A DNA stretch of 64,000 nucleotides from Owenia fusiformis (taxonomy: Eukaryota > Annelida > Polychaeta > Sabellida > Oweniidae). Made by a program: the position numbers and the translations under genes. Of this stretch, positions 1-64,000 are shown one piece after another (within the stretch, counting starts at the first letter, position 1; every line of letters starts with the position of its first letter). The stretch is from positions 3,696,001-3,760,000 of the forward strand of contig CAIIXF020000002.1 of the NCBI GenBank assembly GCA_903813345.2, given 5' to 3'. The notes under the pieces were generated by a model. The model ran no database searches. It worked only from the letters and a program-made list of their open reading frames with translations, and was not told the origin of the DNA.

Positions 1-665
1 ATTTTGGGAAATCCCCATTGACAGCCATTATAAACTACTATCAATATGGCTTTACTAAAGGGTCATTTTTTCCAAAAGTTCACTTTGGAATTTTCTGATA
101 TTGCAGATTTCTGTAGCCGATATATTGTCTTTTAAAAAATCAAACAGGCACATTTCTTACATTTTTGATTTTTAATATATCTAGCCATTAAGTTGCACAT
201 GAAAACTCCCATTGGCTGCCATTATAAACTGCTGTCAACATAGCTTTACTGATAAAGTGCCATTTTTTCTAAAAGTCAACTCTGGAATTTTCTGATATTG
301 CAGATTTCTATAGTTGATATATTTACTTTTTAAAAACCAAACAGGCACATTCCTAAAAATGTCTTCATTGACTGCCATTATAGACTGATATCAATATGCT
401 TTTACTAAAGTGTCCTTTCCCCAATATGAATTTCTCTGATATTGCAGCTTTCCTATTTCTATGAATCAGAAAATTTCATAGTGGACTTTTGGAAAAAATA
501 CACTTTATTCGTAAATCCATGTATATAGCAGTGTATAATGGCAGCCAATGTAGATATCTGCAATATCAAAAAATTCCATCGTGGAATTTTGGAAAAATTA
601 TAAGGCCGTATTGAGAGTAGTTTATAATGGCTGTCAATGGGAATTTTCCAAAATTCAAACACCAA
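1..665. repeat. Dispersed repeat with direct and inverted copies, cut by the window edge
   Basis: The phrase CCATTGACAGCCATTATAAA and its context recur in direct orientation near 10, 205 and 370, and in reverse at about 530-655. The reverse complement of 575-655 matches 8-100 well. A further copy occurs at about 56190-56370. Probably a foldback element extending left of the window. 666-960 holds nothing recognisable. Confidence 0.7.
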
Positions 666-959
666 TATCTTTGGAACTAGACAAAATCCAGCTTGTAACC
701 CTTCTTATTTTGAGGACATTTAAGTCACGGTTACATACTAGGATGATTGACTATATTGTTCTTGAACTCCTCTGCAGGGGATCTTTTGAAGATTGATAAA
801 TTAACATTGAACTCAATGGAAACATGCACAATTTTCGAGCCCTGTTATTATCCACTGAGGCTACTTTTTAACACCACTTCGATAGATATCAAAAATATAT
901 GTATTAATAATACTTTGGTCAAAAAATGGTGACGTACATATAGCAAGTGCAATTAAAGT

Positions 960-2260
960 GCTTACTGACTGCACTATGACACGATCACTCTGACATGATA
1001 TATACATGTGCTTCGTAAATAAACTTAATCTAAACGTATTAAGTGTATATGGCTGATTATGAATCAGAAATAATATCTAAAATTCAAAGGGTATATTCGG
1101 ATTAGATCTTAACCTTTCAACGTGAATATCCGTAACTGTATATCTTTTTGCGCAATCCTCATTTTTACTTTAGTTTTGTTACATGAGAATACAATTAATT
1201 TTTGACTTGAGACTGACACAATCACTCTGACATGATATATACATGTGCTTCGTAAATAAACTTAATCTAAACGTGTTAAGTGTATATGGCTGATTATGAA
1301 TCAGAAATAATATCTAAAATTCAAAGGGTATATTCGGATTAGATCTTAACCTTTCAATGTGAATATCCGTAACTGCATATCATTTTGCGCAATCCTCATT
1401 TTACTTAAGTTTTGTTACTTGAGAATACAATTAATTTTTGGCTTTAGACTGACACAATCACTCTGACATGATATATACATGTGCTTCGTAAATAAACTTA
1501 ATCTAAACGTGTTAAGTGTATATGGCTGATTATGAATCAGAAATAATATATAAAATTCAAAGGGTATATTCGGATTAGATCTTAACCTTTCAACGTGAAT
1601 ATCCGTAACTGGAGAGGTTAAGCTAACGATGTTTTTCACAACGTAACCGTGAACGCAAAGTACAAAAAATTAACAAAGGAATGTATCGAGCGCTCATAGT
1701 TTTATGCGCGCTTAGTCTACTTCAGATACTCTTTCAGCTTCATAGTTTCGGGTTTAGAACGGGAGATTTTGAAATTTGACGTTGGGTCAACGGGAACCAT
1801 TTTACTAGTGTCTATTGAACACTATGCTGTCAATTTTGATTTCGATGCACAGCTGAATTCTTGCTGAACACGATGATGTATGTCATGCATGATTTAGCGC
1901 CAAAAATCTTACGAAATGAGCTCGTTTAAAATATGTATTAGAAAACCAGCTATAAAACCGCATCAATGACATACTATAGAATCATTACACGCTATGGTGT
2001 AGTCTAAACAAACACTGGATTTGAACGGCTATTTATATGAGAAGGCTACATGAATTTGTATATGGTCGAGTGATACGTACAGGTTCAGTTTCGATTATAT
2101 ATGCAAAGCTTAACCTCTCAACTGTATATCTTTTAGCACAATCTTCATTTTTACTTAACTTTTGTTACTTGAGAATACAGTTAATTTTTGACTTTAGAAT
2201 GACACAATCACTCTGACATGATATATATATGTGCTTCGTAAATATACTTATCCTATACAG
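960..2260. repeat. 236-bp tandem repeat, about 3.3 units, upstream of the NRF-6-like gene
   Basis: ATCACTCTGACATGATATAT recurs at 984, 1221, 1457 and 2207. The first three intervals are about 236 bp. The third unit is split at 1611/2120 by an inserted element and resumes afterwards, leading into a partial fourth unit that ends just before the TATA-like box. Confidence 0.9.
1612..2119. mobile_element. Nonautonomous element, GAGAGGTTAAGC termini, copy 1
   Basis: 12-bp perfect terminal inverted repeats, GAGAGGTTAAGC (1612-1623) and GCTTAACCTCTC (2108-2119), flanked by AACTG on both sides (1607-1611 and 2120-2124). Sibling tandem units at about 1133 and 1373 carry the uninterrupted CGTAACTG site, proving the insertion. 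No coding capacity. Its interior matches the copy at 54904. Confidence 0.93.
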
Positions 2261-2292
2261 TATATTACCCTTCAAGTTCTGGACCTATGTGA

Positions 2293-2333
2293 TATAAACA
2301 AGCACCTATAGTACTGCAGACAACTGCTCTGCG
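2293..2333 (+). promoter_or_regulatory. TATA-like box and short 5' UTR of the NRF-6-like gene
   Basis: TATAAA lies at 2293-2298, 35 bp before the ATG at 2334. A start site about 25-30 bp downstream would leave a leader of only 10-15 nt. The sequence just upstream (2201-2260) is the last, partial unit of a tandem repeat, so the promoter abuts repeat DNA. Inferred from spacing only; a 5' UTR exon further upstream cannot be excluded. Confidence 0.4.
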
Positions 2334-5300
2334 ATGGACCCGCTACGGATATTCATCAAATTCGCCTGTCTACTTGGGATATGTTTCTATTCTACGGAGG
2401 CACAAAAGTCACTCTGGCTTACAGAAATCGTCGATACTTTTAAATCTGTCCCGGGTACCTTATTTCTCGGGAGTAATATAACGAACATAACGTCGATAAC
2501 ACCAAAATGTTGGTCGGATTTTCAGTTCTATTTGGCAGTGCTTAACAATTCACCGACACCAATATTCACCAATCAATCGGTACCTCGAGAAATCATTTAC
2601 AGTATGTATATGTTTTATAATAATAATTTTATTAATTAAGATGACTGAATGACATTGAATTAATATCATGTTTAATGACATGACAAAATGGTTAAAATGA
2701 AACAGTGGTGTATTGTGTTCAAAAAGTAAAGGGCTGTATTTTTGTGTCACTCTGTAACATGATTTGAAAACACCGAAAATCATTTGTATATCGATCTAAA
2801 GGATTTTCATGTTTTACATCCTTTTTGTTAGTACTCGATCCCGATGCAGTTCCACCAGCGGGTATTGCAAGCGGCAAGGGGTTTTGGAATCGAGACTATG
2901 GTCTTTGTATGTCCTTAAAAGTGGATAACAAAATGTTTAACTTTACTTTTAAGAATTGTTCGTAGTGCTTGATACCGATGCTGTTCCACAAGCGGATATA
3001 GCAAGCGGCAAAGGGTTTTGGAATGGAGACTATAACCTATGTATGTCTCTGAAAGTCGATAACAAGGTGTTTAACTACTTGTAAGACATCCTTTTTGTAG
3101 TGCTTGATGCCGATGCAGTTCCACCAGCGGGTATAGCAAGCGGCAAAGGGTTTTGGAATGGAGACTATAACCTTGTCTCTGAAAGTCGATAACAAGGTGT
3201 TTAACTACTTGTAAGACATTCTTTTTGTAGTGCTTGATGCCGATGCAGTTCCACCAGCGGGTATTGCAAGTGGCAAAGGGTTTTGGAATGGAGACTATAT
3301 ATGACCTTTGTATGTTCCTGAAAGTCGATAACAATGTGTTTAACTTTACTTGTAAGACATCCATTTTGTAGTGCTTGATGCCGATGCAGTTCCACCAGCA
3401 GGTATTACAAGCGGCAAAGGGTTTTGGAATGGAGACTATGACCTTTGTATGTCCCTGAAAGTTGATAACAAGGTGTTCAACTATACTGAGTATACGGAGG
3501 ACGGGATACCCAGACGAGATGTTAGCCTACGTGCGAACTTCAAGGCGCAGTACTACCGAGTTGTCATACATGCTTTAGATGGGATAGGATTTATTGAGGG
3601 ATACCAAAATGTACTTCTGTGTAGTGAATATATTTAATATTACAGAATCACCTAATTTTCGACAAAAGTCTATTTTAAAGATAACTTGAAATTATATTCG
3701 AGACTGAATGTGGTTTCTTACATGGATTCTATATCTAGTATCGACTACAAGTTTTCATGTTATGGTTATTGTCTTTATTTTAAATGTATTCTTTAGCATG
3801 TACTGCAATACGTAACCAGTATCAATGAAGTATTCTGGGTGTTGACTGTTGAGGTCTCAGATTGAGATTATCGTACTTGAGTGATTGGGTGGGAATATAC
3901 GACATTGTTTCTTTTCACGTTAGACTATGGTTTGGGATACTTGGGGTTTGTTGTCTTTATAACTGGTGTACTCTTTGGCGTTTCCTTTTCTTGATGTATG
4001 TCTTTGGTTCATTCCTCTTGACAATTGTGCGTCCATATTGCTAGAGATCTATGTTTTCTGGTGAACAAGTTTTGAAAATATTTTTATATACTTATACGTA
4101 CTAGTTGTTGAAATGTTTTAAATTGTGCGGTTTGTGAAAGCTAGATGTTGCAAATTATTTTAATTAATTATGGCCTACTAAATATTATATACTGTATATA
4201 TAACATTTCATTTTATTCAGTTCACTATTACCTTCGGAGTGTGCGCCCCTGATAGTTGCTCATCATCTGATGTACATACAATGCTAAATGATGGAGAAAG
4301 GTCATTTGATGTTGCATCTGTTGAAAACCCCACATCGGGCAGAGGATTTATCAAAGACGACCCTGGAGCTATTGTAGCATTGTGAGTTCCATGTTTACAT
4401 TGTGTGTCTTTTTAGACAGCTACCTCTCAGTGATTTAAATTTGTTCATGTCTTTTGATTAGAAGTGACACTATTGAATACTAAAAACTCTCACTTAAGGC
4501 CATGCCAATTGCTTTTGAGATCATTAAGATGCAGCACCACAGCTACACTACATCGTCTTAAAGATGAGTATGACGTAACGGCAAGAAACTCAATTTGCCC
4601 GCTTTGCAAGAAGATCCTCACGTTCTTAATTTAGCAATGCTAGATAAGAAAATCGTAACACTGTCACAAAGATTGTTCTTAATTTACGGCAGTTGATAAG
4701 TTGAAGTGTTCCAATGATGCCAATATGTTTTCATTCTTATTGATAAAGCATGGTAAGGACAGCACAGGTTGTGAACCCTTAACCAAGTTCGGCAGTACCC
4801 TTGACGCCATAGCAAATTTTAACTGACTTTCTATTTCTATAACCTTTTAAATTTTTAGGAAAAAAACTAGAATATTGACAACTTGTTGTTTTATTGTTTT
4901 AAACAAAAGTTCATGTACCGCTAAATAACACCTAAAACATAAAGTCATGTAAAATTTGACAGTGTGGAATCGTGAAGGCCCCGTCATAACAGTGAATGGT
5001 GCAGCTCTCTCTATTGTAACAAAGATAAGAAATATTATATTGCGAGACTTTAACTATGAAAATATCATCGAACCTCCCGATTGAGCAACACAAGGCGACA
5101 TCTCCAGACTTTTTCTCGAAGAATCTCGTAATCAAACACATGATACAGGGAACGCTGCCATTATCAATTATGAATATACATTTTCAGGTGGATTATCAGT
5201 ATCTTTGTTGCGATTGTGTTAGCCGCCACACTGATAGATATGTTTTACATCACATTACAACGAAAACGACACAAAAGAGACGCTGAACTATACAAAGAAA

Positions 5301-8300
5301 CCACCACAAAAGGCGCCAAAGTGAATCATGCATATGGTGATTCAAATGATAAACATGGCACTCAAGCGACACGTTTTACTACGGAAAATCAAATCAACGG
5401 GAGTTATTACACACAGAAAGGTGACGATGATAGAAAAGAACATTCTGTTATCAATGGGGCTGACAATGGAAGTTTGAAAATCGTGACTTCTGATGCTCTA
5501 AAGGACGATGCTGCAACTAATGGTCTCAGCAACGGAAGTTTAAAAATCGCGACCGCTGATGTTCCGAATCACAAACCAAAACCATATAGTCCAGGTAAAA
5601 TAAATGTTCACGTCAAAAATTAACATTAGAGAGGTTAAGCAACACCACTTTTTACAACGTAAACCGCGAACGGGAAGGCGCGCGCAGGTTTATCTCATGA
5701 TGTGACGTCATATTGTTCTACTTATTTCCCGGTTTACGTACATCCAAACGTGAAAAATCAAAGTCTAGGTAGGTCGTTCCGTAAAGGATTTTTCATACTT
5801 TATCAAGTTCGATTGAGATAAATATGATATAGGTCGAATACATAAGTATGTTTGACACAAATCTGTGTATATATCGAGATCATTTGTGTCCAATCTAATC
5901 AAATATAACTTGAATATTGAGGCACCCATTCCATATGTAAAATTTGATGAGATTACATGCAATTGCAATTACCCACATGTCAACTCATCCATATTGTGAC
6001 ACCATAGTAATAAAACTATGAATGCCTTGAAGACTTGCTTAAAAGATATTATTGCGACCACTTGTATTTTGTAAGATTCAAGATGTCATAGAACACTACC
6101 AGGGTGTGAAACATCTTCTTTGTCAATAAAGTAATCTTTTTATACTTTTAAAGTAGAAAATAAAACGAAACGCCGCTAAGAAAAAGAAAAAAATTATTTT
6201 GAGGTTTGCGTTTGCGTTACGTCTAAAGTGCTCAGCTTAAAGCACGTTTGCACATAGTACGTATACGGGAACGTAAAGGTTTACGTTTGCGGTTCGCGTC
6301 ATAAAAAATCGTCTTGCTTAACCTCTCTATTAAGACCTTGTGGGTCCTAATGGGTCCAGGAAGGCTACATCCCTATTTCCTTACTATTTGGTGTCAAGTA
6401 CATTTATATGGATACCATTGAAGACCTCGTACTTCTTCTGATATAATCAAATCGTTAATCAATTTTTAACTCTACATGATATTGATATGATCTTCGATGG
6501 TTTGCTATGACATTCAACATAGTCAAGGCATTTTTCCCAATTTTCCCATCTATCAACTAGGTTTTATTAACATTTTTATTAGATTTCAAGCCTAAAACGT
6601 GTGCAGGTTTCAGAGAAAATATCGACCTAATGATGAGTGTTGCTAAGCAACGCAGCATACCTTCAATTCTTATATTATTATTTAAGCCAAATAAATTAAA
6701 TAAAAATTATATTACATTGTCATTTAACTTTCAAAATGCTGATTGTTTCAATTGCAAAGATATTTGATGTTGATGACCCAAAAGGTTTTATCTAGCCATA
6801 AATTGTATATGATTTGTCAACATGTCGTATATCCTACTCTCTTTATATTATAGGAGTTGGTATTCAAATCATTCTTGCCTTCTCAGTGTACAGCAATCTT
6901 CCCCAACTGATGAGTGTTGATGCTCCCAAAGGCTCGTATCCCGCCCTAAATTGTATATGATTTGTCAACAAATCGTATATCCTACTTTCTTTATATTATA
7001 GGAGTTGGTATTCGAATCATTCTTGCCTTTTCTGTGTACAGCAATCTTCCCCAACTGATGAGTGTTGATGCTCCCAAAGGCTCGTATCTCGCCCTAAATT
7101 GTATATGATTTGTCAACATATCCTATTCTCTTTATATTATAGGAGTTAGTATTCGAATCATTCTTGCCTTTTCTGTGTATAGCAATCTTCCCCAACTGAT
7201 AAGTGTTGATGCTCCCAAAGGCTCGTATCTCGCCCTAAATTGTATATGATTTGTCAACATGTATATACTCCTCTCTTTTAATTATAGGAGTTGGTATTCA
7301 AATCATTCTTGCCTTCTCAGTGTATAGCAATCTTCCGCAACTGATGAGTGTTGATGCTCCCAAAGGCTCGTATCTCGCACTAAATTGTATACGATTCTTG
7401 AGCATGGTGTATATCCTACTGGGGCATACATTTCAAATAGGAATCTATATTGGAGTTTCGGGCCAGTCTCTCGGTAATAATTCCAGCTGGTCGACTTTTG
7501 CTAACGACGAGCTTCTGGTTTCTACTTCTCTTTTAGTTTAGTTTATTGTTCCATATGATTCATAATTTAATTCATTATCGTAATCAAAATGTAATGCAGA
7601 ATATTGGGATGAGCACAAGATTTCAAAGGATATATCTGCAAAACCAGTACACTGTTACCAAAACATATAGCGTCGGAGGTGAAGATTGGCGTCTGCTTGA
7701 TGTAAATCAAAAGTCATTTTAACTTTTTAAGTCGTTTACCTCAGATGTTTTAATTTTGTTTTAAGTCCTATATCTCTATTTCCTCATGTTTTAGAAATTA
7801 ATTTCGTTTTCGTTTTCTCTTGATTTTTAAGGTATTGTTTTTCGAAAATTAAATTGCTTGCTAATATATTGTCCAGATATACTTATTTTAAAAGACACAC
7901 TAATTAGCTATAGACAATCAATATTTACAGAAAATTACAATTTTTGGTTGCTTCCGGTGTACCAAGGTCAGTACAATAACAGAGCACTCACAAATTCGCA
8001 GCTGGCCGTGGATTCATTCTTCGTTTTAAGGTACACTACTGTGAACAAGAACATTTTCTTTTATATATAAAGAATACATAAACAGAGTTGAAATCTTTAG
8101 AAATAGATAAAAAGTCCAGCTCAAATTACTTAATATTATTTAACAGGTTTGAAATAAACATTTGCAAGGTAAACATCGACAATTCATTATAAATGTAATG
8201 GTAGATTTCTTGAAGGTAGAATTGTACATTTTGAATGTGTGCATATAGACTACGGCCCACTATGATAGTTGTAACTCCTTCCTTACATGAAAGGTTACAC

Positions 8301-11300
8301 ATACCAACCTATTTCAAACCATCTGTATGATTATACTGGACACTTTCTGGGTAGTTGGACTTTCCATAGGGGTGGCAGATGGCCCTCAGACCAATTTATA
8401 CCCCTACCCCCAAAAAACCATGGGGGTACTTTAATACCACCCAATAAAAAGAATACTAATGCATGTCAGATATTCATTGTTTTATATTGGGTAGGGCATG
8501 TTATGGTTAGTAAGTGCCAGAAATTTCCAATCTCTAACTGATATGGTTACCATAGGAACAGTATTTATATCTTGAAATATTCTCAATTTGACCCCCTCCC
8601 AAATGTGTCCTTTTGATCTCAAAGTGAAATATTTGCAAATTTGTTTGGATTTTATGGCTGCTACTTTGTCAAAAATTGTATCAATATGTATATTTTAACA
8701 TTTAAACACTGAAAAGTGTTGATAATGATCCTATAAATCAATAATATTTATCAAATATAGTCACACATAGCTGCTTTTAGGGAAAAGTGGGCGTGGCACT
8801 TTTTGGTACATGTGTACTTGTTGCAGCATTAAATGAAAAATACATATTATACTAACAACAATTGACATTTAATTAGCATCTACTTATGTTATGTAACATT
8901 GTAATATGTTCATTATCATAATTAGACACTTTAAATATTTTATATCAGTGTTATCCTGACCCTTCCCTTTATCCCTACACCCTTCAAGGTGGGCATTACC
9001 AATCGTGTCAAGTTAACATTTCTGTTTGATTTATTTTTACCATAGACAAGGTACAAAAGCTTTACCATGAGTACTGACCTTATTAGGTGCTAAACTGATG
9101 AATGGATAGGTAGATGGCAGCATTTGTGCTGGTTGGACTACACGCTAGCATCTACCATAGACACATATTGATTTACCATATTTGTTATTTTGGATTAAAG
9201 TAAAACTGCTTTCGCATCAAACTCAATGAGATTCAGATTGTGTTTGAAACTACATGTAGATGATCTTCAGATTTTGTGTGAACCTTAAATTCATGACAAT
9301 CAAAAGAATTCAACATTTAGGAAGTCAACAATAAGATTTTTAACATCGTCTCAATGAGAATTTAGCCCGACCTTTTTCAGAAAGTTAAAGATCATAGAAA
9401 ATTGAACATAATCAAAGTTCCTCAGTAGAACATTTAATCTCCTAAAATCACATTAAAACTATATCAGCAATATTTCCAAGCTAAATAGTATAAAAACTTC
9501 TATCACATCATTTGCAACGTTTTCATTCTTCGATAGTTCAACCCTATATGAATTATTGATGATTTTAAAAGTGCAAGGAATCTAAATGAATCAGGGAAGC
9601 CAGTGATATGTATTTGCCTTATTCATTGTTGACTTATACAATGAAATAGACCTAGATGCAAGTAGAAATAATCTTGCTTTACATCATTAAAAATTCAAAA
9701 TTCAGTCAAATAAGTGGTATCATATTTGAAATCTTCATGTAGAATTACATTTCTTCATGCAATAAGTTAACCTTTTAGTGAGTAGTTGTGACTAATGTAA
9801 TCATGTACTTATACAATTTGTCAGTAAAAGTTATTTATCCTATACTTAGTGTTATAGGTAAATAAAATGCATGAATATAATTGATACCTTAGGTGAGTGG
9901 GGATATACATGTACTGCATATCCCGCTTTATCCCATACTTGGTCGTGTTTCAGGTACATAAAGCAGGTTTGTAAAAACTTATATTCTCATTCTCATCAGC
10001 GGGCAGATATAGCTTTGTATCTCATACTTGAGTGGGTTTGGGGTAGATATCACCCGGGAATATATATCGTATCTGAGAAGCGGGCAGGATATATTGTATA
10101 TGTCCCGCTCCAGGCCAAATGCGGGCAGATATAATATATCCATCCCGCTCCCGGGAATTTTTCAAAAGTTTAAATATCAAAAGTTTTAATTTTTTAATTT
10201 TAAAATTTAAATTTTTTAAGTTTAAATGTTACAATTTCATTGTATTGAACAAAAAGAATATTACGAAAATGTTCAATATAAATATCTTGTCATTTGAAAA
10301 AGGTGCAAAAGGTTATATCTACCCTAAACCCACTCAAGTATGAGATACACCAGTTATGCACGGTCGGTTTGGATACATGGAATATCCCTTGGGATATACA
10401 ATACATCTTCACTCGGTCCCTTCGGTCCCTCGGGAAGATATATTGTATATCCCTCGGGATATTCCCTGTATCCAAAACCTCCCAGTGCATAACCCCTATA
10501 TGTCCCGTTGTGAGCGTGCAGATATAGTATATCTGCCCACTCCGTCATAATCTCCCTCGGGCAGATATATTATATTTGCCTCGGGATAGTCTCAATATCC
10601 TGAACCTCATATAGGATAATCTCTATTTATCCCATACTTGGACGTGTTACAGGTACATAAAGCCGGTTTGTAAAAACTTATATTTTCATCAGCGGGCAGA
10701 TATAGCTTTACGTCCCGCCCCGAGCGGGCAGATATAGTATATCTGCCCGGGCAGATAAAGTATATCTGCCCGCTACGTCATAATCACCGCTCGCATATTT
10801 GTTCATAATTTGTAACGTTCGCGTAATGACTGTAAACGACAAGAGAAAACACAGACAATCGGGATCTGTTTGATGGTTTAAAAAAGGGAAGGAGCATCCA
10901 CTTAATTAATCAATCAAAAATTCGAGAAAATAAATGTGGGAATATCTGAGAGAACAGGAAAATCCGCCCACGGCCAAGAAAACAAAACTGGACATGAATA
11001 TTCTATAATATTTCCACGATTGAACAATGTGAACTAGATGACCAAGATTGGTATGGGATAAACATATTATCCTATAGTCGGTTCAGGATATTGGGATTAT
11101 CCCTTGGCCAATATAATATATTTTCCCTCGGGACCTGCGGCCCTCGGGCAAATATATTATATTTGCCTCGGGATAATCCCAATATCCTGAACCTCATATA
11201 GGATAATCTCTATGTATCGCCAGGTATATCACCCGCTCAGTAATCCCCTGCAGGAATTTCATTCTGTGCAATTTCTCATATTTTCGTATTTTAGTATATG

Positions 11301-14300
11301 ATAAATAATTTTGGGTACAAGGTATAACCCTTGGGAAATACAATATTCTACCCTCAACCCCTCGGGGAGGTATATTGTATTTCCCTCAGATATATTGTAT
11401 TTCCCTGTATTAAAAACTTCCCATTAATTAAACCTCATATATAATGCACACGATTTTAAATACGAATCAAAACTATGAATAAGTGATATCCATGTTTCTA
11501 ACGAAAGCATGAATTTGAAAGAAACAAACATTCTACTCATATGGTATAAAGATATTACCAGTTGTGTCCATTTTAGATTTGATTGAAGAACTTGAATTAG
11601 AGGCAATTTTGAAATTACAATATATTAAAAGAGGCTCTGTTGCTTAGATCGGAGAATCAATTAGCTGTATTGTTCAGTTTATGACAAAACTGATGTTTAG
11701 TGTTACTTTCCTGTAAAATAGCATTTGGAATCTAGTAGTTTGTATATAGATGAATTTGATAAGGCATTGTCGAGGGAAAATATCCAACAAGATCCAACTT
11801 AAAGTTTGCTTTTTCTTATTAAGTTCCATTACAACTTTTGGTCCTTTCCCTTTGGCACTAGTGCTTATATATTTACTAGTTTGCTCATGAAATTAGGCAT
11901 ACTTTAACTTGAAACAATTTGTAACACTCAATTTTTGGGGTTTGGAGATCGAAGTAATAATGATGAAAAACAAGCAAATTTAAAATATTTATGTTTTACC
12001 CAAATTTTTAAAGATTTTTGTTAGCCTTTGTTTTGTCTGTTTTATTCTCAAATAAATCATGGTCAATATCCCAGATACGAGTAGAAATAATCTTGGTTTA
12101 CGTCATTAAAATTCACAATTGAGTCAAACTGATGTCATATTTGAAATCTACATGTAAAATTACATTTAGAAATGTGGTTTTGAAAAGAGTTTATCAACTT
12201 TGAAAATTTAATTTTCTTTGAAAAAGTGACTTCTAGGTCGGAGAGATTCCCCATAGCCCCCATGTTGTAAAATCACAAAAATGGAAATATCTTTTCATGT
12301 GTTGGGCAGATAATATATATATTTCTTTTACTGGACATATTTTAATTTGTGTAACTATCAGATACATAAAGCTAATATGAATAGTGAACCACTAAAACTG
12401 ATGCATATTCAAGTTTAAGGGAATTTTGTAATACCCTGCCATGTTAATTCCCCCGAATCAGCCACCTGGTGGTGATACTGGTAACTACCTACTCGCATCT
12501 GAGTAATTCTATTGTGATATAATCATCATTTACCAATTTTAAAATTAAATATTACTAGTTAGAGAATGTGATTTCTTACTTTAGGTTATATTTATATCCC
12601 GATTCATATGTATAATAATAATTGATGAAGACGAATAGAGATTATCCTCTATGAGGTTCAGGGTATTGGAATTATCCCGAGGCCAATATAATATATCTGG
12701 CCTAGGGTTGTTGGTCCCGAGGGAAGATATTTTCTATTGGTATTGAAAATACAGCATATCAGAAACATGTGTAAATTGTTTATCTTGCAATTATTTTGCT
12801 AAATACTAATAGAAGTAATAGAAATTATACTGTACCTTCCAGATAATAGCTTTTTTGTTAACTATGAGGCAATGAATGAATGGATGCATTTTATTAAAAT
12901 TGCAAAATGATGCTCTATGCAATTCATACGAAAAATTAATTTTGCCATATTAGAATCAAGTATAATCTTTAATCCATTGGATAGATCATGCATTGCCTGA
13001 TGTTGAGGTATTGATAAAAGAATCAGCAAGTGTCTGACAAAATAGATCTTAGTGTTATGTATTAGGCAAATATTAGGAAGGGTATAAATGGTCTCCAATC
13101 TTTCTAGTTTTGAGTATTACGTCTTCTTGCTTTGATTCAAACTATCCTCGGTCACTATTTGTAACCCCTCCCTCCTTCCCCATTTAGGCCATGGATATGA
13201 AGATGATTTAGAGGTTATGTGAAGGATACTAGGGAAGGGTTAATAGCCAGAGTTATATTAATTCATTTAAGTTTAATCATAAATGTTATGCAATTCACAC
13301 TAGCATCAAATATCATACCAAAAGCATTGAACTGTTCATTACTTTTCAATTGCAGTAAACATGGTAAAATGGTTCTAAATATTGAAGCCCGTTGAACAAG
13401 CATATTAATTAATTGTAACTCATAGCTCTAGATGACTTGAACTTATCTATTCATATTCTAGGAACAAGTCAATGAATAAGTAAGACTTGACTCTTGACAG
13501 ACTTAAAAGACCGAGGACCCTATAAGACTTAAACTAAAAGTTAATTTGACCATTGATGACCTATGATAGGGAAGGGTCAGGATAACACTTATATAAAATA
13601 TTTAAAGTGTCTAATAATGATAATGAACATATTACAATGTTACCCCACATTAGTAGATGCTAATTAAATGTCAATTATTGTTAGTGTAATCTGCATTTTT
13701 CATTTAATGCTGCAACAAGCGCACAAGTACCAAAAAGTGCCACGCCCACTTTTCCCTGAAAGCAGCTATGTGTGACTATATTTGATAAATATTATTGATT
13801 TATAGGATCATTATATCAACTTTTAAGTGTTTTAGTGTTAATATAGACATAATATTACAAATTTTGACAAAGTAGCAGCCATAAAATCCATACAGATTTT
13901 GAAATATTTCACTTTGAGAACAAAGGGACACATTTGGGAGGGGGTCAAATTGAGAATATTTCGAGATATAAATACTGTTTCTATGGTAACCATATAAGTT
14001 AGAGATTGGAAATTTCTGGCACTAATTAACCATAACATGCTCTACCCAATATAAAACAATGAATATCTGACATGCATTAGTATTCTTTTTATTGGGTGGT
14101 ATTAAAGTACCCCCATGGTTTTTTGGGGGTAGGGGTATAAATTGGTCTGAGGGCCGTCTGCCACCCCTATAGAAAGTCCAACTACCCAGAAAGTGTCCAG
14201 TATAATCATACAGATGGTTTGAAATAGGTTGGAATGTGTAACCTTTCATGTAAGGAAGGTTGCATTTCTAGAGCACTTCTACAGAATGGATTACAGTCTA

Positions 14301-17300
14301 ATAACACAAATTCGCGAAAACCTTTCTTTTTCAATGTTTGTTAATTTTTTCAGTGGCTTCCTTGGTGCAGTTTCCTTCTTGAAGACACTGGACAGACAAG
14401 GTGGGAAACTACGGCTCAAGCAGATGGGATTATACTTCTTTCACAGATTTTGGAGGTATTGAAAAACAAGCCGGTATAAAACGGAAAACTAGACTTTGGC
14501 TATTCCAAAAACCAAATTAAAGTTAATTCAAAAGTAAAAAGGAACAAAGTATCTCGGTCTTAGAGTTTTGGAATTGTGAATAATTAGTGAAAGCACAACT
14601 TATGTTTATGCGTATACATAGCTATACTTTATAGATATAAGTGAATCGAAAATGAAGAAACAATATTTTTTGGTAAAAATAATCAAGACACAATATTTCT
14701 GTAATATAAGGTTTGATCCTGGTAAGTTATGACATTAACGATTGAAAAAAAGTAATCGCAACCATGAATACTTTTCTCCCGAATTATTGTGTTTTTCAAA
14801 AGTATGGAATATGGTGTTGTCCTTGGTATCTACAACTATTTTTGATGTCAAGAGTATTGTTTACATCATTTTGTTTTATTCTTCGACATATATTGCAATG
14901 ATTTTTATTATAAATGGCGTGTTACACGGTTGGATTGGGATGTTGCACATAACTCATTATTGTTTACGATATTTTTGCAATCGTGTATTCAAATGAATTT
15001 TAAATTCTTGTTTTATTACAGAGTGAATTGTACTGCTTATTATCGATGTACTGTTTTCATTTTGATTTGTAGACTGACTCCAGTTTATATGATAGTTTTG
15101 ATGTTTTTTGCAACCCTTTTTAAATATACGGGCGATGGTCCACTTTGGCCCGTGCGCCAGGATCAGATAGAGGGATGTCGGATGCATTGGTGGACTAACC
15201 TACTATATATTAACAATCTCTATTTACCAGGCCCACTGGTAAGTTTTTTAAATTTTATTTTCTTATTAAAAGCAATATAACATATATATATGGTGATTAG
15301 CAATGACCCCGATGAGGAAATATTAGGAGCCGCATACTGGTATTTGCAGTTTTGGAAGAACATCATCGGAGGGTTCGATACAAATCTTTGAAATGTTGTA
15401 TCACTTATAGTTATAGATTATACTCAATAAAATTCGTTTTATGAATGATAGAATATTGCCTCAACTGCTAATAAACATTTCATCTTAAGTTCTACACTAG
15501 GTATACTGATTGAGTAGAATTTCAAACAAACAATATTTTGTAAATATGCAGTTTTCGAACTAAACGTTTCAAAATTCTAAAATGGTTAAGAGTTGCGCAC
15601 TAGGATGAAGTACGTTGATGTTGACAATACCACTAATACAAGAGAACGTTATCTTAGAAATTTATGTCATTGTATTTGTTCGACATTATTTTTGTGACAG
15701 TGTCTCGTTCCCTTTTTGGCACATAACATGTATAAATGAAACCATGATCTGAAACATCGTTGAGAGGAAAGTATGAAGACATTCCCCAATCACTTATTCT
15801 ATTTTCAGTGCTTGGGATATACGTGGTACCTTGCTAACGACATGCAGTTCTATATTGTCGCTCCTGTATTCCTGTTTGCCTTGTTCAAGTGAGTATAGAT
15901 TCATAACAACTCCCAAGTTATTCAGATACCATATTTTCCAGATATAATTATCATATCAACTACACTATAAACATAGATGATCGACCTAAAGTCCATGATA
16001 AAGCATTTTTAAGAGAGAATCAAAAAATCACATATACTAGTCTTACATTATATTTCATTCATGACAATATTAATCCAATTTGTGTATATTCCAACTTATG
16101 ATTAAATTGTGTCAATATATCCACCAAAATGAAAAAGGAACACTCATCTGGTAAGATCTGACGAACACGTCCTATTCAAATGCAATTTGTATTAAACATG
16201 TACTTATTTATTATTTCTTTATCAACCCTTAGGAAACCCGTTGTTGGCTATATTCTCACTGGACTAACCTTCCTTGGAAGTATCATTGCAATCAGCGTCC
16301 TGCACTTCCAGGGCAACGCTGACTATGTCCAGTACTACATAAAGCCATATACAAGAATTGGGCCATATATCATTGGTATATGGCTAGGATACTTCATATG
16401 GAGAACAAAAGGAAAAATCAAAATGAAATGGGTAGGTTTGAAATGCTGTGTTATACCTCGCTCACATAAGTTCCGATTCATCACTGGCAACATTCGTCAG
16501 ATTCTTAGACATTGCACGAGCGCCTTTAGAACTTTATCTGGGACATAACAGTTGCCAATGTCTCGCTGATTTTTCTCTTGCCCGTATGGTCAGGTCACCG
16601 AGCGGTTTGAAACGGCTCTCGGTAACAGCGTACGGCATCCTGTAATTTCTTCAAATGGTACGTACTTGATTAAAACTTGATTCTAATTAGTAAAAATAGT
16701 TACTGTATATAAAGGTTTTCACAAAAATGTGTAATACAAATGCCAGTAGTATAAAGTATAAATCAAATGAAACATTGGTGTGTGGTTGGAAGGATAGGTA
16801 GGTGGGTGGTACATTGAGTATTAGCCGGTTGAGGGAGTAGATTTTCCGAGGTCCAGACGGATGCCGTGCGACAATCGTACGATCACTGTGCGATCACCGT
16901 ACGATTTCAATAATTCAAATTATTTGCGGGCGCCACGCGATGCGTGAGCATACTCACGATTATTGCATGATATCAGGGAAAAGTCTCCATCGATCGGCTT
17001 ATTTCACAGCACCTAATCGGTAGGAGCCCCTTTCTTATGTGAACTAGGCATTACATACGTGTATATACATATAGTTTAATATTCGAACTTTTGTTAGTGG
17101 TTGCAAGCAAAAACATATGTTATCACTGTTCTGCATAAATATATGTTCAATTTTTAGTGGATGCAAGCGATAGGATGGATATTTGCTATAGGATTTATAC
17201 ATGCTGCAATTTACGGAAACTTTAGGCCACTTGGCACGCCATTTGAGGGAGTCCCGGCTGCTTTCTATATTATGTTCAAGAGACATATCTTTGGGCTGGC

Positions 17301-19408
17301 TGTTGCTTGGATTTGCTTGGCATGTATTACTGGATATGGAGGTGAACCTTTTAAAAATAAATCTAATGTATTGCATTCCGAGCTTAAACTTACCAGGAAT
17401 TTGTGCAGGGAAGATGTAATTTGTTTCATTGGGGCCTTACTCAAGGTCAAATGCATTTATTTCGGAAATGTAATCATGTAAGTCTCAGTTACTGAGACCA
17501 AAGGCCACTCCCTTTTGTCCAGTATCAGCGACATATGCGCCAGCAGCAACATTTATAGCCCGGACACCATCCCCCTGTTTAAATTTCCCAAGGAGAAATC
17601 TCCCCCCCCTCACTTCACATCTTTCTTGGACACATGCTTAACCGAGGCAGGTTTGTAATTGTCCGCATCCGTTTTTCACTCTACTATACTTAACCAATAA
17701 CCCCTAGAAATGCATAAGATACTCTTTTTGGCCAATTGTATTGTTTCGTATATTTTTGAAAGTACCTTTACCATCTAATAACGTCCGATAAACCATTCAT
17801 AAGGAACAGACACATAAAAACAAATAACATAATCACTACTAATAAGAACACCAAATGCAAGGTGTAGTAGAGTGTATATCTTTCTCAACCAGCCTACCTT
17901 TTCTCCAACACATCAAGTTTGGGTCCTGGAGATTCATAATATTATATGCTATAATGTTACCTCTTTTTAAATGCATTATACTCGAAATTTTATGCAATAT
18001 CTATTGTATATATTATAATATCACTCAATTAAAGAACTTTAACTCTACAACATAATTTGGGAATTTGACATACGTTACATTAAAACTAGAAAAGCGTATA
18101 CTTTCATTATGAAACTAATCGAATTCATTTTTTTGTGAAATATTTCATTTTATATAATTTGTGTATTCATTTATTCATCTTCTATTAAAACGTCTGATTT
18201 CTGTTCACCAACAAACTTGCTCTTTATTTACCATGTATTTTAGGAGTGGCGAGTTTGGATTCCAGATCCTCTTTTCTAAATTGACGTTAACTCTTTACTT
18301 GAAACATCCAATGATCATAGGCTATTCTCAATCAAAGACATGAACCACATTTTTCAGGAGTGGTAAACGAGCCAATGTCATGGCGAGTATGGATCTATAT
18401 TTTGTAGTTGACATACACTTGTTACTTGTAACATCCAATGATCATAGGCTATTCTCAATCAAAGACATGAACCACATTTTTCAGGAGTGGTAAACGAGCC
18501 AATGTCATGGCGAGTATGGATCTATATTTTGTAGTTGACATACACTTGTTACTTGTAACATCCAATGATCATAGGCTATTCTCAATCAAAGACATGAACC
18601 ACATTTTTCAGGAGTGGTAAACGAGCCAATGTCATGGCGAGTATGGATCTATATTTTGTAGTTGACATACACTTGTTACTTGTAACATCCAATGATCATA
18701 GGCTATTCTCAATCAAAGACATGAACCACATTTTTCAGGAGTGGTAAACGAGCCAATGTCATGGCGAGTATGGATCTATATTTTGTAGTTGACATACACT
18801 TGTTACTTGTAACATCCAATGATCATAGGCTATTCTCAATCAAAGACATGAACCACATTTTTCAGGAGTGGTAAACGAGCCAATGTCATGGCGAGTATGG
18901 ATCTATATTTTGTAGTTGACATACACTTGTTACTTGTAACATCCAATGATCATAGGCTATTCTCAATCAAAAACATGAACCACATTTTTCAGGAGTGGTA
19001 AACAAACTAATGTCATGGCGAGTTTGGATCCCTCTTTCTAAGTTGACGTACACTGGATACTTGATCCATCCAATGGTCATGTACTATTATCACTACAACA
19101 GGAGACAGCTACAGTACATGAGGATATTTCCAGAAATGGTATTTATATTTATCTAATTGATTATTGAAATTGACCGATGTATGATCACTGTTTATACCAT
19201 ATAGCAGATAAGTGCATGAGTGAATGTGTCATATGTTTTTGGGTAATGTATATCTCTATTTGAAAATTATTTACACTTTCAGGTGTTTTTGTTTTGCGCA
19301 ATACTATGTGCAACAATAGCTGCAAGTATCCTGGTTACACTGACATTTGAGATTCCAGTGTTACACCTTGAGAAAATCATGTTTCCACAAAACAAAAAGA
19401 ACAAATAA
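2334..19408 (+). CDS. NRF-6-like membrane acyltransferase (acyltransferase-3 family), 13 exons
   Basis: Exons: 2334-2601, 3372-3610, 4221-4381, 5188-5594, 7288-7473, 7931-8030, 14354-14455, 15073-15238, 15809-15888, 16233-16431, 17158-17341, 18993-19138, 19283-19408. They total 2364 nt (787 aa plus stop), and all phases agree. Seen: a signal peptide (residues 1-24); a cysteine-bearing extracellular N-terminal region (C59, a DYDLCMSL segment, GVCAPDSCSSSDV) like the NRF domain; a first membrane segment at about 223-247 followed by a basic, hydrophilic loop; then a multipass region with FFVLSGFL (about 450-457), a WWTNLLYINN segment and CLGYTWYLANDMQF (544-557). These are hallmarks of 'nose resistant to fluoxetine' proteins, whose nematode member is implicated in lipid and drug transport. 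The substrate here is unknown. The exon 2 donor (GTACTT) and exon 5 donor (GTAATA) are weaker choices, made by phase. Exons 2, 5 and 12 carry upstream decoy arrays. Family assignment is confident; exact ends of exons 2 and 5 less so. Confidence 0.9.
2832..3371 (+). repeat. Tandem decoy copies of the exon 2 acceptor region
   Basis: Four decayed copies start at 2832, 2966, 3101 and 3231, and the real exon 2 at 3372 (spacing 134, 135, 130 and 141 bp). Each has a T-rich tract, TAG, then about 115 nt matching the start of exon 2 (codons for LDADAVPPAG and GKGFWN), ending near the exon's AAGGTGTTTAAC. The next unit then begins with intron-like GTAAGACATCC and a T-tract. In the exon 2 frame every copy ends in a stop (TAG, TAA, TAA, TGA); copy 3 lacks a few bases before CTTGTC. 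GTAAGA after three of the copies could serve as a 5' splice site. Confidence 0.9.
4382..5187 (+). other. Intron 3 of the NRF-6-like gene, no recognised repeat
   Basis: AT-rich. A mid part (4500-4820) is less AT-rich and may be an old insertion, but no ends, frames or copies were found. Intron 2 (3611-4220) also shows nothing. Confidence 0.4.
5629..6327. mobile_element. Nonautonomous element, GAGAGGTTAAGC termini, copy 2
   Basis: The same 12-bp termini occur at 5629-5640 and 6316-6327, flanked by CATTA and TATTA (4 of 5). It starts 35 bp after the exon 4 donor, in intron 4 of the NRF-6-like gene. The interior is mostly different from copies 1 and 3 apart from the GTAAACG-rich ends. 699 bp, no ORF of note. 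Confidence 0.85.
6854..7287 (+). repeat. Tandem decoy copies of the exon 5 acceptor region
   Basis: Three decayed copies start at 6854, 7002 and 7143; the real exon 5 starts at 7288 (spacing 148, 141 and 145 bp). Each has CTTTATATTATAG followed by about 100 nt of exon 5 (GVGIQIILAFSVYSNLPQL-like), then TGTATATGA where the real exon has TGTATACGA, so Arg becomes a stop by one C-to-T change. The following bases, through TATATCCTACT, are still recognisably exon-derived and run straight into the next acceptor. The exon-derived part is about 130 nt and the intron tail about 15 nt. Confidence 0.9.
9654..9770 (+). mobile_element. Truncated copy of the AGATGCGAGTAG-ended element
   Basis: Starts AGATGCAAGTAGAAATAATC and follows the 12073 copy for about 110 bp (TTTACATCATTAAAAATTC, ATTTGAAATCTTCATGTAG) before diverging. 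Nested in the 6-kb intron element. Confidence 0.6.
9890..11425. repeat. Array of hairpin modules rich in GGGCAGATATA / TATATCTGCCC
   Basis: Multiple imperfect palindromes: 10352-10493 (arms about 58 nt), 11056-11216 (about 65 nt), 11313-11424, plus the GCGGGCAGATATAGTATATCTGCCCG core near 10730. Several share an apical GC-rich segment of the CCCTCGGGACC / GGTCCCTCGGG type. Half-modules occur at 10550-10640 and 12640-12735. A block of about 75 bp (CAGGTACATAAAGC to GCAGATATAGCTTT) is directly repeated at about 9952 and 10651. Confidence 0.8.
12073..12500 (+). mobile_element. AGATGCGAGTAG-ended nonautonomous element, copy in intron 6
   Basis: Ends AGATACGAGTAG (12073) and CTACTCGCATCT (12489-12500). 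The interior is an inverted match to 25226-25648, including ACCTGGTGGTGA and the CTTTTCATGTGTTGGGCAGA region. No clear target duplication. Confidence 0.8.
14456..18243 (+). other. Introns 7-11 of the NRF-6-like gene, mostly unique sequence
   Basis: Outside exons at 15073, 15809, 16233 and 17158 and the repeat at 17740, only a small GC-richer patch with short inverted words (CGTACGATCACTGTGCGATC, 16860-16950) stands out. Confidence 0.4.
17740..17870 (+). repeat. Dispersed repeat, copy 1 (intron 11)
   Basis: Matches 22945-23090 in the same orientation: TTTTTGAAAGTACCTT, CCGATAAACCATT, AAAAACAAATAACATAA and ACACCAAATGCAAGGT. Element limits were not determined. Confidence 0.65.
18244..18992 (+). 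repeat. 127-bp tandem decoy copies of the exon 12 acceptor region
   Basis: One divergent copy at 18244 is followed by five nearly identical copies at 18358, 18485, 18612, 18739 and 18866, then the real exon at 18993. Spacing is exactly 127 bp for the last five intervals and 114 for the first. The unit is about 20 nt of intron end (CCACATTTTTCAG) plus about 107 nt homologous to the start of exon 12. The decoy frame reads GVVNEPMSWRVWI and then stops at TAG. The five copies are far more alike to each other than to the real exon, pointing to recent amplification or homogenisation of one diverged copy. Confidence 0.93.
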
Positions 19409-19517
19409 AGCATTCAAAATTTGTAGTATTGGACATTTGAATGCTACAACCAACGGGACACCAAGAGACTAGGATCACAAGACGAAAAAAAGAACATGGA
19501 AGTCATCCCGCGATGGA

Positions 19518-19594
19518 AAATAAAAACAGTAACCTGAATTAAAATCAAAACAATGTCAAGTATTCATATCATGACTCTGCCGGGAAACAATAAA
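19518..19594 (+). terminator. Candidate polyadenylation signals of the NRF-6-like gene
   Basis: AATAAA occurs at about 19519 and 19589, 110-190 bp after the stop at 19408, before the minisatellite that starts near 19680. Reasonable 3' UTR ends; no transcript evidence is available. Confidence 0.4.
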
Positions 19595-19679
19595 ATATTG
19601 CCCTTTGTGAAACATCTATGAAGGCAAAGTATAAAAATGCATTCCTCGCTCAGTATGCAGAATCGCCAACCTAAAATGA

Positions 19680-20990
19680 AAAATTTGCGGGAGATTATAA
19701 GAAATTGCAGTACTTTTATGGTAGGTTTTTCCAAAATCCGGTAGTTTTTGTGGGAATTTTTTAAAATGCGGTAGTTTTTGCGGGAGATTTTTGAAAATAA
19801 CGGAAGTTTTTAAGGGAGATTTTGAAAAACGGGAGTTTTTAGGGTACATTTGAATAAAACGGGAGTTTTACGGAATATTTTTTTAAAAATCTAAAAAAGG
19901 AGAAGTTTTTGCGGTACAGGTAAATATAATTAAAATGGTAGTTTTGCCGTAGATTTTTGAAAAACTGTAGTTGTTGCAAGAGATTTTTGAAAAACGGAAG
20001 TTTTGTTTTGAAGGAGATTTTAAAAAAAAATGAAGTTCAAGTTTTGCGGGCAATTTTTGAAAAACAGGAGTTTTTGCGGTAAACTTCTGAAAAACGGGAG
20101 TTTTGCGGGATATTTTTGAAAAAAACTGGAGTTTTTGTGGTAGACTTTGAAAAAGGGAGTTTTTGCGGTAGATTATTTCAGTGGTTCAGTTCGATATGCG
20201 ATGTATATTTCTTATTTTTAAAAGAAATCTACAAATATTTCTTTACGGTCTTATCTTTACATCGTAATTTCGATCGCCGCCATAACTTTTCGAACGAGTT
20301 ACCTTGAAATATCAAGACGTCATGCTATTCTCGTACTTATTGAACTCAATGTAACTGTCCTTGACCATTTATTAAGCATTAACAAATTTTAGGCGATCTT
20401 TCTGCGTGGGGTGTATTTTGATTCTTACAATATAAATTGTATATGGGGCTTCCTACCACCGATCATACCAAACCAAATCATGTCAACTATAGACTCTAAA
20501 AAGTAAATTATCATTTCCATTCCGTTTTGAACAATGTCGCCGATTTATAGGTGAATCTGTAACATTTAGAATCATTGAGAATCGGAAATTAAACAATATG
20601 ACAAAAACTATTGAGTAATAAGGCTGATGATTATAATGCTTATTTACATGAAACTTGGCCCAGAACAATTATTATGATGGTTTGTTTGCTCAATTTTTAC
20701 ATTACAAAAGAATTATACATTTTCCTGGCGGCAAAACTGAAAGTAAAAGATAGAAGTGCGACTCTGATAATAAAGGTCACAGACTTGTCAGATTTCTTTG
20801 AAAAATACGGTACATTTTAAGCAAAAATACGGGAGATTTTACGGGAGATATCAGTAAAATGCGGATGATTTCAGCAAAAATACAGGAGATTTTACGAAAA
20901 AATATTTTAGTAGAAATACGGTACGGGAGTGTTTACGGGAGAAAACGGTACGGGAGTTTTGTTATTTCAACGGAAAAACAAAAATTTTAC
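19680..20990. repeat. Degenerate GGGAGATTTT/GGGAGTTTTT minisatellite, two blocks
   Basis: Short, poorly conserved units of the type GCGGGAGATTTTTGAAAA and ACGGGAGTTTTT run over about 19680-20170 and reappear at 20820-20990 (ACGGGAGATTTTACGGGAG). The stretch between (20171-20820) shows nothing recognisable. The open frames through it are repeat artefacts. Confidence 0.75.
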
Positions 20991-20999
20991 GGGATATCT

Positions 21000-21041
21000 G
21001 GTATGTGTGTGAGTGTGTGTGTGTGTGTGTGGGGGGGGGGT
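21000..21041 (+). repeat. GT microsatellite with G-run
   Basis: GTGTGTGTGAGTGTGTGTGT followed by a run of nine G at about 21031-21040. Confidence 0.9.
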
Positions 21042-21160
21042 TAATTTAATGATTTGGTAGCAGTGCTTTTAGAAACGTATCGAATGGCTAAATTATTCTT
21101 GAACGTTTCTTTATCATTGTGAATATGTTAATTTTTTTAACTGGAAGAATTACTTCACTA

Positions 21161-21668
21161 AAGCCCGGTATACACCAATGGGGCAAGTTGAGACCTCCAT
21201 AGACTTAACATTGCGTACGTGGGACCTCGTGGGACCTTTTGGGATTTTGCCCCATGAAGTCCATGGGACTCCGTGGGATTTTGCCCCTTCGTGCCCCATC
21301 GAGTCGCACGAGGTCCCATGATGTCCCATGAAGTCCAATGTGGGACTCGATATGGCAAGATGGGGCAAAATCCCATGGAGTCCCAAGGGGTCCCATCGAG
21401 AATGAACATGTTCATTCTTTCCATGGGGCATCGTGGGATTTTCGATCATATGACGTGTTGTGTGAAGCCCAAAATACACCAATGGGGCACGGTGGGATTT
21501 GATGGGACTCCATGAGGCTTGATGGGACTCCATGGGGCATGATGGGGCAAAGTCATCAAGGTCCCATGGGGCTTCGTGTGATTCGATGGGGCAAATTGGG
21601 ATTCGATTGGGCAAGATGGGACTCAATGGGGGAAGTAGGATTTTGCCCCATTGGTGTATACCGGGCTT
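21161..21668. mobile_element. TA-flanked foldback element with GGG-ACTCCATG internal repeats
   Basis: Terminal inverted repeats of about 25 bp (AAGCCCGGTATACACCAATG at the left, its complement at the right) are flanked by TA on both sides (21159-21160 and 21669-21670). The 508-bp interior is a G-rich/C-rich irregular array of units such as GGGACTCCATGGGGC and GTGGGATTTTGCCCC, open on both strands by composition, not by coding. An internal AAGCCCAAAATACACCAATG near 21468 is a third degenerate copy of the terminus. Confidence 0.88.
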
Positions 21669-22109
21669 TACATTTAAAATTCAAAAACTTAAAACGATAA
21701 CGTTGACTCTACAGCATTTCTATTACCACAATTCTCTAATATCCAAGGAAACATGTGTATAAATGATTTCCTAATTAAACCAGTCCTATTCAACCATTGA
21801 CGAAAATATGTTAATTTTCTATTCCTTTAAAAATTGCTCAGGTTACGAAATGCCAATATAGTTCCAATGATGCCGCTTACGAATCTATAAAATATAATGT
21901 GTTTCCTCATTCTACAATTCAGGAAAAAACCACCGTCGTATGAATATTTTAATTTTCAATTTTCTATTTTTTGAAATATCAATTAGCGTAAATTGGCCCT
22001 TTATACTATGTCAAACAACACAAAACAAGTGACATATTTAAAAGTTCAAATTCAACTGAAATATAGAAAATGTAGCTAAAAGGTTTCAGAATATGTTGCG
22101 TAATGGTCA

Positions 22110-22240
22110 GTCCCGGTGTAAAAGGGTAGGAGGTCCTATCAATTTATGGTCCTACTCTCCATTGATTTATATGGTGACCTAAATGCAACTCTTTCCCTCA
22201 TTTTCTTATACACAATCAGGGTCAGTAAGGGCCTGATACT
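22110..22240 (-). repeat. Dispersed repeat with CCGGTGTAAAAGGGT end
   Basis: Reverse-complement match to 46790-46950: both carry GGTCCTACTCTCCATTGATT, TATATGGTGA and ACTCTTTCCCTCAT. A partial third copy lies at about 48345-48400 (GATTATGGTCCCC, CAACGGCCCTTACTG). Confidence 0.75.
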
Positions 22241-22944
22241 AATTGATAATTGATTAGATATAATTGAATGATTCATCACTGGTTTTGTCAATAGAAAGCA
22301 TCCGTGTGAAAAGGCGTCTATTACTTATCGATCACCCCTCGTATTTATTAAGCTTTATTGAACTTTATAGCAATCCCCTTATAACACTGTGTATAGGCCC
22401 CTTTGGCAGGAACATACTTGAAGCATTGTTAATCAAATCAATATACGAGTATACACGTTGATTACAATAATAGTGTCTGTATTTATTCGGAGTGAATGAG
22501 TGTGTTAAGCGGACTTTGGAACTAGAAAACTGCAATGTACTAAAATACTACAAAATGATTTTCTTCGATCGTCAACTGATTCGTTCTTTGATCTAAGGAC
22601 AAATTGGATCAGAGCTTTTGATATCAAGAGAACCAAAACGATGGCAGTATAATAGTGAGATAAGTCTGTAACTACGAACTAGATGTTTGGATTAAATGAA
22701 TATAGAAAAGAGGCATGGTTCGGGTGTGGTAAATTTTGAACTGCCTTATCACAGAATATACATGTTACGCAGAGAGTGACATCGGCTTATAGGATCAATA
22801 GTGCTGATACAAAATAATAAAGGGTAAGTTTTCAAACTAAACAGGTGTATACCTATATAGACTACTAAGCCATAGTGTACATATTTCACTCAATCTACCT
22901 CACCACTAGAAATGTGTCCCGGGAAATGTGAATTGACTTTGTTT

Positions 22945-23090
22945 AGTATGTTTTTGAAAGTACCTTATTAACATCTAACGTTGATCCGATAAACCATTAA
23001 CAGACAAATAAAAACAAATAACATAACCATTACTAAAAAGCCAAATGGGTTGCTCATGAACACCAAATGCAAGGTATAGTAGAGTGGTTA
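22945..23090 (+). repeat. Dispersed repeat, copy 2 (intergenic)
   Basis: Second copy of the 17740 repeat, with about 20 extra bases (AAAAGCCAAATGGGTTGCTC region). Confidence 0.65.
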
Positions 23091-24120
23091 TGTAAGAATA
23101 AATATTCATTTTAGAGATTTGTAATAATATTTGTCAATGGCTAGTAATAGGATTTGATTGCTAGCGTTAAGCCACTACTAATACTTACAATATGTATAGC
23201 TAGCCATTCATATAGTAATACTTTTTCAATAAACTCTATTACTAAATTGAAACCAGATTGAAACATTTTTACAATTCTTATAAAATATGGAGTGGTATAT
23301 AACATGTCATATATATAGTACTTATTAATGATCATAGATTTTAGAATTCCGAAGTTTTCATATTTCAAACTTGTGTCTTAACATTAACTGATTTCTTTGA
23401 CATTTATTCTTCTCCTTCATTTTTGCAAAATTAGATTTCTTGCTAGAAAATTTGAAATGTTGAGTATTTACATATTCTATTGCGTTTGTGACCCCTTTCC
23501 ATACAAATGGAAAAATAGATGGCATCGTGGGTATCGGTAGGGCTAAATAACATGACACCTTAATAACAAGAGTCACTTAATTTCAAAGATTTAACAAGTA
23601 ATTCCATTAGGATCAACTTAAAATACCATTGCAATGTAACCATATAATATTATTGACATGTGGATTATGATTTCACATTAAAATTATGATCCTTATAAGA
23701 GAAAATGAACTTTTAAAGGTTTTTCAACATGGTGTCAATGGGGATTTAGCCCGACCATTTTTAGAAAACTTGAAAATCTCTAGAATTTGAATAAAGGTAA
23801 ATAACAGTGCAAATCAAAATTGTTTTGATAGAAAATTACAGACAGAATATGCCATCAAATAGAAGAAAATGTTAGTTGTCAGCGGTTAAAAACGCAGATC
23901 TCCTAAAACAGATTTCAAAGCCTCTATTGCCAAATAAGTGTTTTCTGACTTTCTATATCAATATGCCATAGTTTACAAATTCCATTTGACTTCTTAATGT
24001 TTTTGTTATTTGTCAGTCCACGTGGTCCCATTAAATATTAATGCATAACCTTACAAAATCTAGCTTAATCACAGCTTGACATTACATACCATATTCAATA
24101 TTAACATCAGCGATTCATAT
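23091..24120. other. Intergenic AT-rich stretch
   Basis: No gene seen. 23720-23790 (GGGATTTAGCCCGACC) resembles 9355-9420 inside the intron-6 element, so part of it is dispersed repeat. Confidence 0.4.
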
Positions 24121-24245
24121 ATAAGCTTTTGTAATGATGAGTCACATATGCTCAGATTTTCATCGGCGCCCGGTCGATCTAACATTTTATTCAGAATTGC
24201 ATTCATATGTAAACTCAAAATACAATACTGATGTCTGGGTCACAT
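24121..24245 (-). mobile_element. Partial copy of the GGGTCACATATGCTC foldback element
   Basis: Contains GAGTCACATATGCTCAGATT, CGGCGCCCGGTCGATC and TGTCTGGGTCACATTTGCCC, a diverged version of 29663-29794. The two ends remain complementary. Confidence 0.5.
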
Positions 24246-24865
24246 TTGCCCCAATTCATCCATTCATTCATTAGATAAAGACCGTTATGCTTATGTTCGA
24301 TTCTTTTATAAAAGTAAACATGAACCATTTGACATCGTTTTGGAAACTCAAAACCATATTGATACGGATCACAGTATACATCTTGGATTATCCCTTGTGC
24401 ATTGCTAGTACTCTGCATGGGGCATACTTGACATCAAAAACTGATCATAATTCGAAATAATGGCCTCATCAGACAAAGCGGAATCTTCATTCAGGCGATC
24501 CAGCTGCCTCACCACCGAAAAAGTAATATTAGACCAACTGAAACTGTGAAATGATCCCCAATGGAAGCCTATCCCAAAAACATGGCCTTATTGAAGATCC
24601 TGGCTACCATAGGATAATCCATACTCATTCCCAGTTTGATTTTCAATCACACTGGTATCAGTGGACAACTTTTCTGACCGAAAATATCAGCCTGATATTC
24701 CAAGGTATGAACACATCATACCTTGGAAATCCAGGATGAGGATAATCACTGATGCTGAACTTTATTCAGGAAAAATTATCCTGACTGTCCTTGAATCACG
24801 AATTATGTGTATTTGACACTGTCCACCTTATTGATCATTTTGCTGTTCTGGAATGTGAATAGGCA

Positions 24866-25086
24866 GGGGCGTTGCAAGCAATTGTCAAGGGGTGCAACTG
24901 TTTGGGTTTACCTCAGTGCGAGCGAAGCGAACCCCAAAAATGGATACGCGGATCTCATCCCAGAAATTAAAAAAAGACATTGTATATGGTGCATTCTAAG
25001 CACTTCAAACCATAATTTGTTAATGTTTTTTTTTCAACAAATTTTACCAAATAACTTTTTTCTGGGGGTGGGGGTGCTACGCCCAT
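24866..25086 (+). mobile_element. Short dispersed element with GGGGCGT/ACGCCC ends
   Basis: Begins GGGGCGTTGCAAGC, ends GGGGTGCTACGCCC, with a G-rich 3' part (CTGGGGGTGGGGGTGC). It resembles the widespread invertebrate class of short elements with complementary ends reading as 'gggcgtagc'. Boundaries approximate. Confidence 0.5.
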
Positions 25087-25225
25087 GATATCTCATGAAA
25101 TTGTAATCTTGCATGCCTATTAATATGTCAAAGTCTTGTTGGTCAATGTATAATGTATATACTCTGTCGGTTTTTCGACCACTGAAAAAGATAATATGCA
25201 ATTAAAACATACATTGCAATAACGC

Positions 25226-25648
25226 AGATGCGAGTAGGTAGTTACCAGTTTCACCACCAGGTGGCTCGTTCGGGTCAGATAGCATGGCGGGTATAGTAGA
25301 AAGTTCCCTTTAACTTAAATTACATCTGTTTTTGTGGTTCAATTTTCATATAACCCTTATGTATCTAATAGTTATGCAAATCAAAATATGTCCAGTAAAT
25401 GAAAATGTTATCTGACCAATACAAGAAAAGATATTTCACTTTTTGTGATTTTGTAACATGGGCTCTATGGAGAATCAACCCGAACTAGAAGTCACACTTT
25501 CAAAATTAATTCAAATTTCAAACTTGATAAACAATTTTCGAAAGCATATTTCTAGATGTACTTTTACATGTAGGTTTCAAATATAACATCGCTTTGACTG
25601 AATTTTGAGTATTTAATGGCGTAAATCAAGATTTTTCTACTCGCATCT
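25226..25648 (-). mobile_element. AGATGCGAGTAG-ended nonautonomous element upstream of the CxCxC gene
   Basis: Perfect 12-bp termini AGATGCGAGTAG (25226-25237) and CTACTCGCATCT (25637-25648); 423 bp, noncoding, inverted relative to the copy at 12073. Its right end is 92 bp before the ATG of the CxCxC membrane protein gene, so it lies in or next to that promoter. Confidence 0.85.
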
Positions 25649-25740
25649 AGTCTATTGCCATGTCTAATATCAGCCTCTGTTTATAGTAGGTGCTAGTCAT
25701 CTCAACCATCAATAACTGAGACGCCATAACTACTACGACA

Positions 25741-28014
25741 ATGTTACCCAATGCGGCCGAATGGCAAAGGGCATCGAGCGTAGGGAAAAACTACATCCGT
25801 TTGATAGCGGAGCATTCCATAGGTAAGTATAAAATGAAATTATCTGGACTCGTTACCAGTATTTTCCATACATCCCGGGCCGATATAAAGATGGCAGCAC
25901 CAATTATAAATAAACACAGATCGATTATAATGCCATCTTTATTTTAAAATTATTTCTATCGACTTTAGCCTATGTTGTACTTTCATAGAAATATTCTGTT
26001 TGTATACTTTGAAAGAAAATAGCTTGTCTCTGGTCGGTGATACGATTTATTTTGGCTCTAGTTATTTTGTTACATACTCAAGAGTTTATTTGGCACTGGA
26101 AAGTAAAAGTTGCCAGCATCGTGCGTACGTGTCACCTTGATTAAATCATGGATCAGATAAACATGATTATAAAATCCTAAAGATATATTTAATATCTATT
26201 AATAAGTAAAAACAAAACATCTTGTTTATTGATGTGTATTTTAATTTTTCAGGATTCCTTGTTATATTGCTAATACCAACGATACACTTTGGACTTGTTC
26301 AGAGGTAAAACTGATTTATTATTAGGTTTACCATAGTTTTTTTTATTTACCATGGTTATATCACAATTTGTATAAACTATGGTTCTCGGTGATTAGCCAG
26401 TACGCACATCTTTCTACAGTAATTCACTTATGGGTCAACCCAGCCAAACAATGACATTATATCAATGTGTGATCTATAGGTTTTTTCCACGATGTCACAT
26501 ATTAATAGTTCACTCGCATGCCTTTGAAATTACTAATTTTACTGTTTTAGATTATGGGTCATAAAAAGTCCCGTAGACAGAGAAAAATGCACGTGTGACT
26601 GTTGGGACACCGTTTTCAAAGGTAAAAACAAATAAAATGTTGAAAGCGTATATATTATACCTTTCCAATAACCAGATTGCCACCTTTAGTAACACCAAAG
26701 AAACTTGAATATATCGGCTAAATGATGATGTAATACGTTGTATGGCTCTCTCCATGTAAAAATAGGATAAACTTAAAAAAATACTTCGAAGAATGCAAAT
26801 AACGACTGTTGACTATTGGTGTACTTTTTTATGGCAAACTCATTTAAACATAAATGGAATAGTGGTAGATTTTATTCAAATCAGTTCGTCATAAAACAGC
26901 GGGTTAATCCTGTAGCCAACAGCCGAAAGTTGTATATTTGCGAATACAAGTTTAGCTTGATCGCGAACGCAACCTTCGACTGTTGGCTAACAGATCAATA
27001 ATTTTCATAAATTAACCCCTCAATTAGCGAATCAGCTACTGGGATACACAGCAGGCACTATTCATATTTTTTTAATTAATTGCAATCAACCCTAGCCGCC
27101 AGCCGAAAGTTGCATTCGCGAATAAACATATGACATCACGAATATGGCCATTAAATCATAGCTTTCGTTGCAACAAAAAAAAATATTCCATCTGAATCAA
27201 TGCGGAGATCTTGTCATGATTATCCATAGCAATACTACATATGTACGTTTGCGATTAAACTGCTAGTAAGGCCCTAAAACGCTGATTTAGCAATACAGCT
27301 AACGAACTAATCATCCATTACCTCTCCCATCAAGTTTTTTGTTTTATTTTGGATGATATATTTTCAGGATCTTACGAGGGAACAAAGGAAAACTATAAAC
27401 CAGGATATAAACATATCTACATCAATGTGACTGTCAATACATTCCTTATTTGGGCAATATCTCTTCTTGTCCTTATATGGACATACCAAATTGTTAGGCA
27501 TGTCACCAGACTAATATTCAACGGTAATCTACGAATACCAATGATAATAGTAGTATGTGGCGCCATCTATCCTCATTATTATTCTTGGTGGAACTTTTGT
27601 AACTATTTAAATGATGATTTCTACGAACAATGGAACCATCAAATGTTCTTTTCGTTAACGGAACTTGCAGGAACTTTAATGGCGCTGTACATGAGTGATT
27701 TGAGATCAGAGTGTCAACCCAGGTTACTTACCGGAATGATCTCTATAGCAATGGCTCATATATTCATAAGTGCTTCCGATCAATTCCTTGTAAATCTATT
27801 CATTGGGGCAGAACAATTTAAGAGATCCAGAGATATAGGTTTCCTAGTGGGAGATATATTGACTGTGTTGTTGAGCTTAGTTGAACTCTTTAGATACTCT
27901 AAACGTAAAGGTTTGACAATGATGGGAGCTGTTGGGAAAAAGCATATGTGTACAGGTTTAGCAGTAACATCTATGCTGGTGATAGTGGCAATGCACATAC
28001 ACTCCCCTCCATAA
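25741..28014 (+). CDS. Uncharacterised multipass membrane protein with CxCxC motif, 4 exons
   Basis: Exons 25741-25822, 26253-26304, 26551-26621 and 27368-28014 total 852 nt (283 aa plus stop) with phases 1, 2, 1 consistent. Seen: a hydrophobic segment at about 29-43, then CTCDCWDT (58-65), a membrane segment at about 93-112, and a conserved-looking stretch IYPHYYSWWNFCNYLND followed by QWNHQMFFSLTELAGTL, then further hydrophobic helices and a basic SKRKG tail. I do not recognise a named family and give no function. The aromatic and polar residues inside hydrophobic segments suggest an integral membrane protein. The last codons (HSPP) and the stop lie inside an inverted-repeat element that begins at 28000, so the C-terminus is probably not ancestral. 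Another element ends 92 bp upstream of the ATG. Confidence 0.8.
26913..26989. repeat. 77-nt hairpin in intron 3 of the CxCxC gene
   Basis: TAGCCAACAGCCGAAAGTTG at 26913 pairs with CAACCTTCGACTGTTGGCTA at the right, with two mismatches. A related half-site (GCCGCCAGCCGAAAGTTGCA) lies at about 27095. Confidence 0.65.
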
Positions 28015-28872
28015 GTTTGGCAACCTTTTTTCCCCATTGAACTACGTGTTAAAGCCTCTTTACCTTTGAATTTTTATTTACTTAACCGGCGATGAAATAA
28101 CTTATAATATTGATTGAAACGCAACTTGACTTTATTTCCAATACCTCCAAATTTTCTCAATTTTTTTCCTCAATTACAATAGGTCGAAAATTGATGATAA
28201 ATTTGATGAATTTTTGAAAATCGTCATTCCCGTGTAATCCAATGGGAAATTGAGGGTTCGGGGCAAATCAGAAATCAGGATATCTTTTCAGTAAAAGATT
28301 CAGCAAAAAATATTTTTATATAGAAAATTGAATTGCCTAACTTTTTGAATACTAAGTGTTTAGTTTATTTGATGAATATTAAAGTTACAGCGCTTCAAAG
28401 TCATTTTTGAAAATAATTTTTCGCCTCCTGTGTTATTTCAATGGGAGAGATTTTTGAAAAACAATTTTGACTTTAAAGCCCTATAACTTTGTTGAACCTG
28501 AAGAAACATATCAATTTTTTGTTAAATAATATTAGCATATTCAATTGCCTGCCCAACTCGTATTTTTTGCAAGGACTCGGATGGATGGATATTCAGTCAT
28601 ATGACTTGCGGCAAACCTACCATTTCCCATTGGTTAACATGGGAATGTCAATTTTCAAAAATTCATCAAATTTATCATCAATTTTCGACCTATTGTAATT
28701 GAGGAAAAAAATTGAGAAAATTTGGAGGTATTGGAATTTAAGTCAAATTACGTTTCCATCAATAGTATAAGTATTTTCATCGCATTTTAAGTAAATAAAA
28801 ATTCAAAGGTAAAGAGGCTTTAACACGTAGTTCAATGGGGAAAAAAGGTTGCCAAACTTATGGAGGGGAGTG
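28000..28872. mobile_element. TA-flanked long-inverted-repeat element that ends the CxCxC gene
   Basis: Starts CACTCCCCTCCATAAGTTTG (28000) and ends with its complement at 28872, with TA at 27998-27999 and 28873-28874, as for Tc1/mariner-type insertions. The arms are about 240 bp each (28000-28240 and 28635-28872), sharing GTTAAAGCCTCTTTACC and AAAATTGATGATAAATTTGA. Its first 15 bases encode the last four residues and the TAA of the upstream gene. Confidence 0.92.
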
Positions 28873-29662
28873 TATGACCACGAAAGCAGAAAATTTACTC
28901 AGCCACGCTAAACAATACCTTTTTTCAAATTATTTTCAAAAGCTGATCCACTTCGTAATAAGATAATTCCAAAAGTGATAAAAATAAAGTAACATGTGAC
29001 ATATGACAGCAAACGTTATTTTTCATTGAATTAGGACTCCTTGACAATGTATTGACTTGCCTCTCAGATAACAGACATAAAGCCAAAGGCATTTTTTATA
29101 ACGTACTTCAAATAATATGTCCCGACTGTCTAGCTGGCTAGATCTGATTCTCTCTTTAATTCTTAGAACATATCCATTATTTGATTAGATTTATCTGGTT
29201 CCAAGTTTGATTTGAGGCCTAAACTAAACTCTCCCTAGACTACAGTTGATTATTCGATCAAAGAGACATCGTTGACTTTTCAGTGAAGACGCCAAAACAT
29301 GAAAAATTCAGAATGAGGTAAAGTGAAAAAATGATAAAATTATATTTTTACTAAAAAGATGATTATATTTACTACAAAAGATGATTATATTGAACAGAAC
29401 TGAGGATGTTATAATTAAAACAAACTTAACAACTGATGGAGTACTTGTACTCAACTGCAAGCGTGTTCAAAAATTGCAAAGGTGTTAGAATTGAACAGTT
29501 CCCATTGTCTAGTGCATGTTGTATAGATCTAGGCCTAATGGTGAAAATGGTAATCAAGCAATCAGAGATCTGAATGTAACAAATTGATATGCACAAATGT
29601 AATTAATATATTAATTGTTGTATGATTACAAGTCACGTTATAATGTTTAGAATCTTCACTTA

Positions 29663-29794
29663 TGCCTGGGTCACATATGCTCCGATCAATCGACCAGCGC
29701 TCGGCCGATTGAGTGTTTTGTTCAATATTGTTTTCAATTTTAAACAAAATACTCAATCGCCGTAGTGAAAATCGGAGCAAATGTGACCAAGGCA
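29663..29794. mobile_element. 132-bp foldback element flanked by TTA
   Basis: TGCCTGGGTCACATATGCTC at the left pairs with GAGCAAATGTGACCAAGGCA at the right. An inner pair, CGATTGAGTGTTTTGTT and AACAAAATACTCAATCG, extends the hairpin. TTA at 29660-29662 and 29795-29797 is the likely target duplication. Confidence 0.85.
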
Positions 29795-30479
29795 TTATGT
29801 GGGGGAAATAGAGATACTGAACTGAACTGACCCAGTTGACTCGCCTGGAGCCGCTATATCGTTTTCATACGATAAGCTTATCGTAACCCTGTAATAATTT
29901 CTTGAGAAAAGATACAAAAAATACTCTGTTTGACAAATCATAATAATATATATTATCATTTCCATGCCGTGATACTCGTTCTCTCATTGGTCAATTTGAT
30001 TTTGTATTCACCTCGCCCTTCGGGCTGCGGTGAATACACCTTCAAAAATATATACCAAATATTCAACTCCACAGAATTCAATATTTGTATAGAATTTTAT
30101 TTAATTTGTAGACAAAATACAAAATATAAAAAATACAAAATCAAATATATAAATGAAAAAATGCTATTTAATGTAACGAATAGCTGGGGTATACAAAAGT
30201 AAGAAACGCCATTGAAACATTTTCAATATATTGAAAAATTTCTTGAAACAATCTGAAAGGACGATTTTTAAAAATGTGTGCTTCACTAATTCACTTTCTA
30301 TAATTAAGTGCATGAAAAATATTTGAATCAATATTTGCGTGTTCATGTCAGCAGGACTTGAATATGTAAGATTCCAATAAATTCACTGTGGTCACAATTG
30401 ACTGGTGGGATAAAAAATCGCTTTTTTGAAAAGGGGTGTAGATTTTCTTTTGAGAATACATTCTAAACTATATAACCTA

Positions 30480-30681
30480 CACCCCAGTCAATAAGTTTTG
30501 AAACCGGGAGTTTTTATTGGATAGTACATCAAAACCTGTTGAATCTTAATTTTGTAAATTTGTTACAATAGTTTGGAAATGTATGATAAATATGATGAAC
30601 ACTTTTTAATTGCCAAACATAAACGTGCCTTAATAAGTGATCCAAGCAAATTTTAAGTTGCCAAACTTATGGAGGGGAGTG
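30480..30681. mobile_element. Short related TA-flanked element upstream of the ZP-like promoter
   Basis: The right end GTTGCCAAACTTATGGAGGG to 30681 is identical to that of the 28000 element. The left end CACCCCAGTCAATAAGTTTT is a diverged version. TA flanks both sides (30478-30479 and 30682-30683). 202 bp. Confidence 0.75.
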
Positions 30682-30749
30682 TATACGTACCTAGTTGGGC
30701 TTCTAGCCCAAACTGAGCTGGTGGAGTGTTTCTAAAGTTGAATGGTGCA

Positions 30750-30812
30750 TATATAAGAATGCGTCATTTTTAACCCTGCATTATTCGCAATCGACGGCAT
30801 CGTGCGCAGAGG
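30750..30812 (+). promoter_or_regulatory. TATA box and short leader of the ZP-like gene
   Basis: TATATAAG at 30750-30757 lies 56-63 bp before the ATG at 30813, with an initiator-like TGCATTATT about 28 bp downstream, giving a leader of roughly 30 nt. A TA-flanked inverted-repeat element ends at 30681, less than 70 bp upstream of the TATA box. Confidence 0.55.
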
Positions 30813-33085
30813 ATGACGTCCCAAGTTCGCTTCGCTAGCCTCCTGTCTGGCTTGGTGAGTAACAAGATAACTAAAAATATATTTCATTATTAGTTGAAAT
30901 ATGAAATACTAAATGTATAATTTGTTTTGAGTTTACTTTTCCTGTATTTAATCAAAAAATGAATGTGTTAGGTTCGTCATTAAATAGTCGTTAAGTGAAT
31001 CACAAATTTAGTCTTTATGCAAAACGCATTTCATTCAGCAAATCTGACCAGCCGAGATCACTTTCATGTATACATTACTTAATAGCTAAGGTATGATTCA
31101 GAAGGTAACGCTTAACTATTATAGAAATGGTTTGCGAGTTGCTTTGAATACGCGGAACCTTTATATTTTTCAAAATAATAACATCTAATATATTACGCTT
31201 GAAGAAGTGAGACCTTATTCAATATTTTTTGGGTAATTGCTTGTGACGGAATTACTTTTTAATTAGTTACATTTGTTGTGGCGGTCCTATACTCTTAATG
31301 GTCAATAATGAATATAGGCGCAACAAATACACTGGCACAGACTGAACCAATTAAATATGTTACGGTAGCAGCCACATTGCGTATTGTTAATTCAAGGAGA
31401 CAGAAGCCTGCGTCTGCAGAATGACAATTGAACTATTTTTCGGTAAAGGAACAGGTACGTTATTGCAAGCTTTTTAGAGAGCTCTCATGTGATGACTTTA
31501 AAAGACCTGTAGGTACTTTGTTCCATGTTTGCATCATTTTGAAAATTGGTGATTTATTTGGAAAAGTCACAGGTATTGAATAATCATTGGTAGTTATCCA
31601 ATGCTACATGTATATAACCTGCGTACTGATGAGTGTGACCATCTAAAAATTCTAGATACTTTGGAACTATTGCAATAAATATACTCGACCCTTCAGAGTT
31701 TGCTACGTATAAATATACACAATCCTTCCAAAGATTGAGACCCCATACAACATCAACATGTTTAAGGTTAAATGGGATAATGGCAGCGGTCGTTTTGGAA
31801 TTAGATGCACTTGAAAAGGCAAAATGGTTAACTCAATTTTTTTTCAAACTCAATATTTAGTAATGCATGTACACGCCCTTCATACCATTTGCAGCAATTG
31901 ACCAAGTTTTGAAAGCCCTTTTAATACAATTTTGTTAAGTGGGATATGTACACGAGAAGAAAAAAATAACCATTATAGTTTCACTTTTTACAACATTCAC
32001 TTTGCAGTGCAGTTTCAATATATGATAGCTTTCTGAACTAATTGCGTAGTTTGAACTTGCCAGGCACATAATTAAACTTTTTTTTATCTCTGAATAAAAA
32101 TGATTAAAATTCCTTTAACCTGTTGTTAAAAAGCGTCGATTCCCGTTTCAAATCACCACATATTAAAATATGAGTCATACGTCTAAAGCTTGATTATATT
32201 TTATTTATTTATTATTTATTATTTGTTTTCGTATAACGACAGATTTTTGATAAAATGTACATTTTAAAAAAGCATGATTTCAAAAACAGACGGTACGACT
32301 TGTGACTCGTGAGAGGCGTTTGCTGACAGCCAATGCCATTGAATAATAAATAACAGCTATACCATGAAGATTCTTGAAACCTTTATTATACTACTATTAT
32401 TGAAAACGTCTGAATTTATTAGAATATTAAAAAGAAAGACTTGTCATAAACGAAGTTTTTAGGACAATAGGTGATGTTGATTGTTAAGCTTAAAGCATTA
32501 GGGTTGAATTGTGAAACTGGAATCATAAGGTGTACACCTGGCTACACATTTGAATTATGTTTTTTCTCAAATATTAAAACTTGCATCAAAAGATGTTAAG
32601 TTGCGTCATTGTAAAGTGACTATTCTTTGTTTTATTAAATTAAATTAAAATTGCTCCATACTTTCAGATCGTTGCTCTGGTGTTAGACGGCACCTCTGCC
32701 TCTTACGACACAGTGACGGGTAAGTTACACGACTGATATACAGATGATAATGGTACTTATCCATTCGAGATACATACATGACATGATCAATATATCAATG
32801 TCCGGCGATTGATTATCAATGCCTTATAAATTGCAAAAACTCCTTCAACCAAAGATGTAAATTTAAACGCAAAAATGCCCCCAAATTTTAATAAAACATA
32901 TAGTTTGAATGTTAATTTATGTCTGTGGATTATATTTTATAACACAATTAGTTATTTGTCAAACACTTAAATATAAATAGCTGAAACGTGCAATAAAAGT
33001 AGACAAGAATTGTTGATTTGAAATTCCCCATTTTTCCTGTACCGCGCTAGTAAATATGGATCTGGTATTCGAGTGGTTTAACCAG

Positions 33086-33120
<35 letters not shown>

Positions 33121-36100
33121 GAATTGATTTTTGGAAAGGTAAAGCATATTGATTTTATCTGTTTGATTGAAAATAGAATCGTCTGTATGAATTTATTTTG
33201 CATTCAAAATGATTAAAAAATAATTCTTCTATTTAGTTCACTTTCTTTAATCATCATCTTGATTTTCGTTGATCCGCCAATTGTTTTGATATGTTTAAAT
33301 AATAATGCATATATTCCTACATATGTTTCGACATGTTGAACACCTGTCAACATCACTGTTTACTTATTAATGTAGGGTCTAGCAGGGGTCCATAAAAATT
33401 TAGAAATATTAAATCTTGATACTTTTGAAGTTTACAACAGATGATCTACTAATGAATTGCTTGCTTGAAAGGTTTGTTAAATTGAAAATGAGACCATCTG
33501 TCCGTTTGTATTTTTTGTTCAAATTTTTAAAAATAAATGACACAATTATTTCAGCTTCATTGTACATCTGTGTTGATCTTCAGGATTTCACCAGTAAAAA
33601 TACTATTTATCTGATGTAAAATCCATGTTTCTAGTCACCTTTATCACTGGTGTTCTCCAGGGTTGCATTTATTGTCACGCCTATTTTGATTCACGATCTT
33701 GTTATATTTTGATTCATTAACTTATTGGCAATAACATTTGAATGTGTGAGTGTATATAGCATGTACAGGCCCATTGAAAGGGTGGATGGGGATGCGTTTG
33801 GTGCTACTTTCTCCCTATGGCACCCCCTATGGCACCCCCCCCACTAAAACTTTTTATTATTTTTTCTAATTGACTCAAACGCTTTGGAAGTGCATATAAA
33901 TCACTGAATAGCATTGTACCCCGTGCACTCTCCTACTTGAAAACAGTGGAATTAAATAGTTTTTGATTTTTCATAATCTCAAACATAAAAAGTTTCCAGA
34001 AATTATCAAATAGTACCCCTCCCGAAACAATTGAATAAAATCAATAAGAATTTTATCATATTGTTTCTAACATTAAAAGTATTGGTAAAAGGATCTATCA
34101 AGTATCTTCATAATTTAGGTATTAATTCAATGTATTTTATTTCGATTTTTCTCTAAAATTGACTTAACATGGGGATATCATCATATTTTGAAATTTGATG
34201 ATATCCTCATGTTAAGTCAATGGAGACAAAGAAAAACAAAAACAGAAGATGTGACCTTTGCAAAGCTTTATCCACCTTTTAAAGTCAAGGTCAAGGTTTT
34301 TAGCACTTTTCTCTAATAATTTATCATATTTTCATATTTTTGTGCTAATGTTTTTATAATTGATGATTTTATAAATTAGACCCCTGCTGAAACCTCAAAT
34401 TTTTAAAAATCTGTAAAGTTGCATGATGTCCAACAAATTTAGAAATAGTCAATGATTTTATTATAACTTATGTAGACTAATTTAAATCGTTAGAATATAT
34501 TTTAAAAAATTAAACAGTGTTTGATGAGTTATACCATCCGCTGTGAGTTTGGAGTCCACTTTGGTCTTATATTTCAGTTGAAATCGTATAAAATGTTCTT
34601 GATATCACAGAGCTTATAAAAATTATTTTGAAAAATGACCCCTGCTCAATCCCAAATAAATGATAAACGGTAATGTTGTGTGATGCTCAACAAGCAAAAA
34701 TATATCCAGTGATATTAAATCGACCAATACAGTATATTTAAAACAGTGGAGCTTCAACATGAGGTAGTCATTAGAATTGTGTCAATTCCTTTAGTATTAA
34801 TACAACAGTAACAGTTGGCGCTATCTCTTGCCAAATAAACTACATACAGATTTGCAATTAATTGGCCATTGCAGATTGCAAAATCAGATCGTCAAATAAT
34901 CGCTCCGTTTTTAAACGTATGCTTCATATCTACATCCGAAACTTTAGGATTCAATAAAGATAAGTTATAACTTTTACAGGGAGAAATGACAGATCCTTAC
35001 TTCATTTAGAATCGTTGATTTCTTCGGACAAATTCCGAGAAGAAACTGCTCAACATCGCGATCAGAGAAAATCCACGTTGTGTGTGTATGTCAATTTTCC
35101 ATTTCGCGATTCGCTCTTTGAATCAGAACGTTCGCAAATATGTACTGAAAAAGCAATCAAAAAGGACAAAATTTGATTGGTCAATATTTTTTCACTATGC
35201 ATTTCGCGTAGCTATTTGCGTGACCCGAAAGTTCTAAATCTAATTACGCAATTTTGTTTTTACACCTGCACGCTAAATAAAACAATGACAACATCGGAAG
35301 TATTCTTCTTTGTCATTGCTTTAATAGTCAGTATACCGAGTTTTAATAAATAAAAGATTGTACAAAAATTCGGAAACGAGTACTATAGCTTTGCTTTCGG
35401 ACCACTGAACAGAGTGACCTAGATAATAGCGACGCTTCTTTCGTCTACTGCTCAGTGATTTGTTGGTTTTCAACGTAACTTATGATGTAATTTGAAGATG
35501 AATACTTTTATTCAGTTGTTGCATCGATGTTGCAGTCTGTAGCGCGGTAAGATTGGCATAAAAGTATTGAAAGTCGAATGGAATTGTTTTTTCCAATATG
35601 GCGACTAGTCAACTGATCATGTGACCTTCTCTTCCGGAATATTTTCTCACTTTTCAATCATCGTTTTCACCACGCTATGAATCAATACAATGAAAAAATA
35701 GCTGTTATATAAAGATTAATAAGATATCAATCGTTTATAACAATTTTTTCTGTACCCTCGTACGGGAATATGAACGAATATATCGTTTGAAAAATAGGTG
35801 TGAAAATCCCCATGTTAAACCTATTAGGGAAAACAAGGAATTATAAATTTGTTCCTCCGCGAACTGCATCATGGGAAATATTTTGACCTTATAAGGAAAG
35901 ATTTTCGCGTCTCCTCTTTTGAAGAGGGAACAGCGATTTCGAGAATTAAACTCGCGTGATAAAATACGGCATTTTAATTGGTTACTACTCGTGTTGCCAT
36001 GACGCGAAAGGCAGTAGTAAACACTGAACATGTCAATGAACTGCCATATATTGAATATTTGTCTCTATGGTTGGTTAACTATACACGGCTTCTGAATGAA

Positions 36101-39100
36101 TATAGTAGTCGTAGTAAATTTTAACACCAAATTCAAGGTGTGTCAAATTAAAATGGCCTCACAAGACAAGGTTGAAATATCGGCAATTTGATGGTGATAT
36201 CTGGTCTGCGATAGATAAAAATTGACTGCCCGCATCACGTGTCACGTGACACTATATTTGTTAAAAAATGAAAGTGATAGTGGCAATTTTTAATCTTACG
36301 TATATCCCCCTATCACACCAAACTAGTTCTTACCCGTTCTTGCCAGTCCTACGAAAACGTCGTAAAACGGGCTCAATCTGACTGTGGTCGGGAAATATGT
36401 CTAAAATAATTAGCTACTTCGTTCAGAAACAGTCTTCAATACGTCCATCTCATTCACAGTTCGTTCAGGTCGCACCACGTCGGTATGCAACGTCGTATAA
36501 CGCGTCCCTTAGTCTAGAAGGTCATCATGACCTGATTACAGAACGGTATGGTCGCCATCGAATTTTGAATCATTTTAAAATTCTAAAATCGCCTTCCCGA
36601 CTGAAAACGTTCATGAAGTCCGTAAATAGTCCTTAAAAAGTTGCAGCTACATTCATTCCGTTCGCACACAGTTTAAAATCAGTTTTGAAGAACGCAGTGG
36701 CAACTTGTTTGGTGTGAAAGCTATATTTTAGCTAACTTGTTCATAAGCAGTCTTAAATACGTTCTTAATCAGTTTAAACCCGTTTGCAATTAGTTCTACC
36801 TCGTTCTCAAATCTCAATACGTCCTCAGACAGTTCGACTCGACTCATTCAACTTGTAAAAACGTCCATAGTAGGATTGAAGTGCGACAGTTCCGTTCGTA
36901 GTACGTCCAGCGCGTCGTTAGTACGTTGTCACTCGTTCTAATTGTAGAACGTGACGACCACGAGAGCATTTTGAGCATGTTCTAAGTTCTAGGGGAACTA
37001 CGTACCCGTTCAAGTACGTTCGATGAAGTTTGTAAATATACCCCAAACGGTTCTAAGTACGTCCAGTCCGTTCGTACATAGTTGAAGCCCGATTTCGAGA
37101 ACGTAGTGAGAAGTAGTTTGGTGTGATAGTAGGGTAAAGTGAACACCAATATTACAAACACATATCTATTTTTTATTATATATTTATTTATTCGTTATAC
37201 ATACATTTGTTTAATCCTACATTGATTTATTTTGGCGATAACTTTGCTATTAAATCTTTAACTAAGTTATGAAAAGCTCATACCTTACATTTCTCAGACA
37301 TTTATAATATGTACCCTTTGTGGTTTTGTTTTTAGCTGAAGCGAGCTGTATGAGAGATGCATTTGACAGTACAAAGTTCTATTTTGATGTTTATGTCTTC
37401 CACGATAATAATGCCATATCCCGAGTTATAGGAGGATCGATATCAGGTGGCTCCAGTCAAGGTATTTAAGTCTTTTCTCGTATGACTAACCCACATACAT
37501 CTATCTTTACCCCATGCAATATAAAGAGGTTCTTGTATGAGTACCCGTTCAAGATACAGAGTTTCTTGTATGAGTACCCGTGCAAGATGCAGAGTTTCTT
37601 GTATGAGTACCCGTGCAAGATGCAGAGTTTCTTGTATAAGTACTCGTGCATGATACAGAGTTTCTTGTATGAGTACCCGTGCAAGATATAGAGGTTCTTG
37701 TATGAGTACCCGTGCAAGATGCAGAGTTTCTTGTATGAGTACCCGTGCAAGATGCAGAGTTTCTTGTATAAGTACTCGTGCATGATACAGAGTTTCTTGT
37801 ATGAGTACCCGTGCAAGATATAGAGGTTCCTGTATGAGAACCCGTGCAAGATGTAGAGGTTCCTGTATAGGTACTCGTGCAAGATACAGAGTTTCTTGTA
37901 TGAGTACCCGTGCAAGATATAAAGGTTCTTGTATGACTACCCGTGCAAGATGTAGAGGTTCTTGTATAAGTACTCATGCAAGATACAGAGTTTCTTGTAT
38001 GAGTACCCGTGCAAGATATAGAGGTTCTTGTATGAGGATCCCGTGCCAGATGTTAAGGTTCTTATATAAGTACTCGTGCAAGATACAGAGTTTCTTGTAT
38101 GAGTACCCGTGCAAGATATAGAGGTTCTTGTATGAGTACCGTGCAAGATACAGAGTTTCTTGTATGAGTACCTGTGCAAGATACAGAGTTTCTTGTATGA
38201 GTATCCGTGCAAGAGGTAGAGGTTCTTGTATGAGTACCCTTGCAAGATGTAGAGGTTCTTGTATAAGTACTCGTGCAAGATTCAGAGTTTCTTGTATGAG
38301 TACCCGTGCAAGATATAGAGGTTCTTGTATGAGAGCCCGGGCAAGATATAGAGGTTCTTGTATGAGTACCCGTGCAAGATGTAGAGGTTCTTGTATAGGT
38401 ACTCGTGCAAGATACAGAGTTTCCTGTATGAGTACCCGTGCAAGATATAAAGGTTCTTGTATGACTACCCGTGCAAGATATAGAGGTTTTTGTATGAGTA
38501 CCCGTGCAAGATCGTCCATTATTGATGACCTTTGTTAATTCTTCTATATCGAATCGAATACGAGAAAAAGAAACATTATCAAAGCGAATAAGGAAGCACG
38601 GGTACGAGTACAAGTAAGTCTCGTCACAATGGAGCTTTGTTGCCTTGCGTATTTATGCATTTTTTGTCATATTTTTTATTGCATTGTATTTTGGTTAACG
38701 CCAATTTATTTTGATAAGTAAAATACAGAGTCATACGAATATAACTTTCTTGTACTCGTACCTGTGCAGGATTGTTCATTTTTAATTCTAGCGGAATCAA
38801 TTGGTGAATGATCTTGCGTTTTCATACTAAAGTTCGTTTTTGAGTTTTTTCTTATAGTTTTATGTATTTAAAGATATTTAAGAGACAGGGCCCTTTTTCT
38901 AAAGCCCTTTTTCGAAAAATAATTGAGATTACACAGGATACCTGTTATTTCTGCTTTTTAACACAATTTTAATAGAAAATTCAAATTCCAAACTCCTTAT
39001 CTCACTATAATTTACCAATGAAGAATGGGAATTGAGCAACTAAACTTGGCACTAAGTTAGATCCTAGGATAAACTCTAATCTAAGGGCTTTGATTTTTTG

Positions 39101-42100
39101 TTATATCACATATTTGCCTAGCAACCACATAGCAACCGCCTAAAATAACATATTTTACAATATAAATCCACTTAATATATGCTAGGATACTATAAGACCA
39201 TTACAAAAAAGTATTCTTTACTTAAATACAACAATTTTAACATATTTACAGAAGTGACATCACCATGTTACATAGCAACAACATGGTTACAATGCCCATT
39301 TTGACATTTGCAGACATATATCTATTATATGTTCACTGCTTTTGGATCTCTTCCACATCATTTCTTAACATATAGCAAATGTATTGATACAGTTATGTCT
39401 GACCATTTTCCCTAGCAACGGCTTGAAATAAAGGTAAAATTTGCCTAGCAACGACCTAGCAACATCTTAAAATAGCAATGTTTCTCATAAGAATTTCCCT
39501 ATATATCCACTATATGTACTTGAAGAAAATCAATATACATGTATATGTCTTTTGTAATTTATAAAGCTTTATAGCTGCTCACTTAAAAATCTTTAGTCTC
39601 TTGTGTAAAGCGTGTTTGGACATTTTTTGTCTTACGTATATCAAATTGCAATTCATGTTTCAGTTCTGAGATAAAGTAAACATGAAATATTCATCACATT
39701 GATACTTGATACATTTTCAGCATTAATACCCCTAAAATAATACTTTATTCGGTGAATTGCTTCAATTTCCTTTGCAGGTGCATATTTCGATGCAGTAGAA
39801 TGCACCATGGCATTTGCAGTTCCCTTTGCAGTCACATTTGGTGCATCCACATTTAATTATGACTTTACATGCTTTGGATGCTTAGGCAATATTGTCCATC
39901 TGGGCACCCACAATCCTGATGGGCTCCTTAACCATCCCCATAGGCTTGGTGAAGGAAGAACTGGATCCACTATATACCACTGCCCTCATACTTGTAAGAT
40001 CATTACATAAGTTCCATTGCTTGAAAACTGTATCCTTGCTATGATGGTAAAATCCAGATGTGGTATCAGTTCCAGTAAGGGCGTGGAACATTGGCAGCGC
40101 ACGTGGCCTTTGTGGTCGTAATGCTCAAGCAAATTCATAAATTGGAATGTAGGGTTTAGTTTTTCCTTTTGAAAATGCTATATAGATCTCAATCTGTAGC
40201 TCAGAGGCAAAGGCTATAAGGCTATCACAACATTACTGTCCACCGATCTTATCATAAATGTCCTGCAACCTTTTCCGACACCATGAGACATATCCAAAAA
40301 CATGTGTATCTGCCTCTTCCTGGGAGCAGGGACTATTATGGCATAATTAGCAGGATTACTGATGCACTCTCCTTCAATGGTTGAGACAAAAATTCTATCA
40401 TCTGCCATAATATGTCTTGTAACAGTTGCTAGTAGTGCAAAGAACTCTATCTTGTTGTCATTGTTTCTGAGAAATCCTATCCTAACACCAAACTACCAAG
40501 CAATTGGCAAGACTTTCTTGAAAGATAGAGCTCTTAGCACAATTCCTACATCCTTCAGCATCTCAAGTGGTAAAACTTGAAACTTTAAAAATAATGACTT
40601 GAATGTTTCAGCAAAGCCCAGATAGGATTTTAAGCTTTTAACAAGTATAACCTTGACCTAATGATTTAATCAGTAAAATATGGTGTCTTGATTTAAAATC
40701 TATATACTAGTATTTTGGACACGCCCTGCTGCAATACATAAACCCCATATGCTGGGTTCAGTGGAATATTACTATCCAAATGTGGAAAATTAACAATGTC
40801 ATGAGGCTGATACATAATATGTTTTTACATGTGTCTCATGGTGTTGGAAAAGGTTGCAGGTCAATGATAAGATCAGTGGACAGTAATGTTCTTGTGATAG
40901 CCTTAGCCTGTGCCTCTGAGCTACAGATTGAGGTCTATATAGCATTTTCAAAATGCAAAACGTATCGCTACATTCCAGTTCATGAGATTGCTAGAGCACT
41001 AGGACCACAAAGATCTTGTGTGCTGCCAATGTTCCACGCCCATACTGGAACTGATACCACATCTGGACTTTACCATTAGAGCAAGGTGACAGTTTTCAAG
41101 CAATGGAACTTATGTAATGATCTAACAGGTGTCCTTTTGACTCTAGCATATGGCCCACAGGCCCGTAGCCAGGATTTGCCAAGGGGGGGTTCAGTTATCA
41201 AAAATTTCCAGGGGGGGTTCACATTTGACAATTTTGGCCCAAATATGGCTAAAATCACAAGAGAAGTGCTCAAAATGGTGAAAAACTGCATGATTTTGAA
41301 AGCATTTTTGGCCAGGGGGGGTTCGCCCGAACCCTGCGAACCCCCCCCCCCCCCTGGCTACGGGCCTGGCCCATCAACCCTAACAACAGAAGTTAAAGGC
41401 ACAATTGAGAGGTTCATTATCCTGGTTTACCAGCCTACAAACAGTGAGACAGGCACATGTTCACTCATGACAGATGGATCCCACTAGAGTACCTCCAACA
41501 TGCGATGCAGAACTTTATCATGTCATGCGAGCAGCTCTCCAAGGAACACATAATGGTATATAGTGGATCCAGTTCTTCCTTCGCCAAACCTATTGGGATG
41601 GTTTAGGAGCGCATTAGGATTGTGTGTACCCAGATGGACTATACTATCGCTAGCATCCGAGGGATGTAAAGTCATAATTAAATGTGGATGCACCAAATGT
41701 GACTGCAAAGGGAACTGCAAATGCCATGGTGCATTCTACTGCACCGAAACTGTGCAACTGCAAAGGAAATTCTAGCCATTAATCCAAATAAAGTATTATC
41801 TTAGGGGTATCAATGCTGAAAATATAACAAGGATAAATACGATGAATATTTTGTGTTAAATTTTTATCTCAGAACTGAAACATGAATTGCAGGACTTTTG
41901 CATCATACATTTTATACTTTTGCTTTATAAATCAAAAGACATACATATATTTTCTTCAAGTACATAATAGTGGATATATAATGAGATTTTATGAGAAACA
42001 TTGCTATTTTAAGCTGTTGCTAGATCATTGCTAGGCAAATTTAACCATTATTTCAAGCCGTTGCTAAGAAGTTGCTAGGGAAAATAGTCAGGCATAACTG

Positions 42101-45100
42101 CATCATTTATGCTTAAATACAATTTCTGTATGTTAAGAAATAATGTGGAAGGGATCCAAAGGCATACAAGTGAGTATATAATAGGAATATGGTGTGCAAA
42201 TGTCAAAATGGGCATTGTAGCCTGTTGCCATGTTGTTGCTATGCAACATGATGATGTCACTTCTGCAGGCCTGTCAACTTGGGAACATCTAACATGAGTG
42301 ACTTGGAAATGTTGAAAAAGGTACGAAAAATTTCGAACGGAATGCGTGACATATCCGCAATTCGCGTGAAAAGTCCGAACGAAATGCGTACGTTTTTTTC
42401 CCGTCGTTCGTATTTTTGCTGTGTAGACGATCTTTTTTAGAAAATTTTCTACAAAAGATTTTTGCTTGACAATTACCAGGTAAAATGCGTATTTGCGTGA
42501 CATTTTCTGTCACGCAAAAATAACTGGCGTGACTTCAAATTCTTCAGCAAATGCGTGACAAATACGCAAATTGCAGGACAGTTGACAGGCCTGCTTCTGT
42601 AAATATGTTTGAATTGTTGTATTTTAGGATAAGAAGACTTTTTGTAATGGTCTTATAGCATCCTAGCATATATTAAGTGGATTTATATTGTAAAATATGA
42701 TATTTTAGATGGTTGCTATGTGGTTGCTAGGCAAATATATGATTTCACAAAAGATCAAACACCTCAGATTAGAGCCTATTTTAGGGTCCAACTTTGTGCC
42801 AAGTTTGGTTGCTCAACTTCCATTCTTCATTGGTGAATTATAGTGAGATAAGGAGTTTGAAATTTGATTTTTCTGTTAACATTGTGTTAAAAAGCAGTAA
42901 TAATAGGTATCCTCTGTATTCTCAATTATTTTTCTAAAAAGGGCTTTAGAAAAAGGGCCCTGTCTCTAAAATGACTTGAAATACATAGAACAATAAGAAA
43001 AAACTCCAAAACAAACTTTAGTATGAAAACGCAAGGTCCCTATGGGGGCCTTGCACCAATTGATTCCACTATTCGATTTGATAATGTTTCTTAATGTCGT
43101 CTCTGACTTAATTAAAAAATCATTTGAATATTATGAATGTAATGTGTTGATACTTCTTGAACATTTATTCAAAGATATAGACAGAAGAGCTGGGGAAATA
43201 AGGACGAATACACCACTTAGGGCTAGGCACAATGCTTATGGTCAAGGATATGACTGTCTAAAATCATTTACACAACCGTACACTGTCTTTTGTTGGTAGG
43301 TTCCTTTAATATAACACATTTAAGTGATACATGTGAATGGACCACAAGTGAAGGCATCAAAAGTGGCGAAACAGGACTGGTTAATGTTAGCACCGACGTT
43401 AGTGATAGAATGATTATCAGGACTGAATTCATAATTGATGAGGGGCTTGTAGGAAAATGTGGAGAGACACTGGGAGAGGTTTGGCAATTTTATATTTATA
43501 TGTATTGTATGCGCAAGTGCCAAAGGGAAATGACCAAAAATTGTTTCATCATTACATAGCAAGAAGAAAGAAAGCATATAAGAGTATACCAGTGATAACT
43601 GTACTTACAAGTAAAGTATTCATTTAAAAAACTGTCCGTCGTATGATGGGTTTTTAATAGAGCTAAGCATGGAGTAAAGAAGATTTGTGAATATTTTCAG
43701 ATTTATTAAAAGTTTGCTTTATGCTATTTTACAGAAACCATACGTCGTTTTTGGCCTGCTGATTCAGAAATACGTAGACATATTAACGTCAAAAAGCGAT
43801 TCTCTCTTTATAACTGCACAGTGCAACATCGAAACCGCAATCGGAAGTGTTATCTCAACATCACTTTCGCCAACAAGGTGTGTATTCTATTATTTCGATT
43901 TTATATGAGAGTTCAGAAAGGCAATTTCTTTAACGTATTTTTTCTCATTAAAACTGGATAAAAAGAGTTCAGAAATGATCGCATTGGTGCCATTGTTTGC
44001 TTTAAGAAAATATTTTTTAACAAAAATTTTTTTATCCGTCTCATCCAACTAATTCAATCAATGTCCTTGTCCCAAAATTTAAAAACCAAAAAGAAAATTA
44101 AAATGAATGCTTTTCATGTATTGCAATATATTTTTTGTAGCTTTTTTCCCAAGCATATATTTTTTGAATAGCATTTAATATTTTAGGACTTCAATTTAAC
44201 ATGCATGTCAGTTGAGCTTAATGTTGGTAGTTTTCTACCTAATACTTACTATACATGTAAAATGTAAATGTAAGCATGTGTACCATTTCGCCGTCTCTTG
44301 GATTCGTATTTCAATTTATCCCTTAAAAACGAAAAGGAGGCTTTCTTTCGAAAGATTATCAGGTGTATTTGATATGGCTACAAAATAATACAGAGACAAT
44401 TCTTATATAGTAGTTTTTATATATTTAATACCTTTTTATCTGTGAAATTTCGCTAATTCTCGTTTTTCGTGAGATTTTAATAGATTTGTAGATGAGACAA
44501 TTGACTAACACTTCCTTCTTTCATTACTATATTTTAATTTAGTGATGCATTTCCACAATAGTAACTTTACTTTGAGGATTTAAGCCTTGGACTCAGTGCA
44601 TTGTGTGCTGAACCATTCCATGAAGATGTTGTTTCCAAATCTTTGCATGACCGCGCAGCGGGAAACAACATCTGAGTGGAATTAAGTAGCCACAATGCAG
44701 TGCGTCTTGGGCTTAAATTTTTTCACTCTGCAACATATTTTCAACCATGGCACTCAAAATATAAAAGCATCACAAAAAAGAACATATTTTCAAGGAATCT
44801 TTTTGCAAGGGCAACTTGGCAAAGTATCAATTAACTCTGTTGACGGCTGTACTGGATTGTGTACATTCTCCCTCTGAATCTAATTTTATTCATGCTCTTT
44901 GATCGAAAATACAAGAGGTGATACGTAGAACAGCCAACTTGACAACAAGACATTTTGCAATTGTTGTTTGAAACAACCCTGTTATTGATTATTTCAAACA
45001 CTGTTCTATATGTGAAAAACTGTGTTAAGATTGGCTGGAATCAGACACACATTGTCTAGGTATTGAATTAAAGATTGAGCCCTGTGCTCGGTGCTTTGTG

Positions 45101-48100
45101 GACTGGTTACCATTCTTCCAAGGCGTTGTTTCAAATTTTCAGTTCGGGAAACAGCACCCGAGTGGACTGAATCAGCAACAACGCATTGAGTCTTGAGCAT
45201 TCTTTTCACACATTGCAATATTTAAAACGATATCACTTTAAAGTCACAAAATCATATTTTCTCCCCTGAATCTAATAATCAACTTTAATTTCCTCAGATT
45301 ACATATTCAGATATTCAATCCATTTGAGCCAGTTCATTCTTAAACAGAACTAATCTCCCTTCTTTGAATTGCGACTTCTCCGTTTTGATGTGTATCCGTC
45401 TTCTTTTTGATTGAATATAAAGGAGTCGAGGGAATGAATAACTGCCAAGTTGACAGCCAAGTTTTTGAAATTGATGTAATCTTCAAATGACCTTGGGTGC
45501 ATTTTTAGATAAGAAGCATGCCATGTAGTCGAGGATGGACCTGTCGTGATACAAAATTCGAATTCAAACAGCCGCCATTTTGTTCACTTCAACGTGATCG
45601 TGAATTTTGTCTTTATTTCCAAACGAGAAATTCCAAAACTCACAAGAAATGATCGAAATATCAGTTCGAATCTTTTGAACTGTTTATCTTGAATTTATAG
45701 TCGGTTTTATTTTCAGAAATTAACGACATCGACGTTTTCATTGTTGGAAAATATCGAGTTTCGATCCTTGGAGCCAATTCTCCTTGCCATGTAGTTATAA
45801 GAAATACTGTGACCTAATTAGCTGAAATATTTGTGTGAATTATAAAATTATATTATTTTAAATCATAATTTTCAGTGAATTTTTTTAACAAACAATTCTA
45901 GACAGTTTTAATTTTTGGCTGGGCGTATTGTTAGATCACACATTCCTTGTTGTATTATGTTGTACATAGAACAATATTATATTAACCTACACAAAAGAAT
46001 AATAAAAATGTCATTTCGGCTATCCCGATAGATAATTAATGGATAAGTAGCCCATGTCCTATTTTTTCAAAATATTTTTCTCATTTAAAAAATAAGCTCT
46101 CGTTTTTCTCATTATAAGCATATGAAAAATATCTCCTGCACTTTGTCAGGGTTAGATGTCTTCAAAATTAGGCTTGCTATACAATTCCCCCACTAAGGGA
46201 GAGAGTCGAAGGCGTGCGAGGCGAATCCTGGAAACCAGGTTCAGGAAAGCAGGGTTAACTTGTTTCCGTTGACATATATCATAAAATGTACGACAGTGTT
46301 GATCAATTTTTGTTGTGTATGTCTCTGTCAAAATCTTACAATATACTTGAAACAGTGTAGCTTTTTTAATATAGTTTTATCGTTCAATTGAGGTATGACA
46401 TGATATGTAACATTAAGGACTTTTTGCTGGAGAAGGGGGTGCTGTTGTTTTTTATACCCTGTAGTATTAATAACGAGGGACCCTTCTAATGAAAGCAATT
46501 TAATTCAGGTTTGAAAACTCCCGAAAATAACACAACTGTCTATACTTACCTTTGCAAAGGCGGATTTGGATGACGGCAATCTCGGATTTTGATTTTGAGG
46601 GCGCAACCTATGCCAACGAGTGATTCTGCACTAACGGGCCAGGGGTCTGTCTCCGTTGTCCGTTAATTTTATGAAAAATACGTATGTTGCAAATTGCCTG
46701 CTTTAGGACGGGCATTGGGATCACTATATTTATATCTAAAAGATTACCGTATACTCTGAAATACTTGAGTATGAACTCCGGTGTGAAAGAAATGATGGTC
46801 CCCCAGAGATTATGGTCCCCTTTCTTAACGGCCCTTCCTGGCCCTGATTGCGTATAAGATAATGAGGGAAAGAGTTGTAGGAGATCACCATATAAATCAA
46901 TGGAGAGTAGGACCATAATTTGACCTCCCACCCTTTTACACCGGTATGAAAGTCACGATACAAGATAGCATTCAAAACCAATGACTAAATCATTAATTAA
47001 AAACTGGACTATTCTACCATTTTGGACATGGCTTGTCTTGTCCCTCTTTGCTGTTATTACATATCATTTTATGGTTAATCTCAGCTTTTCATTTATTAGT
47101 TTCTCCGGCATAGATTCGAAAGAAGCCTTTCAAGTTGATTTGGATCTTGAGATATCGATTCTAAAGAAAGTGGACCCAACAGGCGCATATACCTTGGACA
47201 ACTACGTAGATTCTACTTCAAACGGCGTTACATTATCTGTTGGGGACGATATACGCATCAGTGTACATGCCAAGGACTACTCAGAAAGTATGATAAGGGT
47301 ACACATTATATTGGCGTAGAATAACACTTTCATTAGCCCAATTTCAAAAAGAAATAACATTAGCGCAAAAATATTAGCCTCAGTGATGTGAGCGATCATT
47401 TCTTAAAAGTAATTATATGTTTAGATTTTTTATTTGAGAACTAACATATCGATAGTCTAATATGTAGCTCTGCAATTTATGTAAAGGAGTTCAAAATGAC
47501 AAAAATAAAGTAATTTCTCAGTACATTTGTATCATGGAGGAGTATTCCTTAATTTATGGATGAATCTCTCTATGTAAGATTGCCCACTAAAATGGAGATA
47601 GGATCATCGGCCGAAGGCGCGCCATCTTGTTACAGGAACCGTTTTTGTAACACCATTGTGAAAAGTGGCATTCTACGCCAGACTGAAAATTACAGTCTAT
47701 GAAGCACATCCTCAGATTACTATCATTTGAAAATTCGATTTCCATTGTATATAGTTTATACTTATATCTTTACATGCTTTATTACTCCCTAATTCATGAA
47801 CGTTTTGTTGAAGGTTCCTGTCTGAGCATATTTGATGACCTAGTCGTCACTGGTGACCTTAATGTCGACTCATGTAATCGACTCATTACTTCAAGTGAAT
47901 CGAAAACGCATGCCACTATCGACGAATGTATCAACGATCAAGTCTGTATCGCGTCCAGTCCAAGTGAATTTCCACCGTCGGACTTTAGCGACAGGATCGC
48001 ATCGAGTGTCAACCTAGTTGAATACAATAGTCAAACACAACTATGTAAGAAATATGTGTGTTCGAATACTATTATTGGAAATGAATTTGGCCCTAAGTTT

Positions 48101-51100
48101 GAGGGAGCTGGCACTGCAGAAATATCGTACAAATACATTCCTCAACCAGGTAACTACATGTATAACACATTATTTCATAGCTAATATGTAACAGTAATCC
48201 TTATTGGTCAATGGTCTTTCCCTTTGAAAAATATATTCCCTCAAAAAGTGAGAAGCGGGAATAAACATTTGAACTATTGCCCGATGACGTCACGATTGCA
48301 ACTTCTATTTCCCTTGGAAATGTCTGCGCACCGTTGCGAAAGAAATTATGGTCCCCGGGGATTATGGTCCCCCTTCTCAACGGCCCTTACTGCCATGTAT
48401 AAAGATTCCTAAATTATGTTCATGCTATTGCCCCGAACCGGTCCGTCCTCTCGCTGCAAGCAGGATGAAATTCTTTGTCACAAAGTTTGGCATTTTTTAT
48501 AAAATCAAACGCGCGTCATTGAAACTCACACGATGTAAATAGCATGTCATTTACATCATACCTTGATGGGGAAAAATAGATCTTATATGTTAGAAGTACT
48601 AAATAAAAGTTATCGTGAAAATGAGACAGTCGTTCTCGAGAGAAAAGAGCATAAATGCGCATTTAGAGAGTTTTGGTCCGTTTAAAAATCTGTAAAAAAT
48701 TGGGGTACCTAAAAGCATTGGGAGGCATTATATATTTCAAAATAGACACGAGGAAGTCAATATTGAGCAAGTTATGGCCGTTTTAAATTCAAATAAAACC
48801 GTTAACCCGTACCGGTCCAGCTTTTTGACCCGTACCGGTCAATTTTCGTTAGCTGCGTATACCAAGGGTGGTTACTGCGAGGGCGAAAAACAGAAAAATT
48901 TATGAAAAGGCACAAATAGGCCTACCATACCATTCTACAAAAATGGGACAGCATCTTTTCCATTCAATCGAGGTAAGGCCATGCAGTCGAAGGTAAGCCA
49001 TACAACCGAAGGTAAGCCGTACAACCGAATTTTGCCGATTCAATCTGACGGAGAATGCCGAGCCTCTCTTTTTGACCAATTAGAAACGTCCTCTTCACAT
49101 TCGTGGTTCCCTCGGCTAACTTCGTTTCCAAAGAAAATCTTCGGGCTGCGGGCAATACATGCTGCAAAAATCATTGAAAGATGAACAGGTGTCGCCCTCC
49201 ATAGAATGAAATATTTGCTTAATATGAATAGTGAATACGATGTGGAAATGACAATTAAACAAAGATTACGTGATAGGGCTACATTTAAAACAAATTTCAA
49301 CATTTTAACTAGACAAATGGCCACCATTTTCAAAATGGTTGCTCACTAGCCAAATTGTCATTTTTAAATGAGCGGCCATTTTGAAAATCAGCTTCTGAGC
49401 AGAACTTCTACCCTTATAGGGTATATGTGTAGAAAATATGAACAAAACCGGGCCAACTGTATTTGAATTATTGCCTGGACGAACGGACATACGGTAGGAC
49501 GTACGGATAGACGGGCGGACGGAGGCGTTTCCAATATCCCTCCGAACTTCGTTCGATGGGATAATAAACCTTCAAACCGATTACAACTATTAGTTCATTT
49601 ATTATTTCACATCATATAACTATTGAATGTTTGTAAATAGATATACAAGATTGCTATGATGCCTCAACTATAAAAATCATATCAGCTTCATTACTGTAAA
49701 AGGCAGCTTCATCTTCCTCTTTGTCAGCATAAATTCTAATTTCGTCTTCTTACGTGGTCGAGGCATTTTCCAAAACAGGTTCGGGTTATTTTGATGAATG
49801 TATGATAACTGATAGGAGTAAAGCTTTGCCTATGATCTGACAAGCCTACATGATTTAGTATGCAAAATTTGAAATTGATCAAAATAATGTAAATTATGAT
49901 ATTGACCCCATCTGTGTATGAGGGGTTCTTTTGGGCATGGCAGGGCGGAATAGTTAACACTTCACTATCAATAATTAAGGGGAATTTGATTCCCATAATT
50001 AAATTGGGATTATGAACTTTGTACAGCTAGTTAACAAGATTCAGTGTAAACTCGGTCAAACTCGGTAAGCAAAACACTATTGTTTTACATGTTTGCTTTC
50101 AAAATACGTCCATTTTCATTCGGCATATTAATTGTGATTTTCCCGTGCATATAAAGATCTTAGACCCATTCCGTATTAACACGTGAATATCCCATTCCGT
50201 ATGAGCAAGCAAGGTGGAATGCATCGAAATCTTTATTGGAGATTAAAATCCCCATTCCACCCGTGTGTACCCCTTGCATTCGTTCAACTTTACTTCTTAA
50301 AAGAGCGGTAGTTTATAACTACACTGTATATTCTGCGCCAGGGTAATCCGCGTGGAGTCCTCACTGGTGATCCAATCGATTACGCTGGTTACCGAAACGG
50401 TTCGTCTCGGTAACAAAATGTCGAGACGTCGAATGTACGATTTTTTCGCTATTTCACACGTTGTCACGCCTTGCCATCGACAAGGTACAGTTACAAAATA
50501 TACCGTAGTACACTTTAGATGAACGATGTCACAATTTAACCGATTTGAAGCAAAGGCAATGATGTATGTTTGACGTAGATTTTAAAAAATAATCTGAGGA
50601 ATGCATTAAAGATGTCATGTTTGATTTTTTTGTGTATTCCTTTAGGAAAACATTTAACTTTCTAATAACGTTAAAAGATTTTCGAACAGTGCTCGATTTT
50701 TTTCGTAGTCAATCTACCCATATAATTGGTCGGTTGGAAAAGGTTGTGTTTTTACACATTTCCTTTGATCATTTCCTCCCCTGTCGTCTAAGAGTTACGA
50801 AGATTTTCATGAGAATATGTTTCTTTAAGAAGATTTACTAAGCATTATCACTTTGGCTATAATTTAAAAAATCATAAGTGTACGTTATCAACTCGAATGT
50901 ACGTCATACGTTGTCCCATTGAACTTACTCAATTCACAGTTAGCCCTAATAAAGACAACGTATTTTTCATAACACTAACAGACAGGGGAGTCAGATGCAT
51001 TTAAAATTGAAACAGAACAATTAGAGAATTACTTCAATTTGAGTGAACTCTTGAAACTTTCCAGATATATCATAAACGGGATTTTAAAAAGTCATATTCA

Positions 51101-54100
51101 ACAAGCTAGTATAAATCGGTAGATCTATCTATCAAGGTAAACAGATAAAAGGTACAGACGCCAAATAATCAAACAGGCTGGAAGCAGATTCCATGGCAGT
51201 ACTAGTCTTCAACATATTCTATTCCGAGACACTGGATGGGAGTTTGAGCTGGAAGCTAACACCAAATGGGCACAAATTAACCATCAACACAACAATACTT
51301 TCATGAAATGAAAAAGCAAAAAAAATGCTTGAACATATTCGTTAAAGATCACTTGTTACTCATAAAAAATCTTAATGAATTTAGAAATGAAATCATTCAA
51401 TTACCTGGACAACGTACATTCGAGTTGACAACGCACATTTCTGATTTTTATGAATAACAATAAATACTTGAATATTTATTAATCTCCACCGTTCCTAAAT
51501 TGTGTAGTATAGAGAAACATATTCTAAGGGAAATAATGATCAAAGCAAATGTGAAAAACCTGAAATTTTCCAACCGATCAATTTACGAAAAAATCGAGCA
51601 CTGTTCGAAAATCTTTTAACGTAATTAGAAAGTTGAATGTCGTCCTTAACGAATACACACGAAACTAAACATGAACTCTTTCAAGTATTTCCAAGATAAT
51701 TTTTTCAAATCCTACATCACACCTGCATCATCGTCTTTGCTTCAAATCGGTTAAATTGTGACATCGTACATCTAAAGTGTACTACGGTATATTTTGTCAC
51801 TGTACCTTGTCGATGGTTAGGCGTGGTTGTAGGCAGAATCCCAACGACGTTTTTCTCACAAACGTATATCAGTATCATATGTTTTATAAAATGTACATTT
51901 TTGCGAAAAACAACAGAATCGTCGATTTGATTCCTCACTTAGGTTACAGAAACGGTTTGGGTTAAAAGTGCAGCTCTTATCTGTTTTTCGAAATACCGTT
52001 TCTGTAACTTAAGTGACAAATTAAATCGACGATTCTGTTGTCTTCTGAACTATTTGTTCGCAAATGTGTAAATTTTTTTAAACATATGTTACTGATACAC
52101 GTTTGTGTTAAAAATGTCGTGAGAAGTCTTTAAAAAGTGTATAATGTCATTGTGACCTTGAGCTAAGATCTCTAATAAAGAATAGCTCAACATATACAGC
52201 AAGCATATATTATAAATTAATCTATAGATGAATATAGTAGAATATAATGTTGCTCACTATCGTAACATGTGAAATAAGGAAAAAAGAAAAATCCTAGCTT
52301 CGATGTTCCGACATTTTGTTAGTACCGAAACGAACCATTTCGGTAACCAGCGTAATCGAGTGGATCACCAGTGGTCTAACTCAAACCTTTGAACCACGGT
52401 GCTTTATAAAACATAAATATCGATGACCATAAAATAATGCTTTTCTTTAATTAGTTTCTGCCTCTCTGGTCATTACTACTTTTGTTTAGAATTGAACCTG
52501 CTCGTTTGGTTGCTTTCGAGTTTTATGTTTCATTTTGCTTAAGAATTTTCTTTTATTCCAGTTGGGCCGTCTGGATTAATGGTTGTTGGCGTAGAAGTGA
52601 GTCCAACGGAGGATTTCGAAGAAGCGATATCACTTTATGAACAAAAGTCGATGTTCGGGTTCGTTTGTTTCTCTTTCATAAAATTCTCTCATTATTTTAG
52701 GATTCAGCTTAACAGGTTCAGTAATAAAAGTCACTTATTGAAAACAAAAGAAAATTAAAACAAAGCATGTGGATGTTAAACAAACACAGGTTCTAACAAA
52801 TTAATCAATATACATGATGCACCAATCAATTTAGATATAACTTTCTAAATAATTAAGGAAATAAATCTTTTTTTATATACAGGGTGTCCGAAAAATAATG
52901 TTTATTATGCTCTAAAGTTTTTATTTGATAAAGAAACAAATGGCAACATAGTGAGACATTGGACCAAGGGCCCAAGGCCCAATGTCCAATATTTCACTAT
53001 TTTGACCGCAGAAATGACGTTATTGGTATTATTACCACCGTTTATTACTAGGGCTGTCATCACATCGATCCGAAGTCGACATGAAACTCGGGTCGGAAGG
53101 CTCAGGTCGGGTCACGAACACCTACTTACCAATCTTGGGTCGGGTCAGAACCCCTGGGTCAGAACAATCAGGAATATCGTAAATTATCGTAAAATGCTTA
53201 ATATTCCCGGCAAAAATTTCAAACTTTTAGCTAGCCAATTTCTTGTGTACGTATAATTACCTACATAAAATAATTTTCAGTTCTTCTCTACGATTTAATG
53301 CTAAGTTTCTAAAATTTTTCCTTCATCAAAGCATTTACATGCAGTAATGATGAGACGACCCCTTCAGTAATAAACATGGTCTGATATTCTGCTGTTAAAA
53401 TAAGGATTTTAAAGTTCTATATAGAATGAAGTATTCTAAAGTGGATATTGGCTATTATAAACACATCAGGAATACAGGGATACCAAAGGAGTGGTATCGA
53501 TATGGAGAACTTTTTGAACACACGTTTCTCTTAAACCAGTCATAAAAAAATCCAAAAATTTAACACATCGTCAATTTAATGGTCATCTTTTGATTGGTAA
53601 CAATATAATTTGAAAAAAAGATATATAGTTTCATCTATATTGTTTTAGAAAACACATCAAACACTTGTTTTTTTCTTGGTAACATGTTTCCAGAGTGAAA
53701 TGAAACATCTTTCCGAACCTCATTGGAACAAAACGACATAAACAGAGCATGTTTAGGTCTCTCAATATTGTAATTGTACCTAAAAGGTCGATTTAAAAAA
53801 GTATCTCGTTAATGAAATAAAAGGTTTATCTTGATTTTTATCTATTTTGGGGGGATTTTGTTTTAATTTTTTGAATACTTTTTTAAAATCAACCAAAAGT
53901 TCCTTTGTATAACTTTAATATTGAGAGGTCTAAAAACATGCTGTATACTAGTATGCTATTCTGTTCCAACAAGGTTCGGAAAGACATTTTATTTCATTCT
54001 CAAGAATTGGTAGAAAGGAGCAAAAACATTGCACTAAAAAAATGTAAACAAGAACAGTACCTGTTATATAAAATATTTCTAAATATTTTTTCCATTAAAT

Positions 54101-55681
54101 TGTTGCCAATCAGTCAACATTGTTTTTCTCTTAAACCAATCATTGAAAACATTCTGTAAAAACACGTTTTTTTATGTAATGTTGACTGATTGACAACAAT
54201 TAAATGCGAAAATTATTTAGAAATATTTTATTGTAAATGTTTTTGTTAACATGTTTTGTTTTCATAGTGCAATTGTTTTTGCTCCTTTCTACTAATTCTT
54301 GAGAATGAATTAAAATGTCTTTCCGAACCTCGTTGGAACAAAATAGCATATACAACATATTTTTGGACCTCTCAATATTATAGTTATACAAAGGGATTCT
54401 TGGTTGATTTTAAAAAAGTATTCAAAAAATTAAAACAAACCCCCCCAAAATAGATAAAAATCAAGATAAACCTTTTATTTCATTAACAAGATACATTTTT
54501 AAAATCAACCAAAAATGCTTTTGTACAATTACAATATTTAGAGACCTAAACATGTTGTGTTTATGTCGATTTGTTCCAATGAGGTTCGGAAAAATGTTTC
54601 ATTTCACTCTGGAAACATGATACCAAGAACAAAACAAGTGTTTGATGTGTTTTCTATAACAATATAGATGAAAGTATCTATATTTTTTTCAAATTATATT
54701 GTTACCATTCAAAAGATGACCATTAAATCCAAAATCCCAGTAACCTTTCCTTTAAGCGTTGGAGACATCGTCTAATTGTGGCGCCTAAGCACAATATATG
54801 AACAACTGATCATAGTCGACCGGAGTCTCCATGTCATATAAGTCTGGTTTAATCTATAAAGTAGTTATTTTGATGAAAATTAAGCGTATCGAAATCGATA
54901 CTGGAGAGGTTAAGCAAATACGGTTTTTCAAAACGTATACGTAAACGTAAGTACATTGAATCAACATAGGATTGTATCGCTTTAGTCTACTTCAGATACC
55001 CGTTCAACTTCAAAGTTGCGTGTTTAGAACGGGAGTTTTTAATTTTTCACGTTGCTATCAACGGGAATCATTATACTCATGTCTGTTGAATACTATCCTT
55101 GCAATTTTGATTTCGATGCAGAGTATAATTCTTTCTGAAGAAGATGATGTATGTTACGCATGATTTAACTCCCATAATCTTACGAAACGAGCTCGTTTAA
55201 AATATGTATTAGAAAACCAGCTATTGAACTTCATCAATGGGATACTATGTAATCATTACAAGCTATGGTGTAGTCTAAACAAACACTAGAGCTGAACGGC
55301 TATTTATGTGTGAACTCTAGATGTACTTGTATAGGGCCGATTGATACGTTTAAGTTGCGTTTTGGATTTTATACGGTAGCTTAACCTCTCCACTTCCCGC
55401 CCGCCTTCTTAAATGCGAAGACTACGACTGTTACCATCGCTTGATACTGGGCATGGTCAATGACGATTTGAGGGTGGCGTTTTAACAGCTTTTTAATTGT
55501 AGATGATTAAAGAAAACCTTTAATTGTAGTTTGACGATCGGAAGTTGCTACAACTACGAAAAAGATTTGATAGATTACGGCAGTAGTGGTAGTGGGAGTG
55601 GCGAATTTCCGGGCGAATCTTTTGGCCGAGGTGGCTGGTATACTGCACAAATGTATCCACTGAAACACCATGAAATTTCAG
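30813..55681 (+). CDS. Secreted ZP-domain-like protein, at least 9 exons, 3' end not found
   Basis: Exons: 30813-30854, 32668-32719, 37336-37461, 43300-43478, 43735-43877, 47100-47287, 47814-48149, 52562-52658 and 55530-55681. They total 1315 nt (about 438 codons), with all phases agreeing. Seen: a signal peptide split by intron 1 (MTSQVRFASLLSGL then IVALVLDGTSA); a first module with four cysteines (C36, C85, C127, C163), as in ZP-N, ending in FITAQC; then a second module with FQVDLDLEISI and VGDDIRISVHAKD and six cysteines from SCLSI to LCKKYVC, as in ZP-C. Such proteins polymerise extracellularly in coats, cuticles or egg envelopes; the tissue is unknown. Exon 8 could instead end at GTGAGT (52597), which would make exon 9 end with a stop after about 18 codons. 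I prefer the 52658 donor because exon 9 then stays open with a cysteine. Final exons and membrane anchor were not seen. Confidence 0.75.
33088..33120 (+). repeat. CTA trinucleotide microsatellite
   Basis: About eleven CTA/TAC units in intron 2 of the ZP-like gene. It gives a poly-Ser frame on the minus strand that is an artefact. Confidence 0.9.
34159..34220 (+). ncRNA. Near-perfect 62-nt hairpin, candidate small-RNA precursor
   Basis: Arms 34159-34183 (TTGACTTAACATGGGGATAT onward) and 34196-34220 pair over 25 bp with a single G:U, around an 11-13 nt loop. Weaker pairing (TCTCTA with TGGAGA) continues outside. It stands in an otherwise plain AT-rich intron. It could be a microRNA-like precursor or a very short foldback element; only expression would decide. 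Strand chosen to match the host intron. Confidence 0.4.
36306..37134. mobile_element. Inverted-repeat element with ACGTTC-rich interior
   Basis: CTATCACACCAAACTAGTTC at 36310 pairs with the end at 37114-37130 (TAGTTTGGTGTGATAG), and complementarity extends about 35 bp with mismatches. An extra inner copy, GTTTGGTGTGAAAG, sits at about 36709. The interior is crowded with CGTTC, ACGTCC and GTACGT words on one strand. No credible protein. Lies 200 bp upstream of exon 3 of the ZP-like gene. Confidence 0.75.
37523..38515. repeat. 33-bp minisatellite, about 30 units
   Basis: Unit of the form TTCTTGTATGAGTACCCGTG CAAGATACAGAGT, exactly 33 bp between well-kept copies, starting 60 bp after the exon 3 donor of the ZP-like gene. 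Because 33 is a multiple of 3 and the unit lacks stops in several frames, both strands show long repeated frames of up to 180 codons. Variant units (AGAGGT for AGAGTT, CTCGTG for CCCGTG) are interspersed in higher-order patterns. Confidence 0.95.
39653..40408 (-). pseudogene. Degraded transposon ORF with MFHALTGTDTTSGF motif, left arm
   Basis: Minus-strand frames give KGCRTFMIRSVDSNVVIAL, then after frame breaks PMFHALTGTDTTSGFYHHSK and FKQWNLCNDL, then a C-terminal fragment. These match a transposon-associated protein type common in invertebrate genomes, with HEEADTR-like, RSVDSDVV-like and FHAxTGCDT-like motifs (recalled, not searched). The usual Cys of GCDT is Thr here. Function of the parent protein is uncertain. 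Confidence 0.65.
40810..41775 (+). pseudogene. Degraded transposon ORF, right arm copy with Cys-rich tail
   Basis: Plus-strand counterpart of the left arm: MIRSVDSNVLVIALACASEL, YRYIPVHEIARALGPQRS, MFHAHTGTDTTSGLYH, then a stop and frameshifts. It ends in a Cys-rich segment, KCGCTKCDCKGNCKCHG (about 41681-41731), as in intact relatives of this protein type. It is interrupted by the 41158 insertion. Confidence 0.7.
41158..41368. mobile_element. Short element with CAGGCCCGTAGCCAGG termini
   Basis: 16-bp perfect inverted ends (41158-41173 and 41353-41368), flanked by GCCCA (41153-41157 and 41369-41373). Read with 14-bp ends, the flanks share TGGCCCA. G-rich and C-rich near the ends. This type is common in invertebrate DNA. 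Inserted in the right-arm transposon ORF. Confidence 0.85.
42266..42593. mobile_element. 328-bp element with CAGGCCTGTCAACT termini
   Basis: 14-bp perfect inverted ends with CTTCTG duplicated on each side (42260-42265 and 42594-42599). The other arm of the host palindrome retains the single unfilled site at 39249-39254 (CAGAAG in its context). The interior has GCGTGACA and GAACGAAATGCGTA repeats. The CAG-starting termini resemble hAT-type elements, but that is a guess. Confidence 0.9.
44582..45198. repeat. Tandem pair of long imperfect hairpins, about 490 bp apart
   Basis: Hairpin 1 (44582-44715) pairs AAGCCTTGGACTCAGTGCAT and GATGTTGTTTCC with GGGAAACAACATCT and ATGCAGTGCGTCTTGGGCTT. Hairpin 2 (45077-45198) has the same plan with many substitutions (GGCGTTGTTTC with GGGAAACAGCACCC). 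Sequence after each copy is also related. Intron 5 of the ZP-like gene. Confidence 0.65.
45199..46789 (+). other. Middle of intron 5 of the ZP-like gene
   Basis: No feature recognised in 45540-46590 beyond AT-rich sequence. Confidence 0.35.
46790..46950 (+). repeat. Dispersed repeat with CCGGTGTAAAAGGGT end, intron 5 copy
   Basis: Inverted match to 22110-22240, ending CACCCTTTTACACCGG just before exon 6 of the ZP-like gene (47100). The segment GATTATGGTCCCC is shared with 48350. Confidence 0.75.
48340..48405 (+). repeat. Partial copy of the GATTATGGTCCCC dispersed repeat
   Basis: About 60 bp match the left part of the 46790 copy (ATTATGGTCCC, TTCTCAACGGCCCTT), then the match ends. Confidence 0.6.
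48406..50361 (+). other. Proximal intron 7 of the ZP-like gene
   Basis: Contains short direct repeats (CCCGTACCGGTC, 48810-48840; AAGGTAAGCC(A/G)TACAACCGAA, 48990-49028) and the 49330 repeat, otherwise unrecognised. Confidence 0.35.
49330..49560 (-). repeat. Dispersed repeat with GGACGGACGG tract and CAAAATGGC motifs
   Basis: Reverse-strand relative of the 60476 repeat: AAAATGGTTGCTCAC, ATGAGCGGCCATTTTGAAAA and a tract of imperfect GGACGTACGGATAGACG units. Confidence 0.6.
50362..52373. mobile_element. 2-kb foldback element containing two internal hairpins
   Basis: Outer ends CACTGGTGATCCAATCGATT (50362) and the complementary end at 52373 match for about 58 bp. Inside, hairpin A (about 50450-51840) has arms sharing TTGTGACATCGTACATCTAA-type and CGAGCACTGTTCGAAAATC sequence. 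Hairpin B (about 51850-52110) pairs CAACAGAATCGTCGATTTGA and GGTTACAGAAACGG with their complements. The GGTTACCGAAACGG motif of the termini recurs inside hairpin B. No coding capacity. Intron 7 of the ZP-like gene. Confidence 0.88.
53574..54728. mobile_element. 1.15-kb palindrome whose arms are themselves hairpins
   Basis: Left arm 53574 to about 54118 and right arm about 54178 to 54728 are inverted copies (outer ATTTAATGGTCATCTTTTG; inner TTGTTGCCAATCAGTCAACA). Within each arm CTTTCCGAACCTCATTGGAA and its complement recur about 250 bp apart, so each arm can fold alone. The loop is about 60 bp. Intron 8 of the ZP-like gene. Confidence 0.9.
54904..55394. mobile_element. Nonautonomous element, GAGAGGTTAAGC termini, copy 3
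   Basis: The termini GAGAGGTTAAGC and GCTTAACCTCTC bound about 490 bp whose interior aligns along its length with copy 1 (for example TTTAGTCTACTTCAGATAC and AACGAGCTCGTTTAAAATAT). It lies in the last visible intron of the ZP-like gene, about 135 bp before exon 9. The flanking duplication is unclear (ACTG versus CACTT). Confidence 0.85.
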
Positions 55682-56639
55682 GTACTTATATGTGATTTTA
55701 CAAACGAGCTATATATAAAAAATGAAATTTTATAGTTCCTACAATGTTACTTCAAGTAGTACAGTTAGTGGGGCCATTTAGCTGTTCAATTGCACTTGCT
55801 ATATATATTTTGACCAACGTATCATTGATACATATAGTAGTGATATCTAACTACTATATTTATGAAAAGCGATGATAGTGTCATCTTGAACAGAGACCCT
55901 ATATAACCAAAGCATCAGTATATTAACTTTGAACCAAATCTGTCAACTAATTTCAAGTGGTGTTGAAAAGTGGCCCCAGTTTTATAATAGCAGGCCTCAA
56001 AATTTTGCACATTTAAATTGAGCTCCATGTTAATTTATCAATCTTCAAAAGAAGTTTATCCTAATTTATACCAGTTCTAGAGCAATAAACCCCATATTCC
56101 TAGTTTGTTACAAAACATGATTATCTTCAAAACCAAAAGGATGATTTTTTTCTTTTACCTTGTTCAAAGGTTATTGGAGTTTGAATTTTGCAAAATCCCC
56201 ATTGGCTGCCATTATAAACCATTATGAATATGGCTTTACTTAAGTATTATTTTTATAGTTTTTAAAGACTAGATATATTAAAAGAAAGAAATTTTCAGAA
56301 ATGTGTCTGTTTGATTTTTTTAAAATCAAAATATTAACTATAGAAATCTACAATATTAGAAAATTCCATAGTAGACATTAGAGACAGAGAGAAAAGAAAA
56401 CTTTGGTAAAGCCACGTTATTTATTTTTTATTAGTTTATTGCAATCACTTTTAGATCAGTGGCACATAGTTAGCTAGTGCAGAAGTTAAAACATACACTG
56501 CATGTGTACAAGCACAATTCTTAAGCAGAGCTTAAAACATTTGCAACCTAAGATATAAAAACAAAACTAAAACATTTGCAATACATTAACTTGTTGGTGC
56601 TACATATATGTTTTTGATAAACTGCTTTGAGCATGCGTC
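55682..56639 (+). other. Downstream of the last visible ZP-like exon
   Basis: No further exon was recognised. 56190-56370 is a copy of the repeat seen at the left edge of the window. Confidence 0.4.
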
Positions 56640-57495
56640 GAAAATATAACCTTGTTGACCTAAGAGAGGCCGCATCCACAAGCACCCATTCTAAACCATT
56701 TTTCGGAATTCATGTCTTAAAATAATCATAAATGTGTGATAGTCTATTCTCAATGCTATTATAAAAATATATACCTTTCCTCTTTAAACTTTGGGCAAGT
56801 AAAACATCCATGATCAGTAGTTCCTTTACAGCTCATATTACAAAAATAACACATTCCATCACTTATACCCCATCTCTCCAGATCAATGGCCAGACCAAAT
56901 CATCTCTCATGAAATAAGTGCGTTTTTTAAATTACTTTATACTGTAAGTGACTTTTTTCTGGTTTATCGATTCAAAACATGTATTGCGTAACAAATCATT
57001 AGGTATTTTCAAATATGACGAGTACCAATCTGTGTCCTCTCTGTATATTACATCATCTAAGCCATGGTTGGTCAAAATATCGTTAATGCTAGAAAAAAAG
57101 ACCAGCTAGGTGGCTGTATTTTCCTCTTTAAAGTCCTCAAACATATGATTGAAAATATTCTTGTGGAGTCCTGCTTTAAGAGAGCTAAAGTAGATAAAAT
57201 AGTCAATTTTTCTTTTTTCTATGACATTACATATAGGCCTCAATCGCAAGTCACCATACAGGGCCTCTTTAGCAGGATTACAATTAAGTTGCAATAGCGA
57301 TTTTCCTATCTTATATTGAAAGGTAACTAGTGTTTTGCAATTTGATTTGTTCAATACGAAGGTACTACAACCATGCAAAATTGCAGGTACAAACATTGAA
57401 TTATATAGTTTAGTTTTTAGTTTTAGTTTAAAATAGTTTATTTTTGTGTCACTGATATTACAATATACATATAAAATACATAATAAAAACAACAT
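56640..57495 (-). pseudogene. LINE-type retrotransposon 3' fragment
   Basis: Frame 57495-57106 reads KLKTKLYNSMFVPAILHGCS, like the post-catalytic 'IPILLYG' region of LINE reverse transcriptases. Further on, after frame breaks, CYFCNMSCKGTTDHGCFTCP is a Cys-rich C-terminal segment. Truncated and frameshifted; dead. Confidence 0.7.
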
Positions 57496-57639
57496 TTTGT
57501 AACATCACCAGCCGGTGCCGACTTATGAGACACAGTATACATTAGATCTGAGTGTCACCCATTACTACCCCCAATGGGCAGCTTGGGTCAACATTCATAA
57601 AGACAGAGACAAAAAATGTCCCTGGTAAAAATTTATACA

Positions 57640-58260
57640 TTAATAACCAATGATATAAATTCAGTCTGGTTAATCAGTTTGGCATAAATAAGCAGTTCAT
57701 GGAATGATATTGTCAATCATTATATTAAATACATATATTGCACCTAGTGTGATATGAATATTGCATAATAAATACATATATTGCACTAAATGAGAGTAGC
57801 ATGTTGCATGTTGTCAAAAATTACAATACATACAAATATCGCACTAAATGTGACATGTATCATGCATATGGACGAAGACTGATATTACAATAAATTCATA
57901 TATTGCACTTAATGTAAGTAGCATGTTGCACTATGGTCAAATATTACAATAATTATGAATATTGCACTAAATGTGAAATACACAATGCATCGGTTGAAGA
58001 CAAATATTACAATAAATACATGTATTGCACTAAATGTGAGATGCATATTGCATGATAAATACATATATTGCACTAAATGTAAGTAGTATATTGCATATGG
58101 TCAAATATTACAATTAATATGAATATTGCACTAAATGTGAAATACATAATGCATATGGTTGGAGACAAATATTACAATAAATACATATATTGCACTAAAT
58201 GTGAGATGCATATTGAATAATAAATACATATATTGCACTAAATGGGAGTTGCATGAGCAG
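57640..58260 (+). repeat. AT-rich satellite with TATTGCACTAAATGTGA core
   Basis: About ten cores between 57736 and 58245 at spacings of about 43 and 60 bp, joined by ATATTACAATAAATACATA. Alternating GTGAGATGCATA, GTAAGTAGCAT and GTGAAATACAC variants suggest a higher-order unit. Confidence 0.85.
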
Positions 58261-58451
58261 TGAATAAATAAAACAAGAAACCCATAGATAATATTCACCT
58301 CTGCAGTACTGAATTGAGACCATCTTCCCCAAGGTCGATAGCTCAAAGCACTAAAAAGAGGCATCATAAAACCAAGGAGTTTCTGACTAGATACATTTTA
58401 AATAAATATTTTATAAAGGAAACTTAGGTGACATGCATACTCATTTAGTGA

Positions 58452-60475
58452 TTATAGCCTATCAATATTAAGGGATCTCTTATTGCACATATTATAAACT
58501 AAAGCTCCTAATGGTCTTTGGAGTGAAGTACAATTCATAATGGAGACAAAAAGAAGTGTAGAATTGGCTGATGTTACATCTAAATAGGGCAATTTCTGTT
58601 TAACATTTTCATAAAAATCACATCTTAGATCATCATAATGGCTACATTCTAATAAGAAATGCTTTTCATCTTCAATACAATTCATGTCACATAATAAGCA
58701 TTTCCTTTCGTGTAATGGTATACCTGTGTAGCGCCCTGTTTCAATTGCTAAGGGTAAAGTACCAGTTCTGAATCTAGCGAGTGACCTTCGGTGATGCTTT
58801 GGTAGGGCCAAATACCCTTCCTTGCAAACACCATATTTGTACAGTCTATATTGCCTCAATTTATTGCCATTAATTTCATTATTTTTATCATCCCATATGT
58901 TATGGATAAATTTATCAGAATTTCGAAGAGAGTTAGTTAACTGTTTTAAAATGTATATATAATATCACCGAAGCTTATACGTTTTGCATTACAGTGTTTA
59001 CTCAGAGTTGAACACAACATGCCTTGCATGCGTTCAGCTTTTGGTGTGTCATTTTTGAAATTCAGATTTTTCATAAGTTCATTATCAAAATTATCACCAT
59101 TTGACTTGCCAAATAAGACCTTATTTTTGACATCTTTATAGGATTCCCGGAGCAATCTCCAAGTTTTACCCTGGATATTTTTTTCCCAGAGTATCATGAA
59201 AAGAAGATCTATATCGATAACATCAAAAGCTTTAGTCATGTCAAGAAAAGCCAAAGTATTTTTGCGTTTATTTTTACGAATACTACAGAGACCTTTCAGG
59301 GCAAATATGTGATTCTCTAAACGTAAATTACTGCGAAACGCACCCTGTAGATCACCAAATAAGTTCTTTTCTTCACAGAAAAACATCATTTTGCGCTCAA
59401 GAAGGGAGTAAACAACTTATTAACATTTGAGTTTATAATAGTAATTGACGATTTGCGATCACTGGATGAATTCTATCTTGTAGTGACGTCACAATTAGGC
59501 CACCCTGTTATAGCTTTTTGATTTTGAGAGACCCTAATCTTCTGATTTCGTACTTTATTGATTATTTTTTCACGGAAGTGTTCGATTTGACTAGATCAAC
59601 ATTCATGCTAGGCACATGCCAAGTCCAAGATCTTACTTACATGATTTAGATAACGGCTAAGCGCCCCCGATTTTGACAAAAACGGGGGGTGCTTATAGGC
59701 ATCGATGTTTAGTATGAATTACACCGAAACTACACAAATATAAAGATATACTCATGATCTAGTCAAATCGGCATACCTGGTAAATATCCGACCCATGGTT
59801 TTCATAAAAGAATCAATAACATTTTTAGCTTAAAACTGCCACGTGTCAGCCATTTCATCTCCTCATCATGTCTAATATCTTTTCTATATGACGTCACACC
59901 AATAAGACGAAATACATGACAACATTATCCATAAACAAAATACCTGACTTCTGATCGCAAAAGGTCAATTCCGTGATAGTTATTCATGTCCTCCATTTCG
60001 CCATTCTTATGCAATGGTTTCCAGAGCCCAGATTTCCATTCATCTGGCATAGTTTAAAGCAACCTCACTTTTGTAAAAATGTCATGGAGCGTATGAATCA
60101 TCGCCTTTCCTCCATTTTTCAGAAATTCATTAGGGGCTTAGTCTGTACCACAGGCCTTACCATTACTTAAGGTTTTAATTGAGTTTTGAATATCTTCCTG
60201 GTCAAATATAAAGCCGGTCATTGCATCATTAGAAAAAACAGTTTCCCTTTTATTTCCAGTTTCTCAATGATGTGTGAATTAGAATTTTCTTTAAAAGGAG
60301 GTTTCTATCTTTTCTACCGACAGAGCCCCAGTAGTCTCTTAGGACCTTGACACTAATTTTGGCTCAGTGATAATATTAATATTATCCTATGGATCCTTTA
60401 TTTGAATAGGATAGTCACATTTAGCATTAAGTGTTTTCCAAAACGACTTCGAGCTTTTTGACTTTTTGGACGCGT
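58452..60475 (-). pseudogene. LINE-type retrotransposon remnant (reverse transcriptase), interrupted
   Basis: Read right to left: KSKSSKSFWKTLNAKCD (about 60470); SNGKACGTD and PDEWKSGLWKPLHKNGEMED (60180-59975); after a nested element, VNKLFTPF, GDLQGAFRSNLRLENHI and NTLAFLDMTKAFDVIDIDLL (59440-59180), the first catalytic block of a LINE reverse transcriptase; then RTGTLPLAIETGRYTGIP and a CLLCDMNCIEDEKHFLLEC zinc-knuckle-like tail (58790-58650). The second catalytic block (YADD-like) is missing between about 58950 and 58860. Several stops. Nonfunctional. Confidence 0.85.
59447..59965. mobile_element. AATT-flanked foldback element inside the LINE
   Basis: Inverted ends GACGATTTGCGATCA (59447-59461) and TGATCGCAAAAGGTC (about 59952-59965), flanked by AATT (59443-59446 and 59966-59969). 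An inner pair, CGATTTGACTAGATCA and TGATCTAGTCAAATCG, and TGACGTCACA on both sides make most of it fold back. Removing it with one AATT restores an unbroken reverse-transcriptase frame. Confidence 0.93.
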
Positions 60476-61570
60476 TTTTAGCTCACATGGTGAGCTTTTG
60501 CAATCACTCACTTGTCCGTCTGTCTGTCCGTGCGTGCGTGCGTCCGTCCGTCAACAATAGCGGTACGTTTTAAAACCTCTGTCGATAGGATTCCCGTTCA
60601 AAGTTATTTCTGTTTAACATCAATACAGAAAACTCCCCTATGACTCCTGGTTCAAAAACTCGCCTATTTTCAAAATGGCCGCCATTTTTTGTCTCGCCAA
60701 ATTCACTTTTGACCCATTTCCTAGCTTTACAAATAAATATAGGTGTCTTACATTGTAGAAATCAATGTCAATGTAAACTTGTAGTTGTATGAAATAATTT
60801 TGTTACAAAAAATCAGCAAAAAATCATATCCATTTTTTTTATTTTCAGCCATTTTAGTTAACATTGATTTGTCCATCTGACTCGCAAAATCCACTTTCCG
60901 TCGACAATAGTGGCACCTTTTAAAGCCTCTGTCAATAGGATTCCCGTTTTAAGTAATCTTTGTTCAAAATCAATACAGAAAATTCTCCTATGACTCCTGG
61001 TTCAAAAGCTCGCCTATTTTCAAAATGGCCACCTTTTTTGTTTTGTTTTTTTGGTTTTTGACCCATTTTCTAGCTTTACAAATAATTTCAGGTGTCCTGC
61101 ATTGTAAAGATCCATGTCAATGTGAAGAGTAGTTATATGAAATAATTTTGTCAGAAAAAAATCGGCAAAAAATTATATCCGTTTTTTTTTTAATTTTCAG
61201 CCATTTTAGTTAACATTGATTTGTCCATCCGTCTTGCGAAATCAATTTTGGACCATTTGCCTTAAAACCTCTGTCGATAGGATTCCCGTTTTAAGTTATT
61301 TTTGTTCAACATCAATACAAAAAACTCCTCTTTGACTCCTGGTTCAAAAGCTCGCCTATTTTCAAAATGGTCGCCATTTTTGTCTCGTGGAATTCATCTT
61401 TGGCCTATTTCTTAGTAATTCCCCGTGTCCTGTATTGTAAAAAGCCATGTCTTTGTAAAGAGTAGCTGTATAAAATAATTTTGTTACAAAAAGCTGGCAA
61501 AAAATTATATCAGTTTTTATTTTTATTTGTTGTCATTTTAGCCATCATTCACTTTTGAACAATACCACGT
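60476..61570 (+). repeat. Three tandem units of about 345 bp after a GTCCGTCC tract
   Basis: Starts TAGCTCACATGGTGAGC and a GTCCGTCTGTCTGTCCGTGC tract. Units begin near 60569, 60920 and 61263 with AAACCTCTGTCGATAGGATT, and share GACTCCTGGTTCAAAA, CGCCTATTTTCAAAATGG and AAATAATTTTGT. Confidence 0.85.
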
Positions 61571-61849
61571 GAGCCCAGTACCCACGGTACTATTTTACAT
61601 AATTGTCTTGATATGGGATTGAACATGTAATTCTTTAATTTTTTTCCTGAACTTGCTATTTTCGACATATTACTCCAGTAAAAACATCAAAAATAAATGA
61701 AAAAATTGCAATAGTTATTAAACCTAGTGCAACAAATGCATATTGATGAGTTAAAATACATATCAAAAATCTAGAAAAATCTAAGTAGTGGAAAACACGT
61801 AAAAATCATTATTTTTACCCCCTGGTTTTATTTTATGAGGGGTACTATG

Positions 61850-62882
61850 ATCACGCCCGGTGATCGTGAATATGGGACGGAGGGGGGGGAGCAGGCAATT
61901 TCTGCTAGGAATTCAACAAATCTGGAAGATTTATTTTTTCAAGAAAAAGTTTACTATTGAATTGCTAAATGGACAGGCGCACGGTATGGTAGAATATGTT
62001 AGGTTTTCTGGGATTTTTTCTGAAACGATACGCATCTAAGGCATGAGATCTATTAAAAAAGGCGCAAGGCCATCAACAGGCACAAATCAACGTTTTTGCT
62101 ATAAATCAAGCAACAATGGTCTGGACGACCTGTAATAAATACTTGTAAGTGATGTTATCATAACTAAATTAATGTCATTGCTGAATTTATAAAATAAGTT
62201 TCCATATGTGAAATAAAAAATAATCGAAATTAATGAATTTGGGACAGAGGGGGGGGGAGGGGACGGAGGGGGGGGAGCAATATGTATACAAGACATGATT
62301 AGAGATGTTTCGCGACTTTAAGTCCTTTTACTCCAAATGTCCCCATTTTTCAGTCTCCAGGGGTATATCATCCAGTTTCTTACTAAGTTAATGAGTTCAT
62401 TTTTCAAATACAAGAATTCGTGTGAAGTTGTTTCACTTTATAGAATTATTACTCCCCCCCTCCGTCCCCTCCCCCCCCCCCTCCGTCCCATTTTAATTAT
62501 TTTCGATTATTTTTTATTTTACGTATGGAAACTTATTTTATAAATTCTGCAATGACATTAATTTAGTTATGATAACATCACTTACAAGTATTTATTACAG
62601 GTCGTGTAGTCCATTGTTGCTTGATTTATAGCAAAAACGTTGACTTTTGCACGTTGGTTGCGTTGCGCCTTTTTTAATAGATCTTATATCTTAAAAGAGT
62701 ATCGGTTGAAAAATAATCCTAGAATACCTAACATATTTTATCATACCGTGCGCTTATTCAATTTGCAATTCAATCGTAAACTCTGTCTTGAAAAAATAAT
62801 TTTACCAGATTTGTTGAATTTTCTAGCGGAAATTGCCTGCTCCCCCCCCCTCCGTCCCATTTTCACGATCACCGGGCGTGAT
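61850..62882. mobile_element. 1.03-kb foldback element with GGGACGGAGGGGGG blocks
   Basis: ATCACGCCCGGTGATCGTGA at 61850 pairs with TCACGATCACCGGGCGTGAT at 62863-62882. Arms of about 430 bp share GGACAGGCGCACGGTATGGT-type and AAGTGATGTTATCATAACTA sequence. Two G-run blocks per arm (near 61876 and 62247; C-runs near 62455 and 62841). The loop is about 62290-62440. Noncoding. Confidence 0.92.
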
Positions 62883-63624
62883 GATAAGCATTTATATTTT
62901 CTGTTGGGAGCAAAAGTCCACATAAGAGGTTCCGTGTCCTTTTTAGAGGCGAGCTAAGCAACATACATTTTTATAAACTATACGTGATACTTACCAAGAA
63001 AAATGATGTTGGCAATTCTGGATCCGCGACGGTGTTGCTATGGTAACCAAGTGAATAAGCCACGCCCACTTTTAGGGGCTCTTTTCATTGTTTGGCCTCT
63101 ATCTCCTTCATTATTGCTCAGATTTAGATGAAATTTGCACCAAATGAAAGGTAATAGATAAAGCAATCATATATTTTATAGAATAAGAAATTTGGGTTAT
63201 TTGCATCTTAATTATGACGTTATAACTGTTTGTTCTTGCATATTTTATCTTAAACATGATGTATAATCCGTGAAATTACTGTCTTTAAAATGGTCAGTAA
63301 TGTTTTCAACTAGTTTATGTCTTTAAGTTGAGTTTATAAGTTTATTTCATTCATACATTTATGGTCATAGAAACATTTAATAAATGTAATGAAAGATGGC
63401 TAATTCAAATAAGAAATGTTCACTTCACACTGTTGCTATGGTAACATCATGTAGCAAAACTGTCCGCTGTAAACAAGAATTCTTTAGGAAATGTTAAATT
63501 TTGACCAGTTGACTGACATGTTTTCTTTTTAAAATTTGATGACAAAATAATCTAATAACTATAGAAAATTATTTAATTTGGATTGTGTTATATTATTATG
63601 TCATAAGGGCAATTATCAATCAGG
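62883..63624. other. Unrecognised AT-rich stretch near the right edge
   Basis: Two GTTGCTATGGTAAC half-palindromes (63033 and 63431), about 400 bp apart, are the only structure noticed; a short repeat or an X-box-like site is possible. Confidence 0.35.
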
Positions 63625-64000
63625 GGTGCAGCCATCTTTCAGTCGGGGGGGGGGGCGATCGTGGCATAAGCAACCCAAAAATGTTTTAAAGATGAATTTT
63701 ACAAAAATTGATGCAACTTCCTTCAAAATTGAGCTAGAAGCTTCAAGTCAAAAGCATTTTAACCCAAAAATGACAACAGATTGAATGCATTGGTATTTTT
63801 TAAATAATTTTCTAACCTGGCATCTAGTTGCCCCCGTGGCCCTCTAAGCATACTTGCGGCTCCTATGACTCCCAAAATCATCCTAGTGGCCCCAAGATGC
63901 CCCAAAAAGCATCCAAATAGCCCCCATATGCCCCCCAAAAGCATCATAGTGGCCCCATGTGGTCCTCAAAAGCATCCTAGTTGTCCCCAGTGGCCCCCAA
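63625..64000. repeat. G-run element and CATCCTAGTGGCCCC tandem repeat at the right edge
   Basis: A run of about eleven G at 63646-63656 (TCAGTCGGGGGG context), then from about 63820 irregular units of 30-37 bp, such as GCATCCTAGTGGCCCC and AAGCATCATAGTGGCCCC, cut by the window end. Confidence 0.65.

Follow-up and report, generated by a model that had tools for sequence, protein, structure and literature searches.

What process places near-copies of a splice junction directly ahead of the genuine one, and how the genuine one comes to be used, are the questions raised by an NRF-6-like gene of the annelid Owenia fusiformis. The gene lies in a 64,000-nucleotide stretch of contig CAIIXF020000002.1 (hereafter the window), and three of its exons are each preceded by partial tandem copies, here called decoys, of the intron end and exon start. 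The original prediction saw in this arrangement either a recurrent duplication process tied to 3' splice junctions or a set of poison acceptors tuning expression.

The window gene and its three arrays

The gene occupies positions 2334..19408 of the plus strand. Its 13 exons, joined at GT/AG borders, give an open 787-aa protein matching PF01757 (Acyl_transf_3, E 9.6e-29) and PF20146 (NRF N-terminal domain, E 2.7e-12), and this open reading together with the two domains indicates that the real acceptors are well placed. Tandem Repeats Finder and alignment located 4, 3 and 6 decoys ahead of exons 2, 5 and 12, exactly as had been counted, in units of 114-148 bp; the upper end of the range proposed earlier (127-148 bp) is kept and the lower one is shifted by the first spacing of the exon-12 array. 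All three arrays lie on the plus strand at the acceptor side. The first one (2816..3483) comprises decoys starting at 2832, 2966, 3101 and 3231, spaced by 130-141 bp, and runs into the real acceptor at 3372 (exon 2, 3372..3610 by exon joining, as for the other two exons). The second (6768..7396) has decoy starts at 6854, 7002 and 7143, spaced by 141-148 bp, a headless partial unit upstream of 6854 and the real acceptor at 7288 (exon 5, 7288..7473). The third extends over 18244..19080 (18295-19080 according to Tandem Repeats Finder), its decoys starting at 18244, 18358, 18485, 18612, 18739 and 18866, that is, after one spacing of 114 bp and five of 127 bp, before the acceptor at 18993 (exon 12, 18993..19138). 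Overlap of the arrays with the real exons amounts to 112, 109 and 88 nt, respectively, and the intron part of the exon-12 unit to about 30 nt in an alignment read by eye, so that the composition first suggested (15-20 nt of intron plus 107-132 nt of exon) holds only in part. Units of the exon-2 and exon-5 arrays have diverged from one another. At exon 12, the decoys at 18358, 18485, 18612 and 18739 are identical and that at 18866 reaches 99%, with 71% for the diverged decoy at 18244 and 64% for the real exon over the aligned unit.

Copies were sought around every exon edge, at distances of up to 1,500 bp and with E no higher than 0.001. Three of the 12 acceptors had such copies; the other nine and all 12 donors had none within this distance, and the only further match fell inside exon 4, 30-60 nt before its donor. 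For this gene, the statements that decoys are confined to acceptors and that the other ten exons lack arrays are thereby upheld. The pyrimidine tract and AG are kept in all 13 decoys, each of which also has an in-frame stop within the unit and so would end translation if used, as was foreseen. Exon-2 units carry, in addition, a donor-like GTAAGA or its relic at nt 110-121; the stop is found at or after this point in decoys 1 and 2, and earlier, by way of frameshifts, in decoys 3 and 4. Such uniformity would suit a poison-acceptor device, in which decoys are used part-time, the early-stop products are broken down and protein output is set by the number of copies, the more so as decoys 2-6 of exon 12 reproduce exactly the last 18 intron bases of the real exon; stops, however, are expected in decaying copies regardless.

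The surroundings contain several other repeats and open reading frames. Just 5' of the gene (977-1611), a 236-bp unit is present in 2.7 copies with 96% matches, and part of it seems to be repeated near 2130-2260. Intron 6 holds a 692-bp inverted-repeat pair (8277-8968 and 13568-14259) whose arms are 94% complementary and span about 6 kb in all; the structure has the appearance of a mobile-element insertion. Farther downstream are a 221-aa ORF (27349-28014) that contains several hydrophobic segments and matches no Pfam family at E 0.001, about 30 copies of a 33-bp unit with long open stretches in several frames (37511-38512) and minus-strand ORFs at 58452-59389. One of the latter weakly resembles a reverse transcriptase (PF00078, short of the curated cut-off), and these ORFs probably represent a decayed retroelement. 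Rfam at gathering threshold gave no match in the window.

Sister genes and the association of arrays with exon edges

Genome search with the window protein disclosed two sister genes on the same contig (C2), at about 449-460 kb (first sister) and 465-478 kb (second sister), both on the minus strand. Thirteen matching exons were placed in each of the three genes, 6 of the 13 lengths being identical in all, with sister borders set by hand from matches and splice signals and, for the second sister, an approximate exon-4 end. Arrays of the first sister are situated at exon 2 (7 decoys, unit of about 137 bp), exon 5 (5 decoys, 148 bp), exon 9 (83 bp) and exon 13 (3 decoys, about 98 bp), and a single decoy precedes its exon 12. 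In the second sister, arrays of 3 and 2 decoys precede exons 5 and 12, the latter with a unit of 183 bp, Tandem Repeats Finder detected no array at exon 2, and exon 6 has an array on its donor side, where 14 copies follow the complete exon and make 15 units of 101 bp when the exon itself is included. Decoy numbers in the window gene, first sister and second sister are 4, 7 and none found for exon 2, 3, 5 and 3 for exon 5, and 6, 1 and 2 for exon 12. The proposed search of paralogues for arrays at the same exons was thus rewarded at exons 5 and 12 in all three genes and at exon 2 in two of them, and it added three edges to the list, which now comprises the acceptors of exons 2, 5, 9, 12 and 13 and the donor of exon 6.

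The sisters also set limits to several generalizations. Exons 6, 9 and 13 do bear arrays there, one of them at a donor; AG is replaced by CGG in 2 of 3 decoys of exon 13 and by TTG in the first exon-2 decoy of the first sister; and units range from 83 to 183 bp over the three genes, which means that they do not track the size of one nucleosome, as was supposed. For the poison-acceptor device these comparisons cut both ways: copies before exons 5 and 12 recur in three genes of three, but their numbers vary, some have lost AG and an array of like build stands on the donor side. The annotated protein P0001, a partial product of the first sister, bears on the same point, as at exons 2, 5 and 9 it includes a single copy, the last one, and none of the decoys; its start, upstream of exon 2, deviates from the predicted exon 1. 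Neither the window gene nor the second sister has a high-identity annotated Owenia protein among 59 hits and 120 of 848 matches listed. The published Owenia annotation pipeline discarded 5,779 models overlapping repeats (PMC9977687), and such filtering is a possible reason for the missing annotations.

Another reading supposes that exon-2 units arose as alternative cassette exons, 117 nt long, in frame and with their own GTAAGA donor, some of them being still in use. Three of the seven exon-2 decoys of the first sister indeed measure 117 nt up to an intact GTAAGA and are open in frame. None of the four window decoys at this exon combines an intact donor, a length divisible by three and an open frame; only about 20 nt separate the donor from the next acceptor; stops occur in all window decoys of exons 5 and 12; and P0001, again, has a single copy.

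Positions of the arrays were then compared with chance. Tandem Repeats Finder reported 10 arrays with a period of at least 60 in the three genes, all on an exon edge (9 acceptor, 1 donor), and none in mid-intron; intron-only arrays have periods of at most 36. Two arrays lie inside exons, in exons 1 and 4 of the sisters, and both periods (27 and 48) are divisible by three, a pattern that random duplication followed by selection would be expected to leave. The one in exon 1 of the second sister (L039, C2:468001-478000) is an in-frame 27-bp repeat in 5.3 copies encoding the nine-residue AVVNNPTGP. Under random placement, the chance for a unit to span an edge is 0.135-0.285 per array, giving a joint p of 0.003 for the three sites beyond the original finding (acceptors of exons 9 and 13, donor of exon 6) and 1.4e-5 for all six, though three of these were chosen because they had already been seen.

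Abundance of such arrays was estimated from 254 kb of additional Owenia sequence (18 stretches taken at round coordinates, the window from 20 to 64 kb and three stretches flanking the three genes), where 29 arrays with a period of 60-400 and a score of at least 150 were found; tandem arrays of this size are consequently common in the Owenia genome. Combining this density with 26,966 genes (PMC9977687), all taken at the span of the window gene, and a spanning chance of 0.05-0.16, one expects, by a rough and post hoc calculation, about 4-109 genes with three edge arrays genome-wide, so that a single three-array gene is in itself unremarkable. More remarkable is the absence of mid-intron arrays, 3.6 of which were expected in the three genes and 0 seen (p 0.03, likewise post hoc and with the flanks of these genes included in the 254 kb). 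Edge association within the gene group exceeds the post hoc chance model, and a process favouring exon edges may be at work. Should this process be aimed specifically at 3' splice junctions, for instance through stalling at the polypyrimidine tract, acceptors are what one would expect to prevail, and they make up five of the six sites. The sixth is nevertheless a donor with the highest copy number, the proportion of 5 to 1 shows no significant bias (p 0.22), frame-keeping repeats occur also within exons 1 and 4 of the sisters, and the comparable "mirages" of amphioxus are reported at both edges (PMC3087553). Recurrence, at six edges of three genes, is what remains of the duplication process first envisaged, and a process aimed at 3' splice junctions appears quite unlikely.

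Further cases were sought beyond the three genes. Search with the PF01757 family returned 0 matches, and a p450 search, inspected by eye over 108 rows, had no repeated neighbouring match to one stretch in a row view that misses many arrays. The same kind of view in the NRF-6 search displays the decoys of exons 2 and 5 and misses the arrays at exons 6, 9, 12 and 13; with this blindness, more distant Owenia relatives on C3 and C12 have one match per exon. An array at L010:3112-3832, first taken for an acceptor array, was judged non-coding by eye and discarded.

Divergence of decoys and the probable tolerance of arrays

Substitution patterns were assessed with positions classed singly, so that compensating indels bring some noise into the ratios below. 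The 11 exon-2 decoys of two genes differ from their majority sequence by 23 synonymous and 43 other changes (N/S per site 0.49). Private changes have a ratio of 1.12 and shared ones of 0.16 (Fisher p 0.00097), synonymous differences dominating the shared variation by 15 versus 9. For the 11 exon-5 decoys of three genes, the corresponding numbers of changes are 8 and 9 with N/S of 0.37, a deficit of amino-acid changes (Fisher p 0.029) without contrast between private and shared ones (0.33 vs 0.44, p 1). Pooling of both exons yields 0.88 for private and 0.21 for shared changes (p 0.0045), a result driven by exon 2. The real exons themselves have ratios of 0.06 for exon 2 in two genes and 0.13 for exon 5 in three. 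Our reading is that exon-2 decoys are now probably free of protein constraint and took their shared variation from a constrained exon, though former coding exons would look alike. The mostly synonymous shared variation may accordingly be counted in favour of cassette exons, but the neutrality of private changes speaks against them, and given the stops and missing donors described above we regard continued use of such exons as very unlikely. The same neutrality weighs against poison acceptors, for which the deficit at exon 5 is an argument; on balance this device, too, is unlikely.

Trees of the copies tell different stories for different exons. At exon 12 (three of the six window decoys used), the decoys at 18358 and 18866 join the real exon of the window gene (0.89) and the nearer decoy of the second sister joins its own real exon (0.81); the decoy at 18244 and the first decoy of the second sister, which look the oldest, stand apart from their real exons, and the first sister has no resolved placement. 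At exon 2, decoys and real exons are intermixed, most of the groupings being poorly supported. For exon 5, the tree unites the real exons to the exclusion of the decoys (0.99), so that no re-seeding is seen there, and it pairs decoys of the window gene with those of the first sister according to position (0.93 for the last, 0.88 for the first), which implies that this array predates the split of the two genes. Such pairing, like the divergence of units within the exon-2 and exon-5 arrays, is hard to reconcile with an assembly artefact, which the four identical exon-12 decoys might otherwise suggest. The published Owenia assembly, moreover, was obtained from PacBio reads with an N50 of 26-31 kb, far above any array length, although at 505.8 Mb (PMC9977687) versus the 498.3 Mb analysed it is perhaps not the same assembly. 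An artefact is extremely improbable.

We consider it most probable (roughly 0.7) that the exon-edge arrays are of the mirage kind and are tolerated since splicing uses the sole complete copy; tolerated repeat instability seems a better description of them than a new splicing device. A stretch across the intron end and exon start would have been tandemly duplicated and then expanded or contracted, presumably by unequal exchange, as tandem units and differing copy numbers suggest. An acceptor is combined with the true downstream donor only in the copy adjoining the intact exon, and exon definition would select this copy; the decoys would remain intronic, as the one annotated sister protein suggests. 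They would decay and, at exons 2 and 12, seemingly be seeded anew from the functional exon; this exon cannot disappear, and anchoring by it may explain why arrays persist at edges and not in mid-intron. Re-seeding and anchoring are suggested by trees with partly weak support and by the private/shared pattern of exon 2.

In favour of tolerated arrays are the six edges hit, the edge-spanning position of all 10 long-period arrays, the variation of copy number among sisters, the contrast at exon 2, the groupings at exon 12, the 13 matching exons per gene, the presence of the last copy, once, in P0001, the commonness of arrays in the genome, and the architecture and regular splicing of the amphioxus cases. 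Plain decay is at odds with overall ratios below 1 in the decoys of both exons and with the missing contrast at exon 5; re-seeding, with the separate position of the diverged first exon-12 decoys, the weak supports at exon 2 and the separate real exons at exon 5. An edge association beyond the placement model and the partial nature of P0001, with its start unlike predicted exon 1, also count against tolerated arrays. A bolder version, in which functional exons are protected master copies re-seeding minisatellites, so that decoy splice sites accumulate at edges genome-wide as a pool of cryptic and cassette exons, seems doubtful to us; if true, regulated or new splice forms could be drawn from this pool, and the 117-nt in-frame exon-2 units would be an example.

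Comparison with known systems

Tandemly duplicated mutually exclusive exons also consist of tandem exon copies. From these and from cassette exons the window copies differ in being partial, ending before the true donor and meeting an in-frame stop on read-through in 13 cases of 13, with the three exon-2 decoys of the first sister, suitable in donor, frame and length, as the exception. Intron gain in Drosophila is reported to involve tandem duplication of exonic sequence with one copy turned intronic (PMC2891723). The Owenia arrays share the duplication and the intronic copy; unlike that case, they created no new intron position, as evidenced by 13 matching exons in all three genes with sister borders set by hand.

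Closest are the mirages of amphioxus, whose existence contradicts the original statement that no such system has been described. As reported, these are minisatellite-like tandem copies across an intron-exon edge in the globin genes BflGb6 and BflGb9; that of BflGb6 unites the 3' end of an intron with the 5' part of exon 2 in units of 150-160 bp, 6 or 3 by haplotype, with 81-100% identity (PMC3087553). Reported units range from 10 to 160 bp, splice signals occur in many, not all, of them, either edge can be affected and splicing is regular (PMC3087553). Repeats of 60 and 108 bp at splice sites of one gene are described for lancelet PGBD5, and Adh (Adh3) and troponin C are named as further cases (PMC3902484). 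Owenia units likewise span the exon-intron edge; those of the window gene (114-148 bp) fall inside the reported range, and those of the sisters (83-183 bp) do so with one above it. Splice signals are again kept in many units and not in all (AG in 13 of 13 window decoys, lost in some of the first sister), and either edge is affected (acceptors only in the window gene, the exon-6 donor in the second sister). Concerted evolution within the cluster with exclusion of its ends is also alike, decoys 2-5 of exon 12 being identical and the first one 71%. As to splicing, the observation in Owenia is that the partial P0001 carries the last copy at each of the three arrays within its reach.

The differences concern the host, an annelid, and the number of sites, three in one gene and six over three sisters; the exon-5 array, moreover, is older than the split of the window gene and first sister. 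Length differences between haplotypes and somatic instability belong to the amphioxus picture; for Owenia, the comparison covered the sister genes of one assembly. A search of the open-access literature, most subscription papers lying outside it, found no annelid mirage case. The Owenia arrays are thus real, known in kind, and new in place and number. They extend a structure of lancelets to an annelid and show it repeatedly within one set of related genes, at donor as well as acceptor edges; at exon 5 it has outlasted a gene duplication. The sisters with their differing copy numbers provide natural material for learning how splicing ignores near-perfect decoy acceptors and whether exons anchor arrays.
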